IMG/VR virus record: IMGVR_UViG_3300020027_000006
Span: 1 to 64,000 of that record
Reading direction: 5' to 3' (one strand)
DNA length: 64,000 nt
Origin: a virus
Part shown: piece by piece, positions 1 to 64,000 of the stretch
Layout: every line of letters begins with the position of its first letter
How positions within the stretch are numbered: the first letter of the stretch is position 1
Translations under genes and position numbers: made by a program
Notes under the pieces: model-generated
Database searches by the model: none
Told to the model about the DNA's origin: nothing
The model's input: only the letters and a program-made list of their open reading frames with translations

Positions 1-171
1 AGCGGCAAGCCGAGCTCCTGTGGTCTCATTGCTAAAAAGTTGAACCGCAATAAGCATAGGCATGCTGTGTTTGTCACACAGTTCTGTAAGTTTATCCATA
101 AGAGGAGCAAGCTTCTTTTTAAAGATTGCCTCCCTAGCCTTCTCTAATTTTTGGTCACTAAGTAAATCCAT
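1..171 (-). CDS. Hypothetical protein, 3' end outside window
   Basis: A leftward reading frame starts at 171 and runs off the left edge (57 codons seen). The visible part is Lys-rich and helical (starts MDLLSDQKLEKA) with no recognised domain. The start follows the -10 box of its own promoter by six bases, so the transcript should begin at the A of the ATG. Function unknown. Confidence 0.6.
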   Translation of the reverse strand, partial: MDLLSDQKLEKAREAIFKKKLAPLMDKLTELCDKHSMPMLIAVQLFSNETTGARLAA

Positions 172-177
172 ATGAAT

Positions 178-206
178 AGTATATCACAAATATATAATGT
201 TGTCAA
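178..206 (-). promoter_or_regulatory. Leftward promoter, leaderless
   Basis: On the minus strand TTGACA (201-206), 17-nt spacer and TATACT (178-183), six bases before the ATG at 171. Confidence 0.75.
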
Positions 207-442
207 GCAAAAAAATCATCATCGCAGTCATCATAATACTCTTCTGTGTGACACTCCTCGTTGCAATCATCATAATCCTCATAAAAATTTGAACAATAAT
301 CCGCGTCCGATAATGAGAGGTCATCCACAGAATAGAAACTCTCATCCAAAATAACTTCTTCTGGATGAGAGCATTCTTCTGTGAAGAAATAAGCTATGAT
401 AGCTAAAAAATCATCACGTATCTGGTCAGACCAACTATTCAT
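203..442 (-). CDS. Acidic Tyr/Cys/Asp-rich hypothetical protein
   Basis: A 79-residue acidic protein whose last 35 residues are dominated by Asp, Glu, Tyr and Cys. Its ATG overlaps the stop of the upstream short gene (435-581), suggesting translational coupling. The 15-base motif GCGTCCGATAATGAG, found elsewhere in putative small RNAs, lies inside this gene at 303-317 on the plus strand, so it is antisense to the mRNA. No domain recognised. Confidence 0.55.
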   Translation of the reverse strand: MNSWSDQIRDDFLAIIAYFFTEECSHPEEVILDESFYSVDDLSLSDADYCSNFYEDYDDCNEECHTEEYYDDCDDDFFA

Positions 443-581
443 AACTTCTAAGAATTTCTAACATACGTATCGCTGTAGAGGAAAATTTTCCTGTTTTTGC
501 CATTTGATAGCTTATTATTCTGACCTCACTCCCTCGACCCTCTTTTACAAGTTCTTTTACTTTACTGCGAATTCTGTCCAT
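435..581 (-). CDS. Small basic hypothetical protein, 48 aa
   Basis: A 48-residue basic protein starting at the ATG at 581 (begins MDRIRSKVKELV), between the TPM-domain gene and the acidic gene. A longer open frame from 779 in the same phase lies over the 3' end of the TPM gene and reads its Ser/Gly-rich DNA, so I use the internal start. The stop overlaps the next ATG. Function unknown. Confidence 0.5.
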   Translation of the reverse strand: MDRIRSKVKELVKEGRGSEVRIISYQMAKTGKFSSTAIRMLEILRSYE

Positions 582-603
582 AGTAGGAGTGCTGTTATCC
601 TCT

Positions 604-1785
604 TCACCAACTGCCGCTGCTTCCTCCTCCACCAAAGTCGCTGCCTCCGCTGAACCCACTGTCACTGCTTGAACTGCTTGAGTCGGAACTACTGGAACTG
701 CTTGAGGAGTAATAACTTTCTCGTCTTCGTTCTTCTTCACGCTCTTCACGTTCTTCACGCTCTCTTCTTTCTTCATCATATTTTTTCCTTTTACGCTCTT
801 GTTCAGCTAATTCTGCTTTACCTTCAGGAGATTCCGACCAAATACGATAACGTTCTGCTTCTATGTCAGCTAACCTTTTTTCTTCCAGTTGACGAGCTTT
901 CTCTTCTTTGACACGATTTTCTTCTTTGACACGATTTTCTTCTAATTTTTTAAGTCGTTTTGTCTCAGCTACTCCATCTGGAGTAAGCAACCAAATACGA
1001 TTCTCTTCTTCTTTTTTAAGTCTTAATACTTCAGCGTCTTTTCGAGCCGCCTCTGCTCGTTCTTTATCCTCACGCTTTGCTTCCGCTTGACTTAAGAATC
1101 TTTGCATTTCTATTGCTTCACGTGTCTTACGTTTATGCCTTGCTATCCCGTATAACCCAACACCCGATAAACCTAGCACTCCCATAACCCCTAAAAAACC
1201 AAACAATAAACCAGTATTGCTTTTGTTATCAGTAGAGGAGACAGAATAAGTATCAGGAGTAGGAGTCGCTATATTTTTCACAGTGACAGCCTCAACAGCA
1301 GAAATAGTAGAAAGAATAGCGTCACGCCAAGCATCAGATGTCCCAGTTTTACTAGCTATTTTAAGTTTTGGCACGAGTGTAGCACGACCAATCGACCCAG
1401 ATTGGCCATCTGTAATGACATACTCCATATGCCTACTTATTTGGAACGCCCATTTACGGTCATCGGTAGCCAGAAAAAGAAGTAGCCCACGTTTTTCCCC
1501 CTCTTTACTTCCAATGCCGTACTCTCTAGCCATTTTAAGACTATAATTGAAAGCTTCATAACTTCCCATAGTCTGAACAGTCGCAACCCCAAACTCCACG
1601 TTATATTTAAGTTTAAATTGATTTAACGTGTTTTGAATAATGGCTTCGTCGGCTTCATTCAAAACATTTGCATGGTCTTGAACAAAAGTGTTTGGCACAA
1701 CAGAAGGAATATTTTGTGCAGTTGCGGACAAAATACCGGAAGCCAGTAATATAAGAAACATTAAGCTGTAATTTATACGTGTCAT
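604..1785 (-). CDS. TPM-domain (YgcG-like) membrane protein
   Basis: 393 residues. Order: signal peptide (residues 1-23, cut near TAQ); TPM domain (about 28-160, 'FVQDHANVLNEADEAII' at its start); a membrane helix around 195-215; a long Lys/Glu/Arg-rich coiled-coil segment; and a Ser-rich then Gly-rich tail ending GGGGSSGSW, the usual end of YgcG-type proteins. TPM domains are linked to membrane protein maturation or acid phosphatase activity; the role in a phage is unclear. The ATG overlaps the stop of the upstream gene. Expected at the envelope. Confidence 0.85.
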   Translation of the reverse strand: MTRINYSLMFLILLASGILSATAQNIPSVVPNTFVQDHANVLNEADEAIIQNTLNQFKLKYNVEFGVATVQTMGSYEAFNYSLKMAREYGIGSKEGEKRGLLLFLATDDRKWAFQISRHMEYVITDGQSGSIGRATLVPKLKIASKTGTSDAWRDAILSTISAVEAVTVKNIATPTPDTYSVSSTDNKSNTGLLFGFLGVMGVLGLSGVGLYGIARHKRKTREAIEMQRFLSQAEAKREDKERAEAARKDAEVLRLKKEEENRIWLLTPDGVAETKRLKKLEENRVKEENRVKEEKARQLEEKRLADIEAERYRIWSESPEGKAELAEQERKRKKYDEERREREEREEREEERRRESYYSSSSSSSSDSSSSSSDSGFSGGSDFGGGGSSGSW

Positions 1786-2120
1786 TATTTACTCCAATCT
1801 AAAACTAACATTGCCTCATCAGAATTCAAGTTAATATGAGTATCAGAATCCATGTCAGATTCACATATACTAAGCAAAATTTCTGCTTCATTTCTACGTT
1901 TACCTGCATAATACTTCCAATCATTTTGATAACAGGAATTTTTAACTGTATACTCAGCTTCTTCATAAGTGAAATTCCTTCCAAAAAGGAAGTATCTTTT
2001 CTGAGACATCCAGTATTCTATATGATTTTCAAAAAGATGCCTTCTTTCGTCGTCTATACTGGATATACATTTCTTCATAGCCAGTATGACATTAGGTTTG
2101 TAAAAATTTACGGATGCCAT
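1785..2120 (-). CDS. Hypothetical protein, 111 aa
   Basis: Soluble, Cys- and Tyr-containing protein with no recognised domain. It overlaps both neighbours by start/stop codons, placing it in one unit with the TPM protein and the membrane proteins upstream. Confidence 0.65.
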   Translation of the reverse strand: MASVNFYKPNVILAMKKCISSIDDERRHLFENHIEYWMSQKRYFLFGRNFTYEEAEYTVKNSCYQNDWKYYAGKRRNEAEILLSICESDMDSDTHINLNSDEAMLVLDWSK

Positions 2121-2389
2121 TATTTAGTTTTTGAGGAAGATGCGGATAAGGAAGATGAGGTATAAGCAAATACAGCTGCTACAAGATGCACCCAAAACCA
2201 TCCTGTAAAACCCACTGTAGATGCAATAAGTATAAGTACCATAATACGAGGTATAAATATAGACAGAATAACGTCAACCACAAACGGAGTAGGGTTAAGA
2301 GGAACCATACTCTGCATGTATAGAACCAGAAGACTGATACGAGGCACAAACAAAGATGCCACAAGAAAAAGTGTAGTAAGTTCATTCAT
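2120..2389 (-). CDS. Small membrane protein, 89 aa
   Basis: Very hydrophobic with about three predicted membrane segments and a short Ser-rich tail. It follows another membrane-protein gene within five bases and overlaps the next start. Holin or other envelope roles are possible, but no family is recognised. Confidence 0.65.
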   Translation of the reverse strand: MNELTTLFLVASLFVPRISLLVLYMQSMVPLNPTPFVVDVILSIFIPRIMVLILIASTVGFTGWFWVHLVAAVFAYTSSSLSASSSKTK

Positions 2390-2393
2390 AATT

Positions 2394-2924
2394 TTATATT
2401 CTCCCCATATGACTCATGATAACAACTAACAGTATGGCTATTGTTATAATATTGTCTATTGGCTGCCAAATTTTGAATGTTTCAGACTCTATGCCAAATA
2501 TTTTCCCTAAAGCTGCGGTCAGAAAACTTAATCCAAACATAATTAAAAAATATTGATATTGAGGAGTAAATAACCCAAAAAACATCCAAACAAGATAACC
2601 TACAGAAAGAAATATAAGTGCTAGTCCTGCCAACACGCTTACTATACTTCCTGCAATAATTTCTTTAGCTTCTTTTTGTGAGTCTGATAATTCAAGAACA
2701 CGCTCTGCAAATTCTTTGGAACTTATTTCTTTTTCCGCAGGCACCTCATTTATTTTTGAGTCTATGACTTCCAGTTTCTCTTTAGCTACTTGTACTTTTC
2801 CTTCGAGTTCTTTAACATATTTATTAAAAAAAGATGATGGACGAAAGCCTAGCAATGCCATTACTTCAAGAAATAAAGGGAACACCGCAAACAAGAAAAA
2901 AAGGTTTATTAGAAAATTTTCCAT
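2394..2924 (-). CDS. Membrane protein with coiled-coil loop, 176 aa
   Basis: An N-terminal hydrophobic helix (about 3-25), then a Lys/Glu-rich coiled coil (about 37-88), then three further hydrophobic segments. First gene of an operon that continues with two other envelope proteins. The ATG lies six bases after a TAAGAT -10 box, so it should be leaderless. Function unknown. Confidence 0.75.
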   Translation of the reverse strand: MENFLINLFFLFAVFPLFLEVMALLGFRPSSFFNKYVKELEGKVQVAKEKLEVIDSKINEVPAEKEISSKEFAERVLELSDSQKEAKEIIAGSIVSVLAGLALIFLSVGYLVWMFFGLFTPQYQYFLIMFGLSFLTAALGKIFGIESETFKIWQPIDNIITIAILLVVIMSHMGRI

Positions 2925-2930
2925 GACATT

Positions 2931-2959
2931 ATCTTACCACAATGTCAATACCTTGTCAA
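2931..2959 (-). promoter_or_regulatory. Leftward promoter, leaderless
   Basis: TTGACA (2954-2959), 17-nt spacer, TAAGAT (2931-2936) on the minus strand; ATG at 2924. Confidence 0.75.
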
Positions 2960-2962
2960 GAG

Positions 2963-3187
2963 TTATTTTCTATCCTCTTGTAACACTAAACTACGTAATA
3001 AAAGAGTTGCTCGGCTTTCTAGCCACTTTAGATGTATTTTCGCTCTACAAGACAAGCAGTTAGTCGTGTCGTCTGTGACTTCTGACACTTCTTCAGGAAC
3101 TGGAGAGCAAACATAAGGTTTTTCACTGTATTCTGTTATTTTCTTAGTTGCTCCTTCTTCAATTGTCCAGTTTTCGTTGTTTTTCAT
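2963..3187 (-). CDS. Hypothetical protein with CxxC, 74 aa
   Basis: 74 residues with a 'CLSCRAKIHLKWL' segment that could bind one metal ion with other cysteines. Its start overlaps the stop of the 240-residue gene upstream. No family recognised. Confidence 0.6.
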   Translation of the reverse strand: MKNNENWTIEEGATKKITEYSEKPYVCSPVPEEVSEVTDDTTNCLSCRAKIHLKWLESRATLLLRSLVLQEDRK

Positions 3188-3906
3188 AGGTCTTTTATTT
3201 TTATAGGGTTGCGGAAGCTGTCTTTGTCAAAACCATGCTGCTGTATCTTATATTTGTCAGAAATTTCTAAAATTTCAGGTTCTTTGGCAAGTTGATTGCC
3301 TACATAAATAGATATTTCTTGAAAAGCAGAGTAAGAATCTTTAATTTTATAGAATTGAAACTCTTTAAGAAGAATATTTGTTCGTAAAGTTGTTTGTCTG
3401 CGGTTTATTTGCTCTTTAGTTATTTCAGGTATATCAGAGCTAGTTAAATATTCTTTACTTACTATAAATACAGGAGTATTATATTCTATAAAAGTTTTGT
3501 CATTTTTAAAATCCGAATATCTATCAAAAAATTGTTTGCTGCTGCTTTTACTACTATATCTTCTGTATGAATACTCTTTTTTAAACTGAGTTTTCCATGT
3601 TTTATAGTCTTTATAGTTATAAAAGAAGTACTCGCCTTCATTATCCTGACAATGAGCTAAAGGATACAATTGTCCGCAAAACCCTATTATATGAAAATCT
3701 GTAACAGGTTTAACGAGATTTCCGTTGGAGTCCCTATATGCTTGATAGTTATATCCGTTAGGAAAATCAAACTCTTGAGTACTGTTCCACGAACCAGTAT
3801 ATATAATAATATTTATACTTTCTGTACGATAAAAATGAAGTTCAGGGTCTATACCAAAAGAAACTGCACTGTCATAATAATCTCGTTCTTTACTGTATAT
3901 TTTCAT
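3184..3906 (-). CDS. Conserved-looking hypothetical protein, 240 aa
   Basis: Starts MKIYSKERDYYDSAVSFGID and contains 'DFHIIGFCGQLYPLAHC'. This opening resembles a group of uncharacterised phage proteins I recall beginning 'MKIYxKxxDYYD', but I cannot confirm it. Tyr- and Lys-rich, soluble, no catalytic motif recognised. It sits in an unbroken run of overlapping leftward genes. Confidence 0.7.
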   Translation of the reverse strand: MKIYSKERDYYDSAVSFGIDPELHFYRTESINIIIYTGSWNSTQEFDFPNGYNYQAYRDSNGNLVKPVTDFHIIGFCGQLYPLAHCQDNEGEYFFYNYKDYKTWKTQFKKEYSYRRYSSKSSSKQFFDRYSDFKNDKTFIEYNTPVFIVSKEYLTSSDIPEITKEQINRRQTTLRTNILLKEFQFYKIKDSYSAFQEISIYVGNQLAKEPEILEISDKYKIQQHGFDKDSFRNPIKIKDL

Positions 3907-3915
3907 ATTTTATTT

Positions 3916-4173
3916 TCAGACACAGAAACTCCAAGGATGTAGATACCAACAGTCTTTAGTATACTTATATTCTAGTTTCCAATCAAAAATTTCATTTAAC
4001 AGAACTATGACACGTGCTTTTGGTATCATTTTAAAATCATAAATATCCCAAGCAGTAGGAGGGTCAACAAATTCAACATACAATGACCAAGTTATTGCTA
4101 TGTATTCACATAACTCTCTGTCACTTAATTCTCCGCCAAATTCAAATATTTCTGCTCGTCGTTCATCCGTCAT
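3916..4173 (-). CDS. Hypothetical protein, 85 aa
   Basis: Trp-rich acidic protein without recognised domain. It overlaps the small membrane gene upstream by 11 bases. Confidence 0.6.
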   Translation of the reverse strand: MTDERRAEIFEFGGELSDRELCEYIAITWSLYVEFVDPPTAWDIYDFKMIPKARVIVLLNEIFDWKLEYKYTKDCWYLHPWSFCV

Positions 4174-4378
4174 TTTTATTATGTTTTTGCTCTCCTAGAG
4201 CAGCACCGATTAGTACAAAAACAGCTATTGTAACGATGCCTAAACCTTTTCTGTCCTCTTGCGTCCAACGAATAAAATATATTTCTCCTGTTACAAATGA
4301 AAGATACAGATAACCTATTACAAATACAATAAAAGGAAAAAAGAAGATGTCAAAATATGCTTTAAGAAATTTGTTCAT
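4163..4378 (-). CDS. Small membrane protein, 71 aa
   Basis: Two predicted membrane segments (about 7-29 and 47-62) and a charged C-terminus. The 67 bases upstream (4379-4445) encode no clear gene; an open frame starting at TTG overlaps this ATG as ATGA and may be a 25-residue leader or remnant. Confidence 0.65.
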   Translation of the reverse strand: MNKFLKAYFDIFFFPFIVFVIGYLYLSFVTGEIYFIRWTQEDRKGLGIVTIAVFVLIGAALGEQKHNKNDG

Positions 4379-4445
4379 TGATTTACCTCTTTATATCGGT
4401 CATAGCTGCCATAACAATCGTATTCTTTATAGCCGTCTGCGTTTA

Positions 4446-4790
4446 CTACCAAGAGATTGAATATTGTTGACAAGTGCGGATGTTGCCGTCTGTAATTTCT
4501 TCAAGGTCATTGAGATTGATAAGACGTTTTATTGAACCCCAGAACAGCTCAATTGCAGTGGTTTTATTTTTAGTAGAAAACGGAGGTCGGTACTCAATGA
4601 GTCCTATATTTAGACCACCAGCATCCCCTAAATAAACTTTATAACCGGCGTCACCAGTAAATTTATGTGGGTCTACATGTTTTTTAAAATCTGACAGGGT
4701 AGTTAGATTTTCACCATCATACAAACCTTTTTCAGTTAGTATGCTTTTGACTTTTCTAAGATGTGCATCAATTGCGAAATCGTTTTCCAT
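4446..4790 (-). CDS. Hypothetical protein, 114 aa
   Basis: Soluble protein without recognised domain. It overlaps the next gene upstream at 4790. Another frame continues past its stop with good coding character (NADGYKEYDCYGSYDRYK), so a small frameshift near 4450 that shortened the C-terminus is possible but unproven. Confidence 0.6.
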   Translation of the reverse strand: MENDFAIDAHLRKVKSILTEKGLYDGENLTTLSDFKKHVDPHKFTGDAGYKVYLGDAGGLNIGLIEYRPPFSTKNKTTAIELFWGSIKRLINLNDLEEITDGNIRTCQQYSISW

Positions 4791-5098
4791 TAATAACTCC
4801 AGTCTCCTCTCGTAAGTTTATATGTAGGATTACTACTCAACATAAATTTGCTTATCAGTGAGGTAAGAATTTTTCTTTCATCTTCGCGAAAGAGTTGTAA
4901 AAGAGTAGACTCCGCAGATTCTTGAATTACTTCATTCGGAGATAATACATTTTCATTTTTCAGTGCATTTTCATCTTTCAGCTTAACTAAGGCAGTAATA
5001 AACTCAACTATATTTTCTTCAGTTAGTTGATAACTAAGATTTTCACTGTTCACTTCTACTACAAATCGTTTTGTTACGTCTTTACTGTAATTTATCAT
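4790..5098 (-). CDS. Hypothetical protein, 102 aa
   Basis: Mostly helical, charged protein; no family recognised. Start overlaps the stop of the upstream gene (5095-5098). Confidence 0.6.
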   Translation of the reverse strand: MINYSKDVTKRFVVEVNSENLSYQLTEENIVEFITALVKLKDENALKNENVLSPNEVIQESAESTLLQLFREDERKILTSLISKFMLSSNPTYKLTRGDWSY

Positions 5099-5316
5099 TG
5101 TTTTGGAGACACTACTTTTTTTGCCCTCTGAAGTTTCTTTATTACTTTACGCAAATTACTATCAAAAAATAACGGAACATGTACTTTCTCTAAAAACTCC
5201 ATAAGTAATTTATATTCATCAATACTTAACCGTTTAATTTGAAATGTAGTTCTACTTTCTTCGTCTCTAGACTCCTCGTCCAGTGTGTCCTGAACATAAC
5301 TAGCTGAACTTCCCAT
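5095..5316 (-). CDS. Hypothetical protein, 73 aa
   Basis: I use the ATG at 5316 (MGSSASYVQDTL) because AAGGAG lies a normal distance upstream; the earlier ATG at 5346 would overlap the previous gene and has no ribosome site. Acidic N-terminus, basic C-terminus, no domain recognised. Confidence 0.6.
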   Translation of the reverse strand: MGSSASYVQDTLDEESRDEESRTTFQIKRLSIDEYKLLMEFLEKVHVPLFFDSNLRKVIKKLQRAKKVVSPKQ

Positions 5317-5326
5317 AATTTTCTCC

Positions 5327-5692
5327 TTAAAGACAGATATTTTCAAAATATCTTACCTTATCTAATCGTATATTTAAATATCCTGATTTAAATACAGTGC
5401 TTTCTACCTCTTCTAATTCTTCAATATATGGTTGAACTGCCTCTGAGATAGTTTCAGGAGCTTTGCGAACCATACTGGCAAATTTATCTATTTGAATACA
5501 GTAATCCCCCATATGAACCTCTCTAGGAGAGTTAATCCCCACACATTTTTTGTAATACTCAGTGTTCAAAGGAGAATCATTTATTTTACGCAAGTTTATT
5601 TCAACATCAAACTCCATAAATAAAGCAACAGCAAATTGAAATTCTATCTTCCTGCGGACAAATTGAGAATAAGAGAGGTGTACTGGCATCAT
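5327..5692 (-). CDS. Hypothetical protein, 121 aa
   Basis: Soluble protein with mixed helix and strand character, no family recognised. Two ATGs in tandem at its start. Between it and the LysRS gene (5702-5773) a possible GTG-started 23-residue frame ends in SHSSE; I regard that as weak. Confidence 0.6.
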   Translation of the reverse strand: MMPVHLSYSQFVRRKIEFQFAVALFMEFDVEINLRKINDSPLNTEYYKKCVGINSPREVHMGDYCIQIDKFASMVRKAPETISEAVQPYIEELEEVESTVFKSGYLNIRLDKVRYFENICL

Positions 5693-5798
5693 ATTTTACT
5701 TACTCCGAACTGTGAGAGTCTTTATATCTTATAATCTTTTCCTTAAGTATTTGTTTATCACTTTTACTCACTTATGTTAAGTCATTTGTTGAACTTTT

Positions 5799-6878
5799 CT
5801 AAAGTACTTCTTTTATCGCTCTTCCTGTCAAAAGCATTAGAAGTCTGTCCACACCCAAGCCTGCACCCCAAGTCGGAGGCAAACCATACTTTAAAGCCTC
5901 TATATAATCCATATCAATTACATCCTGTCTTTCAAAAGCCTCCAATTGTTGCCTCCAATCATCTTGTTCTGAATAGATGTTTGCTATTTCCATTCCTCCG
6001 CAGTAAATCTCATACCTTTCTGGTCTTCCGTCTCCACCAATTTTTGCTAAAGGAGAATCCTCAACAGTAAAATCAGACATTATTGTTGGTTGAATTGCTT
6101 CTTCTTCAATGAAGGGATTATTTGCGTATACAAACTTAGACCAATCAATGCCTCTAACTGTTGTAGTCCCAAAAATATTTTGGACTGTCTCACTTACCAA
6201 CTGCTTAAAAATTTCTAAACCGTCTTTTGCTGTTCCGCCTAAATAAAATTCTAACATAGTAAATTCTGGATTATGGCGTTGAGATAATCCTTCATTTCTA
6301 AAAGATTTTCCTATTTCATAAATTCCAGTTCCACCAAATCCTCCGACAATTAGCTTTTTTAATTCTAATTCTGGAGCAATACGGAGAAAATACTCCTCAG
6401 TCTTAAAAGGTTTCGCATCACAACCGAACGCATTTTCTATAAGAGTAGGTGTTTGCACCTCTATAAAGCCCCTGCCATCAAGAAATTTGCGTATAGACGA
6501 TAAGACCTTTGCACGAAGCAGTATTGTGTCCCTATAACTAAGGTCGCGTTCCTTAGAAACAATTTCAGAAAGTAACGCTAAATGCTTGTTCTTACGTGAC
6601 TTATCTACACTAACTCCTGATATTCGGTCAGGTAGACCTAGCTCACATTTTCTTAGTAAGTTTAACTCAAGTAATCTAAGTGTATTCTCACCTGTTTTAG
6701 TAACAAACATTTCACCAGAGCAAGAAATGATGTCTCCTTGTGAGAGACTGATAAATTTACTCCAAGTTGATAAGTCACTCTTGGAAAACAGTTGTTGATA
6801 TTTTCCATCTGAAAACAGATGAACGAAGGCCAGCTTACCCATTTTACGTGGAGCACTTGTAATTCTACCGATTAGCAT
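5799..6878 (-). CDS. lysS: Lysyl-tRNA synthetase, class II, short form
   Basis: Charges tRNA(Lys). From the ATG at 6878 (MLIGRI) it has an OB-fold anticodon-binding domain (first ~100 residues), motif 1 (RGFIEVQTPTL), motif 2 (FRNEGLSQRHNPEFTMLEFY) and motif 3 (GAGLGVDRLLMLLTG). The motif 2 Arg-His-Asn-Pro-Glu run is typical of LysRS. About 360 residues against roughly 500 in bacteria, so insertions and the C-terminal end are trimmed. The frame stays open to an ATG at 6956, but that stretch translates a palindrome and TTGAAAA repeats; neither start has a ribosome site. The OB-fold argues against the EF-P lysylase EpmA, which lacks it. Confidence 0.88.
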   Translation of the reverse strand: MLIGRITSAPRKMGKLAFVHLFSDGKYQQLFSKSDLSTWSKFISLSQGDIISCSGEMFVTKTGENTLRLLELNLLRKCELGLPDRISGVSVDKSRKNKHLALLSEIVSKERDLSYRDTILLRAKVLSSIRKFLDGRGFIEVQTPTLIENAFGCDAKPFKTEEYFLRIAPELELKKLIVGGFGGTGIYEIGKSFRNEGLSQRHNPEFTMLEFYLGGTAKDGLEIFKQLVSETVQNIFGTTTVRGIDWSKFVYANNPFIEEEAIQPTIMSDFTVEDSPLAKIGGDGRPERYEIYCGGMEIANIYSEQDDWRQQLEAFERQDVIDMDYIEALKYGLPPTWGAGLGVDRLLMLLTGRAIKEVL

Positions 6879-6892
6879 ATAATTGAAAACTG

Positions 6893-6916
6893 AACATTGA
6901 AAATTGAAAATTGAAG
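6893..6916. repeat. Short tandem repeat GAAAATT upstream of LysRS
   Basis: Degenerate tandem TTGAAAA units between the LysRS start and the CCCGGAATCCGGG palindrome. It may be noncoding leader. Confidence 0.5.
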
Positions 6917-6932
6917 CCATTGTTCTGAGGCG

Positions 6933-6947
6933 TCCCGGAATCCGGGA
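6933..6947. repeat. Palindrome TCCCGGAATCCGGGA, copy 1
   Basis: One of five near-identical GC-rich perfect palindromes in an AT-rich sequence (others at 22105, 30114, 38094, 58311). It can form a hairpin or be a dimeric protein site. Confidence 0.7.
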
Positions 6948-7074
6948 TTCAGTCATAAATCTTAAATAAGAATCTACAGCCTCAAATTCTTAAGACTTCT
7001 TAAATCAAATTCAGGTAAAGTAGAAACTCTGTGTCGTTTCAACCATTTTTTATTACAGAGTCAGCATGCATAAT

Positions 7075-7257
7075 TTATTTTTCAGTGTATTCGTTTAACA
7101 TCCCATCCTCATTTTCAATACATGGATTCTCTGTGACAACTCCATAACTTCCATCTTTAAAGGTGACGCGATATTTTCCATCGCTCTGTTTATACCCAGA
7201 AAACTCACTCAACTTAATTTTAACCTTGCTTCCGTTAATTTTTGTAACTATAACCAT
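7075..7257 (-). CDS. Small hypothetical protein, 60 aa
   Basis: Beta-rich small protein (MVIVTKINGSKVKIKLSEF), possibly a small barrel, no family assigned. Three bases separate it from the upstream stop. Confidence 0.55.
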   Translation of the reverse strand: MVIVTKINGSKVKIKLSEFSGYKQSDGKYRVTFKDGSYGVVTENPCIENEDGMLNEYTEK

Positions 7258-7260
7258 GAG

Positions 7261-7521
7261 CTATTTACTTATTGTTTTTGATTTATTTCTGAGACTCTCT
7301 ACAAATAAAGCAGTAAGTTTGGCAAAATCTTTTGCTTGCATTTCACTTCTCCAGTTAGGGTCTGGGTTATAAAATTTGAATGCTTCCAATTCTAACTCAC
7401 TCAATCCTTCTGGTATTTCGTAGCTTCGCGGAGCAAAAACAGGGCAAATTATATCATGCCAATCTGGTTTTATACTTTCCGGTTTACTTAAGTTTTCCAC
7501 TCCACAATTACATTTACTCAT
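7261..7521 (-). CDS. Hypothetical protein, 86 aa
   Basis: Begins with a CxC and a third Cys (MSKCNCGVENL), Pro-rich middle, helical C-terminus. Start overlaps the stop of the upstream gene. Confidence 0.55.
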   Translation of the reverse strand: MSKCNCGVENLSKPESIKPDWHDIICPVFAPRSYEIPEGLSELELEAFKFYNPDPNWRSEMQAKDFAKLTALFVESLRNKSKTISK

Positions 7522-7696
7522 CTTTATCTTTATATTTTGATTTACGGCCTACTGTATCAGCCTTTTGAGATTTCTTTTTGTCTTTAAAAATTCTGACCAC
7601 ACCTCCAGTGGAGGTTATCATGTCTTTTATTTTTTCATCCCGAACTCTAATTTTATTAGGGTCAATTGTAAATCTGTTTTTATCCCTCTTAGACAT
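7514..7696 (-). CDS. Basic hypothetical protein, paralogue of 32782-32946
   Basis: 60 residues, Lys/Arg-rich. The stretch IRVRDEKIKDMITSTGGVVR matches the 54-residue product at 32782-32946 (IRIRDERIKDMITATGGVVR), and both end in VGRKSKYK. First gene of a unit reading toward LysRS, with ATG six bases after the -10 box. Likely nucleic-acid binding by charge only. Confidence 0.7.
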   Translation of the reverse strand: MSKRDKNRFTIDPNKIRVRDEKIKDMITSTGGVVRIFKDKKKSQKADTVGRKSKYKDKDE

Positions 7697-7702
7697 AAAT
7701 AA

Positions 7703-7731
7703 AGTATAGCAAACAAATTAAATTTTGTCAA
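7703..7731 (-). promoter_or_regulatory. Leftward promoter, leaderless
   Basis: TTGACA (7726-7731), 17-nt spacer, TATACT (7703-7708) on the minus strand; ATG at 7696. Confidence 0.8.
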
Positions 7732-7746
7732 GATAAAACTTCCAGT

Positions 7747-8478
7747 TTACGTATCATCATCGTGTATTAACCAAGAAAGATTAAACTCCCCTTCTTTTGG
7801 TCTGGTCTGAACTTCCTCAATTTCTTTATTGTCTTTTACTTCTACCCCGAATCCTGCTAGTGGGTTTACGTTTATCTCTTCTGCATCCACACCTTCTCGT
7901 ACATAACCCTCTGCTAGAGCAAAAGCTAATTCACATCGTGCTTCAGCCTCAGTAAGTTGATGTTGACCTGAAAAAAGTGCTCCATCGTAGCCTTTTTCAA
8001 CTGAGTACAGTCCGATTGTGTACTCCGCTAGACGGAAAAAAGATTTACCTTTATAATAGATTCCAAGTGCTTTCTCTCGAGCCAGTGCAGTACGTTTAGA
8101 AAGATGTATCGCAGTCTCTTTTTCTACCTCTTCTCGAGTCACGCCTTTGAATACACGTGTATATCCTTTTTCAAGAGTACCTGTAAAGCGTTTAATCGCA
8201 TCAGGACGCTCCAGAACCTCTTCTTCTACCTCACCGTCCACCTCGCCTTTACGCCACACCACAGAGCCCTCCAGCGGTTCTCCGTCTTTGGTCTTACCAG
8301 AATGATATAATTCAAAGAATAATTTCCGTGAGTAGTTTTCATATCTGCCATAAACACAAAAAAACTTCTGAATCAGCATCTTTTTGAATTCTTCAATAGA
8401 CAGACCTTCAAACTCTTTTGCAATTTCACCTGCATCGTTTGCTTTGGTCAGAGACCGTTTTGTATCCGCACTTGACAT
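7747..8478 (-). CDS. Acidic hypothetical protein, 243 aa, Trp-Leu tail
   Basis: Glu/Lys-rich, more GC-rich in codon use than its neighbours. No enzyme motif recognised. The C-terminus FNLSWLIHDDDT fits the hydrophobic-x-x-Trp-Leu tail shared by many proteins here. A strong AGGAG lies upstream of the ATG. Second gene of a unit with 8488-8766. Confidence 0.7.
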   Translation of the reverse strand: MSSADTKRSLTKANDAGEIAKEFEGLSIEEFKKMLIQKFFCVYGRYENYSRKLFFELYHSGKTKDGEPLEGSVVWRKGEVDGEVEEEVLERPDAIKRFTGTLEKGYTRVFKGVTREEVEKETAIHLSKRTALAREKALGIYYKGKSFFRLAEYTIGLYSVEKGYDGALFSGQHQLTEAEARCELAFALAEGYVREGVDAEEINVNPLAGFGVEVKDNKEIEEVQTRPKEGEFNLSWLIHDDDT

Positions 8479-8487
8479 TATTTTCTC

Positions 8488-8766
8488 CTACCTCCCACCA
8501 AGCCAATCTTGAAACGCCATAACTTTCTGAAAACCACCTTCAGTAAGTGGCACAGTGTTAATGTCAACTTCTATCCAGCCTAATCTCGTAAAAGACTGAA
8601 GATAAGAATGAACATCCTCCTCATCTACTAAAACATGGCATTCGGATGCAAATCCTACTACTCCGAAAGTATACATATATGGCTGCATTTCTTGATTCCG
8701 TTCAAGCTGTGCAAAACACTGTCTTTTTCGAGAGTCTAAGCCTTCATATCTTATTATATTTGTCAT
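8488..8766 (-). CDS. Hypothetical protein with Trp-Leu tail, 92 aa
   Basis: I use the ATG at 8766 (MTNIIRYEG): GAGG lies five bases upstream, and the earlier ATG at 8787 would precede the predicted transcription start. The end FQDWLGGR fits the shared tail. It may resemble a small winged-helix protein, but I do not assign it. Confidence 0.65.
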   Translation of the reverse strand: MTNIIRYEGLDSRKRQCFAQLERNQEMQPYMYTFGVVGFASECHVLVDEEDVHSYLQSFTRLGWIEVDINTVPLTEGGFQKVMAFQDWLGGR

Positions 8767-8787
8767 AACATCCTCTAAACTATACAT

Positions 8788-8816
8788 AGTATATCATAGA
8801 AATAAAATTTTGTCAA
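8788..8816 (-). promoter_or_regulatory. Leftward promoter
   Basis: TTGACA (8811-8816), 17-nt spacer, TATACT (8788-8793) on the minus strand, driving 8766 to 7747. Confidence 0.8.
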
Positions 8817-8820
8817 TCAT

Positions 8821-8943
8821 TCATTTTAAAGTATTAATTGGTTTAGGAGTTATTGTTTCGAGGCTATGAATTAATTCTTCGAATGCTGTCACACATAACA
8901 CACAGTTTTTTGTAGGTAATGTAGGTAATGTTAATTTTATCAT
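8821..8943 (-). CDS. Small hypothetical protein, 40 aa
   Basis: A 40-residue frame (begins MIKLTLPTLPTKNCVLC) whose ATG overlaps the stop of the upstream SH3-like gene as ATGA. It contains a CxxC. Last gene of the TrpRS unit. Confidence 0.5.
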   Translation of the reverse strand: MIKLTLPTLPTKNCVLCVTAFEELIHSLETITPKPINTLK

Positions 8944-9413
8944 TTAGTTAACCAAGAATGGAGATTATTTTTATACGGCTCTAGAGCAATGTCCACTTCT
9001 TCAAACATATCCTCACAGTAAAATTCGTAATCAAATATAATATCTTCATTGGCTGCCCAAATATCATAAGATTCAAGATTTTTAATGTCTATCCTGTAAA
9101 CATTTCCTGTAGGGCTGCCGCTGCTGTCTATTACTTGACTTACAGTACCTTTTACAGTACCTTTTTCCCCTGTATATTTAACAATTATTCTGTCATTAAA
9201 TAAAAATTCATTTCTTGAAAATACAGTACCCTCAGCAGATATTATATCTCTCCACCCTAACCAAAGATTTGAATGAGTTGTTTCAACTTTATATGAAAGA
9301 TAATCTCTAGAATTAAAGTAATCAACGAATATTATTTTCCCTGTATGGTAAAAATACTTATTATTGTCTTTAACTCTGATTATCACCAAGTCATTTTCTT
9401 TAAATTCTCTCAT
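8940..9413 (-). CDS. SH3/KOW-like paralogue with Trp-Leu tail, 157 aa
   Basis: Short beta-rich segments of the form 'ENDLVIIRVKDNNKYFYHTG', apparently repeated twice, resemble small SH3/KOW barrels. C-terminus NNLHSWLTK. Overlaps both neighbours. Member of the tandem family at 8.9-15.5 kb; function unknown. Confidence 0.65.
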   Translation of the reverse strand: MREFKENDLVIIRVKDNNKYFYHTGKIIFVDYFNSRDYLSYKVETTHSNLWLGWRDIISAEGTVFSRNEFLFNDRIIVKYTGEKGTVKGTVSQVIDSSGSPTGNVYRIDIKNLESYDIWAANEDIIFDYEFYCEDMFEEVDIALEPYKNNLHSWLTK

Positions 9414-9652
9414 TTTAACCAGTTATGTATGCTTACTGATGTCTCCGAATCTATAAGAATTATCTCATGTTCATGCAATGTAAATCTCTTAAGTTTATTA
9501 TTTAAAGTTCTGTACTCTATTGTTACCCAATAACCAGATTCATTGGAGAAAAACACATTGGTAACAATTTTCTTGGCACTGTCCGCACCTTTTCCTCGTA
9601 AATGTTTACGATTTAAAATATCTACTTCATCGCCCTTTTGAAATTTAGACAT
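9410..9652 (-). CDS. SH3/KOW-like paralogue with Trp-Leu tail, 80 aa
   Basis: Opens MSKFQKGDEVDILNRK, the family signature (aromatic, Lys, Gly-Asp-Glu-Val), and ends SVSIHNWLK. Its ATG overlaps the stop of TrpRS, so it is co-translated with it. Confidence 0.7.
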   Translation of the reverse strand: MSKFQKGDEVDILNRKHLRGKGADSAKKIVTNVFFSNESGYWVTIEYRTLNNKLKRFTLHEHEIILIDSETSVSIHNWLK

Positions 9653-10590
9653 TACAGTTCCAGAACAGTGTACACTTTTTCCATAGTTTCACTCGCCCTT
9701 GAACGTGCATAGATTCTCCCTTCTTCAAGTCTATTTTGAACATCGTTGTCTGTTATAGACTCCATAGAGTTAGTTATGCTTCCAGTTAATAAAAATAATC
9801 TGGATAATATATCATCTTTTAATTCGGAATAACTACCACCTAAAAACTCTTCGTCTCCAAAACCTAGCTGCTTTCTTATATTTAAAAGATTTTTCACCCC
9901 TTCATCCGAGTAATCAATTTTACCTGCTGTTGTACGTGCGGATTTAATCTTTTTTTGTATGACCTCAAATGTATCTGTTAAATACAGTACTCCTTTTGGA
10001 TTAGGGTCAGATTTTGACATTTTAAATTCTGGTGTAGTTAAAGAAAGAATACGAGTATCCTCAACAACACCTGCCGGTACAGTAAACGTATTAGGAAATA
10101 ATTTATTAAACCGTTTAGCAAGTAAAATTGCTAATTCGAGATGTTGAATCTGGTCATGGCCTACTGGTACAAAGTGAGTATCATACAATAGTATATCAGC
10201 CGCCATTAACACTGGGTAGCTGAAAAGACCTAAGTTTTCTCGTGGTTGATTTAATTGCTTAACCTTAAACTGTGTCATTCGTTCAAGCTCACCCATACGA
10301 ACGTAACAACTAAGTATCTGACACAATTGAGAGTGTTCTGGAACGTCTGATTGTACAAAAATATCTGATTTAATTCCGCAAGCCATTAAAGTTTTTGCAA
10401 GACGCAGAGTTTTATTTTTTAAACCTGTCTGCGGAACAGTTAATGAGTGCAGATTAGCAATACAGACTAAACCTGTAAAACTTAATTCTAAGTTAATAAA
10501 AGGTTTTACAGCACCAAAATAATTACCTAGATGAAGTTCACCTGTTGGCTGTATTCCTGTAAATAAATTTCCTTTAATCTTATTCTTCAT
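9652..10590 (-). CDS. trpS: Tryptophanyl-tRNA synthetase
   Basis: Charges tRNA(Trp). 312 residues, slightly short for the family (about 330). Class I signatures: PTGELHLGN (residues 15-23, the HIGH box) and KMSKS (190-194). The Trp/ATP-site region GHDQIQHLELA is near 144-154. The gene has its own promoter and a predicted leaderless mRNA, and sits inside the SH3-like cluster, with two cluster genes directly downstream. A phage-borne copy may relieve Trp-tRNA limitation or resist host shut-off; both are inference. Confidence 0.93.
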   Translation of the reverse strand: MKNKIKGNLFTGIQPTGELHLGNYFGAVKPFINLELSFTGLVCIANLHSLTVPQTGLKNKTLRLAKTLMACGIKSDIFVQSDVPEHSQLCQILSCYVRMGELERMTQFKVKQLNQPRENLGLFSYPVLMAADILLYDTHFVPVGHDQIQHLELAILLAKRFNKLFPNTFTVPAGVVEDTRILSLTTPEFKMSKSDPNPKGVLYLTDTFEVIQKKIKSARTTAGKIDYSDEGVKNLLNIRKQLGFGDEEFLGGSYSELKDDILSRLFLLTGSITNSMESITDNDVQNRLEEGRIYARSRASETMEKVYTVLEL

Positions 10591-10596
10591 ATACTT

Positions 10597-10625
10597 AATA
10601 TAACATAAAAATAGACTTTTGTCAA
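10597..10625 (-). promoter_or_regulatory. Leftward promoter of trpS, leaderless
   Basis: TTGACA (10620-10625), 17-nt spacer, TATATT (10597-10602) on the minus strand; ATG at 10590. Confidence 0.8.
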
Positions 10626-11056
10626 CAATTATTTGTTGACCTAACTAACCAATTTTCTATTGCCAACACTCCTTCTAAGTTGTCTATTTCCGAATCCAAG
10701 AATTTATTGTAAGGTGATAAATAGGAGCCTCTAAATACGCCTGTTTTTCCAGACATTATAAATTCAATTTGATATTGAAAGTAAAAACTTTCATTAGACT
10801 CGTCATATGCCTTACTAATGGATATTACTTTTCCTACAGAGTGTAGATTATCCCCTCCGCTTCTGTTAATAACCTCATCTCCTATATTAAAAACAGCTCG
10901 TAACAGACTTACGCCGTAGTTACTTAGCCACAATCGTTCTCCAAGTAATTTAACTTGATTGAGTCTTACGTTTTCTACTTGCCAATATTTCTGATAATGC
11001 TCGGATTCTTTTGTTACTAAGTCTCCTATTCTCATCTCCTCTCTTACAAATATCAT
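10622..11056 (-). CDS. SH3/KOW-like paralogue with Trp-Leu tail, 144 aa
   Basis: Two SH3-like segments (MRIGDLVTKESEHYQKYWQV; VFNIGDEVINRSGG) and the tail LAIENWLVRSTNNC. Its stop lies over the -35 box of the trpS promoter. Last gene of the unit starting at 12859. Confidence 0.7.
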   Translation of the reverse strand: MIFVREEMRIGDLVTKESEHYQKYWQVENVRLNQVKLLGERLWLSNYGVSLLRAVFNIGDEVINRSGGDNLHSVGKVISISKAYDESNESFYFQYQIEFIMSGKTGVFRGSYLSPYNKFLDSEIDNLEGVLAIENWLVRSTNNC

Positions 11057-11059
11057 ATT

Positions 11060-11509
11060 TTACATTTTTTCAGACATCCAAATTTGAACAGCACTATCTT
11101 CGTATACCGTCTCAATGATTTCCTCTCCAACTCTAATAAACGCACTACGTGGTAACACAAGAGAACATTTAGAATTATACAAAGATGGGAAGTTTCCTTC
11201 CATCTGAGCAAGGCAAATTTCATATTTATCGTAATTAGAAGTTACTCCTGTTACAATACCTTTTCTGCCGTAATATATACTTTCTTTTGAAACTCCTGAA
11301 ATTTGAATATGAGTTCCAACAGGTGTAAATTTATACTCTAGACTAATATTTTCAGATTCACCAAAGACGGTTCTAGGTTTAAAATTCCATTCAAATGCCG
11401 TTACGTGAACCATATCGTCTTCAATAAATTTAACATGACCACGTATCCACTTTATTTCACCTTCATGAAAAGTTTTTACTGATACTTCGTCTCCCACACC
11501 GTATTCCAT
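11060..11509 (-). CDS. SH3/KOW-like paralogue with Trp-Met tail, 149 aa
   Basis: Opens MEYGVGDEVSVKTFHEGEIK, then a second barrel-like unit, and ends SAVQIWMSEKM. Two bases separate it from the upstream gene. Confidence 0.7.
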   Translation of the reverse strand: MEYGVGDEVSVKTFHEGEIKWIRGHVKFIEDDMVHVTAFEWNFKPRTVFGESENISLEYKFTPVGTHIQISGVSKESIYYGRKGIVTGVTSNYDKYEICLAQMEGNFPSLYNSKCSLVLPRSAFIRVGEEIIETVYEDSAVQIWMSEKM

Positions 11510-11510
11510 A

Positions 11511-11894
11511 TTAACCTGCTATCCATATATAAACTGCAGAACTATCAAATACTTCAAACTCTGAGTCTATAACTGAAAACTGAGACCTGTCTAATAAAGT
11601 ATAAATTGAATCTGGGTCAAGCCTTACTGTATAATCAGAGTAATCATAGCTTATACTCATTATCGTTCCTTCTCTGTTTTTCCACTTTTCACTGGTTACT
11701 TTAATTCGTTTACCAACACTTGAAGCTTTATGCGTTGTAATAATTTCATGTGATTTACGATACTCGAATTTTCTGAAATCGGGAAAACTCCCATGACTTA
11801 TAATAATTCTATCTTCTTCAGAGTATATATCAATAATATATCCATAAATATCAGTATCTTTAATTTTTACTCTGTCTCCTATTTCAAACTCCAT
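11511..11894 (-). CDS. SH3/KOW-like paralogue with Trp-Ile tail, 127 aa
   Basis: Opens MEFEIGDRVKIKDTDIYGYI; a second unit includes 'VGKRIKVTSEKWKNREGTI', a typical KOW pattern; ends SSAVYIWIAG. Confidence 0.7.
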   Translation of the reverse strand: MEFEIGDRVKIKDTDIYGYIIDIYSEEDRIIISHGSFPDFRKFEYRKSHEIITTHKASSVGKRIKVTSEKWKNREGTIMSISYDYSDYTVRLDPDSIYTLLDRSQFSVIDSEFEVFDSSAVYIWIAG

Positions 11895-11896
11895 AA

Positions 11897-12376
11897 CTAT
11901 CCTTTTAACCAGTCATGTACAGGAACTTCTTTTTTTATTTCAATCCACTCTGTTGCTTTATTTTCTGCATCCCATAAAGCCCATGACTTGAATTTTTTTA
12001 GCAGCATATTTTCAAAATAAATTTCAGCCCCGAATCTTACTCTAAGACCATCGTACCTAGTAAACTCTTCATCATCAATTAAATAACCAGAACGAATAAT
12101 ATATCTATCACATTCTTTATCTGAAGAACTCCAAAAAATATTACGTACACCGTTTACTCTGTCATTTATCCAATTCTCACAATCTTCTAACGCATCTATC
12201 GGCTCAATCACGTTTTTTGAAGTATGCCCACCTAAAAAACTATGTCCAAAGGTATTTGACAGTGAGATATAGCCGTTAATCTTGTTTTTACACAATAAAA
12301 GTTCAGGTAAAGTTTTTATTGTTATCAAATATTCTTTGTAGATAATTTTTTCTATGACTCTCGGCAAAACTAACAT
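11897..12376 (-). CDS. Hypothetical protein with Trp-Leu tail, 159 aa
   Basis: The ATG at 12376 follows GGGGAG by six bases; an upstream TTG in frame is less likely. Unlike its neighbours it lacks the GDxV opening and has an unrelated N-terminal domain, but ends VPVHDWLKG. It shows the tail on a different protein fold. Confidence 0.65.
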   Translation of the reverse strand: MLVLPRVIEKIIYKEYLITIKTLPELLLCKNKINGYISLSNTFGHSFLGGHTSKNVIEPIDALEDCENWINDRVNGVRNIFWSSSDKECDRYIIRSGYLIDDEEFTRYDGLRVRFGAEIYFENMLLKKFKSWALWDAENKATEWIEIKKEVPVHDWLKG

Positions 12377-12378
12377 AG

Positions 12379-12606
12379 TCAACTCCCCAACCAATCTGAT
12401 AGAGAAGTATCAGGAGGATGTATTTTCTCTAAAATAAAATAAGGTAAAGTTATAATAATTTCAGTGCTTGATTCGTATCTAGTTTTAATTTTAATGTGAA
12501 GGTTAGATTTTATTCCAACTACAGTACCTCTCTGTAATTCAGGAACAAGCCAACCAGACTCCTCCCAAACTACTTCATCTCCTATATCAAATTCAAGTTT
12601 TATCAT
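12379..12606 (-). CDS. SH3/KOW-like paralogue with Trp-Leu tail, 75 aa
   Basis: Single barrel: MIKLEFDIGDEVVWEESGWL, 'QRGTVVGIKSN', then the tail TSLSDWLGS. Closest to the next gene upstream (NSLSDWLEN). Confidence 0.72.
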   Translation of the reverse strand: MIKLEFDIGDEVVWEESGWLVPELQRGTVVGIKSNLHIKIKTRYESSTEIIITLPYFILEKIHPPDTSLSDWLGS

Positions 12607-12607
12607 G

Positions 12608-12859
12608 TTAATTTTCTAACCAGTCTGATAGAGAATTGTTAATGAATTCAGCTTTTTTAACCATACTTTTTAAAGTTAATTTTTTTAACCAGCCGTTAGG
12701 AAGAGTTTTAACCTCACCAACCTCTGCACCCTGTTCGGGCTCAAGTCTAACGTAGGAACAATACGTTCCTACAGTAAGTATGGTTCCTTTTCTCATTTCG
12801 ACTAAGTTATTTACACAGATTTTATAAGTCACCTCATCGCCTTTTTCAAATTTTAACAT
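12608..12859 (-). CDS. SH3/KOW-like paralogue with Trp-Leu tail, 83 aa
   Basis: Single barrel (MLKFEKGDEVTYKICVNNL, 'MRKGTILTVG') and tail NSLSDWLEN. First gene of a unit of six; the ATG is seven bases after a TAAAAT -10 box. Confidence 0.72.
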   Translation of the reverse strand: MLKFEKGDEVTYKICVNNLVEMRKGTILTVGTYCSYVRLEPEQGAEVGEVKTLPNGWLKKLTLKSMVKKAEFINNSLSDWLEN

Positions 12860-12866
12860 AAAATAT

Positions 12867-12895
12867 ATTTTATCATATGTATTCTATTTTGTCAA
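12867..12895 (-). promoter_or_regulatory. Leftward promoter, leaderless
   Basis: TTGACA (12890-12895), 17-nt spacer, TAAAAT (12867-12872) on the minus strand; ATG at 12859. Confidence 0.7.
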
Positions 12896-12903
12896 TACAA
12901 AAA

Positions 12904-13329
12904 TTAAATCCTCAACCACTGTTGCACCGCATTAGAGTCCTTATCAGGATTATCACTCGCTCTTTTAACTAATTTAAAATCCTCGAAAAATAAGTCGCCA
13001 GTCCTAACACGGTCGGAAGAAGCATCGAAGTAAGTAAATCCAGCTTTCATCCTTCCTTCAACCAAATAAACAGAAGTCACAATTGTTCTTGAGCCGTTAA
13101 GAAGTTCGATTATATCTCCTTTCTTTATAAACTCTAAAGGCTCCGATTCTAAAATAACAAGTATTCCTTCAGAATTTATATAAGTGCCATTATTAAGTTG
13201 AAAGACTTGTAATTTTTCAAAAGCCGTAAATTGAATTAAAATGAAGTCTTTAACTACATCTGATACTACTCCTTTTAAATACTCCCCCTCTGGAGAACAA
13301 TAATGTATTGATTGACCAACTATAAACAT
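12904..13329 (-). CDS. SH3/KOW-like paralogue with Trp-Leu tail, 141 aa
   Basis: Opens MFIVGQSIHYCSPEGEYLKG, second unit 'FIKKGDIIELLNGSRTIVT', tail NAVQQWLRI. The ATG at 13329 lies inside the 3' end of the upstream gene; coupling is likely. Confidence 0.68.
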   Translation of the reverse strand: MFIVGQSIHYCSPEGEYLKGVVSDVVKDFILIQFTAFEKLQVFQLNNGTYINSEGILVILESEPLEFIKKGDIIELLNGSRTIVTSVYLVEGRMKAGFTYFDASSDRVRTGDLFFEDFKLVKRASDNPDKDSNAVQQWLRI

Positions 13330-13778
13330 ATATCTAATTCTAACCAACGATGAAGTCCGTCTTTTTCAGGTTGTATTACTATTAAATCAGCGTATCGAAA
13401 TTCCTCGTTCCAGCCAACACCTTTTTCTGTATATGATACCCTCGCCCAACAATCGTTAGCAGGTAATTCTATCCAAGTCTTGAATACCTCTCCTATCTCA
13501 CCGTTAGGAAGGAGCACTTTATCACATATTTTTATTCTGTCTAATGAATCTGTATTTAAGAAGTTTAAAGTTTCGTTATAACAATTTTGGTATAATTCAG
13601 ATTCCGGAGAATAATTAAAAGTTTCTACCATTTCTGGGAAATTCCATTTAGCCAAAATAAGAGGTGGAGAATCAAATATAGCATATACTGTTCCTTTTTT
13701 TATTATTTGTTTTCCATCTCTTCCTCTTCCGTCAGAAAGGCTCCAAACATTCATTCCTTTGACAATTAAATCTTTCAT
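13320..13778 (-). CDS. SH3/KOW-like paralogue with Trp-Leu tail, 152 aa
   Basis: The ATG at 13778 overlaps the previous stop as ATGA. Contains 'ICDKVLLPNGEIGEV' and an upstream barrel-like segment; tail DGLHRWLELDICL. Confidence 0.66.
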   Translation of the reverse strand: MKDLIVKGMNVWSLSDGRGRDGKQIIKKGTVYAIFDSPPLILAKWNFPEMVETFNYSPESELYQNCYNETLNFLNTDSLDRIKICDKVLLPNGEIGEVFKTWIELPANDCWARVSYTEKGVGWNEEFRYADLIVIQPEKDGLHRWLELDICL

Positions 13779-14047
13779 ACCTTTGCGGACAACCAATTTG
13801 TTACACTCGTATTTTCAATAATCAGCTCAGTTGTAAAGCTTAAATTATCCTCATGCATAAAAAAATCATTATAATCATTTACCTTATGTACAGCCTGTCC
13901 ATTATCATCTACAGAACAAACACAGTAAATATATTCCGAACCCTCAAAGTTTTTTCTTACGGATACAATAACTCCTTTTACAAGAGGAAGTTCTGAACCG
14001 TACTTAACCGTTACACAGTCACCTGTTTTAAATTTTGGATAACTCAT
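13775..14047 (-). CDS. SH3/KOW-like paralogue with Trp-Leu tail, 90 aa
   Basis: Opens MSYPKFKTGDCVTVKYGSEL, 'VKGVIVSVRKN', tail TSVTNWLSAKV. Overlaps the upstream gene by 20 bases. Confidence 0.72.
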   Translation of the reverse strand: MSYPKFKTGDCVTVKYGSELPLVKGVIVSVRKNFEGSEYIYCVCSVDDNGQAVHKVNDYNDFFMHEDNLSFTTELIIENTSVTNWLSAKV

Positions 14048-14468
14048 TAGACATCCAATTAAGTACAGGATAAAGTGTTGTATCCTGCACCTCTAATTTA
14101 TCCTCCCAAACCCAAACTCTTTCACCAGTTATAAGACGTACTAAATATATATTTATAACTTTATCTTGACGCCAATCAAATTCAGACTTACATCTAACTA
14201 TATGTCCTAATGTATTATTTGTTAGTATTATTACTTTTGTATTATCTTCAAATTTTATCGAGTTTGCCCGTCTGTCACTGGCTTTTTCAATCAAAGTAAG
14301 CTGATTGACAGGCTTTAAGAATCTTTTTATGCGTCCTGCATCATCAACACCTCTTATATAATACGCTTCGGGGTGCAATTTAGAAGGACAAAATATATAC
14401 AGATTTCTATAAAAATACAGATAGTCACAGCGTACTTTGTCATTTTTCTGAAATTTATACTTACTCAT
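14028..14468 (-). CDS. SH3/KOW-like paralogue with Trp-Met tail, 146 aa
   Basis: The ATG at 14468 (MSKYKFQKNDKVRCDYLYF) overlaps the upstream stop as ATGA. A second unit carries 'FEDNTKVIILTNNTLGHIV'. Ends YPVLNWMSNELSKI. Confidence 0.68.
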   Translation of the reverse strand: MSKYKFQKNDKVRCDYLYFYRNLYIFCPSKLHPEAYYIRGVDDAGRIKRFLKPVNQLTLIEKASDRRANSIKFEDNTKVIILTNNTLGHIVRCKSEFDWRQDKVINIYLVRLITGERVWVWEDKLEVQDTTLYPVLNWMSNELSKI

Positions 14469-14623
14469 ATATTTATAATCCATTCACAAACTGGTGAAAT
14501 AACTGAAAAAATATCTTCTTCTAAGTCTGACTCAAAACACCAAATTGTTTCTTCATTATCGAGTTTTAAAAGATATTCATGTATAACTTCGCCTTTAATT
14601 ACATATTTTTGAAATTTATACAT
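14465..14623 (-). CDS. Mini SH3-like protein with Trp-Ile tail, 52 aa
   Basis: A 52-residue frame (MYKFQKYVIKGEVIHEYLLK) ending SPVCEWIINI. It looks like a family member reduced to half a barrel plus the tail. It fills the gap between two paralogues with start/stop overlap on one side. Confidence 0.6.
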   Translation of the reverse strand: MYKFQKYVIKGEVIHEYLLKLDNEETIWCFESDLEEDIFSVISPVCEWIINI

Positions 14624-14626
14624 ATA

Positions 14627-14920
14627 TCATTCGTTCGCGGACAGCCAATTTTGTACAAAATTAACTTCTTCGACTATCCCATCATCCTGTATAAAACTTT
14701 TTGGGTGTATAGAAGTTAAAGTCCACCAAAACCTGTGAACAATTTTGAAAATATGTTTATAATTATCTTCTTCCAGTCTTAAATCATAATAACTTTCGTC
14801 GAAAGACAGAGAAACCGATTCTGTTTGTCCATAGTTTTCTACGATACATCTTATTCCAATTTTGTGCGGAGAGCTTTTATACAGTACAAGTTCTCCTATC
14901 TCAAATTTAGGTTTCTTCAT
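14627..14920 (-). CDS. SH3/KOW-like paralogue with Trp-Leu tail, 97 aa
   Basis: The ATG at 14920 (MKKPKFEIGELVLYKSSPHK) overlaps the upstream stop as ATGA. Tail NFVQNWLSANE, identical in its last eight residues (QNWLSANE) to the broken gene at 16271-16457. Confidence 0.7.
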   Translation of the reverse strand: MKKPKFEIGELVLYKSSPHKIGIRCIVENYGQTESVSLSFDESYYDLRLEEDNYKHIFKIVHRFWWTLTSIHPKSFIQDDGIVEEVNFVQNWLSANE

Positions 14921-15171
14921 AAATTTTCTATCCACCTGTAAACAGACTCATCAAAAACATCTTCATTAGCTGTATAAGGTAGTACATTTGTCAGTCTATC
15001 CTCTAAATACACACCGCTCACATTACAACCTTCTAAAAATGAATGTGTTGTATAGACAGGAAATTTATCCAAACCTATTCGAGATATTTTAACTATTATT
15101 CCAATAAACGGCTCTTTTTTAGGCTCTGTAATCATTACAGATTGTCCTATACTATATTTAGGTTTGTTCAT
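14917..15171 (-). CDS. SH3/KOW-like paralogue with Trp-Ile tail, 84 aa
   Basis: Opens MNKPKYSIGQSVMITEPKKE, 'FIGIIVKISR', tail ESVYRWIENL. The 35 bases upstream may encode a 13-residue scrap only. Confidence 0.7.
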   Translation of the reverse strand: MNKPKYSIGQSVMITEPKKEPFIGIIVKISRIGLDKFPVYTTHSFLEGCNVSGVYLEDRLTNVLPYTANEDVFDESVYRWIENL

Positions 15172-15206
15172 GTTCCATTCATTTAGATACAGAAGATTCT
15201 GAATTA

Positions 15207-15458
15207 TCAGAATTTTTCATTGGTCAGCCAATTCTGTAAGCATTCGTAAACAGGTATAATAGACTCTAAATATTGATTTTTAAAATACAGTGACTCTTCA
15301 AACTCAGTTATAACTGTATATTGATATTTTTCTACTTGTCCTATCAAATCGTGGACGATTGTAATCTCTGTTATTCTACCTATCTTATTGTTATGAGTGA
15401 CACTAGGGGACACGATACGGACTATATCTCCTATTATGTACTCTGGTTTTCCTAACAT
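15207..15458 (-). CDS. SH3/KOW-like paralogue with Trp-Leu tail, 83 aa
   Basis: Opens MLGKPEYIIGDIVRIVSPSV, 'NKIGRITEI', tail ECLQNWLTNEKF. Upstream-most clear barrel gene of the array. Confidence 0.7.
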   Translation of the reverse strand: MLGKPEYIIGDIVRIVSPSVTHNNKIGRITEITIVHDLIGQVEKYQYTVITEFEESLYFKNQYLESIIPVYECLQNWLTNEKF

Positions 15459-15499
15459 ATATCTAATTAAATTTACCCATTCGCGGACAGAGAATAAGT

Positions 15500-15613
15500 T
15501 TACGAATCAGTTCCTGAATAAGTAGTCATTAAACTTTCAGGAAGTATAACACCTAATTTATTACCTAGACGGATAATCTCTCTATTGTCTAAATCACGTT
15601 GCTCAGTTTTCAC
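15500..15613 (-). CDS. AbrB/MazE-like small protein, 37 aa
   Basis: GTG-started frame overlapping the stop of the upstream gene. Its middle, 'IIRLGNKLGVILPESLM', resembles the looped-hinge core of AbrB/MazE antitoxins (RxGNSxGVxLP). At 37 residues it could be a minimal DNA-binding half or a remnant. Confidence 0.45.
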   Translation of the reverse strand: MKTEQRDLDNREIIRLGNKLGVILPESLMTTYSGTDS

Positions 15614-16109
15614 TTACTTTAGACGCTTCAGATGCCTTTACCAGCTCTACCAATTTCTTTTTATTAAACAATATACCAGATTCAAACATAGCCAAAACTG
15701 TGAGTCCATTATACATGGAGCCGCTCCATAGACCAGTATCTCCGTTTTTAATATTAATGAAGTTGCTAACAGATGAATCGTATTTTACAGTAAGTTTTGT
15801 GTCCTCTCTCGTGTTCAATAGATTTACTTTATTTGTTAAACTTTCAAAAATAACAGTCTCTGCGGACTTTACCGGCTCCTCATCCCAATGTGTCCAAGCC
15901 AATATATAAACCCAATCAATGCTTTCACCGACAGGAGTGTTACCAACTACAATAAACCTGAGTAAGGAACTGCCTCCCTCGCTGATTGAAATATATGGAA
16001 AATCTTTGTCGCTGTGTTCAGTAATAGTAAGTTTATTTGATTCACATATATCATTTATTTCAGTTAGAATATATGTACGTTTTGTAAATAAATTTTTAAG
16101 TTCAGTCAT
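15603..16109 (-). CDS. Hypothetical protein, 168 aa
   Basis: Soluble mixed alpha/beta protein, no family recognised and no Trp-Leu tail. TAGGAG lies upstream of the ATG. It overlaps the AbrB-like frame downstream. Confidence 0.65.
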   Translation of the reverse strand: MTELKNLFTKRTYILTEINDICESNKLTITEHSDKDFPYISISEGGSSLLRFIVVGNTPVGESIDWVYILAWTHWDEEPVKSAETVIFESLTNKVNLLNTREDTKLTVKYDSSVSNFINIKNGDTGLWSGSMYNGLTVLAMFESGILFNKKKLVELVKASEASKVSEN

Positions 16110-16130
16110 AAATTTCTCCTAATCTTCAAT

Positions 16131-16238
16131 CTAATTAACTAACCAATCGACTAAATACGCTTTCACATTTTTCTGTTCATTATCTATAAGTTCGTTGGCA
16201 ATAAGACAAGCAGATTCTATGTTAGAATAATATTTCAT
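16131..16238 (-). CDS. 35-aa peptide with Trp-Leu tail
   Basis: A short frame (MKYYSNIESACLIANELIDN) ending AYLVDWLVN with GGAG upstream. It matches the C-terminal third of the 86-residue protein at 16461-16721 (helix plus tail), so it is a truncated paralogue or a tail-only peptide. Confidence 0.5.
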   Translation of the reverse strand: MKYYSNIESACLIANELIDNEQKNVKAYLVDWLVN

Positions 16239-16270
16239 TTTTTTGAATTCTCCAGTATTTCACATAGTTT

Positions 16271-16457
16271 TTATTCATTTGCGGACAGCCAATTCTGTAC
16301 ATCAGAATAACCTTCTTCGATTTCAATAGAAGGTTCATATGCTTCAATCATAGCTTTTATAAGAAGTTCAGCTCCAGACTCTGCACTTTGTACAGTAGTA
16401 AAACCCTTTATGGGTATAGTCAGAGACTAAATGCATTACATCTATTGAACTTTCCAT
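16271..16457 (-). pseudogene. Frameshifted Trp-Leu-tail gene
   Basis: The frame from ATG 16457 stops early, but a second frame continues from about 16410 with 'GFTTVQSAESGAELLIKAMI' and ends VQNWLSANE. The paralogue at 16461-16721 has 'NFTTVYRAKMFAEYYISGIL' in the same place. A one-base change near the ACCC/GGG runs (about 16405-16415) explains the break. It could be decay or a sequencing error. Confidence 0.6.
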
Positions 16458-16460
16458 TTT

Positions 16461-16721
16461 TTATCCTTCTGCGGACATCCAATTGAAGACCGCTAAAGTT
16501 ATTTGACTCTTCTTTTCATCCAGTTCTTTTGCTAAAATACCAGATATATAATACTCAGCAAACATTTTAGCTCTATAAACAGTAGTAAAATTTTGAGCCA
16601 GATAATAACTTCCGTCATCTTTGTAAAGTTTAATTTTATATGGTGCTTCTTTATCCCAATCCCATATATCTTCGGGTGATTCAATTACATAACGTACACC
16701 TTTATAATAATAATTAGACAT
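16461..16721 (-). CDS. Hypothetical protein with Trp-Met tail, 86 aa
   Basis: N-terminal beta hairpins (YYYKGVRYVIESPEDIW), then a helix (YRAKMFAEYYISGILAKEL) and the tail LAVFNWMSAEG. First gene of the long leftward unit, with a 5' leader containing AAGGA. Confidence 0.7.
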   Translation of the reverse strand: MSNYYYKGVRYVIESPEDIWDWDKEAPYKIKLYKDDGSYYLAQNFTTVYRAKMFAEYYISGILAKELDEKKSQITLAVFNWMSAEG

Positions 16722-16741
16722 AAACTTTATTCCTTGAATTT

Positions 16742-16770
16742 ATTGTACCATATACAATCTCTTATGTCAA
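16742..16770 (-). promoter_or_regulatory. Leftward promoter of the SH3-like cluster
   Basis: TTGACA (16765-16770), 17-nt spacer, TACAAT (16742-16747) on the minus strand. Confidence 0.75.
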
Positions 16771-17830
<1,060 letters not shown>

Positions 17831-17860
17831 TTGACAAAGCATATAAAACTATGATATAAT
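17831..17860 (+). promoter_or_regulatory. Small-RNA promoter 1
   Basis: TTGACA (17831-17836), 18-nt spacer, TATAAT (17855-17860), followed by GTGGAGGGGTGCGGG. Confidence 0.8.
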
Positions 17861-17866
17861 GTATGT

Positions 17867-17975
17867 GGAGGGGTGCGGGAAAAATAAAAAAATTTAGTTA
17901 AATTCCTGCGTCCGATAATGAGTACTGACGCAGGGGAAAAGTTACTCTGAAAATTCGTAACCTTTTTGTTTTCAA
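17867..17975 (+). ncRNA. Putative small RNA 1
   Basis: Predicted 5' end GTGGAGGGGTGCGGG. A hairpin with an 8-bp stem, CCTGCGTC/GACGCAGG (17905-17934), presents CGATAATGAG in its loop, from the family motif GCGTCCGATAATGAG (17908-17922). It ends in a GTTAC/GTAAC stem with a T-rich tail (17937-17972). No start codon with a ribosome site is conserved between family members. Confidence 0.6.
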
Positions 17976-18159
17976 CAGTTTAATTTTTTGACGCATTTTA
18001 TATAAGATTATATAAAAACAGGGATATTTCACTTGCATTTTGCAAGTAACTTGAGGATGTAATGCACGTTATGCCAGCAAACAGCTAAATAGATAAAAAG
18101 ATATGAGAAATATAAAAATAAAACTTTACACACTGCGGAAGTACGTAAAGAGAAGAGAA

Positions 18160-18190
18160 AAAAGGCAACCAGAACGGCTACCTTTTTATT
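18160..18190. terminator. Hairpin terminator between small RNA 1 region and 18210 gene
   Basis: AAAAAGG...CCTTTTT inverted repeat (AAAAAAGGCAACCAG...GGCTACCTTTTTATTTTT); usable on both strands, downstream of the leftward gene. Confidence 0.6.
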
Positions 18191-18209
18191 TTTATTTGGT
18201 GGGTACTAA

Positions 18210-19133
18210 CTATGCGGTCTTCGTCAAAGCAGCAAGTGCCTTAGCATTAGATGCCTTAACCTTGTCAGCCTTAGCATCCTCAGCTTCTTGTGCCTTAGCC
18301 AAAGCCTTTGCCTTTTGCTCATTTGCACGAGTGACTGACTTAGCCTGTGCTTCCTTAGCTTTAGCATCAGCCTTAGCAACTGCATCCAAAGCCTTCTGCT
18401 TTGCCTTTTCCGCTTTTTCTACTTCCTTAAGGTCAGCCTGTCGCGTTGCTTCAATTGCACGAAGCTTTGCCTTTTCAGCCTTAGCGGTTTCACGTTCTGC
18501 TTTTCTACGTGCGGTTTCCTTACCTAACTCAACCGAACGGAGTTCCTTAGCCTTTACTCGCTCGGCTTTACGAGCCGCTTTTGCCTCGTCCGCAATACGC
18601 TGATTTTCAGCATTTACTGCTTCTCGGGCTGACTTTGCTTCTGCCTTTTTCGCCTCGTAAGCTTCGGTCGCATTGACACTCGGATGAAATACGTCGTTGC
18701 TGTCGGTGAATTCTACCGTCATGATAGCATCACCTTCTTTCCACGACTTAGCATCAGGAACCATAGCAGGGATACCTGCATCCTGATATTGACGAGCCTT
18801 TGCTTGTTCCTTACGCATAGCCGCAATCTCAGGACGACTTGTCCATTCTGTTGCCTTTGCGGTCTGGTCTTTCTTACAGATATTGCGGAACTTGCCGTTT
18901 GCAAGCTTCGAGAAATTCGATACACCTTCAACTGTCTTTTCCGGTGTTCCGCAAACCGAGCATTTAACTTCTGCCGTCTTTACTACTTCTGCCTTAACTA
19001 CTGCCTTAACTACTTCTTTCGCCGGAGCCGTTGCTGTAGTTTTGGTCTTCGTTGCCGACTTTGCTGACTTTGCCGACTTCGTTGCCTTAGTAGTTACGTT
19101 ACCTTTACCGTTTGTCTTTTTATTCGTTGCCAT
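18210..19133 (-). CDS. Lys/Ala-rich zinc-finger coiled-coil protein, 307 aa
   Basis: A Lys/Ala/Thr-rich N-terminus (residues 1-55) like a histone tail, a four-Cys-like segment (CSVCGTPEKTVEGVSNFSKL, with a later Cys near 89), a short globular part, then a coiled coil of Ala/Lys/Glu from about 160 to the end. Probably DNA-binding or nucleoid-like, by composition only. Base composition is more GC-rich than its neighbours. Its leader is about 45 nt and it lies downstream of two copies of one promoter. A hairpin with T run (about 18162-18187) follows. Confidence 0.75.
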   Translation of the reverse strand: MATNKKTNGKGNVTTKATKSAKSAKSATKTKTTATAPAKEVVKAVVKAEVVKTAEVKCSVCGTPEKTVEGVSNFSKLANGKFRNICKKDQTAKATEWTSRPEIAAMRKEQAKARQYQDAGIPAMVPDAKSWKEGDAIMTVEFTDSNDVFHPSVNATEAYEAKKAEAKSAREAVNAENQRIADEAKAARKAERVKAKELRSVELGKETARRKAERETAKAEKAKLRAIEATRQADLKEVEKAEKAKQKALDAVAKADAKAKEAQAKSVTRANEQKAKALAKAQEAEDAKADKVKASNAKALAALTKTA

Positions 19134-19180
19134 AATTTTAACTTTGTCCTTTTTACTGTGTCCCTTTGTTTGACTTAATC

Positions 19181-19209
19181 AGTGTACCAAATGAAAAGCA
19201 TTTTGTCAA
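19181..19209 (-). promoter_or_regulatory. Leftward promoter, copy A
   Basis: TTGACA (19204-19209), 17-nt spacer, TACACT (19181-19186) on the minus strand, upstream of the 18210-19133 gene. Confidence 0.75.
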
Positions 19210-19240
19210 CATCTTTTTTAACTTTATTAAAATAAAAAAG

Positions 19241-19279
19241 TTAATTATTTTTGTAAACTTTCCTCTTCACTTTGTCCAT
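19241..19279 (-). CDS. Possible 12-residue leader peptide
   Basis: ATG at 19279 (MDKVKRKVYKNN) lies between two copies of one promoter, downstream of GAAGGAAGG. It may be a leader peptide or chance. Confidence 0.25.
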   Translation of the reverse strand: MDKVKRKVYKNN

Positions 19280-19311
19280 TCTTTTTAAGTTACCTTCCTT
19301 CGACAAAAATA

Positions 19312-19340
19312 AGTGTACCAAATGAAAAGCATTTTGTCAA
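19312..19340 (-). promoter_or_regulatory. Leftward promoter, copy B
   Basis: TTGACA (19335-19340), 17-nt spacer, TACACT (19312-19317) on the minus strand. The spacer is identical to copy A, so the two are a local duplication. Confidence 0.75.
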
Positions 19341-19384
19341 CAAAAATATTAGCAGAAAACCCTGAAAATAAAAAAAGTTTTATG

Positions 19385-19413
19385 TTGACAAAAGATTACT
19401 TATATGATATACT
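19385..19413 (+). promoter_or_regulatory. Small-RNA promoter 2
   Basis: TTGACA (19385-19390), 17-nt spacer, TATACT (19408-19413), back to back with leftward promoter copy B. Confidence 0.8.
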
Positions 19414-19419
19414 ATTTGT

Positions 19420-19570
19420 GGAAGGGTGCGGGACTTCCAGTTGAGTGATAGATGAAACAGTTGTTGCAGAGACGAAACACAAACACAACAAAGATAAGAT
19501 AATGAGAAGCTATAAAAGGTTGACATACTGAGGAGCAAAACTCTGATAAGAAGTCTTATCAGAGTTTAAG
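19420..19570 (+). ncRNA. Putative small RNA 2
   Basis: 5' end GGAAGGGTGCGGG, then ACTTCCAGTTGAG (19433-19445) and GATAATGAG. It ends in a perfect 12-bp hairpin, AACTCTGATAAG/CTTATCAGAGTT (19539-19566). The T tract is weak on the plus strand and better on the minus strand, so it may also end the leftward unit at 19623. Confidence 0.55.
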
Positions 19571-19622
19571 TGGTTTCATGGGTTTCATGGGTTTCATGAA
19601 TTTAATAATTATTAATAATTAG

Positions 19623-19862
19623 TTATACTACGTAGTCATGCCAGTACTTTAGGTCGTGCTCTTCTAATACTCCTAAAGGAAAGTAACCGTCCGTGAACTC
19701 TTCTTCTTTGTATAACATTGAAAAGTCCTCTTTGTAGTAACTCATTGCAAATTTCTGTGCTTGGTCTCTATCACGAGCATTTTTTATAAGAGCATAACCA
19801 TCACGTCGCTTCCTGTCTTTCTGTCCGAAAGTTACAAAATATTTTGGCTTGGTTTTTTGCAT
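19623..19862 (-). CDS. Hypothetical protein, 79 aa
   Basis: The ATG at 19862 (MQKTKPKYFVTFGQKDRK) overlaps the stop of the gene upstream. Basic N-terminus, acidic C-terminus. Unknown. Confidence 0.6.
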   Translation of the reverse strand: MQKTKPKYFVTFGQKDRKRRDGYALIKNARDRDQAQKFAMSYYKEDFSMLYKEEEFTDGYFPLGVLEEHDLKYWHDYVV

Positions 19863-19863
19863 A

Positions 19864-20178
19864 CTAAACTTGTGAATTTTTTTGTCGTACTTGCGGACTC
19901 TCCGCAATAGCCTCAGAAATTAATGTAAGCCTTCCCATAAACTTTGTCTTAGCCATTTGATACCCTTGCTCAAAATGTCCGAGTGCTACTGTTAGACTTC
20001 CTATTGTTCCTCGTGCTATAACATTCATTTCGCCAGAGGACGTTTCATAAACTGTGTTATCAAACCTATCCGCACCAAAAGCTGTCTTAAGGTCTAGCCC
20101 AGTACGTGAATTTACATTACAAACAAATACATCCAACATCTTAGATGTATGAATATCGGGAAGATTAATATTATCCAT
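19864..20178 (-). CDS. Hypothetical protein, 104 aa
   Basis: MDNINLPDIHTSKMLDVFVC; mixed alpha/beta, no family recognised. AGGAG upstream suits the ATG at 20178 (or a GTG two codons earlier). The 90 bases before it hold AATAGACTAAYAATAG and CAGTGAATAATCAGTGAAC repeats but no TTGACA promoter, so it is likely read from 20496. Confidence 0.62.
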   Translation of the reverse strand: MDNINLPDIHTSKMLDVFVCNVNSRTGLDLKTAFGADRFDNTVYETSSGEMNVIARGTIGSLTVALGHFEQGYQMAKTKFMGRLTLISEAIAESPQVRQKNSQV

Positions 20179-20275
20179 AATCACTCTCTCCTGTTCACTG
20201 ATTATTCACTGATTGTTCGCTTATTATTTCAGTAACTATTGTTAGTCTATTTGTTAAGCTATTATTAGTCTATTA

Positions 20276-20488
20276 TTAAGCTGATTTGTCATATTCTAAA
20301 GTACCTAAACTTTGTGCAAATTCCAGTTCTGTATTCTTATACTTTATAGCATAACTCGCTGTATGTTTATTAGCAAACCAAAGCTCGAACTCTCCCGTAT
20401 TTAAGTTGAAAAGAATGTGCTCTTTATTATTACTCATAGAAGTAACATACTTATAACCAGCTTTCCTCATCGTTTCCCTGTTATCCAT
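20276..20488 (-). CDS. Hypothetical protein, 70 aa
   Basis: I use the ATG at 20488 (MDNRETMRKAGYKYVTSMS): the frame upstream translates promoter sequence. Predicted leaderless. No domain recognised. Confidence 0.65.
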   Translation of the reverse strand: MDNRETMRKAGYKYVTSMSNNKEHILFNLNTGEFELWFANKHTASYAIKYKNTELEFAQSLGTLEYDKSA

Positions 20489-20495
20489 AAATTTT

Positions 20496-20524
20496 ATAGT
20501 ACCACAAAGAAAGATTTTTGTCAA
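20496..20524 (-). promoter_or_regulatory. Leftward promoter, leaderless
   Basis: TTGACA (20519-20524), 17-nt spacer, TACTAT (20496-20501) on the minus strand; ATG at 20488. Confidence 0.75.
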
Positions 20525-20527
20525 CAA

Positions 20528-20755
20528 TTAAACTCTAACTACTCTTAGTTTATTATTAAATATTACTTCAGGAAGAGAATCAAATTCTTGAACTGTTAAC
20601 TTTGATTCTCCTCTAAAGTCGTAAGTATCGCCCATTAATATGCAAGCTTCGTCCTCATTAGACGCTTTAACGTAATACTCTTCACTGCCCATATCGTTTC
20701 CGTCAGCTATTATGTATATTTTCATACTCTCTATATTTTTCATTTTCTTTGTCAT
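20528..20755 (-). CDS. Hypothetical protein, 75 aa
   Basis: Core 'MKIYIIADGNDMGSEEYYVK' with a hairpin-helix look; the start could be 20755, 20725 or 20794. It follows the upstream gene with overlap. Confidence 0.55.
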   Translation of the reverse strand: MTKKMKNIESMKIYIIADGNDMGSEEYYVKASNEDEACILMGDTYDFRGESKLTVQEFDSLPEVIFNNKLRVVRV

Positions 20756-20771
20756 TTTCTTTGTAACTTCA

Positions 20772-21017
20772 TTACGCAGCTTGTTGATTAGCAATCTTAG
20801 CTAATTCTTTCTTAACACCGACCGCAACTATACCTTTCCAGTTTTTTGAATGGATAAGAAAACTAAGCACCGTATTACGTGCGTTCTCTTCCGTAATCTG
20901 GTCAAGGTTAAACATTTCAGTAACTCGTTCCTTTGCTTCGCCACTAAGATTTGCATAATCTCGTTTGATTGTCCCTGCGAATCTATAAAGTGGCTTATGC
21001 TCTGTATTGTTTTCCAT
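20772..21017 (-). CDS. Hypothetical protein, 81 aa
   Basis: The ATG at 21017 (MENNTEHKPLYRFAGTIKRD) sits seven bases after a TACACT -10 box; the longer frame reads promoter DNA. Helical, unknown. Confidence 0.65.
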   Translation of the reverse strand: MENNTEHKPLYRFAGTIKRDYANLSGEAKERVTEMFNLDQITEENARNTVLSFLIHSKNWKGIVAVGVKKELAKIANQQAA

Positions 21018-21024
21018 AATATGT

Positions 21025-21053
21025 AGTGTACCAAAGATTTGCTGCTTTGTCAA
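21025..21053 (-). promoter_or_regulatory. Leftward promoter, leaderless
   Basis: TTGACA (21048-21053), 17-nt spacer, TACACT (21025-21030) on the minus strand; ATG at 21017. Confidence 0.78.
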
Positions 21054-21068
21054 CAAGAAAACCACACC

Positions 21069-21548
21069 CTAAATTTTTATTCCTAATGACTTTAGATTCT
21101 TATTAAGAATAGCCTCACCTGCTTTTAGATTAGCCTTTACATCGTTTACTAGGCTTTGTACGGCGTCTAAACCTCCTTTTAAGGTTACTATATAAGAAAG
21201 CGGTCGTTTAACCTTAAAACTACGTACATTATAGGTTGCAGTATTTTTTTCGATAGTGCCATAACAAACACCCGTATTGCTATCACTTGCAATCTTCTTT
21301 TCGAATTTTTCCGTTTCTTTCTTGTTATAGTAAGCATAAAGCAGCTCATCCACTTTTTCGATTAGCGTATCCATTTCGATGAACCCTATAAAATTTGTCG
21401 AAGCTACGTAAATATAAGTCTCTCCGCCACGACCTTCATTTTTTGCTTCGCCAACACGAACACCATTTTCATAAACAGATGCGGAAAAACAAATTGTTTC
21501 CTCACTCATGAATTCCGAAATTTTAATATTTTTTAATGTTATTGACAT
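21069..21548 (-). CDS. Hypothetical protein, 159 aa
   Basis: Starts MSITLKNIKISEFMSEETIC with strand-rich N-terminus and helical C-terminus. Single-gene unit, predicted leaderless. No family recognised. Confidence 0.68.
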   Translation of the reverse strand: MSITLKNIKISEFMSEETICFSASVYENGVRVGEAKNEGRGGETYIYVASTNFIGFIEMDTLIEKVDELLYAYYNKKETEKFEKKIASDSNTGVCYGTIEKNTATYNVRSFKVKRPLSYIVTLKGGLDAVQSLVNDVKANLKAGEAILNKNLKSLGIKI

Positions 21549-21554
21549 AAGAGT

Positions 21555-21583
21555 AATGTAGCATATTATTGCTATTTTGTCAA
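21555..21583 (-). promoter_or_regulatory. Leftward promoter, leaderless
   Basis: TTGACA (21578-21583), 17-nt spacer, TACATT (21555-21560) on the minus strand; ATG at 21548. Confidence 0.72.
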
Positions 21584-21702
21584 GATAAAAAATTCTTTTT
21601 ATTTTCTCTATTCTCTATTCTGCTCAGTAATATGTTTGAACTTATCTTCTTATTTACTTTATTGGTTAGTTAGATAGGCAATCACTTCTTATTTAATTTT
21701 TT

Positions 21703-21762
21703 TTATTTTTTTGTGATTTGCGGATGAGAAACTACTATATCTTTTCTTTTTCCTCTTTCCAT
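21703..21762 (-). CDS. Possible 19-residue microprotein
   Basis: Minus-strand TTGACA-17-TATACT, then five bases, then ATG (MERGKRKDIVVSHPQITKK). The promoter geometry is that of the leaderless genes, which is the only reason to list it. The rest of 21549-21790 is AT-rich noncoding DNA. Confidence 0.35.
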   Translation of the reverse strand: MERGKRKDIVVSHPQITKK

Positions 21763-21792
21763 GTCTTAGTATAATACCAGAAATGAAGGTTG

Positions 21793-21987
21793 TCAAGTGC
21801 GGACATTACTTTTCCTACTAATACTAATTAAATCAATAATATCAAGCAGTTCATTTATATCAGCATCTTGTACATCGACACGCTCCTCTAGCTTTGTTAT
21901 CATATTAAACAGGCCAAAGAGCAGTATGAAAATTAGTACAAGTACAACTATCAAAAATATACATACACCCATTAGTAAACTTTCCAT
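21793..21987 (-). CDS. Small membrane protein with coiled coil, 64 aa
   Basis: One membrane helix (about 5-30), then a Glu/Asp-rich amphipathic helix (ITKLEERVDVQDADINELL). Resembles small phage spanin- or holin-associated proteins in layout only. Leaderless start. Confidence 0.65.
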   Translation of the reverse strand: MESLLMGVCIFLIVVLVLIFILLFGLFNMITKLEERVDVQDADINELLDIIDLISISRKSNVRT

Positions 21988-21993
21988 AGTAAA

Positions 21994-22022
21994 ATTCTAT
22001 CATAAAATAAATATAATGTCAA
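21994..22022 (-). promoter_or_regulatory. Leftward promoter, leaderless
   Basis: TTGACA (22017-22022), 17-nt spacer, TAGAAT (21994-21999) on the minus strand; ATG at 21987. Confidence 0.7.
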
Positions 22023-22044
22023 CATAAAAAATAGAAAATAAGTG

Positions 22045-22073
22045 TTGACAAAAGATTATTTATATGATATACT
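22045..22073 (+). promoter_or_regulatory. Small-RNA promoter 3
   Basis: TTGACA (22045-22050), 17-nt spacer, TATACT (22068-22073). Identical to the promoter at 31845 over more than 40 bases. Confidence 0.82.
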
Positions 22074-22079
22074 ATTTGT

Positions 22080-22312
22080 GGAGGGGTGCGGGTGGTACTT
22101 TTTTCCCCGGATTCCGGGGAAAAAGTAAATAAATTTATATGTGTGTATACGATTCCAGTTGAGACACACTTGACTAATAATGAGAGAGCCCCTCTCTGAG
22201 TGGGACTACTCTCTGGTGGGTGAGAGGAGACCTGCTCGATTGATGGCAGATAAAGAGAATAGAATAGAAGAGACAAAAAAGCCTGCAAACTTTGCAGGCT
22301 CGTATTTTTTTT
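22080..22312 (+). ncRNA. Putative small RNA 3
   Basis: 5' end GGAGGGGTGCGGG, a perfect hairpin around CCCCGGATTCCGGGG (22098-22126), TTCCAGTTGAG (22153-22163), ATAATGAG, ACCTGCTCGAT (22230-22240), and a strong terminator AGCCTGCAAA/TTTGCAGGCT plus T run (22279-22312). It runs toward the leftward gene at 22323, whose unit may share the terminator. Confidence 0.62.
22105..22119. repeat. Palindrome CCCCGGATTCCGGGG, copy 2
   Basis: Here the palindrome is the core of a longer perfect stem in small RNA 3. Confidence 0.7.
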
Positions 22313-22322
22313 TGTTTTGTAT

Positions 22323-22595
22323 TTATTCTGTGTTCTTATTTTGCCAAACAAAATAATCTTTTCCGTATATAGCCTTCATAGCTAACTCGAACATAAAATG
22401 TATGTCGTCATTATCATCGTGATAAGTACCATTTGATACTGCCTTAACTCGTTTTTCTGCTAACCGAATTAAAGGATTCCAGTCTATTTTTGGTTGGACT
22501 TTAGGAGATTCACACTTGGGTTCAAATATAAATTCCCCGTCAATAAAATCTATTAATTGTATTTGACGGAAAGTTGTTATTGATTCTTTTGACAT
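22323..22595 (-). CDS. Hypothetical protein, 90 aa
   Basis: Acidic, with IDWNPLIRLAEKRVKAV in the middle; no family recognised. The ATG lies two bases from the stop of the upstream gene. Confidence 0.62.
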   Translation of the reverse strand: MSKESITTFRQIQLIDFIDGEFIFEPKCESPKVQPKIDWNPLIRLAEKRVKAVSNGTYHDDNDDIHFMFELAMKAIYGKDYFVWQNKNTE

Positions 22596-22596
22596 A

Positions 22597-22821
22597 TTAA
22601 ATCTCTAAAAAATTTGTTAGCTTGTCGCGGAGTTCATCTAATTCAGACCCGTCAGTTTTGAATCTTGACTCTATATTAAGAGTATCTGCTATATCTTGCT
22701 CCCCTAATACGGCCTGTGCTATCACCATAGTCATAGCAAGTTCTCTACGTGAAAACCCTTTAATACCTACTCCTTCCTCAGTTTTGCTTACCGTTATTTT
22801 TCTTAGCGTCTCTTTGTCCAT
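22597..22821 (-). CDS. Hypothetical protein, 74 aa
   Basis: The ATG at 22821 (MDKETLRKITVSKTEEGVG) follows a -10 box by seven bases. Helical, with 'SRRELAMTMVIAQAVLGEQD'. Unknown. Confidence 0.64.
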   Translation of the reverse strand: MDKETLRKITVSKTEEGVGIKGFSRRELAMTMVIAQAVLGEQDIADTLNIESRFKTDGSELDELRDKLTNFLEI

Positions 22822-22828
22822 ATTTTTA

Positions 22829-22857
22829 ATAGTAACACAATTAAAAATATTTGTCAA
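22829..22857 (-). promoter_or_regulatory. Leftward promoter, leaderless
   Basis: TTGACA (22852-22857), 17-nt spacer, TACTAT (22829-22834) on the minus strand; ATG at 22821. Confidence 0.74.
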
Positions 22858-23339
22858 GAGGTTGTTTTAGTAATTTCATATGCGTTGTAAACCCACCCAT
22901 CCTCTAAAAAAGTGTCGTATATTTTACCATCGCGAATACAAAATACATGACCCCATAAATTAAAGTCAGTTGTCATTAATACATAAGTACCGACTGGATG
23001 AGCATCTATAAAACTTTTAATTGTGGTGGTCTTTCCTTTACCCCATGTATTGATAATGGTGGCCTCGTGTCCAAAGAAAGTACGCTCTTCATAGAACGAC
23101 TTCATGGGATGTATATTCCAGCCCCCGAACTTTCTCCAGCCGAAACGCTTTGCTACATACCAAACATCAGCGTAGTCTGCACCTGTGGCATGGACTAATG
23201 TTCTAACTCCGCAATCTCCTATTTTATTTTTTCCCTTTGTTGCGGACACCCCTGATGCCCACCTCCCGCCGTCAGAATAAACAAAATGCTTATACATTAC
23301 ACTAAATTCTGGTGTGTATTTTTTCAGTAACTTCAACAT
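22854..23339 (-). CDS. Papain-fold-like cysteine peptidase candidate, 161 aa
   Basis: 'IGDCGVRTLVHATGADYADV' supplies a Cys at the start of a helix, and 'GHVFCIRDGKIYDTF' supplies a His in a strand followed by Asp. This Cys/His layout is that of small C39/papain-like hydrolases found in phages. It could act on host proteins or be a structural relative; activity is not shown. Leaderless single-gene unit. Confidence 0.6.
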   Translation of the reverse strand: MLKLLKKYTPEFSVMYKHFVYSDGGRWASGVSATKGKNKIGDCGVRTLVHATGADYADVWYVAKRFGWRKFGGWNIHPMKSFYEERTFFGHEATIINTWGKGKTTTIKSFIDAHPVGTYVLMTTDFNLWGHVFCIRDGKIYDTFLEDGWVYNAYEITKTTS

Positions 23340-23346
23340 AGATATA

Positions 23347-23375
23347 AGTGTAACATATACTTGTTAAATTGTCAA
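23347..23375 (-). promoter_or_regulatory. Leftward promoter, leaderless
   Basis: TTGACA (23370-23375), 17-nt spacer, TACACT (23347-23352) on the minus strand; ATG at 23339. Confidence 0.76.
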
Positions 23376-23382
23376 GAGAAAA

Positions 23383-23430
23383 AACCATAAAGCAGAGAAT
23401 AAAAATGAAAAACTCTGCTTTATGGTTTAA
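23383..23430. terminator. Strong hairpin terminator
   Basis: Perfect 15-bp stem AACCATAAAGCAGAG/CTCTGCTTTATGGTT; the stop of the 51-residue gene lies in its arm. Confidence 0.75.
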
Positions 23431-23575
23431 TTGCGGAACGAAAGATTGCACCCCTAACTTTGTCCGCAAGGTCAGGACGAACTGAATCCAAATGATTGAA
23501 CAATGCTTGACCGTATCGCCAGCCTTTTTGGTTAGCTAGTGTAAATGCGAAAAAATAGAATTTGTGTAATGTCAT
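23420..23575 (-). CDS. Small conserved-looking protein, 51 aa
   Basis: 51 residues, MTLHKFYFFAFTLANQKGWR. The part 'GWRYGQALFNHLDSVRPDLA' resembles a short protein I recall from many phages (RYGQALFNxL...RPDLA), function unknown. Own promoter and strong terminator. Confidence 0.68.
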   Translation of the reverse strand: MTLHKFYFFAFTLANQKGWRYGQALFNHLDSVRPDLADKVRGAIFRSAIKP

Positions 23576-23586
23576 ATAGTAAATTA

Positions 23587-23615
23587 AGTGTAGCAAATGA
23601 AAGACATTTTGTCAA
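23587..23615 (-). promoter_or_regulatory. Leftward promoter
   Basis: TTGACA (23610-23615), 17-nt spacer, TACACT (23587-23592) on the minus strand; ATG at 23575. Confidence 0.76.
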
Positions 23616-23623
23616 CATAAAAA

Positions 23624-23776
23624 CTAATCCGGTTCTTCTACCAATTCAAGAAAACGATTTTCCGTGTCAACTTGTTCGTCGTTAATAGCTAGTAACAGAT
23701 TGCTGAGACACTCTTTAGCATCATTTCCTTGTGCTACTGATTCTGACCCTGTATCTTGATACATTACTCTAAACAT
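23624..23776 (-). CDS. Acidic small protein, 50 aa
   Basis: ATG at 23776 with AGGAG upstream (MFRVMYQDTGSESVAQGNDA). Last of four tiny genes in one unit. Unknown. Confidence 0.6.
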   Translation of the reverse strand: MFRVMYQDTGSESVAQGNDAKECLSNLLLAINDEQVDTENRFLELVEEPD

Positions 23777-23777
23777 T

Positions 23778-23879
23778 TTATTTTCTCCTATCTCTATCGC
23801 AAAGTAACATGAAAACTGCAAAACATAGAAAAATTATTGCTATGTTTTGTAACAAATCCGTTAATCCAAGTAATGGCAT
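23778..23879 (-). CDS. 33-residue membrane peptide
   Basis: MPLLGLTDLLQNIAIIFLCF and a basic end (DRDRRK): one membrane helix. GGGG upstream. Its end carries the ribosome site of the next gene. Confidence 0.5.
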   Translation of the reverse strand: MPLLGLTDLLQNIAIIFLCFAVFMLLCDRDRRK

Positions 23880-23883
23880 ATAT

Positions 23884-24021
23884 TTATTTTCCCCTCATGC
23901 GGTTAAAGAGATAAATTGCATAACATTTGGCACAGTCTCTAACTGGTTTTATAAGACCTCCAATAGCCGTTATAGCTAAACCAATCATCCCTATCTCATC
24001 TGAGCAAATATGTAATACCAT
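23884..24021 (-). CDS. 45-residue membrane-associated peptide
   Basis: MVLHICSDEIGMIGLAITAI with a hydrophobic centre and a C-terminal CAKC motif. Part of the same unit of tiny genes. Confidence 0.5.
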   Translation of the reverse strand: MVLHICSDEIGMIGLAITAIGGLIKPVRDCAKCYAIYLFNRMRGK

Positions 24022-24040
24022 AATTTTTTCCAGTTCTACT

Positions 24041-24169
24041 TTATTTACTGTTTTTTCTTTCTCTCTCTTTACCCGCCTGTTGTGCCTTACACCCTTCAGC
24101 GTAATAAGTTATAAAAGCAACGATTAAAGTTAAAACAACACTACCAACACAAAACACCTTAAATTGCAT
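24041..24169 (-). CDS. 42-residue membrane peptide
   Basis: MQFKVFCVGSVVLTLIVAFI, one membrane helix, basic tail. Leaderless start from its own promoter. Confidence 0.55.
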   Translation of the reverse strand: MQFKVFCVGSVVLTLIVAFITYYAEGCKAQQAGKERERKNSK

Positions 24170-24175
24170 AACTTA

Positions 24176-24204
24176 AGTGTAGCAAAATGTTCTCCTTTTG
24201 TCAA
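24176..24204 (-). promoter_or_regulatory. Leftward promoter, leaderless
   Basis: TTGACA (24199-24204), 17-nt spacer, TACACT (24176-24181) on the minus strand; ATG at 24169. Confidence 0.76.
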
Positions 24205-24211
24205 CATAAAC

Positions 24212-24430
24212 TTAGCAGATTTTATTTTTCATTAAATTCTTAACAGGAAGATGATTATATCCCTGTATATACATAAACGGACTACGTATTCCAAACTTGC
24301 TCAGGTTTCTTAAATAATCGACTTCACGTGCAGCTACAACCTTAAGGTCAGAACTAGCCAAAGCCTTTATTTCTGCATCTATTGAATCCAGAACAGTGAA
24401 TAACTCGTTTGAACTTATTCTAGTTGCCAT
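24212..24430 (-). CDS. Hypothetical protein, 72 aa
   Basis: ATG at 24430 (MATRISSNELFTVLDSIDAE) with GGAG nine bases upstream; a GTG five codons earlier is possible. Helical, unknown. Confidence 0.62.
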   Translation of the reverse strand: MATRISSNELFTVLDSIDAEIKALASSDLKVVAAREVDYLRNLSKFGIRSPFMYIQGYNHLPVKNLMKNKIC

Positions 24431-24454
24431 AGTATTAATCTCCACTAAGTAAAT

Positions 24455-24483
24455 AGTGTATCATATAGTAATCTAATTGTCAA
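24455..24483 (-). promoter_or_regulatory. Leftward promoter
   Basis: TTGACA (24478-24483), 17-nt spacer, TACACT (24455-24460) on the minus strand. Confidence 0.76.
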
Positions 24484-24490
24484 GAATTAT

Positions 24491-24680
24491 TTCCAGTTGA
24501 GTAAGATAAAAAATTATTAGTGGGAAAAGGCGTCCGATAATGAGTCTCTAATGAGTCTCCATCCTCGTCACGAGCAGGTAAACCCGATTCTTCTTCTCCT
24601 CCACAGAGTTATTTGTTTTATTACAGCAGATATTACAGCAGAGAAGAAAAACCTCCAACTTTCGCTGAAGGTTTTATTGT
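24491..24680 (+). other. Small-RNA-like element without visible promoter
   Basis: Carries TTCCAGTTGAG (24491-24501), GCGTCCGATAATGAG (24530-24544) and an AAAACCT/AGGTTTT terminator (24647-24680), the same order as the small-RNA units, but no plus-strand TTGACA precedes it. Probably a family member that lost its promoter. Confidence 0.5.
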
Positions 24681-24701
24681 ATTATATTGTATTTACCGGT
24701 A

Positions 24702-24992
24702 TTAAAAGAGGTTAGAGAAAGACGCTTTTGCACGTGAAAACAAAGTAGCCGTTAAAGCCTTCTTTGCAATTTCTTCCCAGTTCGCGGTTTTCTTATACTT
24801 ATTCCAAGTAGTTCTATCAGGATAAGGCATATTGTTAAGTGTTGCAAAAGATTTGACCTCTATTACTAGACCATCGAGGAGTTCCATTTTTCGGTCTAGT
24901 TCTATACTGCCAAATAATCCTTTAAGCGGTGTTTCGGTGAGTGCTTCAAACTTTAGTACCGCTTCTCCAAAATATCCCTTTTTATCTTTCAT
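24702..24992 (-). CDS. Hypothetical protein, 96 aa
   Basis: ATG at 24992 (MKDKKGYFGEAVLKFEALTE) five bases after a TACTAT -10 box. Contains RTTWNKYKKTANWEE. Unknown. Confidence 0.66.
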   Translation of the reverse strand: MKDKKGYFGEAVLKFEALTETPLKGLFGSIELDRKMELLDGLVIEVKSFATLNNMPYPDRTTWNKYKKTANWEEIAKKALTATLFSRAKASFSNLF

Positions 24993-24997
24993 ACTTA

Positions 24998-25026
24998 ATA
25001 GTACCAAGTAATTATTACTTTGTCAA
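24998..25026 (-). promoter_or_regulatory. Leftward promoter, leaderless
   Basis: TTGACA (25021-25026), 17-nt spacer, TACTAT (24998-25003) on the minus strand; ATG at 24992. Confidence 0.74.
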
Positions 25027-25039
25027 GAAATAATAAAAG

Positions 25040-25444
25040 CTACTCAATTCCGCAAATATAAAAAATATAATTTTTATACTCCTCATTAAGTTTAGTCTCA
25101 TGAATCCATTGACGGGCATTAGGAAAATTATAGTCATAGTTTCGGGTATAACCATTAGTTTTTATAATTCCCCAACTATAATTCCCTTTAATAGTTCGAG
25201 TCTTACAATTAACTTCCATGTTTATGTATTTTGGATGAACCATTGATTTATTAAATACAGCGGCCCAAAAAGCATAATGTTTTTCATCAACACGTCTTAT
25301 ACTGGAGCGTTGAATCATCCAAACTGTGACCTCAGAATTTATTCTACTAAAGAGTACATCATAATCTTTAGCATTAGACGACTGACCAAAAGATGCAATA
25401 TTTGCACTCACTACCAAAACAATTAACATTAAAATATGTTTCAT
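25040..25444 (-). CDS. Secreted small protein, 134 aa
   Basis: N-terminal signal peptide (MKHILMLIVLVVSANIASFG), then a compact beta-rich domain with two cysteines (near residues 80 and 131). Layout and pattern (VWMIQRSS... then Cys) recall small secreted adhesin-E-like proteins, but I only claim secretion. Confidence 0.65.
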   Translation of the reverse strand: MKHILMLIVLVVSANIASFGQSSNAKDYDVLFSRINSEVTVWMIQRSSIRRVDEKHYAFWAAVFNKSMVHPKYINMEVNCKTRTIKGNYSWGIIKTNGYTRNYDYNFPNARQWIHETKLNEEYKNYIFYICGIE

Positions 25445-25453
25445 AATGTAATC

Positions 25454-25482
25454 ATCTTAACAGGAATTAGATAACTTGTCAA
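25454..25482 (-). promoter_or_regulatory. Leftward promoter
   Basis: TTGACA (25477-25482), 17-nt spacer, TAAGAT (25454-25459) on the minus strand; ATG at 25444. Confidence 0.72.
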
Positions 25483-25515
25483 GAGTTATCTAATTAAATA
25501 TGAAAAATATTTTTG

Positions 25516-25544
25516 TTGACAAAAAATATGGTTTTTAGTACACT
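25516..25544 (+). promoter_or_regulatory. Small-RNA promoter 4
   Basis: TTGACA (25516-25521), 17-nt spacer, TACACT (25539-25544). Confidence 0.72.
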
Positions 25545-25550
25545 ATATTT

Positions 25551-25675
25551 GGTTAGGAAGTAAATCTCTTGACCGTAATTTAGATAGACCCTTTAATGTG
25601 TGTTTGTTTAAATAATGCTGAGAGGAAGGGTAGCAGTGAACAACCAAGCTGCTACCCTTCCTCTTCTCTTCAAAT
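25551..25675 (+). ncRNA. Putative small RNA 4 (divergent)
   Basis: About 125 nt with no gene on this strand, ending in a perfect 15-bp hairpin GAGGAAGGGTAGCAG/CTGCTACCCTTCCTC (25631-25670). It lacks the GGAGGGGTGCGGG start, so it is the outlier of the set. Confidence 0.5.
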
Positions 25676-25854
25676 TAAATTCCAGCTAATTTTTTTCTAC
25701 GTGCGGAGCGGCAAAGAGCGTGTTCTAAAGTAGAACATATTTTGTTAAAATCCCCTAGCCGAGGGTTTTCCATAGTCTCAACCGCAAGTTCAAATAAATC
25801 GTCAGCCAACCTATCAGCCTGACTAGACAGTGATAATAAAATATAAAAGGGCAT
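25675..25854 (-). CDS. Hypothetical protein, 59 aa
   Basis: ATG at 25854 with an excellent AGGAGGT upstream (MPFYILLSLSSQADRLADDL). Helical with a basic C-terminus. Follows 25872-26084 in one unit. Confidence 0.62.
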   Translation of the reverse strand: MPFYILLSLSSQADRLADDLFELAVETMENPRLGDFNKICSTLEHALCRSARRKKLAGI

Positions 25855-25871
25855 GAGATACCTCCTAGAAA

Positions 25872-26084
25872 TTATAGATATTCGTCTAACTCTTCGTCGT
25901 AGCCTAAATCCTCGTCCTCATAGACCCATCCTGAGTCTATGATAACTTCGCCTTTAGAGGTTGATTCCATTTCATTTATTACGCTTGGGTTTTCGAAATG
26001 ATTTTGTATGAGCCAGATTACTCCATCTTCTGAAATTTCGACTGATGTGTATTCGTGGAAAATTTTTCCTGCTTCTGCGGACAT
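25872..26084 (-). CDS. Acidic hypothetical protein, 70 aa
   Basis: AAAGGAGGT precedes the ATG. Strongly acidic C-terminus (YEDEDLGYDEELDEYL). No clear promoter box; it lies head to head with the HNH gene at 26130. Confidence 0.6.
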   Translation of the reverse strand: MSAEAGKIFHEYTSVEISEDGVIWLIQNHFENPSVINEMESTSKGEVIIDSGWVYEDEDLGYDEELDEYL

Positions 26085-26129
26085 AAAGAAGTACCTCCTT
26101 TAGCTGATTTCATGGTATCATATATTATT

Positions 26130-26666
26130 ATGATTCGCAAGGGAATTTCAGAAGTAAGTTGGGAGACTGTACGAAGACTTGTCGACAGTGGTGAAAGAAT
26201 AGTTGACATTGAAAAACGATTCAACGGAGCCATAACCGCATCACAAATCTCGTACAAGAAACAACTTTGGAAAAAAGAAGCTTATTGCAAAGGTGATAAC
26301 AAGTATTCAAAGTATCAGACACCTGAATACCGTGCTTGGCGTAAAGCTGTTCTTATCAAAGATGGGTTTAAGTGTATAGTATGTAAACGTGGAAAACCTG
26401 CTGTTAAGGTGCTACAATGTGACCATATAAAAAGTTATTCACAGCACCCCGAATTGCGTTACAACGTAAACAATGGTAGAGTACTCTGTGTATATCATCA
26501 TAAACGTACTTTGAATTACGGATTCAAAGCTCTAAAATGTAATGATGAGGATAACGGGGATACATGGGTTAAACAGGAGCAAATATTATGGAAGCAACAA
26601 CTAATAGAGAAAACAATAAAGAAGAGACTTCAAAAATCATTAAAGAAGCCAATCTCGAAGCGATGA
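26130..26666 (+). CDS. HNH endonuclease, free-standing
   Basis: The only rightward protein gene in the left arm. From the ATG at 26130 (MIRKGISEVSWETVRRLVDS) it has a helix-turn-helix-like N-terminus, then an HNH core: CIVCKRG, 'LQCDHIKSYSQHPEL', 'NNGRVLCVYHHKR'. Likely a homing-type nuclease. Its 3' end overlaps the next gene by 79 bases. Confidence 0.82.
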   Translation: MIRKGISEVSWETVRRLVDSGERIVDIEKRFNGAITASQISYKKQLWKKEAYCKGDNKYSKYQTPEYRAWRKAVLIKDGFKCIVCKRGKPAVKVLQCDHIKSYSQHPELRYNVNNGRVLCVYHHKRTLNYGFKALKCNDEDNGDTWVKQEQILWKQQLIEKTIKKRLQKSLKKPISKR

Positions 26667-26779
26667 TAACAACTCTAAAAAATCGTGAGGATAGAAAAGT
26701 GCCTCAAAAAATTCGTTCAAAGAAACGTCGCCGTGCTGCTGCTAAGGTTGCTCGTAACTCTCGTAAAACTAATAAGTAA
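26588..26779 (+). CDS. Basic hypothetical protein, 63 aa
   Basis: ATG at 26588 with AGGAG nine bases upstream, inside the HNH 3' end in another frame. N-terminal half acidic/polar, C-terminal half Arg/Lys-rich (RSKKRRRAAAKVARNSRK). Nucleic-acid binding is likely by charge. Confidence 0.55.
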   Translation: MEATTNRENNKEETSKIIKEANLEAMITTLKNREDRKVPQKIRSKKRRRAAAKVARNSRKTNK

Positions 26780-26804
26780 GTAGAATAAACATATCCAATC
26801 ATTT

Positions 26805-26840
26805 AATAGTTACTAATTTCAATAAAAAAATGAATGAGTT
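26805..26840 (-). repeat. IS605-type right-end relic, copy 3
   Basis: On the minus strand ATTGAAATTAGTAACTATT, shared with the TnpB-relic ends at 36115 and 58177; flanking sequences differ exactly after AACTATT. The TnpB-coding part is not kept here. Confidence 0.55.
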
Positions 26841-26855
26841 CAATACCTTTATTCT

Positions 26856-27110
26856 TTACTTATTTTTTTTGATATACGCGGTCGGAGGGCCGGGCTTCCG
26901 GTGTCGAAATTCCTCCAATGCTTTTCCATACACGAGTGTCTTGCCAATAATTTCTTCCGTTTCCAATCGACCCCTTTTGATTAATTGAGAGATAGCCGAA
27001 CGGTCAATTTTTTTCCTACTCGCGGCCTCTCCAATCGTAACCAAATCCAATCGTTCAATAAGCGACTCCAATTCAATTTTCAATTCTTTTAATCGCTCTT
27101 TGTCTGTCAT
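26856..27110 (-). CDS. Excisionase-like small HTH protein, 84 aa
   Basis: 'LVTIGEAASRKKIDRSAISQ' followed by 'LIKRGRLETEEIIGKTLVYG' looks like the MerR/excisionase-type winged HTH (recognition helix then wing). Could be a regulator or recombination helper. Its ATG follows the stop of the upstream gene directly. Confidence 0.6.
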   Translation of the reverse strand: MTDKERLKELKIELESLIERLDLVTIGEAASRKKIDRSAISQLIKRGRLETEEIIGKTLVYGKALEEFRHRKPGPPTAYIKKNK

Positions 27111-27112
27111 TT

Positions 27113-27376
27113 TTACCCATGTACTGGAGCTGTGTACTTAAACTTTTGCTTTATGTCAATTGAGTGCTTTACACTTACGTAATTCATACAAACTATCATT
27201 CGGTCAAGGTCTTGTCTTGTGGCTTGCGGAAACATGATAGCTCCTGTTGCATTGGATTTTACTTGATACGTACCATCATCACTCTTTGAAACTTCCATAC
27301 CCGAATTAGTTAGCTTCCGGAGCGTGTCTCGTATATCGGAGGTTGCTACAAGAAAGAATGTTTTATTGTTTGTCAT
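27113..27376 (-). CDS. Hypothetical protein, 87 aa
   Basis: ATG at 27376 (MTNNKTFFLVATSDIRDTLR). Contains a strand-helix pattern, no family recognised. In one unit with the HTH gene. Confidence 0.62.
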   Translation of the reverse strand: MTNNKTFFLVATSDIRDTLRKLTNSGMEVSKSDDGTYQVKSNATGAIMFPQATRQDLDRMIVCMNYVSVKHSIDIKQKFKYTAPVHG

Positions 27377-27400
27377 ATGTTTTATTCTCAACGTATAATT

Positions 27401-27429
27401 AGCTTACCAAATGGAAGCTAATTTGTCAA
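27401..27429 (-). promoter_or_regulatory. Leftward promoter
   Basis: TTGACA (27424-27429), 17-nt spacer, TAAGCT (27401-27406) on the minus strand. Spacer matches the promoter at 27604. Confidence 0.7.
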
Positions 27430-27597
27430 TACTTTTATTGGTTCACTAAGCAGTTTGATTAACTTATCTTCAACTTCTTTGAGAAAGTCGTCTTTACCTA
27501 ATACATCAGCCATAGGAGTTCCATAATCACTCCATCCTTCGGATGTTATGTTATTCTCGAATGCTTCTACTATAATTGTTATTATTTCGTTTTTCAT
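27418..27597 (-). CDS. Small hypothetical protein, 59 aa
   Basis: MKNEIITIIVEAFENNITSE; ends by reading through the -35 box of the next promoter (its last residues, VLTN, come from that DNA). Acidic, helical. Leaderless start. Confidence 0.62.
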   Translation of the reverse strand: MKNEIITIIVEAFENNITSEGWSDYGTPMADVLGKDDFLKEVEDKLIKLLSEPIKVLTN

Positions 27598-27603
27598 TAT
27601 ATT

Positions 27604-27632
27604 ATCTTACCAAATGGAAGCTAATTTGTCAA
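27604..27632 (-). promoter_or_regulatory. Leftward promoter, leaderless
   Basis: TTGACA (27627-27632), 17-nt spacer, TAAGAT (27604-27609) on the minus strand; ATG at 27597. Confidence 0.76.
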
Positions 27633-27640
27633 CACTTATT

Positions 27641-27810
27641 TTCCAGTTGAGGTTATTTTATTTTTATGTACTCATGTGCCCATACTTCTCGTTCTTCCAA
27701 CCCCCATGTGAGCAAGCCACAACTCTTCAGTTTTTCCGCGTCCGATAATGAGTAAATTGAAAATTTAAAAACCGTGCCTGATATTTCTACCAAACACGGT
27801 AAATTTTTTA
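27641..27810 (+). other. Small-RNA-like element without visible promoter
   Basis: TTCCAGTTGAG (27641-27651), GCGTCCGATAATGAG (27738-27752) and an ACCGTG/CACGGT hairpin with T run (27769-27810). Same module order as 24491-24680. The terminator probably also serves the leftward gene at 27842 in reverse. Confidence 0.5.
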
Positions 27811-27841
27811 TATCTTTTGCGGACGAAAGAATAAGGTTGCC

Positions 27842-28162
27842 TTAAATACCCATCATCTCAGACACCGAGAACGAGACCCAACTTTGACCCTTATATCTTT
27901 CGTTTTGCTTTGCTTCTACTACAACGATTATATCTGGTAGTGGTGCTACTACCTTTTCTGCAGTTTGAACCGTGTACTCGCCCTTAACACGTCTTTGTTC
28001 GGTAATGGTGAATAGCTTTACAAAGCCACAGCTAAATTGAATGTCGTATGTATTACCTTTCTTTGGACAGTTAGTTGATTTGTTTCCGCACTTCGTTAAA
28101 AACGGGCAAATTTTACCCTTACGTATTTTTAACGACTTCGTTATGTTGTTCAAGGTTGCCAT
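27842..28162 (-). CDS. Hypothetical protein with Cys pair, 106 aa
   Basis: MATLNNITKSLKIRKGKICP; 'CPFLTKCGNKSTNCPKKGNT' gives several Cys that may bind metal. Basic N-terminus. It ends with QSWVSFSVSEMMGI. Unknown. Confidence 0.64.
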   Translation of the reverse strand: MATLNNITKSLKIRKGKICPFLTKCGNKSTNCPKKGNTYDIQFSCGFVKLFTITEQRRVKGEYTVQTAEKVVAPLPDIIVVVEAKQNERYKGQSWVSFSVSEMMGI

Positions 28163-28211
28163 AGAAGTATATTAGCAAATAATGATTTGTTCATGTTCGT
28201 AATCTTTAATT

Positions 28212-28241
28212 ATCTTACTAAACGGGAGTTAACTTTGTCAA
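28212..28241 (-). promoter_or_regulatory. Leftward promoter
   Basis: TTGACA (28236-28241), 18-nt spacer, TAAGAT (28212-28217) on the minus strand; leader of about 40 nt. Confidence 0.66.
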
Positions 28242-28271
28242 GTAAAAAGTGGGAGTTTTTTACTTTTATTC

Positions 28272-28634
28272 CTACGAAAGAGGTGCAAACCACGGCTCTC
28301 GGTCAGCGACCTTATTGTAAAAAGTTTCACCATTCGCGGTCAACCGCTTAATGGTGTTCAAATTAATTACTCGATACTTTTCCTCACCTTCTTTCAATAC
28401 TCCGTTTTCATGTTTGGGATTAGATACTTCAAACACGCCAACCATATCACGAGCGGTTAAAGTAGCTTTACGCTTTGCCGTTATTTCCGGCTGTGTGTTT
28501 TTGACATAACGCTTTACTGCAAGCCGTGCAGTCATAGTCCGTTCCGTACCGTCTTGCTTAGTGAACACTACGGTGAAAAACTTGTCACCTACATAGCGTT
28601 TGAATAATTCGATTGTTAAATTGTTAATCAGCAT
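28272..28634 (-). CDS. Hypothetical protein, 120 aa
   Basis: MLINNLTIELFKRYVGDKFF; strand-rich with a 'FTKQDGTERTMTARLAVKRY' hairpin. No family recognised. AAAGGA in the leader, inside a TTACGT/ACGTAA hairpin that could control access to it. Confidence 0.65.
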   Translation of the reverse strand: MLINNLTIELFKRYVGDKFFTVVFTKQDGTERTMTARLAVKRYVKNTQPEITAKRKATLTARDMVGVFEVSNPKHENGVLKEGEEKYRVINLNTIKRLTANGETFYNKVADREPWFAPLS

Positions 28635-28665
28635 ATGTTTTCTTTACGTCCTTTAACGTAAGGAT

Positions 28666-28694
28666 ATAATAGCACAAATTTAGAATAGTGTCAA
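28666..28694 (-). promoter_or_regulatory. Leftward promoter
   Basis: TTGACA (28689-28694), 17-nt spacer, TATTAT (28666-28671) on the minus strand. Confidence 0.72.
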
Positions 28695-28716
28695 GAGAAA
28701 AGAGAGTTTCTTTATT

Positions 28717-28902
28717 TTAATTAACTGAAGCTGTGTTATGCAAAACTTCTTTACCCTCGAGCTCCGCAAGTTCTACAGCAAGGAGTCCCTGTTTAGATTT
28801 TGGTACACGAAAGAATTCGCGAGCCTTTTGTGTCGCCTCCCAAAGACTCCCTGCATCAATAATATGTTGTTTTTGATTGTAAAATGCAATGTATTTGTTC
28901 AT
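28717..28902 (-). CDS. Hypothetical protein, 61 aa
   Basis: MNKYIAFYNQKQHIIDAGSL; 'SLWEATQKAREFFRVPKSKQ' is a strand-helix pattern seen in small phage proteins of unknown role. Leaderless start. Confidence 0.64.
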   Translation of the reverse strand: MNKYIAFYNQKQHIIDAGSLWEATQKAREFFRVPKSKQGLLAVELAELEGKEVLHNTASVN

Positions 28903-28908
28903 ATAATT

Positions 28909-28937
28909 ATCTTACCAAACGGGAGTTAACTTGTCAA
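28909..28937 (-). promoter_or_regulatory. Leftward promoter, leaderless
   Basis: TTGACA (28932-28937), 17-nt spacer, TAAGAT (28909-28914) on the minus strand; ATG at 28902. Confidence 0.76.
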
Positions 28938-28978
28938 CAATTTTCTTAGATTTTTGAAAAAAGTGGGAGTTTTTTTCT

Positions 28979-29440
28979 TTAATCCATACGCGATTCTGCA
29001 TAACAGTTAATACCAGAATTTTGCAATACTTTAGCCATTGCACTTGCATGAGCATATTTACGCTCCATGCTTTGTCCGTAATCACCCACCCGAATATCGT
29101 AACCACCCGTGTAGCTTGTTCCTTTACAAATGCCTTGTGCTTTAAGCCATTTAGCAAAGGCACTGGTTGCTGGCTTAACTTTTACCCATGCAAAACCGCA
29201 AACACCGGAATAGATAACTTCCACAGACTTGCTCATGTCTATTTCATTCGAAAATAAATCTTTAGCTTGCCCGACGACCATTGGAGTAGGAGTGCAAGCC
29301 TTAGCAGCTGTTTGTCCTGCAAGCATTGCACGGTCGTATAGTTCTCGAAATGTTTCAGCTTTAGGTTTACTATTAAATCTTTGCGGTACATCCGACTCAA
29401 GTAATTGTTCGTAAGTTAAAATGTCAGGTTCGTTGTTCAT
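28979..29440 (-). CDS. Conserved-looking hypothetical protein, 153 aa
   Basis: ATG at 29440 (MNNEPDILTYEQLLESDVPQ) with GAGGA upstream. 'GVCGFAWVKVKPATSAFAKW' and 'QSMERKYAHASAMAKVLQNS' match the pattern of an uncharacterised family I recall from phages and bacteria. No function known. Confidence 0.7.
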   Translation of the reverse strand: MNNEPDILTYEQLLESDVPQRFNSKPKAETFRELYDRAMLAGQTAAKACTPTPMVVGQAKDLFSNEIDMSKSVEVIYSGVCGFAWVKVKPATSAFAKWLKAQGICKGTSYTGGYDIRVGDYGQSMERKYAHASAMAKVLQNSGINCYAESRMD

Positions 29441-29463
29441 AATTTTGTTCCTCAACTTTAACT

Positions 29464-29492
29464 ATATTAGCATATCTAAATTAGTTTGTCAA
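29464..29492 (-). promoter_or_regulatory. Leftward promoter
   Basis: TTGACA (29487-29492), 17-nt spacer, TAATAT (29464-29469) on the minus strand. Confidence 0.76.
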
Positions 29493-29516
29493 CATAAAAA
29501 CAATTAAAAATAAGTG

Positions 29517-29545
29517 TTGACAACACAGAATTTATATGATACACT
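29517..29545 (+). promoter_or_regulatory. Small-RNA promoter 5
   Basis: TTGACA (29517-29522), 17-nt spacer, TACACT (29540-29545), then GTGGAGGGGTGCGGG. Confidence 0.8.
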
Positions 29546-29551
29546 ATTTGT

Positions 29552-29697
29552 GGAGGGGTGCGGGTGTTATATTAAAGAGTACAGTGCGTCCGATAATGAG
29601 TTTATTCTCTACGGTATGAGCAAGTATCTTTGTCCTCCCTTTTTTCTTACTGCTGAAGGAGTGAAAAAGGAAGCAGTTTCCTACTTCCTTTTATATT
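29552..29697 (+). ncRNA. Putative small RNA 5
   Basis: 5' end GGAGGGGTGCGGG, family motif GCGTCCGATAATGAG (29586-29600), terminator AAAGGAAG/CTTCCTTT plus T-rich tail (29665-29697). The 3' end is antisense to the last bases of the leftward reading frame at 29681. Confidence 0.58.
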
Positions 29698-29875
29698 GCT
29701 TTTGTACTGCTTCTTTATATCTTTTGCGGTTTCGTTGTACCGCTTCGACCGTTGCCAGCCTAATATGATTACTTGTTCGCATATAATTTACATCGAACGC
29801 GGCGTCCAAAGCTGACTTAAGAGTGTTGAAAATCTTACTTTGTTCTATTTCTGCTTCTGCTTATTTATTTATCAT
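29681..29875 (-). pseudogene. Small gene with in-frame stop at codon 5
   Basis: An ATG at 29875 with AAGGA upstream reads four codons (MINK), then TAA, then 59 good codons in the same frame (AEAEIEQSKIFNTLKSALDA ... basic end). The stop lies in a TTTA repeat, so a repeat-length change probably inserted it. No better start exists downstream. Stop-codon recoding is unlikely because TAA ends most genes here. Confidence 0.55.
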
Positions 29876-30070
29876 TTAATCCTTTCCTTCGTAATTATCT
29901 TTCAAGTCTCTCATTCGTTTTCCGAAATACCCTGCTGAAAAATTCAAAGGCAAATCATAAGGTATGTTTACACCAAATCGGTTAGTAGCATCACGGTCAC
30001 CTTTACTTTTAATCAGTTTGTGCCGTTCCGACATAGCTTGCTGTATTCTGTTGTTCGTTTCGTTTGCCAT
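29876..30070 (-). CDS. Basic hypothetical protein, 64 aa
   Basis: MANETNNRIQQAMSERHKLI; contains NFSAGYFGKRMRDLKDN. Leaderless start; its stop lies next to the ribosome site of the broken gene downstream. Confidence 0.62.
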   Translation of the reverse strand: MANETNNRIQQAMSERHKLIKSKGDRDATNRFGVNIPYDLPLNFSAGYFGKRMRDLKDNYEGKD

Positions 30071-30076
30071 AAATAG

Positions 30077-30105
30077 ATATTAGCAAACGAAAATGATTTT
30101 GTCAA
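30077..30105 (-). promoter_or_regulatory. Leftward promoter, leaderless
   Basis: TTGACA (30100-30105), 17-nt spacer, TAATAT (30077-30082) on the minus strand; ATG at 30070. Confidence 0.78.
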
Positions 30106-30113
30106 GAGAATAA

Positions 30114-30128
30114 TCCCGGATTCCGGGA
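30114..30128. repeat. Palindrome TCCCGGATTCCGGGA, copy 3
   Basis: Lies between the stop of the upstream gene and the next promoter, where it could end transcription as a hairpin. Confidence 0.7.
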
Positions 30129-30130
30129 TT

Positions 30131-30433
30131 TTATTTAGAGAACAAAAGCGGAGCACTTTCTAAAAGTTTCATAACTGCGTTGTATTCGTCCATTATGCCC
30201 TCATTCGGTTCGATGTCCCAACCTCTGTCGTAATTAACTATTACGCCGTCAAACCAGCTGTTAGTTGTATTACTTCTACAAAGTTCTCTAATACTAAGTT
30301 TGGAAACTCTTCCGTTGTTTATTCCAAACATCGAACCTGTATCAAACAGTTTAGCCTCAAACTCATAATTCTTGCCGACTAATCCGTTGACCCAATTATC
30401 TTGTAAATCAAATTTTGTGAATTGTGCTTCCAT
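30131..30433 (-). CDS. Hypothetical protein, 100 aa
   Basis: MEAQFTKFDLQDNWVNGLVG; beta-rich start, 'RELCRSNTTNSWFDGVIVNY'. AGAGGAG in the leader. Unknown. Confidence 0.64.
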   Translation of the reverse strand: MEAQFTKFDLQDNWVNGLVGKNYEFEAKLFDTGSMFGINNGRVSKLSIRELCRSNTTNSWFDGVIVNYDRGWDIEPNEGIMDEYNAVMKLLESAPLLFSK

Positions 30434-30456
30434 AAATACTCTCCTCTACTAAATAG

Positions 30457-30485
30457 ATATTAGCAAATAGATTCTGTTTTGTCAA
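30457..30485 (-). promoter_or_regulatory. Leftward promoter
   Basis: TTGACA (30480-30485), 17-nt spacer, TAATAT (30457-30462) on the minus strand. Spacer identical to promoters at 32953 and 38524. Confidence 0.78.
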
Positions 30486-31037
30486 CACTTATTTTTATCC
30501 TTTTTGCTTTTCTCTTTATTCGATTCATTTCTTTTTTATAAGATAAAACATACCACTCGTTTTTCTCACCGAAAGAAAGAAATTTCAAAGATTCTTCTTT
30601 ATCAGGTCTTATAAAACTTATTTTAATATGTCTTGTTGAGGTTTCAGGAAAACAGGTAAAAATAAATTGTACTGGCTTAAATTTTATTTTTACACCTTTA
30701 GATATAAAAGATTGTAAATTTTCAACAGATAAAAATGTGCTGTTAAATATACTTACTTCATAACTAAAATAAAAATAAATATACAGAATATCTAAATAAT
30801 TTAAATCAAACCATTCTCCTTTTATTCTTTTATGTTCGAAAATAATATGAAGATTTTTTTCGTCAGAGATTTTATCCTTATGGGATTAGACGACTGTAAA
30901 GCACAAAATCTCGACTTCATCTCACAAGTTCTTCCTATTTTGGTTAGTTTATTTTTACTGTCATAAGCTAGGTAAACGTAGTCATCACCCCTAAATAGTG
31001 AATCGTGAGTTTTAGTATAGCGAGTAATAAGCTTCAT
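30460..31037 (-). pseudogene. GIY-YIG/T5orf172-like gene with a one-base frameshift
   Basis: The frame from ATG 31037 has 'DDYVYLAYDSKNKLTKIGRT' and 'RFCALQSSNPIR', typical of T5orf172-type GIY-YIG domains, then loses frame. The -1 frame continues from about 30885 with 'DEKNLHIIFEHKRIKGEWFD', the usual next block (ExxLHxxFxxxRxxGEWF), then about 110 unrelated residues. The total length is one base short of a whole frame, so one C is missing at the CCC run near 30886. Could be real decay or an assembly error. The end overlaps the next promoter. Confidence 0.75.
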
Positions 31038-31079
31038 TAAATTAATGCTCCAAAATAAAATATAATGTCGATACTTACT

Positions 31080-31439
31080 TCACCCTTCTTGTTTTATTTT
31101 AGCTTGTTCTTGCTGTGCAATTAGTTCTCTAATGTTTTTAGCGGAACTTACTTGGATGCCTGTTAGATTTACGTTTGTCAGTAAGTCTTTCATCTCACCC
31201 TCAGCACGTACCTTTTCGAGTAGCATAGTAATTCGAAGTTTTTGGAAAGTATCAAAACCAACAGAAAAATTCCAGTAGTCAGTGTCTGCTATTTCGACAA
31301 ACCTGTATAGATGATGCCCTTTAGCGTTATCAAACGCCTCATTTGATTCACGGTAAGCCCCGTAAAGACCGCCGAGTGCGGCATAGTATTCACCCAAACA
31401 ATACATGAATCTTTTTCTGTCTGTTTCATTTTTGAACAT
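31080..31439 (-). CDS. Hypothetical protein, 119 aa
   Basis: MFKNETDRKRFMYCLGEYYA; helical, Gln/Glu/Lys-rich end. Leaderless start. Probably co-transcribed with the broken GIY-YIG gene. Confidence 0.66.
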   Translation of the reverse strand: MFKNETDRKRFMYCLGEYYAALGGLYGAYRESNEAFDNAKGHHLYRFVEIADTDYWNFSVGFDTFQKLRITMLLEKVRAEGEMKDLLTNVNLTGIQVSSAKNIRELIAQQEQAKIKQEG

Positions 31440-31445
31440 AAAATT

Positions 31446-31474
31446 ATATTAGCAGATAAATTCTAATTTGTCAA
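31446..31474 (-). promoter_or_regulatory. Leftward promoter, leaderless
   Basis: TTGACA (31469-31474), 17-nt spacer, TAATAT (31446-31451) on the minus strand; ATG at 31439. Confidence 0.78.
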
Positions 31475-31492
31475 CACTTATTTTAGTCTTAG

Positions 31493-31786
31493 TTATAGAA
31501 CTTTTCTCACTTTAGTCGTCATAGATGGGACATCCTCTCGAATAATCATACCATCTAAACACTCGTTGTTAGCAGCGATTGAGTAACCTAATCCTTGTGA
31601 ACGAGGATGATTTAGAACCCATGTTTCGACCCAAAACATATTGCGTTCTATTTTAGAAACAGAAGCTCCAACAAATACATTATAAATTCGTCCATTTCCT
31701 TTTTTGAATTTCAAAACAAATGCTTTTCCTCGCGTTTCGATTTTATGATTCAAAAGAATAATTGGTAGTAACTGTTTGTCCATCAT
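31493..31786 (-). CDS. Hypothetical protein, 97 aa
   Basis: MMDKQLLPIILLNHKIETRG; basic, strand-rich. Leaderless start. No family recognised. Confidence 0.64.
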   Translation of the reverse strand: MMDKQLLPIILLNHKIETRGKAFVLKFKKGNGRIYNVFVGASVSKIERNMFWVETWVLNHPRSQGLGYSIAANNECLDGMIIREDVPSMTTKVRKVL

Positions 31787-31792
31787 AAATAG

Positions 31793-31821
31793 ATATTAGC
31801 ATAAATAAATCGCTTTGTCAA
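31793..31821 (-). promoter_or_regulatory. Leftward promoter, leaderless
   Basis: TTGACA (31816-31821), 17-nt spacer, TAATAT (31793-31798) on the minus strand; ATG at 31786. Confidence 0.78.
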
Positions 31822-31844
31822 CACAAAAAAGTAGAAAATAAGTG

Positions 31845-31873
31845 TTGACAAAAGATTATTTATATGATATACT
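31845..31873 (+). promoter_or_regulatory. Small-RNA promoter 6
   Basis: TTGACA (31845-31850), 17-nt spacer, TATACT (31868-31873), back to back with the leftward promoter at 31793. Confidence 0.82.
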
Positions 31874-31879
31874 ATTTGT

Positions 31880-32011
31880 GGAGGGGTGCGGGAGAAATAA
31901 AAACTGTGAAGAAACAGGAGGCACACCTGCTCGATGGGTGGAGTAAAGAGAGGAGAGAAAAGAGAGAAAAGAGAAGTAAAAAAGCCTCTGATTTCTCAAA
32001 GGCTTTTTGTT
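31880..32011 (+). ncRNA. Putative small RNA 6
   Basis: 5' end GGAGGGGTGCGGG, then AAACTGTGAAGAAACAGGAG, ACCTGCTCGAT (31925-31935), a purine-rich stretch, and an AAAAAGCCT/AGGCTTTTT terminator (31977-32011). Near-identical to small RNA 8 up to the terminator. A short ATG frame here differs in length and sequence from the one in RNA 8, so it is probably noncoding. Confidence 0.65.
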
Positions 32012-32029
32012 CGTAAGTTTTAGTTTGAT

Positions 32030-32239
32030 TTAGACGGTGACCGAATGTACCGTTTGACGTTTGAAGGCTTTGTCAGCAAGCTGTGTTACTTTACGAACCC
32101 AAAACTCAATGTTGACATTTTTCTTTTTGTCAACCGTTACGACTCGAACCAGTTCAGTGTCATTCTTTTGAAATGAACGAACGGTCAAGGTGGTTACAGA
32201 AGTTCGGTTTTCGATTCGATTTCGTTGTTCGCGTGTCAT
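32030..32239 (-). CDS. Basic hypothetical protein, 69 aa
   Basis: MTREQRNRIENRTSVTTLTV; strand-rich, ends QTVHSVTV. AAAGGA upstream. Follows 32321-32503 in one unit after an 80-base gap with no gene. Confidence 0.62.
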   Translation of the reverse strand: MTREQRNRIENRTSVTTLTVRSFQKNDTELVRVVTVDKKKNVNIEFWVRKVTQLADKAFKRQTVHSVTV

Positions 32240-32320
32240 TTTTTCTTGTTCCTTTGCGGATACTCCGCGTCGTACCTTCAGATTGCGACAGGTGGCTCGT
32301 TGCCGTTTGTCAGAAATACA

Positions 32321-32503
32321 TTAGATTTTTTCAACCCTCCATTCTTCCACTTGGACAAGTTTTCCGTTCGATTGTTTAATAACCAAATCAGTTTGGTGAG
32401 GGTATTTTTTTACTTCTACGATAGTAACTTCCGCAAAGCCATATAAAACTTTTTCACCTTTGCGGTAACTCAACTGGTAAAGATTTATTCCGTGAAATTT
32501 CAT
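32321..32503 (-). CDS. Hypothetical protein, 60 aa
   Basis: ATG at 32503 (MKFHGINLYQLSYRKGEKVL) with GGAGG five bases upstream. Beta-rich, with 'GFAEVTIVEVKKYPHQTDLV', like a small SH3-type barrel but without the Trp-Leu tail. Confidence 0.62.
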   Translation of the reverse strand: MKFHGINLYQLSYRKGEKVLYGFAEVTIVEVKKYPHQTDLVIKQSNGKLVQVEEWRVEKI

Positions 32504-32524
32504 AGTAACCTCCAACTAAACTTA

Positions 32525-32553
32525 ATAATACCATAAACAAACTGTTTTGTCAA
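32525..32553 (-). promoter_or_regulatory. Leftward promoter
   Basis: TTGACA (32548-32553), 17-nt spacer, TATTAT (32525-32530) on the minus strand. Confidence 0.74.
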
Positions 32554-32566
32554 GAGTTATTTTGTG

Positions 32567-32779
32567 TTAGTCAAGTCTTTTCATATTTGTAAACCATGCG
32601 GACGGATAGGCATAACTAACTTCCGAAATAACTGCAACTGTAATTTTATTGCTATTAATTTCTTCTGTTTTACGTGCAATCACTTTAGCCGTTTCAAGTG
32701 TTCCTATATGGTCTTGTATCCAGTTACCTGAAATAATACCATCTGCTTCGCTATGTACATTAATAAGTGAAAACCTCAT
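32567..32779 (-). CDS. Hypothetical protein, 70 aa
   Basis: MRFSLINVHSEADGIISGNW; small alpha/beta protein, ends AWFTNMKRLD. Its ribosome site lies in the end of the gene upstream. Confidence 0.62.
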   Translation of the reverse strand: MRFSLINVHSEADGIISGNWIQDHIGTLETAKVIARKTEEINSNKITVAVISEVSYAYPSAWFTNMKRLD

Positions 32780-32781
32780 AA

Positions 32782-32946
32782 TTATTCTCCTCGTTTATAT
32801 TTGGACTTGCGACCGACTTTATCGGCTTTACTTGCTCGCTTCCTATCACGAAACACCCGAACGACTCCGCCTGTAGCAGTTATCATATCTTTGATACGCT
32901 CATCTCGTATTCGTATATCGTTAGGATTTATCTTTATACTTTCCAT
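32782..32946 (-). CDS. Basic protein, paralogue of 7514-7696, 54 aa
   Basis: MESIKINPNDIRIRDERIKD then MITATGGVVRVFRDRKRASK and VGRKSKYKRGE. Clear match to the 60-residue protein at 7514-7696, also first in a leaderless unit. Function unknown. Confidence 0.7.
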   Translation of the reverse strand: MESIKINPNDIRIRDERIKDMITATGGVVRVFRDRKRASKADKVGRKSKYKRGE

Positions 32947-32952
32947 AAACAG

Positions 32953-32981
32953 ATATTAGCAAATAGATTCTGTTTTGTCAA
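32953..32981 (-). promoter_or_regulatory. Leftward promoter, leaderless
   Basis: TTGACA (32976-32981), 17-nt spacer, TAATAT (32953-32958) on the minus strand; ATG at 32946. Confidence 0.78.
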
Positions 32982-33024
32982 CACTTATTTAATAAAATTT
33001 TTATTTATTTTCATTGTTTTTATG

Positions 33025-33053
33025 TTGACAAAAGGTTACTTATATGCTATACT
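33025..33053 (+). promoter_or_regulatory. Small-RNA promoter 7
   Basis: TTGACA (33025-33030), 17-nt spacer, TATACT (33048-33053). Confidence 0.8.
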
Positions 33054-33059
33054 ATTTGT

Positions 33060-33255
33060 GAAAGGGTGCGGGTGTAAAATTATGCTTCCAGTTGAGAAAA
33101 TCCCGTCAAACTGCGACCACGCTACAACTACTATTACTCTTCACTGACATCTTCTCCTCCCAGTGAAGCAAGGGGCCATACGAGCATTATTTCCTCTCCT
33201 AAGAGTTCAGAAGTAAAAAAGCTCCTCCGATTTCTCGAAAGAGCTTGTGTATTTT
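33060..33255 (+). ncRNA. Putative small RNA 7
   Basis: 5' end GAAAGGGTGCGGG, TTCCAGTTGAG (33086-33096), an internal TTCACTG/CAGTGAA stem (about 33140-33168) with CTCCTCC in the loop, and an AAGCTC/GAGCTT terminator with T run (33217-33255). Confidence 0.6.
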
Positions 33256-33270
33256 TTGTGGTTTGCGGAC

Positions 33271-33525
33271 TTACTCAGCTTCTAAGTATTGATAGTTGCC
33301 TGAAATAAAAGCTGAGAGCTGATGTGCAAGATGTTTAACTCCTTGTTCGTCTAAAATAACTGACGCATAATCGTTGCTATCGTTGTTATGAGTTTTGTCT
33401 TTTATATATATCTGAACTGCTCGACCTATACTCGAACCGGCAAAAAACGCGACTAAAGTTATATCCTTTGCATCTTCCTCGTATTTAGGATGTCTGCCTT
33501 GTATTTTTCGTAGTGTTGTTGACAT
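33271..33525 (-). CDS. Hypothetical protein, 84 aa
   Basis: MSTTLRKIQGRHPKYEEDAK; 'VTLVAFFAGSSIGRAVQIYI'-like strand (exact: ITLVAFFAGSSIGRAVQIYI). Leaderless start. Unknown. Confidence 0.64.
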   Translation of the reverse strand: MSTTLRKIQGRHPKYEEDAKDITLVAFFAGSSIGRAVQIYIKDKTHNNDSNDYASVILDEQGVKHLAHQLSAFISGNYQYLEAE

Positions 33526-33531
33526 AAGATA

Positions 33532-33560
33532 ATATTAGCATAGAATAATTATTTTGTCAA
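33532..33560 (-). promoter_or_regulatory. Leftward promoter, leaderless
   Basis: TTGACA (33555-33560), 17-nt spacer, TAATAT (33532-33537) on the minus strand; ATG at 33525. The -35 box overlaps the stop of the upstream gene. Confidence 0.78.
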
Positions 33561-33748
33561 GATTTATTTTTAAGTAAATTGACTTTTATATCTTGCTCTA
33601 TCAAAACGTCGATAATATCATCATCATCATCGCTCCAGTCTATCACTGACCCATCATCGCCTTGTATCGGAGTTTCCGATTCTAGCAATTCTAGCCGTCG
33701 ATTGAGTTCGTGAAATATAACTTCGTCCGTCTGCTTTTCTTGTGGCAT
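33557..33748 (-). CDS. Acidic hypothetical protein, 63 aa
   Basis: MPQEKQTDEVIFHELNRRLE, then SVIDWSDDDDDIIDVLIEQD. Helical and very acidic. Follows the GNAT-like gene in the same unit. Confidence 0.6.
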   Translation of the reverse strand: MPQEKQTDEVIFHELNRRLELLESETPIQGDDGSVIDWSDDDDDIIDVLIEQDIKVNLLKNKS

Positions 33749-33762
33749 ATTTTTTATTTACT

Positions 33763-34500
33763 TTATTTAGTCTTACCTTTTAGGTAACTGTTGAGTGTCT
33801 TAACACTTTTTGACCCTCTTGATAAACTAAAAACCATAGTCTGAGATTCCCCGTAGGTATGCCAAATTGTTTTGCCGCCCCTTGTTGCGTATAATTCCCT
33901 GATTGTTCGTGGAGTTTTAGTTCCGTCGAACCGTGCAAGCGGGTTTAGGTTAGCCCATGCGGTTTGTACTCGTCCAGATAGCTTACCATCATAGCCTAAA
34001 TCTGCCCAAACTTTATAACCAACTGATTTATCCGACCGTGCATCATTACGTAGAGCAAATGTGGATATATAAGATACTTTAGCTTTTTGTGCGTCCGCGA
34101 CTTGTGTAGAAAATGATTTCGTACCAAGTCCTTTACCTTGTGCGGACGGAGAAAGAAAAAATGCATCGTTGCGGACAGTAAGTTTTCCATCCGCATCTCG
34201 GTACATTGTTCGCGTCATGCCGTCTGATTTGCTTATGTACTTATGAGATATATCAACTTGCAACCGACCATCACGAAGTCCTATTTCGACTTTTGCACCG
34301 GAAAACGCTCCTGCTCCAGCAAGATTAGCAATATCACTTCCTGACATTGGCTTACCAAATAATTTTCTAGCAAAAGCTTGTTCGGCTTTATCATAACCTT
34401 CTATATCAAAAGAGCTACCACCAGAAGATGAAGATAGTGCAGCAGCCGTCGCATTAAACTTGCTGCTTCCTCTACTTGTACTGTTTCCGCGACCGCCCAT
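33763..34500 (-). CDS. GNAT-like protein, 245 aa
   Basis: Gly/Ser-rich start MGGRGNSTSRGSSKF, then a domain with 'FFLSPSAQGKGLGTKSFSTQ', which fits the acetyl-CoA loop (Q-x-x-G-x-G), and 'VGYKVWADLGYDGKL', a pattern common at the end of GNAT-like domains in phage proteins. The acetyl acceptor is unknown. It follows the HNH gene by one base. Confidence 0.6.
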   Translation of the reverse strand: MGGRGNSTSRGSSKFNATAAALSSSSGGSSFDIEGYDKAEQAFARKLFGKPMSGSDIANLAGAGAFSGAKVEIGLRDGRLQVDISHKYISKSDGMTRTMYRDADGKLTVRNDAFFLSPSAQGKGLGTKSFSTQVADAQKAKVSYISTFALRNDARSDKSVGYKVWADLGYDGKLSGRVQTAWANLNPLARFDGTKTPRTIRELYATRGGKTIWHTYGESQTMVFSLSRGSKSVKTLNSYLKGKTK

Positions 34501-34501
34501 A

Positions 34502-35068
34502 TTAAGCCTCTCTCCAAGTCTTATTAGATTTAATTGAGTAAACTATATCTAATGTAAGTTCGGAACAAGATATTTTTTCTAATATCTGCGGAGCAGTAAA
34601 TTTATTTTTTAATAAGTGTTTAACTTGATATGCTATTTCTTTATTGATTCTTTGATTAGGCTCATGTCCTTTTGGAAAAGGGTTGAAAGCTTTCATTCCT
34701 TTATAAAACCTACGCCCTTTACACTTATTGCCAGTTGCTTTGCGTTCTCGGTCTTTAGCCCTCATATCATCAGAATTGATTTTATGGTCACCTTCAAAAA
34801 GATGTTTAGGATTAACACAATTTCTAATATCACAAGTATGGCATAAAAATAGTTTTTTGTCAATAAATAAATTATTAGCAATTATAAAAGAAACATGATG
34901 TACTCTTTTAGTTTTATCATTTATTGAAACTTGTCCGTATTCTTTTTCATTAGGGTTTACTTTGTTTTTCTTTGTCGCCCCAGTCCACAACCAACAGCCT
35001 TTAATGTTAGCATCTTTAATTACTTTATCAAAAAAATTATTTAATTGTTTTTCCGTAATAAACTTCAT
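34502..35068 (-). CDS. HNH homing endonuclease, 188 aa
   Basis: From ATG 35068 (MKFITEKQLNNFFDKVIKDA) the product has 'CWLWTGATKKN', 'VHHVSFIIANN', 'LCHTCDIRNCVNPKHLFEGD' and 'NSDDMRAKDRERK', the standard free-standing HNH pattern, then a C-terminal DNA-binding helix region. Its start overlaps the deacetylase gene by 32 bases, so it was inserted at that gene's 3' end. Confidence 0.85.
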   Translation of the reverse strand: MKFITEKQLNNFFDKVIKDANIKGCWLWTGATKKNKVNPNEKEYGQVSINDKTKRVHHVSFIIANNLFIDKKLFLCHTCDIRNCVNPKHLFEGDHKINSDDMRAKDRERKATGNKCKGRRFYKGMKAFNPFPKGHEPNQRINKEIAYQVKHLLKNKFTAPQILEKISCSELTLDIVYSIKSNKTWREA

Positions 35069-35909
35069 TTGCGATTTTGAATGTTTCAACATGTAAACTT
35101 ACTGTATCTTTTTCATTATAACCTCCTGCCATAACAAATACAATAGGGATATTCATTTGTTTCGTAAATTCAAATACAGAACGGTCACGTTTTTGTAGTT
35201 CTAATTTAGTTAAAATTCCACTTCCTAAGCTATCATGAATGTATGCATCCATACCCGCTTGATAAATAATTAAATCAGGTTTAACATCAAGAATAGTTAC
35301 AAAAGATTCAGCCAACGCTGCCTCGTAATCTATCCAACTTCTTACTTTTCTACTCCAACTATGTATTGTTTCCTCGTCTGAAGAAAGTGCCAAACCAAAA
35401 ATACTGAAATTATAAAGGTTATCAAGTTGTCTTGTAAAATCTCTTGTTCCATCACCAAAGTGAATGTCCACATCGAGTACAAAAACACGTTTATCAGGCA
35501 GTTCTTGTGCGACTAAAGCTAATCCGTTAAATGTGCAATAAGCCGACCCCCTGTCATAGGATGAATGATGAAAACCCGCAGCTATACAAGAACTAATTCC
35601 AGTGCTTAAAGCCTGTTCAGCAGCCGGAACCATAGATTCATTAATGGCTAGAACCCCGTCTCTAATTTCTTTTGTCCAGTTCCATCCATTTGAACTTGCT
35701 AAATGTCCTTCTCCTTTAACAAAAGCTTCTACATATTTCGGACTATGCAATTTGGTTAATTTATCAATTATATGTTCATCTGATTTTGATTCTATGATTT
35801 CAGATAGACCGATTTCTTGAACTTCTTTCGAGATTAAAGAAAGTTTTCGCATCGAAAGTGTGGGAGTATCTGCAAAAAATTTAGATTTATAGTATGTAGG
35901 TATCTTCAT
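35037..35909 (-). CDS. Histone-deacetylase-family amidohydrolase, 290 aa
   Basis: Zn-dependent deacetylase superfamily. 'AGFHHSSYDRGSAYCTFNGL' has the His-His pair (114-115); 'VFVLDVDIHFGDGT' carries Zn ligands Asp148 and His150; 'YQAGMDA' gives Asp221; 'VMAGGYN' is the Gly-Gly loop near the end. Shortish for the family (300-340). Bacterial relatives act on acetylated polyamines, acetoin-related targets or lysines; the substrate cannot be read here. The 3' end overlaps an HNH gene, so the last residues may have been replaced. Confidence 0.88.
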   Translation of the reverse strand: MKIPTYYKSKFFADTPTLSMRKLSLISKEVQEIGLSEIIESKSDEHIIDKLTKLHSPKYVEAFVKGEGHLASSNGWNWTKEIRDGVLAINESMVPAAEQALSTGISSCIAAGFHHSSYDRGSAYCTFNGLALVAQELPDKRVFVLDVDIHFGDGTRDFTRQLDNLYNFSIFGLALSSDEETIHSWSRKVRSWIDYEAALAESFVTILDVKPDLIIYQAGMDAYIHDSLGSGILTKLELQKRDRSVFEFTKQMNIPIVFVMAGGYNEKDTVSLHVETFKIANEVYYGKTIK

Positions 35910-35938
35910 AATTTATTGTGTAGGCAAATTCCAATTTA

Positions 35939-35967
35939 AGTATATCAAAGTTTTATTATTTTGTCAA
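35939..35967 (-). promoter_or_regulatory. Leftward promoter of deacetylase unit
   Basis: TTGACA (35962-35967), 17-nt spacer, TATACT (35939-35944) on the minus strand. Confidence 0.78.
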
Positions 35968-35979
35968 CAAATAAATTTA

Positions 35980-36098
35980 AGAGGTGTACTCCCTCCCAGT
36001 GAGCAGGGAAAAAAGCAAGCCCGTCATCCTCTCTGCTCCAGAGAAAAATTTAGAAGAGAAGTAAAAAGACCCTGCTTGTGCAAGGTCTCTTTCTTTTT
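35980..36098 (+). other. Small-RNA-like element, no promoter seen
   Basis: CTCCCAGTGAGCAGGG resembles part of small RNA 7 (CTCCCAGTGAAGCAAGG), followed by a purine-rich stretch and an AGACC/GGTCT hairpin with T run (36063-36098). Confidence 0.4.
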
Positions 36099-36114
36099 CT
36101 AAGGTTTTAAGTGT

Positions 36115-36252
36115 AATAGTTACTAATTTCAATGAAAAACAATGAAATTAACTTTAAACTTTTAACAGTTTTGGGCTAACTAAAAAGCCCTCTACTTCGT
36201 TCGGAAAAACCTCTCCAAGTTTCTTTTTTAGAATATTCAATGCAGCGTTATA
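36115..36252 (-). repeat. 138-bp IS605-type right end, copy 1
   Basis: Identical base for base to 58040-58177 in opposite orientation. Encodes the end of TnpB plus the terminal ATTTCATTG...CAATGAAAT-type stem (subterminal palindrome). Confidence 0.8.
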
Positions 36253-36306
36253 GTCAGCATTAACTGAATGAATGTAATACAAGCCATTGCTTTGTTGTGC
36301 TTACTT
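36154..36306 (-). pseudogene. tnpB: TnpB C-terminal fragment
   Basis: The minus strand encodes 'LYYIHSVNADYNAALNILKK' and 'LGEVFPNEVEGFLVSPKLLK' before TAA. This is the D-x-NAAxNI motif and end of IS605-family TnpB. An in-frame TAA lies just upstream and no RuvC core is present, so it is a relic. In complete elements this end also forms the 3' part of the omega RNA, with the guide taken from flanking DNA. Confidence 0.8.
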
Positions 36307-36456
36307 GCTAATCTGCAGAATTAGTTTTCAGTCAATTGGTTTAAGTTAACGCATAATGGTTTCCTCCCGACTTTAAGTCTTTACCAATCTCGAATACTTA
36401 CCTTCGACAATTAAAGTGTAGCAAACTAGAACTTGTTTGTCAATACAAAAAATATT
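36307..36456. other. Intergenic remainder
   Basis: AT-rich DNA with no gene. It contains a minus-strand TTGACA-like site (TTGACAAACAAGTTCTAG...) near 36415-36442. Confidence 0.4.
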
Positions 36457-36678
36457 TTATTTTTCAATTGCCGTGAAAAATTTATTGCCCTTACTTCGGA
36501 CGGGTTCAACGGTCATTGAATCGAATCCCATTTCATCACCAAGAATAGACCATGCATGGTTTGCGTTTTCTTGAGGAGATGAAGGAGATGTGCCACCTAC
36601 GACCAAATAAGGAACAGACCTGCTTGCATCCAAAAGTTTCTGCAATTGTTCATCAGTTAATTCAAATTCTTTTCTCAT
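36457..36678 (-). CDS. Conserved-looking hypothetical protein, 73 aa
   Basis: MRKEFELTDEQLQKLLDASR, 'VPYLVVGGTSPSSPQENANH', 'WSILGDEMGFDSMTVEPV'. I recall a similar short family in many phages, function unknown. GGAG upstream. Confidence 0.7.
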   Translation of the reverse strand: MRKEFELTDEQLQKLLDASRSVPYLVVGGTSPSSPQENANHAWSILGDEMGFDSMTVEPVRSKGNKFFTAIEK

Positions 36679-36931
36679 TGTCTTTCTCCAATCAATTTAA
36701 TTTGTTCTAGGCTCCGTTTTGTCGGACATCAATCAATTTGTTTATGGTTCAACACTAAATCTGAAATTGATTGACATTAATAGTCAAGCATAGGCTCCGG
36801 ACTGTTGCCATATCCCGTAAACCCTGCATATTTATAATTTGTATTTCATAACACTTATTTTTACCGTTCGCGGACTACCTTATATATGCCGCCTTTGCGT
36901 ATAAATGCCCTATAACCTCTTTTTATCCAGT
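36679..36931. other. Intergenic region with gene fragments
   Basis: No gene with a start. Two short open stretches look like tails of lost genes on the minus strand (NWIKRGYRAFIRKGGIYKVV near 36905-36840, and YAGFTGYGNSPEPMLDY near 36835-36785). Confidence 0.4.
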
Positions 36932-37246
36932 TTAGGAGTCCTTACTTACACTTTCCGCATAATTCATTCCCCAAAGGATATAATTAGCTAATTCAAATCT
37001 AGTAACTTCATACTTAGATTCTACATTACCATTGAAAATCTTATCCGCTTTTTGAAATGCTACTTCGGTTAAATCTTTGGCAGGTAACGCATCTAACTTA
37101 CCTCTTAAGAAACCTCTCCAATAAGCCATTTCATAGATTCGGACAAACGTATCCTCCAAGTAGGTTGGTCGTCTAGGTTGGTCGTCCTTTACCGCCCAAT
37201 CAGCCACAGCATCTGAAATTATTGAATTCATTTCTATCTTATTCAT
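36932..37246 (-). CDS. Hypothetical protein, 104 aa
   Basis: MNKIEMNSIISDAVADWAVK; helical, with 'YEMAYWRGFLRGKLDALPAK'. Leaderless start. Confidence 0.66.
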   Translation of the reverse strand: MNKIEMNSIISDAVADWAVKDDQPRRPTYLEDTFVRIYEMAYWRGFLRGKLDALPAKDLTEVAFQKADKIFNGNVESKYEVTRFELANYILWGMNYAESVSKDS

Positions 37247-37252
37247 ATTAAA

Positions 37253-37281
37253 ATATTACCATAAAAAATTTAGTTTGTCAA
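37253..37281 (-). promoter_or_regulatory. Leftward promoter, leaderless
   Basis: TTGACA (37276-37281), 17-nt spacer, TAATAT (37253-37258) on the minus strand; ATG at 37246. Confidence 0.78.
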
Positions 37282-37514
37282 TAAGAGTTATCTACACTTA
37301 ATTTTTCAAATGCTTGCCACCCTTTAATGACTATTAAAATGCTTGCCGATATAATAGCTGTATAGCCTAAAATTAATCGAATAACGTCCTCAACTACTAC
37401 TAACTGGAAAACCTCGTCTAAGACGTTTGACATCGTAATAAAAGCCATTACAACTATAAAGGACAAGACCATTATAGCTATATCGAACTCCGCACCATTG
37501 AAATATTTTTTCAT
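37278..37514 (-). CDS. Membrane protein, 78 aa
   Basis: ATG at 37514 (MKKYFNGAEFDIAIMVLSFI) with GAGG upstream. Two membrane helices (about 9-30 and 45-67). Unknown. Confidence 0.66.
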   Translation of the reverse strand: MKKYFNGAEFDIAIMVLSFIVVMAFITMSNVLDEVFQLVVVEDVIRLILGYTAIISASILIVIKGWQAFEKLSVDNSY

Positions 37515-37531
37515 AAGTAACCTCAACTGCT

Positions 37532-37560
37532 ACTATACCAAGTTTTTATAATTTTGTCAA
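37532..37560 (-). promoter_or_regulatory. Leftward promoter
   Basis: TTGACA (37555-37560), 17-nt spacer, TATAGT (37532-37537) on the minus strand. Confidence 0.74.
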
Positions 37561-37583
37561 CATAAAAAAGTAGAAAATAAGTG

Positions 37584-37612
37584 TTGACAAGTTAGAATTT
37601 ATATGATATACT
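37584..37612 (+). promoter_or_regulatory. Small-RNA promoter 8
   Basis: TTGACA (37584-37589), 17-nt spacer, TATACT (37607-37612), back to back with the leftward promoter. Confidence 0.82.
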
Positions 37613-37618
37613 ATTTGT

Positions 37619-37755
37619 GGAGGGGTGCGGGAGAGATAAAAAACTGTGAAGAAACAGGAGGAGGCACATATACCTGCTCGATGGGTGGAGTAAAGAGAGG
37701 AGAAGAGAAGCAGTAAAAAAGCAGCTAAATGTTTCCACTTAGCTGCAACTGTATT
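37619..37755 (+). ncRNA. Putative small RNA 8
   Basis: 5' end GGAGGGGTGCGGG, AAACTGTGAAGAAACAGGAG, ACCTGCTCGAT (37672-37682), purine-rich segment, and a GCAGCTAA/TTAGCTGC terminator (37718-37755). Sister of small RNA 6; the terminators are unrelated in sequence, so only the body is conserved. Confidence 0.65.
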
Positions 37756-37815
37756 TTATCGTGTTGGTTTTATTTAATCGCTGACAAGTACGCCCTTCAT
37801 TTTTTTTTGCTCCTT

Positions 37816-38034
37816 TTAGCTAAATGTATAACGTCTTACTACAATGACTTCATCCTCTGAAACTTTTTGAACCTCGGTGCGGTGTTCGGTTCCTTCTTTA
37901 TCTCGTCCGATTATCAGGGAAAATCTGTGTCCTATCGGCATCCGGCTCATTTCGTCGGCTCCGCGTTCGGTTAGTGCCTTGATTGCGTTCGGGGTGTTAA
38001 GCTGTATTCGGTTAAGTTGGGTTTTGTTGTTCAT
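37816..38034 (-). CDS. Hypothetical protein, 72 aa
   Basis: ATG at 38034 (MNNKTQLNRIQLNTPNAIKA) with GAGGAG upstream; the longer frame reads promoter DNA. Contains GHRFSLIIGRDKEGTEHRTE. Confidence 0.64.
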   Translation of the reverse strand: MNNKTQLNRIQLNTPNAIKALTERGADEMSRMPIGHRFSLIIGRDKEGTEHRTEVQKVSEDEVIVVRRYTFS

Positions 38035-38056
38035 AGTGTTCTCCTCGACTAGATAT

Positions 38057-38085
38057 ATATTAGCAAAGAAGAACTGTTTTGTCAA
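38057..38085 (-). promoter_or_regulatory. Leftward promoter
   Basis: TTGACA (38080-38085), 17-nt spacer, TAATAT (38057-38062) on the minus strand. Confidence 0.77.
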
Positions 38086-38093
38086 GAGAATAA

Positions 38094-38108
38094 TCCCGGA
38101 TTCCGGGA
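38094..38108. repeat. Palindrome TCCCGGATTCCGGGA, copy 4
   Basis: Same position relative to the promoter -35 box as copy 3 at 30114 (GTCAAGAGAATAATCCCGGA in both). Confidence 0.7.
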
Positions 38109-38143
38109 TTTATTTTTCGTAGCTTTTCGGAAAATTTGCCCAC

Positions 38144-38503
38144 TTAAATTTTAGTTAAATCAGCTGTCCAAGTATATTTTGATTTGTCAAGTGTTTGGTG
38201 AAAATCACCTGCGGCGTTTTTGTAAGTTGTTACTATCTCTTTTGTTGTCAAAGAAACTACTGCACAACAAAAATTTCCTGCGACTTTACCGCGTACCAGA
38301 ACCCGAACTTCTCCTCCGTTATTGTTTGCCTCTATTACGGAGCAATAGGTTAACATTGCCTTTATCTGTGTTTCGTCCACATGCTTTTGATTCATTCTAT
38401 CCATTGCATGATTTCGGAAAGCATAATTTGACGAACGAACCTGACTCATTAAATTCTGTATTTCAGGTTGTGACATTTGGGTATAGTGTTTTCGGTTTTC
38501 CAT
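38144..38503 (-). CDS. DUF4258-like small protein, 119 aa
   Basis: ATG at 38503 (MENRKHYTQMSQPEIQNLMS) after AGAGGG. 'FRNHAMDRMNQKHVDETQIK' followed by strands and 'GDFHQTLDKSKYTW' resembles small mRNA-interferase-like DUF4258/RelE-fold proteins (HaxxRmxqR pattern). Activity not established. Confidence 0.55.
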   Translation of the reverse strand: MENRKHYTQMSQPEIQNLMSQVRSSNYAFRNHAMDRMNQKHVDETQIKAMLTYCSVIEANNNGGEVRVLVRGKVAGNFCCAVVSLTTKEIVTTYKNAAGDFHQTLDKSKYTWTADLTKI

Positions 38504-38523
38504 AATGATTCCCTCTACTAAAT

Positions 38524-38552
38524 ATATTAGCAAATAGATTCTGTTTTGTCAA
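38524..38552 (-). promoter_or_regulatory. Leftward promoter
   Basis: TTGACA (38547-38552), 17-nt spacer, TAATAT (38524-38529) on the minus strand. Confidence 0.77.
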
Positions 38553-38640
38553 CACTTATTTTACAGAAAATAAAAATTAAAAGGTGTTGTCCGACGCACA
38601 TTTATATTTTATCTATCTGCGGAAACTAAACCGCAAACCC

Positions 38641-38904
38641 TTAAAAAACTACACTATGAAAATGCTCCGGTCGTGCATCTTGCCTAACTATTGGCATATT
38701 CTTTATTTGATGAAAATCACCATCAAAGATTCGGATTTCAACATTACCATTAACGGTAAGAAGTTTAACATCGTTCCACAGACCTGTTGTTAACGGGCTA
38801 ACAATAGTGCAGTGTGAAAAGACTTGAACGGTCGGGTGTAATCGTGTAAAGAATTTTTCTGCAATACTAGCACGTTCGATTTTTGATGTTTTCCACAAAT
38901 CCAT
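38641..38904 (-). CDS. Hypothetical protein, 87 aa
   Basis: MDLWKTSKIERASIAEKFFT; strand-rich centre ('VNGNVEIRIFDGDFHQIKNM'). AAGGAAGG in the leader. Confidence 0.63.
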   Translation of the reverse strand: MDLWKTSKIERASIAEKFFTRLHPTVQVFSHCTIVSPLTTGLWNDVKLLTVNGNVEIRIFDGDFHQIKNMPIVRQDARPEHFHSVVF

Positions 38905-38943
38905 TTTTTTTTTATCCTTCCTTAACCAACTTCCAACTATTAA

Positions 38944-38972
38944 ATTCTACCAAATAGATTCTGTATTGTCAA
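38944..38972 (-). promoter_or_regulatory. Leftward promoter
   Basis: TTGACA (38967-38972), 17-nt spacer, TAGAAT (38944-38949) on the minus strand. Confidence 0.74.
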
Positions 38973-39154
38973 CACTTATTTTTAATATTTTGCAGACGTT
39001 TGCGGAGCTTATAATAAGTTGCTTTGCTTATTTCTACACCATTGATGAAAGCCACACCGTTAGACGTATAAGGATTATATTTTGACTCTCCGACCGTATA
39101 ACCACCAGCCATTGGGATTTTGAAATATTTAATTGCGGAAAATTGATTTTTCAT
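38969..39154 (-). CDS. Hypothetical protein, 61 aa
   Basis: MKNQFSAIKYFKIPMAGGYT; ends with a basic helix. Its stop overlaps the next promoter. Last gene of the unit from 40118. Confidence 0.6.
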   Translation of the reverse strand: MKNQFSAIKYFKIPMAGGYTVGESKYNPYTSNGVAFINGVEISKATYYKLRKRLQNIKNKC

Positions 39155-39166
39155 AATAACACTCTT

Positions 39167-39583
39167 TTAATTAATTTCTAGGGTTTGGAAAACATCTTTT
39201 ATTTTAAGGATTTCTTTTTGAGCTTTTTCTTGTAAGAAAATAACTTGTGTTTTACTTCTACTGATAATAACTTCATCAGTTCTATATTTGACTATTTTAA
39301 CGTATCGTTTTTTGCACAGTTCAGAAAAAATTTGAGCGTCCTCAAAATCAAACCATTCCTTCAAAGACTCAAGAGAATCACAGCCAAAGCAATAATTTTC
39401 TATGTTTTTAATATCGAACGTATCAAAATCATGAGCATAAGTAGGTCTCTCATGCGGAAACCCATTATATTCCTTCATCCATTTTCCTATCAAGGCTGTA
39501 ATGGCGACCGTTCTATTAGAATGATTATACACACCATTTGTTTCTCCGTCTCTGATTACTTCTAATCTATAAACTTCTTGCAT
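39167..39583 (-). CDS. Hypothetical protein, 138 aa
   Basis: ATG at 39583 (MQEVYRLEVIRDGETNGVYN) after AAGG; mixed fold, no family recognised. Confidence 0.64.
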   Translation of the reverse strand: MQEVYRLEVIRDGETNGVYNHSNRTVAITALIGKWMKEYNGFPHERPTYAHDFDTFDIKNIENYCFGCDSLESLKEWFDFEDAQIFSELCKKRYVKIVKYRTDEVIISRSKTQVIFLQEKAQKEILKIKDVFQTLEIN

Positions 39584-39615
39584 AGTGACCATCCTTACGA
39601 ATTTAATTTTTTCTA

Positions 39616-39894
39616 CTATATCGCGGTCTCAAAACCTAAACGCACCCAAACAAAAAAATCAAACAGACTTACTTTTTTGTTTTCACCTATCATACGTTGT
39701 TGCTTATAAAGGATAACAGGCTTACTTTCGCCTCGTTGAATACGCACCACTTGATAAAACAATGTGCGATTATTTTTCTTTATGCTTGCGGACGTAGTAA
39801 AGCGAACACACTCAACAGCATCCTCAACAAATACTGTTTTGCTTTTTGTAACTTTGACGCCTTTATCGGTTGTGTTTGTTTCTGTGGTTTTCAT
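39616..39894 (-). CDS. Hypothetical protein, 92 aa
   Basis: ATG at 39894 overlaps the upstream stop as ATGA (MKTTETNTTDKGVKVTKSKT). Basic, strand-rich. Confidence 0.64.
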   Translation of the reverse strand: MKTTETNTTDKGVKVTKSKTVFVEDAVECVRFTTSASIKKNNRTLFYQVVRIQRGESKPVILYKQQRMIGENKKVSLFDFFVWVRLGFETAI

Positions 39895-40118
39895 TTCCAA
39901 ATCGTGTTATCCGACAATTCCTGATTAGCATCTTCAAACGACAAACCGAAAATGCTCATATAATCACAAATGATATTAGTGCATTTATTATCAAACTCCT
40001 CCGTTACTACTCCAACAAATTCTGTTTCATCCGTTTCTATTTCATAGTTGCGGATAAAAGAAATAGCTGACATATTGACTATTTTGTTCCAGTCTGATTG
40101 TAATTCGGTTTTTGTCAT
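39891..40118 (-). CDS. Acidic hypothetical protein, 75 aa
   Basis: MTKTELQSDWNKIVNMSAIS; helical, acidic, ends SDNTIWK. GAGG upstream. First gene of a four-gene unit. Confidence 0.64.
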   Translation of the reverse strand: MTKTELQSDWNKIVNMSAISFIRNYEIETDETEFVGVVTEEFDNKCTNIICDYMSIFGLSFEDANQELSDNTIWK

Positions 40119-40140
40119 TTCCTAACCTCTAACAATTCTA

Positions 40141-40169
40141 ATACTAGCAAATAAAAACTAAATTGTCAA
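40141..40169 (-). promoter_or_regulatory. Leftward promoter
   Basis: TTGACA (40164-40169), 17-nt spacer, TAGTAT (40141-40146) on the minus strand. Confidence 0.75.
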
Positions 40170-40172
40170 CAT

Positions 40173-40210
40173 AAAAAGCAACCAGATACATTTCTGATTG
40201 CTTTTATTTT
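40173..40210. terminator. Bidirectional hairpin terminator
   Basis: AAAAGCAACCAGA/TTCTGATTGCTTTT stem with A and T runs on either side. Confidence 0.72.
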
Positions 40211-40228
40211 TAACCTTTTGCGGAGGCC

Positions 40229-40441
40229 TTAAAGTCTATCCATAAAATCATCTGTTAAACTTTCGATGAACGCCGCTTTTTCTTCTTCGTCAGGATAAGT
40301 AAAAAATTCCGCCCATTCCGTGGCATCCATATGAACCGATTCTCGGTCAGCAGTATTTGTAATTTTACAAATACCATAGTTAAAGAAAAGGTCACTCATT
40401 TGAACAGCGGAAACAAACATTCCTAAAACTTGGTTAGCCAT
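40229..40441 (-). CDS. Hypothetical protein, 70 aa
   Basis: MANQVLGMFVSAVQMSDLFF; acidic C-terminus with 'DATEWAEFFTYPDEEEKAAF'. First leftward gene beside the control region. Confidence 0.64.
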   Translation of the reverse strand: MANQVLGMFVSAVQMSDLFFNYGICKITNTADRESVHMDATEWAEFFTYPDEEEKAAFIESLTDDFMDRL

Positions 40442-40495
40442 ATAGATTGTAAATTATCCTTTATCGTGAATTCGCTACCTTAGTAGCATAATAAA

Positions 40496-40524
40496 ATATT
40501 AACACTTGCGGAACCTATTGTCAA
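40496..40524 (-). promoter_or_regulatory. Leftward promoter
   Basis: TTGACA (40519-40524), 17-nt spacer, TAATAT (40496-40501) on the minus strand. Confidence 0.74.
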
Positions 40525-40742
40525 CAAAAAACATATCATTCCAGAATGAGAAGACCATTTCATGTATATCACGACCGAACAAACTGCATTCTATCCCACC
40601 GTCCACCAGACGAGCAGCGATTCGTTTCTTTTTTATTTATTTCTTTTCTTTTCTTTTCCCGCATTCTACTCTTTCTCCGCTCATTATCGGACGCAGACAT
40701 AATTATGTAATTTAACAAGATTGTTAAATTGTTTCACGACTT
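40525..40742 (-). other. Small-RNA-like motifs on the minus strand
   Basis: GCGTCCGATAATGAG in reverse (40680-40694), a TTCTTTTC repeat (about 40640-40656) and a hairpin TTTAACA/TGTTAAA near 40712-40730. No promoter found. Confidence 0.4.
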
Positions 40743-41366
40743 TGTTTCATAGATAGCATTCTGTATTAAACCGATTTACACAGCAAATATCATGCCATTA
40801 AATTCTGGAAAAATATGAGTTTTTAAGCGTTTTTTGATTTACTAAGTGTTGCAAATAAAAGACTTATAGCATCAAAAATAAAGATGTACTAGGACAAGGG
40901 GTGACTTGTTTAACGCGACGAGAGCCCCGGAAATCAACACTGTAAATCCTTTATTTTCAACACTTTGCGGACATAGCAATTAGTATGCCAAAACAGCTGT
41001 TTAACACGTTGTTTCACATATTTATTTTACTACCTGCGGACTGACACAGTTATTCATTTATGAAACAGTTCATATAGTATTCTCTGTACTATCTATGAAA
41101 CAACCTATTGTTACAACCTTATGCTATCTATGAAACAGTGCTATATGTATCAGGTTGTATCATATACGATACAGTGGCATCCTTACTATTACACACCATC
41201 TATGAAACAATGATACACATACCACGTTGTAGCATGTATAGCACAGCCCATAACATACTATCTATGCAACATACCTTACTATAAAATAATGTATCACTAA
41301 ATATTATAGTACAGTGCGGACAAAACAATAGGTAAACCATAAACAAATAACATACTATCTATCAAA
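40743..41366. repeat. Iteron array TACTATCTATGAAACA
   Basis: Copies at 40743-40758 (inverted), 41087-41102, 41122-41137, 41195-41209, 41256-41271 (one change) and 41352-41366 (partial), within gene-free AT-rich DNA at the switch from leftward to rightward genes. Candidate replication origin or multi-site operator. Confidence 0.6.
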
Positions 41367-41404
41367 ACCAAATGATAACTATATACATATAGTCATATAA
41401 AGTA

Positions 41405-41433
41405 TTGACATATACCTATCTAAATGCTACTCT
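41405..41433 (+). promoter_or_regulatory. Rightward promoter
   Basis: TTGACA (41405-41410), 17-nt spacer, TACTCT (41428-41433), directly after the last iteron. Confidence 0.7.
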
Positions 41434-41479
41434 ATCATAGAGGTTATATTGGTACTAACTTAAAAGGGGAATAAACACT

Positions 41480-41671
41480 ATGACACGCGACAGCTACACA
41501 ATAGAGGACATCCAAAATGCCGAGGACGCAAGCAACGAATATAAACGAGCAGCCGCTATTGCATCTATGGAGCAAGATGAGGAAGATGAAGCAGCATACT
41601 TAGTTGACACTAAGTTATTGGATTCATGGGAAAACTCATATATGGCATCAGGAATAAAAGATTGTGTATAA
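41480..41671 (+). CDS. Acidic hypothetical protein, 63 aa
   Basis: MTRDSYTIEDIQNAEDASNE; Glu/Asp-rich helices. AAGGGG upstream. It lies alone inside the repeat-rich region, so it may act on it, but nothing shows that. Confidence 0.65.
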   Translation: MTRDSYTIEDIQNAEDASNEYKRAAAIASMEQDEEDEAAYLVDTKLLDSWENSYMASGIKDCV

Positions 41672-42349
41672 GACTGTGCAAAAGATTGTACATAAATCGC
41701 ATTCGCCTGATATACCAAATAACGGCACATTCTTGCTACAATGACATAAAATGTTATTTTATAGTAGTTTGCGGATAACAAAATATGTCACACACTACAT
41801 ATCCGCAGATAACTGACAAAAATTGATAACATACATTGTCAGTTATCTGCCAAATATAAAACAAACGTATGAAAACTGACATATAGTGTCAGGGATATGT
41901 GACACAACTGTTTCATTACATAAAACAAACGAATGATACAGACATAATTTGTCATAAGGAGGATACCAAATATACATTACTAACTAACAATAAATGTAAC
42001 ACTAACACATAGTGTCATATCATTAAGAGAGTAACATAACAAAAACTGTCATAGTAACAGATATAGTAGTGACACATAGTGGTACAATGTCGTTTTCTGT
42101 CATTTACTCGAGGTACTGGTAGGTTGGCATGTTGAGGCACCCATCTCCAGCCCTACTCAAAAAATCTCCAGCCCTACTCAAAATCTTACCGTCCCATTCC
42201 CCTACTTTATCCTCTATTTAAATAGAGACTAATTTTATTTTTAGTTTTGTACTCGTCTTTTCTGTTTTTCCCTATTAAAATAGCCTTGTTGTACAAAAAA
42301 AATTTTTCTTGGTCATTTTTAATAGGGGGTCTGTTTTAGGTGTGTTTGT
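41672..42349. other. Gene-free region with TGACA/TGTCA repeats
   Basis: Several ACATAGTGTCA-type and TGACA...TGTCA inverted units (41805-42110), a direct repeat of ATCTCCAGCCCTACTCAAAA (42145-42186), a CTCTATTTAAATAGAG palindrome (42211-42226) and a CCCTATTAAAA/TTTTAATAGGG inverted repeat (42271-42327). Likely regulatory or origin-linked. Confidence 0.55.
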
Positions 42350-42625
42350 TTATTCTTTTAACCAATTGTGTAATGGTGTTATTAGTTTATTTAGTCTTTT
42401 TTCTTCTTTTATTACTTTTTGTTTATTTTCTCTCTCCACACGTAGTCTAATTTTTTGTCTTATTGTAAGAGCTGATTTATGTAACTTATCTAATGCACTC
42501 ATATCACCATCTTGAAGAGTCTTTAAGTGCTCTTTTGAAAGAGGTCTAAGTGGTAAAGATTTAATTAATTTCTCTCGTTTCTTTTTATTTTTTATTTTTA
42601 CCTCTTCTGGTATTGTGTTTGGCAT
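42350..42625 (-). CDS. Coiled-coil protein with Trp-Leu tail, 91 aa
   Basis: MPNTIPEEVKIKNKKKREKL; Lys/Glu/Arg-rich helix throughout, ends TPLHNWLKE. Last of four similar genes. Confidence 0.65.
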   Translation of the reverse strand: MPNTIPEEVKIKNKKKREKLIKSLPLRPLSKEHLKTLQDGDMSALDKLHKSALTIRQKIRLRVERENKQKVIKEEKRLNKLITPLHNWLKE

Positions 42626-42668
42626 TTGTTTTGGTTCCTTTTATTTTGTCCGCGAGGCACTTAAATTT

Positions 42669-42923
42669 TTAACCATTTGAAAACTGGGCTTTCTTTACCT
42701 GATTCAGTTTTGATTTGATTATTTGTTTGATTGTGGTTTGAAGGTCTGTTATCTTCTTTTTGATTATTTCTAATTCTGGTTGGATTTTAGAAAAAGCATA
42801 ATAATCATCTGGATGCATAACATAATCGTAAGCTAACCTGTCTCTGTCTTTAATAAGAATATTTAGTTTCTTTTCTAGAGTCTTTATTTTATAGTCATCC
42901 ATTTTTGTATAGGTAAGCTGCAT
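42669..42923 (-). CDS. Coiled-coil protein, tail lost or shifted, 84 aa
   Basis: MQLTYTKMDDYKIKTLEKKL, helical. It ends AQFSNG*, but a -1 shift at the TTTT run next to the stop would give 'FFKWLKI', the same kind of tail as its neighbours. The sequence has either lost one T or uses a frameshift. Confidence 0.62.
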   Translation of the reverse strand: MQLTYTKMDDYKIKTLEKKLNILIKDRDRLAYDYVMHPDDYYAFSKIQPELEIIKKKITDLQTTIKQIIKSKLNQVKKAQFSNG

Positions 42924-43165
42924 ACAGTATTTAATTTATCTTGTATCCTATCTTTTTCTTTTTGTATTTTTTTGTCCAACTCTATTGTTTTTAAGCTTAT
43001 TCTTCTTACCTCATCATTGAATACTTCTAAGCCTATATGAGTTGTATTCATTTGTCTCCAATACTCATTCTTTAGTGCGTCGTATTCGTTCCAATTTAAC
43101 TCCCTCTCTATGATTAAATCCTTTAATTTTTTAGATGTGGCATTCATTATTTCTTCTTTAACCAT
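42884..43165 (-). CDS. Coiled-coil protein with Trp-Met tail, 93 aa
   Basis: MVKEEIMNATSKKLKDLIIE (or the Met at codon 7); helical, ends LPIQKWMTIK. Overlaps both neighbours. Confidence 0.63.
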   Translation of the reverse strand: MVKEEIMNATSKKLKDLIIERELNWNEYDALKNEYWRQMNTTHIGLEVFNDEVRRISLKTIELDKKIQKEKDRIQDKLNTVCSLPIQKWMTIK

Positions 43166-43467
43166 TTTTGTACACTGTTTGCTTCTTTTTGAGCTTCTTT
43201 TTGAGCTTCTTTTTGAGCTTCTTTTTCAAGCTTTTTAGTTAACTTTATCTGTGCTTTCTTAGTTATAAGTTTTGCTAAATATAGTTCAATATAATCCCTT
43301 GAATAAACCAGTTTTTCTATTTGTTTTTGTATAGACAGGGCATTTTTTACATCGTAGAGATTAAGGCTTACTCTGTAATTATTGTTTAGTGAGAATATTT
43401 TTGATATTATTGAGTTTAACTCGTCTGATACTTCTTCAATTTGTTTTTCTATATCTAGGTCACTCAT
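43147..43467 (-). CDS. Coiled-coil protein with Trp-Leu tail, 106 aa
   Basis: MSDLDIEKQIEEVSDELNSI; coiled coil, then a triple EAQK repeat (KEAQKEAQKEAQKEANSV) and the tail VQKWLKKK. Confidence 0.66.
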   Translation of the reverse strand: MSDLDIEKQIEEVSDELNSIISKIFSLNNNYRVSLNLYDVKNALSIQKQIEKLVYSRDYIELYLAKLITKKAQIKLTKKLEKEAQKEAQKEAQKEANSVQKWLKKK

Positions 43468-43499
43468 ATAATTTTACTCGTATAATTTTCGTATAATTT

Positions 43500-43522
43500 T
43501 ATAGTGTCTGCGGAACACTATA
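43500..43522. promoter_or_regulatory. Inverted repeat in the 43467 leader
   Basis: TATAGTGT/ACACTATA stem around CTGCGGA, between the promoter and the first gene; possible operator or leader hairpin. Confidence 0.5.
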
Positions 43523-43542
43523 ATAGAACTCTTGTATTTATA

Positions 43543-43571
43543 ATCTTAACATAAAATCCGCAGATAGTCAA
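43543..43571 (-). promoter_or_regulatory. Leftward promoter
   Basis: TTGACT (43566-43571), 17-nt spacer, TAAGAT (43543-43548) on the minus strand. Confidence 0.7.
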
Positions 43572-43610
43572 CAAATATTTTATTTTTCTAATAAAATACA
43601 TTTCTAATGC

Positions 43611-43639
43611 TTGACATATGCTGTAACTTTATATAAACT
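43611..43639 (+). promoter_or_regulatory. Rightward promoter of terminase unit
   Basis: TTGACA (43611-43616), 17-nt spacer, TAAACT (43634-43639). Confidence 0.76.
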
Positions 43640-43672
43640 TTCCAGTTATGGAGATAAAATTATTAGTAAAAC

Positions 43673-44455
43673 ATGTCTAGTACAAAAACAATGAAACGCT
43701 CAAAAGAGCAACGTGAGTCTGATATGAATATACTGTCTAAAATGTATATTCGAAACAAATCTCAGATGGAGATAGGCCGTACACTTGGAATATCTCAAGG
43801 TCAGGTCTCCAATGACCTCAAAAAACTACTCAAACGTTGGGAAGATACTCGCCTTAACGATATAGACCAATATAAAGCAGAGCAATTACAACGAATCAAT
43901 CACATAGAAGGTGAAATGTGGACAGCTTGGGAGCTTAGTAAGACCAAAGGTAAGATAACTATATCTAAATCAAAATCAGGAGAAATGGTCAAAATGCTTG
44001 ACCCGTCGACCGGAAGAGAATTTAAGATGGACGATGACCGTTACTGGAAAGCAGGTGAAATCGAAGAGCTTCCAACTGGCGGGGGTGATATGCAATACAT
44101 GAACGGTATTATGTGGTGTGTACAAGAACGTTCTAAAATTATGGGACTTAATGCTCCTAAGAAAATTGCTGCTACTGACCCAACCGGTACAATAGAAGCA
44201 GGTCAATCTGCAAAAGAGATACTTGGGGATATAATAGGCGGAATTTTAAAACGAGCTGAAAAATCTGATAAAGAATTAATAGGAAGTAAACTTATGGAAA
44301 TCGGAGATAACAATGAGATTGATGTTAGCTCTGGCTCAGTTCTGGCTCAAAAAATAAGGGATGAAAAAATACGAAGACTTCCGCCTGCAAAAAACGCAGG
44401 TACATCTAGTACCGAAGAAAATAATTACATTGATGCGGAGATAATAGATGAGTAA
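43673..44455 (+). CDS. Terminase small subunit-like HTH protein, 260 aa
   Basis: N-terminal HTH: 'RNKSQMEIGRTLGISQGQVS' followed by 'NDLKKLLKRWEDTRLNDIDQ', then a helical middle and an acidic C-terminus. Position directly before the large terminase (eight-base overlap) and the HTH support the small-subunit role, binding phage DNA for packaging. Start could also be the ATG at 43691. Confidence 0.65.
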   Translation: MSSTKTMKRSKEQRESDMNILSKMYIRNKSQMEIGRTLGISQGQVSNDLKKLLKRWEDTRLNDIDQYKAEQLQRINHIEGEMWTAWELSKTKGKITISKSKSGEMVKMLDPSTGREFKMDDDRYWKAGEIEELPTGGGDMQYMNGIMWCVQERSKIMGLNAPKKIAATDPTGTIEAGQSAKEILGDIIGGILKRAEKSDKELIGSKLMEIGDNNEIDVSSGSVLAQKIRDEKIRRLPPAKNAGTSSTEENNYIDAEIIDE

Positions 44456-47400
44456 AGAAAAATCAGCAGGCATTGATACATATAATGTAGAAGGCAAAGA
44501 ATCTAAGGTTGCCAATTATACCCCTGAACCTGATGATAACAGAAGCATAATGGAAAAACTTGCTGACCTTAGTGTAGAAAATCCAGAAGCTTATAACGAA
44601 GCAATAGACGCATTAATAGCCGAAAAAGGTGAAGATTGGTTTAAGAATCTTCGTTATGATTGGTCTATAAACGGACGACCTAAACAGTTTCCTCCACAGC
44701 CTATGGAAAAGTGGAGAGCTTGGATTTGTTTGGCAGGTCGCGGATGGGGAAAAGATTTAAGTCCTTTAACCCCAATACTTACAGTCAATCGTGGATGGAT
44801 TACATTAGATAATATTTTAGTAGGAGATGTAGTATTTGATGAGCAAGGTTCTCATACTTCAGTTACAGCTGTTTATGATACGAATCCTGAAAAATGTTAT
44901 AGACTTCATTTTAGTGACGGCACTTGTATAGAGGCTGGAGAGGGACATGAATGGGTGACTTGGGACAGACAAGACCGCAAAGCATATAGAAGGTCTACAT
45001 ACGAGGACGCTAATTCTTTTCCAGAAGATTGGGTTAATTGGAAGGTAAAACGTGTAACTGCTCGTACTTGGCTTAATAAAGAAAAAGTAGAGTCTGCTTT
45101 AGAATTATCTAAGGCTGGTTTTAGTAATAGAAAAATAGCTCAAATAACAGGATTAGGGAGGCTTGCTTTGGCTAAACACATTAAAGCTGGGCGATTTATA
45201 GAAAAACCAGTTCATGAGTTTGGAAAAAACAGAGTAAAAACTTCACAGGAAATAGTAGAAACTCTTTATCATGAGTTAGCTGACGGAAGATTAGAAACTA
45301 ATCACTGTATTCCTAATACTCGACCGTTAAAGACGGAAAATAAAATTTTGCCTATTGACCCTTATTTATTTGGTATGTGGCTTGGTGACGGTTCTAAAGC
45401 TAGTGGGCAAATCGCTACTCATAAAGATGACCTGTCTAATTTAACCTGTGAGTTGGATAAATTAGGATACAAGTATTCAGAACATAAAGACTATATATTT
45501 AATGTTTACGGTTTAGTTACTCAACTTAAAGAGCTTGGAGTACATAAAAACAAACATATCCCTTCAGATTATTTGTCGTCTTCCATAGACCAGAGACTAT
45601 CTCTTCTGCAAGGTCTTATGGACAGTGATGGTACTGCTGATAAAGATGGCTCAAGATGTGAATTTAGTCAGAGTAATGAAACACTTGCAAAACAAGTGTA
45701 TACTTTAATCGTCTCGCTTGGTATGAGTGCTCATATGACCTCTCGAATTCCAATATTAAATGGGGAAGAGAAAAAAGAAAACTGGAGAATAAGATTTACT
45801 CCTAATCTTCCAGTTTTCAGACTTCCTAGAAAACTGGAAAGATTAGATTTTTCTAGGTCTCAAATATTAAAAAGATATTGCAGATACATAATTAAAGCAG
45901 AAGAAATTGTTCCAATTCCTATGCGTTGCATAACTGTAGATTCCCCTAATTCTTTATACTTGGCAGGTGACCAATTAATCCCTACTCATAATACCAAGAC
46001 AGGGGCAGAAACTACAAATATTTGGGTCAACACACATAAAAAAGGAACTCCACCTATACGTATAGCTCTTATTGGTGCAACTACTAGTGACTGTAACGCG
46101 GTCATGGTTTCTGGAAATTCTGGTATACTCAGTATTTATCCAGATAAAGAAAAACCTGACTGGATTTCAACCAACAGAAAAGTTATTTGGCGGTATCCTG
46201 ACGGAGAAGTAAAGGCTATTGCGGAATGTTTTGCTTTAGACATCAATACTGAGATACCCACACCCAAAGGGTTTAAACTTATGGGTGATATTACAGTTGG
46301 TGAACAAGTATTTGATGAAAAAGGTCTCCCTTGCAATGTAACTGCTGTAACTGATACAGGACTAGACCATAAATGTTTTGAAATAACGTTTAAAAATGGT
46401 CAAAAAATAACGGCTGATGCTGCACATCTATGGAAAATTTCTACAGCTTCGGATAGAGATAGTAGAGTTGATAAAAGCAGAATAGTGAATTCTCAGTGGA
46501 TTGCGGACAACTTTAGTGTTCCGCATAAGGGAAGAAAAAACGATTTAAATATTTGGGTCAAATTAACAGAACCTGTATTGTACGAAGAAAAAGAGCTGTC
46601 TATTGCACCATACGTTTTAGGTGTATGGCTTGGAGATGGTGCAAATAATAATAGTTCTTTTGTATCAGAAACTTCTGAGATTCCAGATTTCATATCATCT
46701 TTTGGTTATTCTGTAACAAAAACTAAAGCACCAATGCGTTACACAATTTGTGGTCTTATTACTCAGCTTAAAGAGTTTGGACTTTATAGAAATAAGCATA
46801 TACCTTCGATTTACAAGCAAGGGTCTATTGAGCAAAGAAAAGAACTATTGCGGGGATTGTTAGATACAGATGGTTTTGTATCAAAAAAAGGTGCGATTGT
46901 ATTCTCTAATACAAATGAAGATTTAGTTGATGGGGTGTGTGAAATAGTTTCCAGTCTTGGTGGATGGACAACAAAAAAATTACAAAACCCAAAAAAGAAT
47001 CTTCCTTATAATCAAAAACCTAGATGGAAGGTAGTTATTAGAGGGCTGTATGACCTTTTCAAACTTCCACGAAAACTGGAGAGAGTAATAATTAGAAGAG
47101 TGTCCACTGATTTGCCAGTAGTTTCACTTAAAGAAGTAGAACCAACACCAGTTAGATGTATAACAGTAGACTCATCAGAACATCTATTTCTTGCTACTAG
47201 AAGCTATATTGTGACCTCAAACAGTGCAGAGGAGCCTGAGCGTCTTCGAGGCCCACAATTTAATTATGCGTGGTGTTTGATTGGAGAAACTCCAGTGTTA
47301 ATGGAGAATTTTACAACCAAACCTTTGAAAGATATTAAAGAGGGAGAATATGTACGAACGAGAGACGGGGCTAAGAAAGTATTAGCTTCTTATCTTACCA

Positions 47401-49184
47401 AAGAAAATGCTGACTTGTATGAGTTACTTCTTATGGACGGAAGAGTTATTATAGGTACAGGTGAGCATCCTGTATATTTATCAGATTCAGGATTTACTCA
47501 ACTTCAAAATATTAAAGAGGGAGATTTTGTATTATGTGCAAGTCCTGTATCAAATTCGACGGAGGAGTTTATCATCTTAGAGGAAACTCTCCTTATTATC
47601 AAACAAGTATTAGACTTCATAGAGAGGTATGGAGATACCACAACGGAAGAATCCCAGAAGGACATCATATCCACCATAAAAACGAGGATAGAACAGATAA
47701 TTCAGTTGAAAATTTGGAGTGCCTCACAAAAGAAGAGCATTCAAGAATTCACGGAACTAAGCGATTTGCGGAGTTTAGAGAGCTGGCTGTTGCAAATTCA
47801 ATTAAATCTAGGGAGCACAATAGAAAAGAACTACTTAAAAGAATTTTATTATGTAAATTATGCGGAAAAGAGTTTAGCAGCGGGTCAAAACATCCAAGAC
47901 AACTATGCTCTCAAAAATGCATGGATGAACTTAGAAACACATCATACACAGGAGAATCCAGATTATGTGCTTTTTGCGGAGAAGAGTACACTACATCAAA
48001 AAATGCTCAAAAATATTGTTCCAAACTATGCAATAACAGAGTACATGCGGACAGAGCCAGTAAACTGGTTGCTAAAACAATTAAATGTGTTATTTGTAAA
48101 ATTGAATTCAATTCAAAACGATTCAATGCAAGATTTTGTAGCACAAAATGCTCTAAATCTATACGATATGAAAGTGGTAGGCGTAAAAAAATTAGCGAAG
48201 AAATCAGACGTTTATGATTTAACTATTGAGGACAGTCATGAGTTTTTTGCAAACGGTGTTCTTGTGCATAATTGTGATGAATTAGCTGCTTGGCGTTATC
48301 AGGCAGCATGGGATATGTTAATGTTTGGTCTTCGTTTAGGAGACAACCCACAGGTCATAGTGACTACTACTCCTAGACCTTTTCCTATTTTGCTCGATGT
48401 ACTTAAATTAAAGACCAGCTGGACAACAATAGGTACAACTTATGAGAATCGTTCTAACTTAGCCCCTGCTTTTTTTAGTGACATCATAAACAAATATGAG
48501 GATTCAGCACTTGGTCGTCAAGAATTAATGGCCGAAATAATTGAAGAAGTTCCAAACGCTATGTGGAATGAGAAAAACATTGAGGCTAACAGACGTGATT
48601 ATAGTGATATAATTAATCTTCCAGAAATGTTAAGTATGGTTATAGCTATTGACCCCGCAACTACTAGTAGAAGTGGTTCTGCAGAAACCGGTATGTGTGT
48701 AGCGGGTTATGGAGAAGATGACCATTTCTATATATATCATTTAGACGCAGTATCTATGCAGCCTGATAAATGGGCAACTCGTGCTCTCAATTTATTTGAG
48801 GACTATAACTGTGATAAATTAATAGCAGAGGTTAATAATGGAGGAGATTTAGTAGAAACAGTTATAAAATCTATTAATCCTATGCAAAAAGTATACCCTG
48901 TTTATGCATCTCGCGGTAAAATTACTCGTGCTGAACCTATTGCAGCTCTTTATGAGCAAAATCGTGTTCATCATATAGGAAGATTTTTAGAGGGTGAACG
49001 TCAAATGACTACATTTAATCCGCTAGAGAACCCTCACGGTCTTAAAGATATGGTAGACGCTTTGGTTTGGGCAGTCACTTGGCTGGTTAATACTACTCAA
49101 GGTAAAAATACTTTTAAACCGGCAGTTGGGGGTTCTCGCACAAAATTATCAAATTATAGAAAAATATTTAATACAGATTTTTAA
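44448..49184 (+). CDS. terL: Terminase large subunit with three inteins
   Basis: DNA-packaging ATPase-nuclease. The 1,578-residue frame contains about 502 residues of terminase. Removing three inteins restores 'LAGRGWGK|TKTGAE' (Walker A), 'CF|SAEEPERLRGP' and 'NYAW|CDELAAW' (Walker B), then an 'IVTTTPRP' coupling motif and a C-terminal nuclease region starting 'MVIAIDPATTS'. Two inteins thus sit in the ATPase motifs and one between them. Host junction residues after each intein are Thr, Ser and Cys, as needed. Starts ATG 44448 inside the upstream gene. Confidence 0.93.
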   Translation: MSKEKSAGIDTYNVEGKESKVANYTPEPDDNRSIMEKLADLSVENPEAYNEAIDALIAEKGEDWFKNLRYDWSINGRPKQFPPQPMEKWRAWICLAGRGWGKDLSPLTPILTVNRGWITLDNILVGDVVFDEQGSHTSVTAVYDTNPEKCYRLHFSDGTCIEAGEGHEWVTWDRQDRKAYRRSTYEDANSFPEDWVNWKVKRVTARTWLNKEKVESALELSKAGFSNRKIAQITGLGRLALAKHIKAGRFIEKPVHEFGKNRVKTSQEIVETLYHELADGRLETNHCIPNTRPLKTENKILPIDPYLFGMWLGDGSKASGQIATHKDDLSNLTCELDKLGYKYSEHKDYIFNVYGLVTQLKELGVHKNKHIPSDYLSSSIDQRLSLLQGLMDSDGTADKDGSRCEFSQSNETLAKQVYTLIVSLGMSAHMTSRIPILNGEEKKENWRIRFTPNLPVFRLPRKLERLDFSRSQILKRYCRYIIKAEEIVPIPMRCITVDSPNSLYLAGDQLIPTHNTKTGAETTNIWVNTHKKGTPPIRIALIGATTSDCNAVMVSGNSGILSIYPDKEKPDWISTNRKVIWRYPDGEVKAIAECFALDINTEIPTPKGFKLMGDITVGEQVFDEKGLPCNVTAVTDTGLDHKCFEITFKNGQKITADAAHLWKISTASDRDSRVDKSRIVNSQWIADNFSVPHKGRKNDLNIWVKLTEPVLYEEKELSIAPYVLGVWLGDGANNNSSFVSETSEIPDFISSFGYSVTKTKAPMRYTICGLITQLKEFGLYRNKHIPSIYKQGSIEQRKELLRGLLDTDGFVSKKGAIVFSNTNEDLVDGVCEIVSSLGGWTTKKLQNPKKNLPYNQKPRWKVVIRGLYDLFKLPRKLERVIIRRVSTDLPVVSLKEVEPTPVRCITVDSSEHLFLATRSYIVTSNSAEEPERLRGPQFNYAWCLIGETPVLMENFTTKPLKDIKEGEYVRTRDGAKKVLASYLTKENADLYELLLMDGRVIIGTGEHPVYLSDSGFTQLQNIKEGDFVLCASPVSNSTEEFIILEETLLIIKQVLDFIERYGDTTTEESQKDIISTIKTRIEQIIQLKIWSASQKKSIQEFTELSDLRSLESWLLQIQLNLGSTIEKNYLKEFYYVNYAEKSLAAGQNIQDNYALKNAWMNLETHHTQENPDYVLFAEKSTLHQKMLKNIVPNYAITEYMRTEPVNWLLKQLNVLFVKLNSIQNDSMQDFVAQNALNLYDMKVVGVKKLAKKSDVYDLTIEDSHEFFANGVLVHNCDELAAWRYQAAWDMLMFGLRLGDNPQVIVTTTPRPFPILLDVLKLKTSWTTIGTTYENRSNLAPAFFSDIINKYEDSALGRQELMAEIIEEVPNAMWNEKNIEANRRDYSDIINLPEMLSMVIAIDPATTSRSGSAETGMCVAGYGEDDHFYIYHLDAVSMQPDKWATRALNLFEDYNCDKLIAEVNNGGDLVETVIKSINPMQKVYPVYASRGKITRAEPIAALYEQNRVHHIGRFLEGERQMTTFNPLENPHGLKDMVDALVWAVTWLVNTTQGKNTFKPAVGGSRTKLSNYRKIFNTDF
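44754..45992 (+). mobile_element. Intein 1 in Walker A, class-3-like, LAGLIDADG
   Basis: 413 residues, from Asp (after GRGWGK) to THN before Thr. It lacks a Cys/Ser at position 1, but has the class 3 triad pattern: Trp in 'GEGHEWVTW', Cys in 'MRCITVDSPNSLYLA', Thr in 'LIPTHN'. The LAGLIDADG endonuclease is visible as 'LFGMWLGDGS' and 'LLQGLMDSDGTADKDG'. A helix-turn-helix segment ('ALELSKAGFSNRKIAQITGL') lies between the splicing and nuclease parts. Confidence 0.85.
46233..47222 (+). mobile_element. Intein 2, class-3-like with Ala1, LAGLIDADG
   Basis: 330 residues, from Ala (ALDINTEIPTPKGF) to VTSN before Ser. Class 3 residues: Trp in 'ADAAHLW', Cys in 'VRCITVDSSEHLFLA', Thr in 'IVTSN'. Endonuclease motifs 'VLGVWLGDGA' and 'LLRGLLDTDGFVS'. 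Related to intein 1 across its length. Confidence 0.87.
47274..48272 (+). mobile_element. Intein 3 in Walker B, class 1, with embedded frame-shifted HNH gene
   Basis: 333 residues, from Cys (CLIGETPVLMENF) to LVHN before Cys. Splicing blocks: 'GTGEHPVYL' (block B, Thr..His), 'VYDLTIEDSHEFFANGVLVHN' (blocks F and G). Between 'NIKEGDFVLCAS' and block F the frame carries about 210 residues with no known domain. In another phase the same DNA encodes a full HNH endonuclease. Confidence 0.9.
47534..48217 (+). CDS. HNH endonuclease nested out of frame in intein 3
   Basis: 227 residues in a different phase from terL. 'LHREVWRYHNGRIPEGHHIH' and 'HKNEDRTDNSVENLECLTKE' form a standard HNH_3 core; three Cys4 fingers follow (CKLC..CSQKC, CAFC..CSKLC, CVIC..CSTKC). 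The ATG has GAGGGAG about ten bases upstream, enough for independent translation. It starts right after the N-terminal splicing half and its stop lies inside block F, so intein and endonuclease share coding DNA in two phases. Probably the homing nuclease of this intein. Confidence 0.88.
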   Translation: MCKSCIKFDGGVYHLRGNSPYYQTSIRLHREVWRYHNGRIPEGHHIHHKNEDRTDNSVENLECLTKEEHSRIHGTKRFAEFRELAVANSIKSREHNRKELLKRILLCKLCGKEFSSGSKHPRQLCSQKCMDELRNTSYTGESRLCAFCGEEYTTSKNAQKYCSKLCNNRVHADRASKLVAKTIKCVICKIEFNSKRFNARFCSTKCSKSIRYESGRRKKISEEIRRL

Positions 49185-49192
49185 GGAGCGTT

Positions 49193-49387
49193 ATGGAAGA
49201 AAATAATCTGAGGAACAAGAACATGGACAAGCTGAATAATAAAGAGCACAAAGCTTGGGAAAATTATGAAAAAACCCGAGATGTAAAATATTTACAGGTT
49301 GTCAAAGACTGTATAGATAAACGAAGCAGACTCCTTGAATCTAAGAAGCCTGCTATGTATAGTGCCTTTTTCGGAGAGGTAGCATGA
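49193..49387 (+). CDS. Hypothetical protein, 64 aa
   Basis: MEENNLRNKNMDKLNNKEHK; helical, ends AFFGEVA. AAGGAG upstream, eight bases after terL. Confidence 0.6.
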   Translation: MEENNLRNKNMDKLNNKEHKAWENYEKTRDVKYLQVVKDCIDKRSRLLESKKPAMYSAFFGEVA

Positions 49388-49578
49388 AAAAATTGAATAA
49401 AGCAAAATTATATCCTTTAAAAAGTAATACAGATTGTGAGAATGCTGATACTGTTCCAACATCAGGAGTAATAGGTAACGGAGACAGTATAGGTCAAATG
49501 GCTAGATGTAAGCCTATACTAAATAGGTTCACTCCGCAAAACCTTAAAAAATCTTCTAAATCTAATAAAAACAAATAA
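49384..49578 (+). CDS. Basic hypothetical protein, 64 aa
   Basis: MKKLNKAKLYPLKSNTDCEN; polar, Lys-rich end. Starts on the stop of the previous gene (ATGA). Confidence 0.6.
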   Translation: MKKLNKAKLYPLKSNTDCENADTVPTSGVIGNGDSIGQMARCKPILNRFTPQNLKKSSKSNKNK

Positions 49579-49589
49579 TTATTTACTAT

Positions 49590-49625
49590 TTGATTTGTAA
49601 TTAGGTTTCTTTTATATTATACTGG
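49590..49625 (+). promoter_or_regulatory. Possible rightward promoter
   Basis: A TTGTAA/TTGATT-like -35 and TATACT -10 (ending about 49622) before the 49642 gene; weak match. Confidence 0.4.
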
Positions 49626-49641
49626 TTTTTTAGGAGTATTT

Positions 49642-49875
49642 ATGGAAGAAGCTTATATTTATACTGATTTAAACGAAGTTCCTATTAAGTGGCGTACATA
49701 TAAAGGAGCCCGTCTTAGTCTGTCTCAAATAAATGACATAATGTCGTATGCCTACAGTAATAAAATAGAGTTAAACGATAATTTTATACCTGATTACGGC
49801 AATGCACGTCTTAATTTAGAGGTTAAGTATGAAATTAAGAATAATTTTTGGGTGACAAAAGAAGAGGATTTATAA
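49642..49875 (+). CDS. Hypothetical protein, 77 aa
   Basis: MEEAYIYTDLNEVPIKWRTY; TAGGAG upstream. Small helical/strand protein; starts the structural-like gene run. Confidence 0.62.
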   Translation: MEEAYIYTDLNEVPIKWRTYKGARLSLSQINDIMSYAYSNKIELNDNFIPDYGNARLNLEVKYEIKNNFWVTKEEDL

Positions 49876-49876
49876 T

Positions 49877-50791
49877 ATGGCTTTACTCATGAACTCTGCT
49901 GGGGCATCTGCAGCTGACCCTATACTTCGTAATATCGGTATAGAACTAGTTACTGCTAGTTCTACTATGGACATCGGAGTATTGACCGAAGTTTGGGTAG
50001 ATACGGTCGCCGGTTTTGCAGACACTAATTCTATTAAGGCTAGTCTTTCACCAGTTGCCACTGTTCTTATTAGTGGTAATGCTGGTACATATGATGATAC
50101 TACTAAACGATATACAATTACGTCTACTACAGGTCTTTCAGTTGGTGATTACCTTTATTTATCGCATGCGTCTCTGACCGCAGGGCTATATAAAATTGCA
50201 AGCATACCGTCTGGTGGACAAGTAACAATAATTTCCAATCCTCTTAATGGAACAGGGAATAAAACGGCTATTGCTTATCAGGTTGCATGGCGTTATTTAG
50301 GCATAACTGGAACATCCCCTATTATTTCATCAGCAGGGGGTCAAATAAATTATCTAAAGACTCGTGCAGCTGATTCAGCCACTAACATAACCGATAGTTC
50401 AGATACTTTTTATGTACGAGATGCTCCTAGTGGGATTAATTTTATACTTATTGATGGAAAAGACTATACTTTACAAACAACAGTAGATACAACACCTTCT
50501 TTTGGATTTTTACCCTCTTGGACAAATAAAGGAGGAGTTAGTCATGTAGAATTAGCTTCTCATTCTGTTCAAAGTGTAAACAATTTTCAATGGGGAGACA
50601 CAACTACATCTGAAAAAACTTTATCTGCTGCACTATCTTCTGGGTTTACCCTTACTGGTGGAGATGGAGTTAAATATGGTAGGCTACTTTTAAAATCTTC
50701 TGCTAGTGCGGCTGTGACTTATGGAATTGATATAAGTATAACAGTAGACAGTGCAGGCCCAGTATTAGTGTTTGGAGCCTATGGAAGATAA
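49877..50791 (+). CDS. Virion protein candidate, 304 aa
   Basis: Ser/Thr/Gly-rich, beta-rich, with no charged catalytic patch; 'ILISGNAG'-type strands and 'TITSTTGLSVGDYLYLSHAS'. The C-terminus VLVFGAYGR resembles that of 53779-54045 (IIFSAFGR), suggesting a shared docking or folding end. Likely tail or fibre component. Confidence 0.65.
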   Translation: MALLMNSAGASAADPILRNIGIELVTASSTMDIGVLTEVWVDTVAGFADTNSIKASLSPVATVLISGNAGTYDDTTKRYTITSTTGLSVGDYLYLSHASLTAGLYKIASIPSGGQVTIISNPLNGTGNKTAIAYQVAWRYLGITGTSPIISSAGGQINYLKTRAADSATNITDSSDTFYVRDAPSGINFILIDGKDYTLQTTVDTTPSFGFLPSWTNKGGVSHVELASHSVQSVNNFQWGDTTTSEKTLSAALSSGFTLTGGDGVKYGRLLLKSSASAAVTYGIDISITVDSAGPVLVFGAYGR

Positions 50792-51363
50792 TGATATTTA
50801 AAAAAGCTGATTTTACAGAAATATGGTTTAAATTAGAATCTAACGAAGAGTTAGGAGTACTTGATACCGGCTATATAGAAGATTATTATGGTGTAAATGG
50901 ACAGCTTACATTAGAAAATATTTCTACTAATACTGAATATATTATATTAATGAATGAGTCAGTAGATTCAGTACATAAAACTATTTTCATAGGGTATTTA
51001 GATTTAAGAAGTTTACCGAACGGGGACTATATATTAAAAGGTAGAGTGAGAGACGTAATAGGTAATTATACTGTCTTATCCAGATTTCATTTATTGAATT
51101 CTGGAAATATAGTGCCTTACAGTTTAACAGTCACAAGTTCTGCTGATTATGGTTCGGTAACAATAGGAGGATTAACGTTGTCCGGTGGATTCACTATGAC
51201 AGGTTCAATATCTATTAACACAGTCACTTCTACTCGGTTTGAAACTAGTGAATCTACTGTTACTCATATTGTAAGTGACATTAATATTTTAACATCCGTT
51301 TCATCTGATATGAAAACAATAGTTAAATTAAATGGAGACACGACCTTAAACGCGAGATTTTAA
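50791..51363 (+). CDS. Virion protein candidate, 190 aa
   Basis: MIFKKADFTEIWFKLESNEE; N-terminal Ig-like strands ('LPNGDYILKGRVRDVIGNYT') and a Ser/Thr-rich repeat-like C-terminus. Start overlaps the previous stop. Confidence 0.62.
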   Translation: MIFKKADFTEIWFKLESNEELGVLDTGYIEDYYGVNGQLTLENISTNTEYIILMNESVDSVHKTIFIGYLDLRSLPNGDYILKGRVRDVIGNYTVLSRFHLLNSGNIVPYSLTVTSSADYGSVTIGGLTLSGGFTMTGSISINTVTSTRFETSESTVTHIVSDINILTSVSSDMKTIVKLNGDTTLNARF

Positions 51364-51365
51364 TT

Positions 51366-51665
51366 ATGGCAATTTATTCAGAAACATTTGGGTTTATAAT
51401 AACTATTAACACCGGACAGGGTTTAGACTCTGCAACTAATTTTAGACTGCGTATAAAACCACCGACCGGCTCTACTGTAGATAAACTTTTAACTGACTCC
51501 GCTATCTTATCCCCTAAATCCGCAGGTAAGGTTGTATATGATGTAGTAGAAGGTGACTTCCCCGTAGGTGGAAAATACTATATTCAGTTATTTGATGAGA
51601 CTGCCGGAAGAAGATTAGCCAGTGCAATTTTGACTTTAGACGTAAAACAAAGCTTAACTATATGA
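51366..51665 (+). CDS. BppU-N-terminus-like virion protein, 99 aa
   Basis: 'RLRIKPPTGSTVDKLLTDSA' then 'VVYDVVEGDFPVGGKYYIQL' is the pattern of small baseplate/fibre-attachment domains (BppU/DUF2479 type). Assignment tentative. Confidence 0.55.
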   Translation: MAIYSETFGFIITINTGQGLDSATNFRLRIKPPTGSTVDKLLTDSAILSPKSAGKVVYDVVEGDFPVGGKYYIQLFDETAGRRLASAILTLDVKQSLTI

Positions 51666-53776
51666 AAATCGCGATAGAGCATTTATTCACAGGTGAAACT
51701 ACTCCTGTATCTAGCTATGATTCAACTAAAACTAATTTAGGGACACTCATAAAACAATATAATTTAGGCTCAAACCCTGAAGATAAGTTTGCTGCTCCTA
51801 TACGTGCATCGGTTGCTCGTCCGATGGAGGCTTCTACAGGTATAGCTGTAGCATATCCTTGCCCAATTAGAATGACAGATAATTTAGATTATGTGTTTTT
51901 TGCTGAAAATTTAGCAGCAGCTGTAACCAGACGCATAGTAATGTATACTTTTGATAGAAATACTTCCGACTGGGCTTGGATAGGCTATATAACTCTAACC
52001 TATCAAACCGCTACTGCTCATACTATCCGTGGATTTGAAATGACGAGAGATTTATATACAACTGGCACGGTATCGGTTAGTGGTACAGCAGTAACAGGAA
52101 CGGGAAGTGATTGGTCTATCTCAAAACTGTCTGCAGGTAGTCGTATAGGTTTTGGTTCAACTGACCCAAAAAATATTACGACTTGGTATGAAATATCAGC
52201 AATAGGAAGTGATACAGGAATAACTTTAACAAGTACTGCTGGCACAATAGGAGCTGGTGCTTCTTATATAATAGAAGATTGGCGTGCAGTTATGGCAACG
52301 TCTAATGCAACAACTACTAATGGTGGAGTATATGTAGTCAAAGGACTTAGACCAGAATTATTTGTATCTAATGGAACTGCGATTACAGCAGCTACTACAG
52401 TTGATAATATACGTGGTATTTATTGGTTGGCTGATGCAGCTACTGTTTTAAACATAACTGCAGCTGGATGTGCTTTAGAAGCTAAAACATCTTGGAGTTC
52501 TCAATATGCATATGTACTAGATACATCAGGTCGAGTTTACAAATATAATATACGAGCTTCTTTATCAGGTCTAGCAGCTGGCAAGTCAGTATCTGGATTT
52601 GTATTTAGAACAGGAGTGCAAGCTGTAACTGGAACAATGTCTCAGACAGATAATGGAGTTGTTGTAACAGCAGCTCATGGAACAGGCAACGGTATTCCGA
52701 GTCTTTACTTTGTAACCACTACTCGTGTATATAGGGCTGCTATTTCTAATATAACTGACGCTTCTACTACTTGGCTTTCTGACAATATGGTTGAAATACC
52801 GCCGGGTTCGGCCTCTACTTTTCTTCCAAATTCCGTACTCGCTTTTGTAGAGTATTCTGGTTATGCTGATAGATTTATTATCATGTCAACAGGTGCAGCT
52901 GGTGCTCGTAATTATGTTACTCGATATAACACAATATCTGACCCTATGGATATGATGTTTTTAGTTGACACTAAAAACCTTGACCATAGCCTTGCTGACA
53001 CAGACAGCCCTCCTAATCCGTCTATAAATGCTACTCCTATGACAACTTGGAGTGAAGGTGGTTTGCTTTATATATGTAGGAACGGAGCTACTATCGCTCT
53101 TAATCAGGTATATGCAATACCGATAGGAGCACATTGGGGTTTGAACATTGCAGAATCTGTTATTACCCCTGAGATAGTTTTAGGTGCAGCTACTAAACTT
53201 TATAGACTTTATGTAAGCAGTGTAAAGTGGTTAGGTTCAGGTGCTTTTAGATTACCAGTTGATGCTTTTCGTGTTTACTATCGAACCAGTGGAATAAATG
53301 ATAATAGCGGAAGCTGGACAATGTTAAATGAAGGATATGACCTTTCAGGTGTGTCCCCTACCTCCACTATTCAATTTAAGTTTGAATTTAGAGTAGTTGG
53401 AAGTTACAGTCTTACTGCTCGTATAATAGGGTTGACTGTTGTATGTGAAACAGGTGATTATTTACCTTCACAATATGCTTGGAATTATTCTGATATGAAT
53501 ACATCTGATGGAACAGTTGGATTTATTCAAAAATCTTTGTTCAGTATAACTATACCTGTCCATGAAATAAATTATTATCGTGCAGACACGGACGCTTTAG
53601 TCCTTACACAAAGTTCTAATTCTACTACAAACGGAATTTTTGAATACTGGAACGGCTCCTCTTGGGTTGCTGGTACAGGCACAGATACTCTGGAATTACG
53701 TAGAAGATTTAGACCAACTGCAGGTCTTCCGTCTGGAGTTGACGTGTACGCTAAAATTCAGACTCAGGGAGATTAA
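51662..53776 (+). CDS. Large tail/fibre-type virion protein, 704 aa
   Basis: MKIAIEHLFTGETTPVSSYD; beta-rich repeats resembling a propeller in the middle (repeating W/Y-x-x-D/N...), C-terminal compact domain with 'WNGSSWVAGTGTDTLELRRR'. Located between other virion-like genes; probably host contact. Confidence 0.65.
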   Translation: MKIAIEHLFTGETTPVSSYDSTKTNLGTLIKQYNLGSNPEDKFAAPIRASVARPMEASTGIAVAYPCPIRMTDNLDYVFFAENLAAAVTRRIVMYTFDRNTSDWAWIGYITLTYQTATAHTIRGFEMTRDLYTTGTVSVSGTAVTGTGSDWSISKLSAGSRIGFGSTDPKNITTWYEISAIGSDTGITLTSTAGTIGAGASYIIEDWRAVMATSNATTTNGGVYVVKGLRPELFVSNGTAITAATTVDNIRGIYWLADAATVLNITAAGCALEAKTSWSSQYAYVLDTSGRVYKYNIRASLSGLAAGKSVSGFVFRTGVQAVTGTMSQTDNGVVVTAAHGTGNGIPSLYFVTTTRVYRAAISNITDASTTWLSDNMVEIPPGSASTFLPNSVLAFVEYSGYADRFIIMSTGAAGARNYVTRYNTISDPMDMMFLVDTKNLDHSLADTDSPPNPSINATPMTTWSEGGLLYICRNGATIALNQVYAIPIGAHWGLNIAESVITPEIVLGAATKLYRLYVSSVKWLGSGAFRLPVDAFRVYYRTSGINDNSGSWTMLNEGYDLSGVSPTSTIQFKFEFRVVGSYSLTARIIGLTVVCETGDYLPSQYAWNYSDMNTSDGTVGFIQKSLFSITIPVHEINYYRADTDALVLTQSSNSTTNGIFEYWNGSSWVAGTGTDTLELRRRFRPTAGLPSGVDVYAKIQTQGD

Positions 53777-53778
53777 AA

Positions 53779-54045
53779 ATGGCTAATAATTTACTCTTAA
53801 AAGGATTTTATCTATTAAAAAAGGCTGAAGTTATCACTACAATTTCTTTAATAGGTGCGGACAAACAAATAGTTCAAGACATCGGTACTATCTCTGATTT
53901 AATAATGAGAGGCAAAAACATATCATCAACTTCTGATAATGACCTATATAATTATAATATACTGTATAAAGATAACTCTTTTCAATTCAGAATAAATGAA
54001 GACAGTATAAGCCCTACAATTATTTTCTCCGCGTTTGGAAGATAA
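53779..54045 (+). CDS. Small virion protein candidate, 88 aa
   Basis: MANNLLLKGFYLLKKAEVIT; ends SPTIIFSAFGR, like the end of 49877-50791. Three bases after the previous gene. Confidence 0.6.
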   Translation: MANNLLLKGFYLLKKAEVITTISLIGADKQIVQDIGTISDLIMRGKNISSTSDNDLYNYNILYKDNSFQFRINEDSISPTIIFSAFGR

Positions 54046-54123
54046 TTTAAAAATATAGTGAACAAACTTGCAATCTTTTTTAAAATGCAGTAAAGTAATA
54101 ACATATTTGTAAAATATTAGTTT

Positions 54124-54990
54124 ATGATAGAAAGAGTATGTGGACATTGTAAAGTTCAAATCTTAATTAAACCTCATAAGGTAAAATCTATTAACTTTTG
54201 CAAAACAGTTTGTTTTAACGAGTATAGAAAAAGAAAGCCTAATGGTTTGAGTACAAAAATTAAAAAGCAATGCTTAAATTGCGGTAAAGATATTTTTGTT
54301 CGAAAAGCTGGAGCAGATAGAAAGAAATTCTGTAGCAGAGGCTGCCATGATATTTACCGTAAAGGAAGCAAAAGAGAGGCTTTTAGTGAAGAGCATAAGA
54401 AAAATATAAGTAAATCTGCAAGGACTAGAGTTCTAACAGATGATGGAAGAAGAAAAATAAGCGAAGCCAGAAAGAAACAGTACGTGGAAGGTAAAGCTCC
54501 TCAAATGTTTCAAAAAGGACATGAGGTTAAAGCTGAATGGAGAGAAGCGGGTAGGAAAGCAAATATTGGAAGTGCAAGGCATACTGTTCCTCATAGGGAA
54601 GAAACTAAGGAAAAGCTTAGACAGTTAAAACTCGGAACGAAACTTACTGAGGAAACAAAAGCTAAGTTAGCCATTTCTAAAGCTAGACAAGGAAAAAAGA
54701 AGGGGTTTACTTACATTGAGAAACTTCTTTACGGTTATTTAGATAATAATTTAATCGTTTATGAAAAACAACATCCTTTAGGTAGTTTTGTGGCTGATGC
54801 TTTTATACAACATAAGTTATTAGTTATTGAGGCAGATGGAACTTATTGGCACTCTACTCCGAGAGGTATAGAGACTGGCTTAAGAAAGGATAAATTTATA
54901 GAATCTTTGGGATTACGAATGATTCGAATACCTGAAGTAGATTTTAACAATGGAAAATACATTAAGACTTTGAATGATTTATTCTTGTAA
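54124..54990 (+). CDS. Vsr-like homing endonuclease with zinc fingers, 288 aa
   Basis: Two N-terminal Cys4 fingers (CGHC..CKTVC; CLNC..CSRGC), then a region rich in short DNA-binding modules ('FSEEHKKNISKSAR', 'LTEETKAKLAISKA', NUMOD-like), then a Vsr-type nuclease: 'LGSFVADAFIQHKLLVIEAD' and 'KFIESLGLRMIRIPE' with Asp, Glu and His. Fingers resemble those of the intein HNH. Inserted between virion genes. Confidence 0.82.
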   Translation: MIERVCGHCKVQILIKPHKVKSINFCKTVCFNEYRKRKPNGLSTKIKKQCLNCGKDIFVRKAGADRKKFCSRGCHDIYRKGSKREAFSEEHKKNISKSARTRVLTDDGRRKISEARKKQYVEGKAPQMFQKGHEVKAEWREAGRKANIGSARHTVPHREETKEKLRQLKLGTKLTEETKAKLAISKARQGKKKGFTYIEKLLYGYLDNNLIVYEKQHPLGSFVADAFIQHKLLVIEADGTYWHSTPRGIETGLRKDKFIESLGLRMIRIPEVDFNNGKYIKTLNDLFL

Positions 54991-55017
54991 CTTAGTGATT
55001 ATAAAGGAGATAAAATT

Positions 55018-55569
55018 ATGAGTGCAACTTTTAACTGGGATGAAGATACAGGAGTTCAAACAGGCTCACCAACTAAAGGTACAACTCGTACCGCAGGTGT
55101 AACTGACGTTAACTGGAAAAACAGCGGTACACAAGGTACAGCATATACAGCCGCTCCTATAACAGCGGGCAATAACAGTTTTGAAAAATGGCAGTTTGGA
55201 CACTTTTCAGGGACTTATAACCAAATTCTTAACGGACTTTGGGCACATACAGCTGGTACAGCGGGAACTGGTCTTACTCTTAAAGGAGCTCCTGCTTGCA
55301 CAGGTGATGGTGATAGACTTCTTTACACTACCCCATCTGCTACAACTAACGCAGCCTTAACTAATACAATGACAACTGCTATTGCTATTGGTTCTGGTGT
55401 AGGAGTTTGTTTTGGAGCTACAGGCCCAGAAGCCACTGGTAAAGCTACTTCTACAACTGCGAATCCAGCATACACTAATTATTTAACTACACAGTTACAG
55501 ACTACAGGTAGTGCAGCTGCGGGTGATAGTTCGAGTCTTACCCTGACCCTCCAATACAACGAAAATTAG
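55018..55569 (+). CDS. Virion protein candidate, 183 aa
   Basis: MSATFNWDEDTGVQTGSPTK; Thr/Gly/Ala-rich, with 'ENSFEKWQFGHFSGTYNQIL'-like beta segments (exact: NNSFEKWQFGHFSGTYNQIL). AAAGGAG upstream. Probably a decoration, tail or fibre protein. Confidence 0.62.
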   Translation: MSATFNWDEDTGVQTGSPTKGTTRTAGVTDVNWKNSGTQGTAYTAAPITAGNNSFEKWQFGHFSGTYNQILNGLWAHTAGTAGTGLTLKGAPACTGDGDRLLYTTPSATTNAALTNTMTTAIAIGSGVGVCFGATGPEATGKATSTTANPAYTNYLTTQLQTTGSAAAGDSSSLTLTLQYNEN

Positions 55570-55588
55570 CATAGTTTTCATATTTTGT

Positions 55589-55650
55589 CAAGGCAATGTT
55601 TACAAGACCTTGACGTTTCAGTATGATGAAAAGACACATAAACTGAAATA
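55589..55650 (+). terminator. Hairpin terminators after virion gene
   Basis: GTCAAGG/CCTTGAC stem (55589-55616) and a second TTTCAGT/ACTGAAA stem (about 55616-55648). Confidence 0.55.
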
Positions 55651-55655
55651 TTAAC

Positions 55656-55684
55656 TTGACAAGTGAAAATTACTAATTTATAAT
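55656..55684 (+). promoter_or_regulatory. Rightward promoter of HNH gene
   Basis: TTGACA (55656-55661), 17-nt spacer, TATAAT (55679-55684). Confidence 0.78.
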
Positions 55685-55716
55685 TATTCTTGTAGGTATT
55701 TTTACAGGAGTAATTT

Positions 55717-56649
55717 ATGGGTAAATGGAAAATAGACGATGAACTGGTTTCAAACCAAACTCTTTATATGAGAGAGTGGTCTGAAACCAAAAATGGTAAA
55801 GCGTATAAAGAACGGCATAAAGATTATGCAAAGCAGTGGAGATTAGATAATAGAGATAAAGCCAAAGCTATTCAAAAGCGTTCTATGTACGAAGCGAGAA
55901 TGGAAGTTTTACAGCATTATTCAGGTTTAGAAACGCCAGAGTGTAAATGCTGTAAAGAACAGATGTTTGAATTTCTCCAAATAGACCATATTGAGGGTAA
56001 TGGTGCAGGACATAGAAGAAGTATTGGAATGGCTCAAGGTGACTTGAATCAAGTAGCTAAACAAAAAGAACGTGGTAAAATTTCTTTGGGCGGTAATGGT
56101 TTTATCTATTGGCTAAAGAAGAATAATTTTCCAGAGGGGTTTCAAGTGCTTTGTGCTAATTGTAACTTGGGAAAACGTACCAATAAGTACTGCCCGCATG
56201 AGATACAAAATGGTATGGATATGTATGGAAACACAATAGCCGTGCAGAAAGAAGAATTCCCAGAATTAACTCGTCGTAGACGTGGTGAGGCACAAAAAGA
56301 AGCTGATGAATTGGGAGTTAATGTTTCGACTTTGCGGATGAGAAGATGGACAGAAAAGCAAAGATTATTAAACCCTAAACCAGAAAAAATTAAGTTAGAG
56401 CCTACTGCTTGTGGTAAAGGACATGTATTTCCTGAGAATTTATACCAAAGAGAGGGAGATAATAGACGCTACTGTAAGCAGTGTAAAAGGGACTCAAAAG
56501 CTAGAAGAAAAGAGTGTGATACGCTATTAAATTCTGAGTTGTTTGATGATAATGAAGAGAATCAACATCATTGTGGAGGGTTTTGTAACTGTACTTTTTG
56601 TATGGACGAGGTAAATGGTGTTTCGTTGATAAACTCCGCAACCTCATAA
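55717..56649 (+). CDS. HNH endonuclease, 310 aa
   Basis: Lys/Arg-rich helical N-terminus, HNH core 'CKCCKEQMFEFLQIDHIEGN' with 'FQVLCANCNLGKR', then a long C-terminal extension with further Cys pairs (KHCxxC-like: YCKQCKR, CGGFCNCTFC) and an HTH-like 'ADELGVNVSTLRMRRW'. Own promoter, flanked by terminators: typical inserted homing gene. Confidence 0.82.
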   Translation: MGKWKIDDELVSNQTLYMREWSETKNGKAYKERHKDYAKQWRLDNRDKAKAIQKRSMYEARMEVLQHYSGLETPECKCCKEQMFEFLQIDHIEGNGAGHRRSIGMAQGDLNQVAKQKERGKISLGGNGFIYWLKKNNFPEGFQVLCANCNLGKRTNKYCPHEIQNGMDMYGNTIAVQKEEFPELTRRRRGEAQKEADELGVNVSTLRMRRWTEKQRLLNPKPEKIKLEPTACGKGHVFPENLYQREGDNRRYCKQCKRDSKARRKECDTLLNSELFDDNEENQHHCGGFCNCTFCMDEVNGVSLINSATS

Positions 56650-56653
56650 AATT

Positions 56654-57061
56654 ATGAATCTAAGCAATCATCTTCTTTCAATAGGAGGAAACAGTATATT
56701 TAGTGACCAAATAGAATATGACCCAGATGTGGATTTATTATTGAAAGAGGGTAGAATATTTTCTGGTAGCAAAGCTTTTATAGAAATGCAGGTAAATGAA
56801 TGTCATTGGAATGTAGCACATTTATTTGAGAATAAAGTAATAGACCAGATAGTAATAGGATACGCATTGAATTACGAGGACATATGGTTTCAGCATACTT
56901 GGGGATTGAAAGAGGGTGTTATTATAGAAACTTCCGAAGTTAATTTTGTCAATATTAAAATATATTTTGGAACAATTCTTAGTGCTCCGCATTCCTTTAT
57001 AAAATTATGTAAAAATAATCCTGCTGGAAATGGAAAAGTTAGACGAGTAAAAAAGAACTAG
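56654..57061 (+). CDS. Conserved-looking hypothetical protein, 135 aa
   Basis: 'NECHWNVAHLFENKVIDQIV' and 'EDIWFQHTWGLKEGVIIETS' recall an uncharacterised family (xxECHxNV...GYALxxxxWxQHxWGL). No function known. Four bases after the HNH gene. Confidence 0.66.
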   Translation: MNLSNHLLSIGGNSIFSDQIEYDPDVDLLLKEGRIFSGSKAFIEMQVNECHWNVAHLFENKVIDQIVIGYALNYEDIWFQHTWGLKEGVIIETSEVNFVNIKIYFGTILSAPHSFIKLCKNNPAGNGKVRRVKKN

Positions 57062-57070
57062 TAAACTAAT

Positions 57071-57823
57071 ATGAGAAGAATGGGACGCATACCAAATACT
57101 GATTTAAGAAGATTTAATCATCTTCTTCCTAAAGTATCTTCTTCTGTTAGAAAAGCTACTACAAAACTAAAAGGACGTATGTGGCTTACATTTCCTGCTA
57201 TGAATCAAGGGGATAAAGGCTATTGTGTAGCTTATTCTGGGGTACAGTTTTTAACTGCCGCACCCGTAATAAATATTACTAAATGGTACGACAATCCAGA
57301 AGAATTACAGAAATTAGCAAGAAAGTATGACGGCCTGCCCCATAAAGGCCTAGAGGGTAGTACATCAGATGGTCTTTTTAAGGCTTTAAGAGAAGAAGGT
57401 TTTGTTAAAAATTATAAGTGGGCTATTGCTGGAGAGGTTGCTAAAAGTGCAGGCAAAGAAATAATGACAGGGGAAGATTTAGTAAATATAACTATTAACC
57501 ATGTTTTAAAGAAAGCACCAGTCATAGCTGGTTCTGTATGGCTTAAAAGTATGCTGGATATTGATAAAAATGGCTTTGTTAAAGTTAACCCTAAAAGTGA
57601 GTCTGTTGGTGGTCATAACTATCTAATTAAAGGTGTAGATTTAGAAGTACAGTGCCCAGATAAATCAAAAGGAGCATTTAGAATTCTAAATTCTTGGGGT
57701 CTTGATGATTTTGGACAGCATGGCGAATGCTGGCTATCTTTTACAGATGCGGACTGGCTTTGGTCAATGGATGGTGATATAGTTACTTCTAACGAGCTGT
57801 TAAAAGGCTCTAGAATTGGATAA
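57071..57823 (+). CDS. Papain-family (C1) cysteine peptidase, 250 aa
   Basis: 'NQGDKGYCVAYSGVQFLTAA' gives Gln46 (oxyanion) and Cys52 (nucleophile); 'VGGHNYLIKG' gives His182; 'FRILNSWG' gives Asn207: all four catalytic positions. No signal peptide. In this position it could be virion-borne, for entry or release, or a processing enzyme. Confidence 0.85.
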   Translation: MRRMGRIPNTDLRRFNHLLPKVSSSVRKATTKLKGRMWLTFPAMNQGDKGYCVAYSGVQFLTAAPVINITKWYDNPEELQKLARKYDGLPHKGLEGSTSDGLFKALREEGFVKNYKWAIAGEVAKSAGKEIMTGEDLVNITINHVLKKAPVIAGSVWLKSMLDIDKNGFVKVNPKSESVGGHNYLIKGVDLEVQCPDKSKGAFRILNSWGLDDFGQHGECWLSFTDADWLWSMDGDIVTSNELLKGSRIG

Positions 57824-57878
57824 AACTAGAAAATCTAGTTTGTTACTGTAATAGACAGTCATAAAATAGTAGAGTTTA

Positions 57879-58300
57879 ATGAAGAAAATAATCAAATCTG
57901 TGATTAGACGGTTTTTAGTTCCAGATAGAGTTCCACATATGTTAGTATCATTGTTAATGGTTCTTATGTCTGTAGGTATTGGGATAGTATTTAACTCTAT
58001 ACTATTAGGAATATTTTTTTGGCCTTTATTCGGTTTAGGTATAACGCTGCATTGAATATTCTAAAAAAGAAACTTGGAGAGGTTTTTCCGAACGAAGTAG
58101 AGGGCTTTTTAGTTAGCCCAAAACTGTTAAAAGTTTAAAGTTAATTTCATTGTTTTTCATTGAAATTAGTAACTATTGTTGCATATTTTATTATAGGAGT
58201 TTATACTGCATTAGCTGTAAGTAAAGTGACAGGATTTATCTGTGCAGTAATTATAAACAAGCTTTTAGCAATTAGAGCATGGGCTTATGCTCAAGATTAA
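57879..58300 (+). pseudogene. Small membrane protein interrupted by TnpB relic
   Basis: The frame from ATG 57879 (MKKIIKSVIRRFLVPDRVPH) has membrane helices and stops at 58055 inside the inserted relic. Removing 58041-58177 joins it in frame to 'VAYFIIGVYTALAVSKVTGF' ending QD at 58300, giving about 94 residues with three hydrophobic segments. Holin-like by size and position next to a peptidase, but unproven. Confidence 0.65.
58040..58177 (+). mobile_element. tnpB: 138-bp IS605-type TnpB/right-end relic, copy 2
   Basis: Encodes 'NAALNILKKKLGEVFPNEVE', end TAA at 58136-58138, then the right-end palindrome and AACTATT boundary. Identical to 36115-36252 (minus strand). No left end or transposase. 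Confidence 0.8.
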
Positions 58301-58310
58301 TTTTAAGGTA

Positions 58311-58325
58311 TCCCGGAATCCGGGA
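58311..58325. repeat. Palindrome TCCCGGAATCCGGGA, copy 5
   Basis: Lies 20 bases before the 58345 gene. Confidence 0.7.
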
Positions 58326-58344
58326 TTAAGGGAGAACGATTATT

Positions 58345-58593
58345 ATGGCAGAAACTAAAGTAGAATTAATGTTTGACGGTATTTTACAAGAGTGTGTATT
58401 AAAAGAAGATAGAAACAATGAGCTTCTTTATGTAGCAGATGACGGGCAGTTTGTGAAATTTCCTGTTACTGTTGATTTAGAAGAAGCAATTGAAAATCAT
58501 AATGATGCTAACTCTAAAGAAGTAGAAGTTATTGAGGATGTGTCCTACGGGGATGTTACAACTTTTGACAGCGAAGGTAACGAAGTAAAATAA
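58345..58593 (+). CDS. Acidic hypothetical protein, 82 aa
   Basis: MAETKVELMFDGILQECVLK; AGGGAG upstream. Beta-rich start, acidic end. Confidence 0.64.
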   Translation: MAETKVELMFDGILQECVLKEDRNNELLYVADDGQFVKFPVTVDLEEAIENHNDANSKEVEVIEDVSYGDVTTFDSEGNEVK

Positions 58594-58619
58594 TACAATA
58601 CAATAAAGGAGCAATTATT

Positions 58620-59036
58620 GTGGATATACAACATATATATAGTTATACGGCTACTTATGAAGATGGGTCATCTATTACAATGGATGCAAACGATATAAAT
58701 TCTGATGTTTCAGTTTTAGATTCCGCAAAGTCTAAATTTTTTGATGTGCTAGAGAAAGAAAAAGAATCTAAACTGATAAGCTTTGTTTTACATAATGCGG
58801 AACGAAGTGTAGGGGTGGATTTGCGAGATGGTCACTTTGAAATAAACGGAATACCTTTTTTTCAGCACAGACCTGATTTAAATTCTTATAAAGAATTTAG
58901 AGTAATATATTATAGAACTGTTCAACGTACAATGAATATGATAGGACAAGAAATAGAGTCAGGGGTTTTGGCATACAGCATTGGATGGCAAGTAACTTAT
59001 AAAAATGAGAATGTACAACGTACATTAATGGTATAA
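58620..59036 (+). CDS. Hypothetical protein, 138 aa, GTG start
   Basis: GTG at 58620 with AAGGAG at good spacing. 'HIYSYTATYEDGSSITMDAN', 'GIPFFQHRPDLNSYKEFRVI'. No family recognised; may be structural. Confidence 0.64.
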   Translation: MDIQHIYSYTATYEDGSSITMDANDINSDVSVLDSAKSKFFDVLEKEKESKLISFVLHNAERSVGVDLRDGHFEINGIPFFQHRPDLNSYKEFRVIYYRTVQRTMNMIGQEIESGVLAYSIGWQVTYKNENVQRTLMV

Positions 59037-59037
59037 A

Positions 59038-59817
59038 ATGAAAAAACAAAAAGGATTTTGTATATGGATAACAGGTCTTTCTGGCTCTGGAAAAACAACT
59101 TTAGCTGATGAGTTAAGGCTCCAACTAGGAAGGCCTGTCAGCATTTTAGATGGAGATGAGGTACGAAAAACTTTATGTAAAGATTTAGGATTCTCTAAAG
59201 ATGATAGAGATGAGAACGTATCTAGAATTGCTTTTGTGGCAAGTGAGTTAGTTAAACAGGGGATTATAGTTATTGTTTCCTGTATAAGTCCTTATAAAGA
59301 TGCAAGATTAGATGCTAGAAATCTAATAGGCGATTTTATAGAGGTCTTTCTTGATACCCCTAAAGAAGTGCTTTCTACCAGAAGCAAATACTTAGGAGAG
59401 TATGAAATAGGAACTCCAGAATTAGTTATTAACTCAGGAACTCCTCAAGACAATGCACTTACCCTTATAAATTATTTAGTAGATGCGGAGTATCTAGGGA
59501 CATCTTTTATGTTAGGCAGATTTCAACTGTGGCATGCTGGTCATACAGCCTTATTTAAAGAGGCGTTGAAAGAAGGAAGAGTGTGCATCGGAGTAAGAAA
59601 CCTTAAAAAAAGTAAAAGTAATCCTTTTGATTTTAGAGAAGTTGAAGTTAGCATTCAAAACGCTTTAGTTGCATATGAGGGTAGATATAACATCATCCAG
59701 ATGCCTAATATAACTAGTATAGTGTATGGAAGAGATGTGGGGTACGACGTAAAAAGAATAGATTTAACTCCTGATTTAGAGAGTATAAGCGGAACCAAGA
59801 TAAGGAACAAGATATGA
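59038..59817 (+). CDS. APS kinase fused to NadM-like nucleotidyltransferase
   Basis: N-terminal APS kinase (residues 1-148): P-loop 'ITGLSGSGKTTLA', 'ILDGDEVRKTLCKDLGFSKD' and 'CISPYKDAR', which make PAPS from APS. C-terminal HxGH nucleotidyltransferase (155-259): 'LGRFQLWHAGHTALF' (His166/His169) and 'ISGTKIR' (250-256), closest to NMN adenylyltransferase-type folds. The APSK-plus-transferase layout recalls PAPS synthases, where the transferase is ATP sulfurylase, but the motifs here look NadM-like. Next to a sulfotransferase gene. Confidence 0.87.
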   Translation: MKKQKGFCIWITGLSGSGKTTLADELRLQLGRPVSILDGDEVRKTLCKDLGFSKDDRDENVSRIAFVASELVKQGIIVIVSCISPYKDARLDARNLIGDFIEVFLDTPKEVLSTRSKYLGEYEIGTPELVINSGTPQDNALTLINYLVDAEYLGTSFMLGRFQLWHAGHTALFKEALKEGRVCIGVRNLKKSKSNPFDFREVEVSIQNALVAYEGRYNIIQMPNITSIVYGRDVGYDVKRIDLTPDLESISGTKIRNKI

Positions 59818-60425
59818 GCAAGCCTCTATGTATTTTAGTATTAGGAGTCCCGCGTTCAGGGACATCCTGTGTTGCTGGGATTCTGCATCATCTAGGCGTG
59901 TCAATGACTGCACCCGATTGTATAGGAGGAGCTACTGATGCCAACCCCAAAGGATTTTTCAGCGACACTGAGTTTGAATTTTTCTGTAATAAGAAATATG
60001 GAACATATTTCCCTGTTACTGCGGAGCCACTGACAGAAGATGAACGAGAATATCTGTCAGATATGATTCGTGCTAGAAAAGCTCCTTTATGGGGAGTTAA
60101 GGAGTGGAGAATATCTTTATTTTTGGATGAGTTTATAGAGCTTGCTGGAGATGTCAAAGTTATTCGTACCTCTAGACCTTTGGAACGTTCATATAAATCT
60201 TGGAATGAGCATTTTAGGAATCTGGATAGCCCATCTTTAGATGATTATTTTAGAGCAACTGTGTTAATAGATAATTCACTTAAAGATAAAGTCGTTACTG
60301 ACATAGATTTTGACAGTATTGTTGATGATAAAAATACTGTTCTTAATACATTAGCTGATTTAACTGGGAGACCTCGTAACTCAAAGGTCGATTCAATGAT
60401 AGATGCCAGTCTAAGGAGGTTTTAA
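59814..60425 (+). CDS. Sulfotransferase-like protein, 203 aa
   Basis: 'CILVLGVPRSGTSCVAGILH' is the 5'-phosphosulfate loop of PAPS-dependent sulfotransferases; 'VKVIRTSRPLERSYKSWNEH' fits the 3'-phosphate-binding part. Overlaps the APS kinase gene by four bases, so PAPS supply and use are coupled. Acceptor unknown (virion sugar or protein, or host surface glycan). Confidence 0.78.
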   Translation: MSKPLCILVLGVPRSGTSCVAGILHHLGVSMTAPDCIGGATDANPKGFFSDTEFEFFCNKKYGTYFPVTAEPLTEDEREYLSDMIRARKAPLWGVKEWRISLFLDEFIELAGDVKVIRTSRPLERSYKSWNEHFRNLDSPSLDDYFRATVLIDNSLKDKVVTDIDFDSIVDDKNTVLNTLADLTGRPRNSKVDSMIDASLRRF

Positions 60426-60427
60426 TA

Positions 60428-61003
60428 ATGGTGAGTCAAGGGCCAAACAGCCCATCTACAGCCGCAAGTATCGCAAATGGCACTGTCATTGTTTGGGCAA
60501 ATCCTAATAATAGTCTTGCTTCCGATAATTCTTATTCAACCGTAGCAAATTCGGGGTCTGATAGTGAATATTTAAGAGTTACCAATTTTGGATTTTCTAT
60601 ACCGTCTGGGTCAACTATAAATGGTGTAGTAGTTGAAATAGAGCAAAAAGGTAGTGCAGCATTTTCTGTTTCTGATGGAATAAATAGTCTCACATTGAAT
60701 AGCCACAAACTAATAAAATCTGGTTCTCCAGTAGGGACAAGTAAAAGAACGAATACTATGTGGTCAGCTACGGATGGCTACGTTACATACGGTAGCTCAT
60801 CCGACCTTTGGGGTACGACGTGGACAATAGCCGAGATTAATGACAGTAGTTTTGGCTTTCAAGGCTCCGCTCATATGTATGGTAAATCTTTGGTTACTGC
60901 TTCTATTGACCATATTCGTATAACAGTTCATTATACAGCTGGGGCAGCTTCTAATTTATTATTGGCTTCCTCTAGGACATATCAGCCAATAGTGGCACAG
61001 TAG
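60428..61003 (+). CDS. Virion/fibre protein, 191 aa
   Basis: 'VWANPNNSLASDNSYSTVAN', 'FGFSIPSGSTINGVVVEIEQ', 'DLWGTTWTIAEINDSSFGFQ', 'ASIDHIRITVHY': a beta-sandwich pattern frequent in phage structural proteins. AAGGAGG lies upstream. Confidence 0.7.
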   Translation: MVSQGPNSPSTAASIANGTVIVWANPNNSLASDNSYSTVANSGSDSEYLRVTNFGFSIPSGSTINGVVVEIEQKGSAAFSVSDGINSLTLNSHKLIKSGSPVGTSKRTNTMWSATDGYVTYGSSSDLWGTTWTIAEINDSSFGFQGSAHMYGKSLVTASIDHIRITVHYTAGAASNLLLASSRTYQPIVAQ

Positions 61004-61011
61004 GAGAATAT

Positions 61012-61515
61012 ATGGGAAGAATTTATACAGCATTAGGTGAAAACCTAACACTTGGAACAGGTAACGTCTTGGTAGCATTGCAAACCGCAGCTGGAGTAGC
61101 GGCAGGTTCTCTTGTAGCAATTAAAAGAATAGAGATTGGACAATCAGGAACAACTACAGCTGCACAAATACGTTTGGCATTATCTACAAGAAATACTTCA
61201 GGAACTCTAACAACTACCAGTGTTACTCCTCAATCTTTATCTCCGGTTACAGGGTCTGCATCTGGATTAGCAGGTAATACATCTGTAGTAGGTGCTGCCG
61301 CACGAATTGGAATAAATTCTTCAGCGGATTCTGGAGGAACCTATACTGACCACTACTATGCTACATTTAATAATCTTAATGGATGGTTGTGTGTTCCCAC
61401 GCCCTCCGAAGTGATTGAGATTTCACCGTCAATAGTATGGTGTGTAAGATTTCTTGCGGCCCCAGCTACCACTACTGGATGGACTGTATGTGTAACTTAT
61501 GAAGAAATGATATAA
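61012..61515 (+). CDS. Virion protein candidate, 167 aa
   Basis: MGRIYTALGENLTLGTGNVL; Thr/Ala/Gly-rich with 'GVAAGSLVAIKRIEIGQSGT'. AGGAG upstream. A hairpin (AGTCTGA/TCAGACC, about 61531-61550) follows. Confidence 0.65.
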   Translation: MGRIYTALGENLTLGTGNVLVALQTAAGVAAGSLVAIKRIEIGQSGTTTAAQIRLALSTRNTSGTLTTTSVTPQSLSPVTGSASGLAGNTSVVGAAARIGINSSADSGGTYTDHYYATFNNLNGWLCVPTPSEVIEISPSIVWCVRFLAAPATTTGWTVCVTYEEMI

Positions 61516-61567
61516 TTATTAGGCTTTAACAGTCTGAATACAATCAGACCTTCTATCTATCAATACA

Positions 61568-64000
61568 ATGATTTATTATTTGCCACAAATCCCTCAGCCA
61601 CAGCGTAAAATAGCAGCTGTCCTCTTGCTGAGTGTAACTACCACCAAGACTCAAGTTGGTGTAGCTAGACTAATCAAATCTGTTACTCAAACACAAGCAG
61701 GTGTTTCTCTAATACAGGCTACTGTTTTAAAAACACAAACAGGAACTGCTAGAATTCGAGCTTCTGCTACAAAGACACAGATAGGCATCTCTCGTATTCA
61801 AGTTGTTCCTAGTACAGTTCTGACTACAACTGATGGACATAATTTTGGTACAGATACTACTCCAACTTTAGAATTTGTTGGTTCTGATGGAAATAGTGAT
61901 GATATTACTTATGAAGTAGAAATTGTTAGTTCATATGTATCAGATTTATCTACATTTAATAATAACTCTATATTATTATCGTCTACAACCAATAAAGCTA
62001 TTGGACAGTCTTTTACAGGTGATGGCGGAACTCTATCTAAATTAACTTTAAATTTAAGCAAAATTGGAGTCCCTACAGGAAACGCTGTTGCACACGTGTA
62101 CGCTCATTCAGGTACTTATGGCACTAGTTCTATACCAACTGGTGCTCCAATTGCTACTTCCGATAATTTTAATGTAGCTACTTTAACCTCCTTAGTCACA
62201 AGTCGAAATATAATTTTTAGTGGAGTTAATAAGATTGTATTAACTAACGCCACCAACTATGTAATTGCTATTGAATATACAGGAGGGGATGGAAGTAACA
62301 ATATTCAAGTAGGATACTCAACATCTGTGAGTCCTCATACAGGTAATGCAAATTTTGAGAATACGTCTAATGTATGGACAGCTTTTGCAACTTCTGATTT
62401 ATATTTTTATTTGACCTGTGAAAAAACTTTAAATAAATTGTCAAATGCGGACTCAGGTTTTTTAAATCTTGATAATGGCGGAGATACTAACCCGTTTACA
62501 TCAGGAGACGATATATCATTCACTGTTCAAGCAGGAGATGCTTTACACGTCGGTTCTCATAGCTGGAGAGTTAGAGGTAAAGACCCAACAGGTACAAATA
62601 CATTTGGTGCTTGGACAACTGCTAGAGTTATTTACATATCTGAAACCTCTACCAAAACACAGTCAGGTGTATCTCGAATTCAAGTAACTCCTACTATTGT
62701 ACCTAATACAGTTGACGGAACGAGTTTTGGAACTGATACAACACCTACTATTGAATTCACCGGAACGGATGGAAATAATGATGATATAGAATATCAAATT
62801 CAAATATCACAGAACAATACCTTTCCAAGTGATGTTATTACATCAGTAGATTTAACAGGCTCTCCTTTTGACTTAGACTTAGCGGGGTTTTTTTCCGAAG
62901 TAGGGCAATCATTCCAAGGAACTAATGACGCACTTAGCATAGCACGTTTTAGAATTAAACAAAGTGGCACCAGTGGAACATTAATAGCAAAGCTTTATGC
63001 TCATTCTGGAACATATGGAACTAGTTCTGTACCTGATACTGGAACTCTATTGGCGACATCAAATTCTGTAAATATAAGTACAGTAGGAAGTTCGTATAAC
63101 TGGGTAGATTTTACATTTTCATCCCCTTATACAGTTGTATCTGGTACTAACTATGTTATTGTTTTAGAAACTTCTGTATCGGGAGGAGCCTCAAGTGCAG
63201 AATGCCTTACTGACCCTGCTGCTCATTCAGGTAATTTATCCTTCTTTTCAGGCTTTTGGTCTTCTATTGGATTTGATTTATCAATACAGTTGGTAAAAAC
63301 GGTCTCATCTGTAGATTTGGTTATAGATAAAACCTCAGTTGCTCATGCAGGTTTTTTAAATACCGTAAATGGAGGAGATACACATCCTTTTACATCATCT
63401 GAAAAAGTTAGCTTTACTGTTCAAGCAGGAGATGTTTTAATTCCTGCACTTTATTATTGGAGAGTTAGAGCAGTAGATTTAACTGGCACAAACGCTTATT
63501 CAAGTTGGACTACTACACGTAGTTTTTATGTTTATGTAACTACTACAAAGACACAGATAGGTATCTCTCGTATAACATCTAGTTCATCTAATACTCAAGC
63601 AGGTGTTTCTCGAATAAGAAAATCGGCAGGTCAAACACAAACTGGTTTTACTCGTATAACCACGTTTACACAGAGAAATCAAACTGGTAAATCTGCGGTT
63701 CAAAATACAACAACTATAACTCGAATCGGTGTTTCACGTATTACTAAAGCTTCTGTAGTTACTCATTTAGGTAAGGCTGCAATTTATAATACAACATCTC
63801 GTACCCAAGTTGGTGTATCTAGAGTTACTAAAATTGTCACGCAAATACAAACTGGCATCTCTGCAATCAGTAAGACAGTCCTCAGAACACAAACTGGTCT
63901 TGCACGTATTCAAATAACTTCTATTAGCAGTACTCTTAGACTCTGGACTCCTTATGATACTTCAAGCCCTGTATGGTGGGTTGATGCAACCCAATTAATA
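61568..64000 (+). CDS. Repeat-rich tail-fibre/adhesin protein, 3' end outside window
   Basis: An open frame of 811 codons runs from ATG 61568 to the window edge without a stop. It has short repeats of the form TxTQxGVARI (four near the start, about nine near 63,540-63,930) flanking two copies of a roughly 240-residue unit ('VDGTSFGTDTTPTIEF'-type strands, then a domain with 'SKLTLNLSKIG' and 'VYAHSGTYGTSS' resembling choice-of-anchor R). Probably a receptor-binding or adhesin fibre. Confidence 0.8.
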   Translation, partial: MIYYLPQIPQPQRKIAAVLLLSVTTTKTQVGVARLIKSVTQTQAGVSLIQATVLKTQTGTARIRASATKTQIGISRIQVVPSTVLTTTDGHNFGTDTTPTLEFVGSDGNSDDITYEVEIVSSYVSDLSTFNNNSILLSSTTNKAIGQSFTGDGGTLSKLTLNLSKIGVPTGNAVAHVYAHSGTYGTSSIPTGAPIATSDNFNVATLTSLVTSRNIIFSGVNKIVLTNATNYVIAIEYTGGDGSNNIQVGYSTSVSPHTGNANFENTSNVWTAFATSDLYFYLTCEKTLNKLSNADSGFLNLDNGGDTNPFTSGDDISFTVQAGDALHVGSHSWRVRGKDPTGTNTFGAWTTARVIYISETSTKTQSGVSRIQVTPTIVPNTVDGTSFGTDTTPTIEFTGTDGNNDDIEYQIQISQNNTFPSDVITSVDLTGSPFDLDLAGFFSEVGQSFQGTNDALSIARFRIKQSGTSGTLIAKLYAHSGTYGTSSVPDTGTLLATSNSVNISTVGSSYNWVDFTFSSPYTVVSGTNYVIVLETSVSGGASSAECLTDPAAHSGNLSFFSGFWSSIGFDLSIQLVKTVSSVDLVIDKTSVAHAGFLNTVNGGDTHPFTSSEKVSFTVQAGDVLIPALYYWRVRAVDLTGTNAYSSWTTTRSFYVYVTTTKTQIGISRITSSSSNTQAGVSRIRKSAGQTQTGFTRITTFTQRNQTGKSAVQNTTTITRIGVSRITKASVVTHLGKAAIYNTTSRTQVGVSRVTKIVTQIQTGISAISKTVLRTQTGLARIQITSISSTLRLWTPYDTSSPVWWVDATQLI

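Follow-up and report, generated by a model that had tools for sequence, protein, structure and literature searches.

An HNH endonuclease gene nested out of frame in a viral terminase intein

How can one stretch of a viral terminase gene be read without a stop as part of an intein and also hold a complete endonuclease gene in another frame? The locus that raises this question lies in a window of 64,000 nt (the whole stretch of DNA that was analysed), which is part of an IMG/VR virus record of 75,244 bases. A sequence-only reading of the window had proposed that the third intein of the terminase (TerL) precursor contains a complete HNH endonuclease in another frame. The features of the locus are:

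44448..49184, + strand: TerL precursor ORF with three inteins, 1578 aa; open throughout (internal stops, 0)
47274..48272, + strand: intein 3, in the TerL frame, at the Walker-B site (AW/C...HN/CDE); C at the start, HN before Cys+1
47274..47540, + strand: N-terminal splicing half of intein 3, residues 1-89 (C1; block B TGEHPV); pLDDT 96-98
47517..47523, + strand: GAGGGAG, Shine-Dalgarno-like, within intein codons K-E-G-D
47534..48217, + strand: nested HNH endonuclease ORF, 227 aa, offset +2 to TerL (the -1 frame); ATG start, TGA stop
47541..48158, + strand: DNA of the HNH ORF as read in the intein frame; a passive linker without stops and with low model confidence, as judged from stops, identity, dN/dS, and pLDDT
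47615..47752, + strand: HNH core, residues 28-73; H29, H47, H48, N56, N60, and H69 invariant in relatives, H73 nearly so
47852..48151 (end approximate), + strand: zinc-finger repeats of the HNH protein, treble-clef-like CxxC...CxxxC
48159..48272, + strand: C-terminal splicing half of intein 3, residues 296-333 (blocks F/G, HN); shares the final ~19 codons of the HNH ORF

The proposed arrangement is present. The TerL ORF has no stops, intein 3 matches Intein_splicing in the TerL frame (E = 4e-16), and the nested ORF matches HNH_3 from Pfam in its own frame (E = 2e-18), at an offset of 2 (47534-44448=3086; 3086 mod 3=2). Intein 3 has the residues of a class 1 cis-intein, namely a C1 nucleophile, TxxH in block B, HN at the C terminus, and Cys+1; C1, T62, H65, and N333 are invariant across 31-35 aligned members. 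A stop directly 5' of the ATG closes the HNH frame, so the HNH is a gene-sized ORF rather than an accidental long frame. The HNH motif and the zinc-binding Cys columns are intact in the alignment of relatives. The HNH stop codon, which had been placed in splicing block F, is indeed at the start of that block (VYDL..., 48215-48217).

Structure models of the two frames differ. In the AlphaFold model of the intein frame, the two HINT halves (residues 1-89 and 296-334) have pLDDT of 93-98, and the model resembles mini-inteins of known structure (1mi8, TMt 0.83), so both halves are predicted to form a HINT fold; block means in the middle are just 34-71. The model of the HNH frame, from the same DNA, has a mean pLDDT of 87 and weak fold matches to solved nucleases, including I-HmuI (E about 0.1). 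The alignments for these models were built without rows from the phage record collection.

The other two TerL inteins (44754-45992 and 46227-47222) both have in-frame LAGLIDADG_3 domains. Intein 1 starts with Asp instead of Cys or Ser, and it has Thr+1 together with W and C in blocks B and F, respectively, which suggests that it belongs to class 3 (WCT).

Could both frames be open by chance? The probability of (61/64)^228 given by the sequence-only reading is not a suitable null model, as the nested offset has far fewer stops than the other one (about 7 versus 19 per free-standing HNH). The non-randomness that it was meant to convey does hold. When we kept the HNH protein fixed and shuffled synonymous codons, 5.64 stops were expected in the intein frame and 0 were observed; when we kept the intein-frame protein fixed instead, 9.45 stops were expected in the HNH frame. 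In each case, 0 of 20,000 shuffles left the other frame open. The third frame of the overlap has 29 stops. Thus, a chance origin of the double open frame is excluded.

The same pattern extends to other nested genes. None of the 62 nested genes has an intein-frame stop within the HNH, as compared to 2.1 expected from shuffling. Homologues that are free of the constraint against stops do have them at this offset, with 7.2 per gene in the free-standing class and 6.0 in the split class. At the other offset, there are about 19 stops per HNH, for nested and free-standing genes alike. HNH codons therefore yield about 2.7 times fewer stops at offset +2, which is intrinsically easier to keep open, and this explains why that offset is preferred. 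Nested genes for a second type of nuclease, Endonuclease VII (described below), have 0 stops in 23 distinct genes versus 27.5 expected.

We also asked which frame is under selection, mainly with pairs other than the window locus, whose HNH is only 44-46% identical to its closest relative. Between nested pairs, dN/dS was 0.09-0.37 in the HNH frame and 0.14-0.38 in the N-terminal splicing half (IntN) where dS was not saturated, whereas the overlap gave 0.8-2.1 when its codons were taken in the intein frame. Between the window locus and L011, substitutions at the three HNH codon positions number 65/53/108, which favors third positions. The HNH frame is thus under purifying selection, and the result that would have refuted the sequence-only reading, a second frame without such selection, is not seen. 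In the intein frame, amino-acid identity between the window locus and L011 is 0.24, and 0.24 is forced by the HNH. Closer pairs have a modest excess of identity above the forced level, and split loci show the same excess. Together, the dN/dS and the identity at the forced level imply that the overlap is a passive linker in the intein frame: it is unconserved, avoiding stops is the sole constraint, and any dual function is confined to the edges. The earlier statement that two functional proteins share this DNA is correct at those edges but not across the overlap. A functional linker protein in the intein frame is ruled out by identity equal to the synonymous null, dN/dS of around 1 or above, and low model confidence.

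The architecture is not unique to the window locus. A blastn search of the intein against phage records gave no match, and neither did a single-sequence scan of viral contigs with the HNH; relatives were recovered by profile scans. A further search of phage records found a single record, MT838676, that matches both frames over the same stretch. The offset-2 layout is also present in two isolates, Acinetobacter phage Highwayman and Tetrasphaera phage TJE1, and in the genome of Rhodobacteraceae phage MD07. Across IMG/VR, GTDB genomes, and phage records, scans with an HNH profile yielded 126 classifiable loci, with a few near-duplicate contigs among them: 62 are nested at offset 2, 3 are nested at offset 1, none are in frame, 28 are in split inteins, 28 are free-standing, and 5 are partial.

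Two other scans started from the intein. A scan with the intein alignment found an HNH at offset 2 in 79 of 80 loci, but it is biased toward the nested type because the query contains the linker. The IntN-only scan is blind to the insert; its query was a closer set, since a diverse IntN alignment was too variable. At offset 2, it identified 38 Endonuclease VII and 23 HNH_3, of which one is a decayed remnant. It also returned 1 HNH at offset 1, 5 mini-inteins, and a few LAGLIDADG forms that are in frame. Pooling all scans, HNH_3 is at offset 2 in 163 loci (141 clusters at 90% identity) and at offset 1 in 5, and Endonuclease VII is at offset 2 in 39 loci (18 clusters). Among these 168 HNH-in-intein loci, we found no in-frame HNH_3, and hence no in-frame homologue that differs from the window locus by an indel.

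The contigs that carry these elements are assigned to both bacteria and archaea. Most of the insertions are in TerL, either in the nuclease domain (DH/C...DAxRY) or, in the window's clade (L011 and L012), at Walker B. TerL inteins with Endonuclease VII (PF02945) at offset 2 include L239, L235, L241, L245, L247, L271, L272, and others, some of them from Gordonia phages. L248 has a different, C-terminal HNH with zinc fingers, which is nested at offset 1 in its intein. In the records of TJE1, Highwayman, MD07, and Gordonia phage Fosterous, TerL is annotated and the nested endonuclease is not. Overall, the out-of-frame nested endonuclease is a widespread and mostly unannotated design, not a one-off.

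We think it likely (a probability of roughly 85%) that the element is an intein that carries a separate and independently translated homing-endonuclease gene in another frame; we infer its splicing, translation, cleavage, and homing. The gene, at +2, would occupy the usual seat of intein endonucleases, between the splicing halves. The ribosome that translates TerL would pass through the endonuclease DNA as a meaningless linker without stops, and the two HINT halves would then fold, cut out the intein with its linker, and ligate TerL. A second ribosome would initiate at the internal Shine-Dalgarno site and ATG to make a free HNH/zinc-finger endonuclease. The presumed enzyme would cut intein-less alleles of terL, so that the intein and the nested gene are copied in as a single unit. 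Selection would act on the HNH protein and on the two splicing halves, with the intein frame of the overlap contributing only an absence of stop codons.

Several observations bear on mobility. The splicing half and the HNH diverge in parallel, so they probably travel together as a unit. Some inteins, such as L225 (IntN identity to the query, 46%), are mini-inteins without an endonuclease, and the nested copy in L237 is decayed. In TerL relatives without the intein, the alignment is continuous across the insertion site, and the distribution of the element is sporadic. Alternatively, the HNH might work with TerL in DNA packaging rather than in homing: free-standing homologues adjoin TerL, and PMC10448857 discusses phages in which HNH proteins cooperate with terminase. 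However, the HNH is found in inteins at more than one TerL site, has been lost from mini-inteins, and is missing in many TerL relatives, much like a mobile endonuclease. We consider a packaging role to be unlikely.

How would the HNH be expressed? The GAGGGAG site that had been ascribed to the HNH is at 47517-47523; its GGAG ends 10 nt before the ATG at 47534, and we rated it as a moderate Shine-Dalgarno sequence. Shine-Dalgarno matches of at least 5 nt precede 42% of nested starts (for random starts, the figure is 10%, and for free-standing genes, 58%), and 51 of 57 nested loci have an ATG in the leader zone (24.8 expected). Given this enrichment of both signals, internal initiation is the best reading. 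Alternatively, programmed -1 ribosomal frameshifting might produce the HNH as part of a TerL-IntN-HNH fusion, since offset +2 is the -1 frame and the phase is compatible with -1 slippage; also, 7 of 57 nested leader zones contain strict slippery heptamers. But by our inspection, the leader zone of the window locus has no strict heptamer, a few loci use the other phase, and frameshifting needs neither the ATG nor the Shine-Dalgarno sequence that are so strongly enriched. This makes frameshifting quite improbable as the route to the HNH.

Inteins often carry in-frame endonucleases. An HNH_3 intein of this in-frame kind is known from cyanophage CL131 (PMC6293099), so the nested ORF could be a decayed relic of an in-frame HNH that was displaced by indels, or else a chance open frame. 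Given the lack of in-frame relatives among the 168 loci, the result of the shuffles, the intact catalytic and zinc residues, and the purifying selection, we give this explanation very little credence. Phages often carry HNH genes within group I introns, but an intron-borne HNH that is removed as RNA is similarly far-fetched here, as a search of 44300-49300 against Rfam found no match to a group I or II intron or to any other family, protein-splicing residues are conserved, and a HINT fold is predicted.

The split relatives suggest how an intein with a nested gene might relate to split inteins. In the split versions, C1 is kept in most, and all have Asn before Cys+1 at the end. For 22 of 26 split loci, by our count, IntC is still in the nested phase and either overlaps the HNH tail or comes after it, and the phase of IntN is variable. 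The IntC pattern fits a conversion from nested to split, and it also fits simple geometry. There were at least 6 changes between the nested and split states, on an unrooted tree and so without direction. In L003 (Vibrio phage 1.245.O), the TerL intein is split around an overlapping HNH, with IntN and IntC in the same frame and the HNH at offset 2; its IntC piece is annotated as a hedgehog/hint protein. L102 (2648-3688, from a MAG contig of Candidatus Methanimicrococcus) is a split-class relative that is closed by a TAG alone. It has one TAG in each of the overlapping frames, 7 nt apart, and if TAG is read as a residue, both the HNH (...RRK[TAG]GIDDEERECINCG...) and the intein reach their normal ends. 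As this organism belongs to the Methanosarcinaceae, it is plausible that TAG encodes pyrrolysine. L008 is a "fractured gene": a helicase whose intein is split around an ORF that we take to resemble a Vsr-like homing endonuclease.

More broadly, and at slightly less than even odds, out-of-frame nesting may be a general and repeatedly evolved way to lodge small endonucleases of the HNH type in inteins (HNH_3, Endonuclease VII, and perhaps one more). The endonuclease would then be released from the spliced precursor and open to regulation of its own, with the intein frame left unbroken. It would also bridge cis-inteins and split inteins, as one stop in the linker would turn a nested intein into a split one with the start of IntC still inside the endonuclease gene. 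Where split inteins and fractured genes come from is a long-standing question, for which nested inteins thereby suggest a testable route. They are also a clean natural case of overlapping genes, with one frame coding and the other constrained only to lack stops, which accounts for the preferred phase. Endonuclease searches that are limited to the intein's own frame overlook this class, and the carrier records annotate TerL alone.

How does intein 3 compare to known systems? Fractured genes with split inteins, reportedly described by Dassa et al. in 2009, have a free-standing endonuclease between the halves. Intein 3 also has an endonuclease gene between its splicing halves, and 28 of its relatives, with an interrupted host frame, are in split form; but the TerL frame of intein 3 is continuous, so splicing would be in cis. 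As in canonical inteins (LAGLIDADG inteins, or the dCTP deaminase intein of CL131, whose HNH_3 endonuclease is in frame [PMC6293099]), the endonuclease lies between the HINT halves, but in intein 3 it is a separate ORF at offset 2 and would not be included in the protein that is spliced out. Related cases in actinobacteriophages may be described in a 2025 preprint on inteins with "non-canonical architecture", judging from its title and from its citation for overlapping frames in PMC11855218; since we found out-of-frame Endonuclease VII in inteins of Gordonia phages, that preprint may already report part of the arrangement. Contrary to the sequence-only reading, which knew of no described example, a case of an out-of-frame HNH outside an intein has been published: the ShiLan domain, in which the HNH is within an insertion in a methylase (PMC11855218). 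Neither a splicing element nor a ribosome-binding site was detected for ShiLan, and the insertion is presumed to remain in the protein (PMC11855218), whereas the host of the window's HNH is a canonical intein. In both cases, a host ORF that stays open conceals a zinc-finger HNH in another frame. The ShiLan HNH is at offset 2, as in intein 3, and it matches the HNH profile that we built (E = 1.6e-5). ShiLan is the closest published case.

Follow-up and report, generated by a model that had tools for sequence, protein, structure and literature searches.

The terminase gene and its three inteins

We analysed the first 64,000 bases (the window) of a 75,244-base virus record, which hold a terminase gene, terL, interrupted by three inteins (Table 1). 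The exteins of its product match the Pfam families Terminase_6C (2e-9) and Terminase_6N (4e-8), and the product of the neighbouring upstream gene has a Sigma70_r4-like helix-turn-helix match (1.4e-4, below the Pfam cut-off).

Table 1. Positions of the features at the terL locus of the window and of comparable features in other phages.
Feature	Record	Positions	Strand	Description
Probable terminase small subunit	window	43673-44455	+	N-terminal helix-turn-helix; directly upstream of terL
terL ORF	window	44448-49184	+	single ORF; 1578-aa precursor, 502 aa without the three inteins
Intein 1	window	44754-45992	+	assigned to class 3; Asp1; 413 aa; P-loop GK/T site; LAGLIDADG (DOD) endonuclease domain
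Helix-turn-helix-like insert of intein 1	window	45060-45230 (approximate)	+	aligned insert common to the P-loop inteins of L017, L018 and L019
Intein 2	window	46233-47222	+	assigned to class 3; 330 aa; Ala1 and Ser+1; Ser in place of the penultimate His; DOD endonuclease domain
Intein 3	window	47274-48272	+	class 1 (Cys1, His-Asn, Cys+1); 333 aa; splits Walker B at W/CDE
HNH_3 endonuclease ORF	window	47534-48217	+	227 aa; +2 frame with respect to terL; lies entirely within intein 3
TerL class 1 intein with +2-frame HNH	MT838676 (L009)	3955-4908
TerL class 1 intein with +2-frame HNH	Tetrasphaera phage TJE1 (L012)	2615-3568
TerL class 1 intein with +2-frame HNH	Acinetobacter phage Highwayman (L099)	900-3182
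TerL class 1 intein with +2-frame HNH	Rhodobacteraceae phage LS06-2018-MD07 (L100)	1041-3089
Class 3 P-loop intein	L035	4995-6062
Class 1 mini-intein	L035	6327-6725		133 aa; at W/CDE

The junctions (marked by a slash here and below) are GRGWGK/DLSPLTPIL...LIPTHN/TKTGAE for intein 1, AECF/ALDINTEIPTP...YIVTSN/SAEEPERLRG for intein 2, and NYAW/CLIGETPV...VLVHN/CDELAAW for intein 3. They are fixed by homology to TerL relatives with empty sites. The second and third sites are empty in the TerL proteins of L026, L094, L020, L027, L017 and L018; that of L026 reads YSAAAPSQLRGPQHDAAWCDELAAW, and in L059 the protein's own P-loop intein is followed by TKTGAE and then by SGANPEQLRGPQHEKAWCDEIFAW without interruption. 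Excision of all three inteins restores a terminase that agrees with its uninterrupted relatives.

An earlier note on this DNA had described two class 3-like inteins over the range 44754-47222, which also takes in the C-extein piece between them (45993-46232). It had named a Cys- or Ser-starting junction restoring the terminase equally well as evidence against its reading; we looked for such junctions at inteins 1 and 2, and with none of the candidates is an intact Walker A or LRGPQF stretch regained. Its statement that all three inteins are situated in or near ATPase motifs also holds: Walker A is interrupted by intein 1 and Walker B by intein 3, and intein 2 lies within a conserved segment, 18 residues ahead of the cysteine of Walker B. 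TerL inteins at the Lys/Thr P-loop and at Walker B, class 3 inteins included, were already known (PMC5050341).

Intein 3 and its overlapping HNH reading frame

Intein 3 has a match to Pfam Intein_splicing (4.3e-16) and carries the features of class 1, namely Cys1, TxxH in block B, the terminal His-Asn, Cys+1 and the HINT fold. The pLDDT of its model is about 97 for residues 1-90 and approximately 300-333, and about 28-73 over most of the linker, where the model of the intein frame is unreliable.

The HNH reading frame overlapping this intein is absent from the earlier note. Its product matches Pfam HNH_3 (2e-18) and HNH families of PHROGs, retains intact HNH and zinc motifs, and has zinc-finger-like CxxC pairs at the C-terminus; a purine-rich GGGAG sits 10 nt before the ATG. 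The open frame, the domain match and the start region indicate that this ORF is most likely translated. The ORF overlaps the C-terminal splicing block of the intein by approximately 20 codons (up to 48217), and this stretch would be doubly coding. The terL frame contains no stops across the HNH ORF, versus about 5.6 expected when synonymous HNH codons are shuffled (p ~1e-4).

Two further ORFs downstream in the window, at 54124-54990 and 55717-56649, have weak HNH or homing endonuclease matches.

The same layout in other phages

Four deposited phages have a +2-frame HNH in a TerL class 1 intein (Table 1). In a scan of viral contigs with an HNH alignment as the query, 80 loci were kept (L103-L182). 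Single-protein scans of viral contigs with the HNH protein or with the C-terminal extein of TerL gave no relative, whereas the HNH alignment did; a two-sequence intein alignment yielded 3 loci only. In 49 of the 80 loci the HNH is spanned by an ORF in another frame, with the HNH in frame +2 in all but one of these (48 of 49), and in most of the 49 the intein N and C blocks are in the host frame. The intein of one of the 80 loci (L103) occupies W/CDE, the same site as intein 3.

The distribution of substitutions over codon positions shows that the HNH frame is constrained in related contigs. In the pair L112/L122, the host ORF upstream of the HNH has 46, 33 and 234 changes at codon positions 1, 2 and 3, respectively. 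Inside the HNH the counts are 39, 27 and 87 in the HNH frame, corresponding to 27, 86 and 40 in the host frame. Of seven other contig pairs, five have a distinct peak at the wobble position of the HNH frame, and in L179/L111 and L111/L162 the peak is weak. Fisher combination of the stop-free probabilities over loci is biased, since the loci were chosen for being open, and the weight was put instead on the p value of the window, the codon-position contrast and the uniform +2 frame.

The HNH ORF of intein 3 could, alternatively, be an untranslated remnant, the intein frame alone being in use. Such a reading draws on the GC-rich L012 and L100, where the chance of an open second frame is 0.2-0.3. 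It is at odds with the strong HNH_3 match and the intact HNH and zinc motifs, with the fall of substitutions on HNH wobble positions in the related contigs, with the recurrence of one and the same frame in the spanning loci, and with the stop-free intein frame in the window; hence we consider a remnant quite unlikely. Rather, intein 3 likely represents a widespread, undescribed architecture, in which a cis-splicing class 1 intein takes its homing endonuclease from an overlapping +2 frame of the linker.

Several of the other 31 loci have the HNH and the two parts of the intein (N and C) in different frames. In eight of the loci (L105, L116, L119, L125, L126, L131, L140 and L164) the N block, the HNH and the C block share no single frame, and these mixed-frame loci look like split or fractured inteins made up of the same components. 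In contig L117, a single ORF (1165-4398) contains the intein N and C blocks twice over, along with two HNH matches in the +2 frame.

Class assignment of inteins 1 and 2

Class 3 inteins are characterized by TrpB:12, CysF:4, ThrG:5 and Ser or Thr at position +1, with no nucleophile required at residue 1 (PMC5222942). The earlier note had described inteins 1 and 2 as devoid of a position-1 nucleophile but having the Trp/Cys/Thr pattern, and all these residues are indeed present. At the homology-fixed junctions, position 1 is Asp in intein 1 and Ala in intein 2. TrpB:12 is present in both (HEW in intein 1, HLW in intein 2), as is CysF:4, within RCITVDS; ThrG:5 and the Thr or Ser at +1 are seen in PTHN/T of intein 1 and VTSN/S of intein 2. 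The set is complete in both, and in intein 1 the residues are H65, W67, C392, T411, N413 and Thr+1.

In the alignment to class 3 inteins that the note had proposed as a check, these positions match those of class 3 DnaB inteins one to one, and the Cys of RCITVDS aligns with the Cys of PVRCVEVDN, which is the catalytic Cys of 6rix. Searches of the PDB, whether with a profile or with a single sequence, place the class 3 DnaB inteins 6rix, 6riy and 6bs8 on top, 6rix being the best solved relative of intein 2 (2.5e-19). The AlphaFold2 model of intein 1 is confident (pLDDT 93.2, pTM 0.88); in Foldseek, PI-SceI matches it over the whole length, as a two-domain intein, while the splicing domain matches 6riy, 6rix and 6bs8 with an rmsd of 1.5 over 70 aligned columns. 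The kinship with known class 3 inteins is that of nearest solved relatives, the trees below covering inteins with the class 3 signature.

Among 91 full-length inteins, the majority of them from viral contigs, HisB:10, CysF:4, ThrG:5 and the terminal Asn are present in 91 of 91, and TrpB:12 in 90; the +1 residue is Thr in 49 and Ser in 42. The sequence tests, this census and the closest solved structures support the assignment of inteins 1 and 2 to class 3, and hence they add members to an already known class. One viral contig (L083) has two class 3 inteins in different reading frames.

Both inteins contain endonuclease domains, with Pfam matches to LAGLIDADG_3 (8.5e-8) and Hom_end (7e-6) in intein 1 and to LAGLIDADG_3 (1.8e-6) in intein 2. 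The LAGLIDADG motifs are LFGMWLGDG and LLQGLMDSDG in the former, VLGVWLGDG and LLRGLLDTDG in the latter, and the acidic residues are kept in both. The insert of intein 1 is situated within the endonuclease part and is modelled as three helices (H109-120, H125-132 and H136-145); it is probably a DNA-recognition module, and may bear on the activity of the intein.

The penultimate His, usual in class 3 but not defining, is present in intein 1 and replaced by Ser in intein 2. Of 144 class 3 inteins with a strict junction call, only 3 do not have it, and a penultimate Ser occurs among the 91 full-length inteins only in intein 2 and in L019b, both of which retain the block F His. In intein 2 this His (SSEHLFLA) may cover the missing one; a penultimate Ser is rare in class 3, and splicing of intein 2 could be slow or impaired.

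Aspartate at position 1

In the 144 class 3 inteins with the strict junction call, position 1 is usually Ala (n = 94), followed by Leu (n = 16), Gly (n = 8), Pro (n = 7), Met (n = 6), Gln (n = 4), Glu (n = 3), Asp (n = 3), Arg (n = 2) and Phe (n = 1), and it is never Cys, Ser or Thr. The three with Asp1 are full-length inteins other than intein 1, and all of them occupy P-loop sites. Under a looser call, Asp1 occurs in 5 of the 91 full-length inteins, intein 1 included; the Cys1 and Ser1 counts of that call are junction mis-calls (L061, L096).

The Asp1 of intein 1, which the earlier note had considered unusual, is thus uncommon but not new: in the deposited TerL of Clavibacter phage CMP1 (L004), an intein in the same position of the P-loop also begins with Asp, reading GK/DLDVNTPLPTP...MIPTHN/T. 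Since position 1 is non-catalytic in class 3, Asp1 is a variation and not a mechanistic novelty, and the two inteins suggest that this position tolerates Asp.

Relationship between inteins 1 and 2

Inteins 1 and 2 both have the class 3 architecture and are alike over their full length, from which the earlier note had suggested that one of them spread to a second place within the gene. The likeness is true but weak: their identity is 36-37%, which does not exceed that of either to inteins from unrelated phages, whereas intein 1 is up to 45% identical to the intein at the same P-loop site in another TerL (L017). In the tree of 91 rows, intein 1 falls among the LAGRG-GK inteins found at the TerL P-loop in other phages (SH-aLRT 93), three of which share its helix-turn-helix-like insert. 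Intein 2 is devoid of this insert and pairs in the same tree with L019b, which is the second of two class 3 inteins in another TerL (support 95, both branches long).

In the 30-row tree neither placement is resolved, the nearest neighbours of intein 1 being unchanged, and a forced clade of inteins 1 and 2 is not rejected by the AU test on this set (p-AU 0.345). This is compatible with the descent of one intein from the other within the gene, in either direction, but the identities, the neighbours in the larger tree and the distribution of the insert run counter to it, and we regard such an invasion as very unlikely. A recent copy within terL is unlikely because the two inteins are divergent, while an ancient one is simply unsupported.

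Proposed splicing and homing

Splicing of these inteins and its chemistry, as well as cutting and homing, are inferred from the conserved residues and domains. In inteins 1 and 2, CysF:4 (C392 of intein 1, in RCITVDS) would attack the peptide bond preceding position 1, assisted by HisB:10 and TrpB:12, yielding an internal branched thioester. The acyl group would then move to Thr+1 in intein 1 or Ser+1 in intein 2, and cyclisation of the terminal Asn would be accompanied by joining of the exteins; residue 1, Asp or Ala, would have no chemical part. The LAGLIDADG endonucleases would cut intein-free terL alleles, so spreading each intein. For intein 3, splicing by the class 1 pathway is expected; this intein would most likely owe its mobility to the HNH endonuclease, made from a separate start codon in the +2 frame of the linker.

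That inteins 1 and 2 are instead decaying class 1 inteins that have lost Cys1 and do not splice, TerL being inactive or coming from another phage, is highly improbable: class 3 inteins that are pseudogenes have been described (Arth_1007; PMC3196547) and intein 2 has no penultimate His, but all other catalytic residues are intact in both, including CysF:4 and HisB:10, which are missing in Arth_1007, the entire 4.7-kb gene is open, and the class 3 signature is common to the 91 inteins. We have high confidence in the reading of inteins 1 and 2 as separately acquired, full-length class 3 inteins initiated by CysF:4, and of intein 3 as a class 1 intein that most likely owes its mobility to the +2-frame HNH.

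Comparison with known systems

The TerL intein of phage CMP1 (GQ241246), like other phage TerL P-loop inteins (the TerL1-a site of PMC5050341), resembles intein 1 in the Lys/Thr Walker A site, the Trp/Cys/Thr set and the DOD endonuclease, and that of CMP1 also has Asp1 and Thr+1. The CMP1 intein is approximately 32% identical to intein 1 and has no helix-turn-helix insert, and no second intein was seen in the CMP1 TerL ORF, unlike the window terL. The class 3 DnaB inteins of Mycobacterium (MchDnaB1, 6RIX; Msm DnaB-1, 6BS8) have the same splicing fold and one-to-one alignment of the Trp/Cys/Thr residues; they are, however, mini-inteins without an endonuclease, unlike inteins 1 and 2, and MchDnaB1 has Ala1. 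The TerL of L019 (IMGVR_UViG_3300031224_000027) has two class 3 inteins, the first at the P-loop and the second near Walker B; the second has a penultimate Ser and ends in TSN like intein 2. This second intein is situated at RGPQF/THSW, 13 codons downstream of the intein 2 site, and the position-1 residues of the L019 inteins are Phe and Arg. Inteins 1 to 3 suggest that one essential gene can hold two class 3 inteins and one class 1 intein, with parallels in L019 and L035.

For intein 3, the known precedents are ShiLan and a Pacc40 element, in which an HNH is inserted out of frame and splicing blocks are absent (PMC11855218). In ShiLan, similarly to intein 3, the HNH is in another frame and the frame of the host gene is open, but ShiLan is not thought to splice (PMC11855218), while in intein 3 a complete class 1 splicing domain flanks the HNH. 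An interpretation of intein 3 as a ShiLan-type insertion fails, as splicing blocks are present in the host frame. Our literature searches found no out-of-frame endonuclease in a splicing-competent intein, although priority is uncertain, as a 2025 preprint on actinobacteriophage inteins of 'non-canonical architecture' lay outside these searches.

If the +2-frame HNH is expressed and active, inteins can carry homing endonucleases without in-frame fusion, and the splicing domain of intein 3 and the HNH enzyme would be two separate proteins from the same DNA. In many phage terminase inteins the endonuclease would then have escaped surveys that rely on in-frame domains, and a route would be suggested by which inteins gain new endonucleases and by which split inteins with intervening nucleases arise.

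Fractured genes with split inteins and an endonuclease between the halves were reportedly described by Dassa et al. in 2009. As in intein 3, the endonuclease gene in these occupies the endonuclease position of the intein and is read separately; unlike them, intein 3 is one continuous cis polypeptide, overlapped rather than split by the HNH. It is possible that an intein with a +2-frame HNH is a step between the inteins with in-frame endonucleases and the fractured, split-intein genes.
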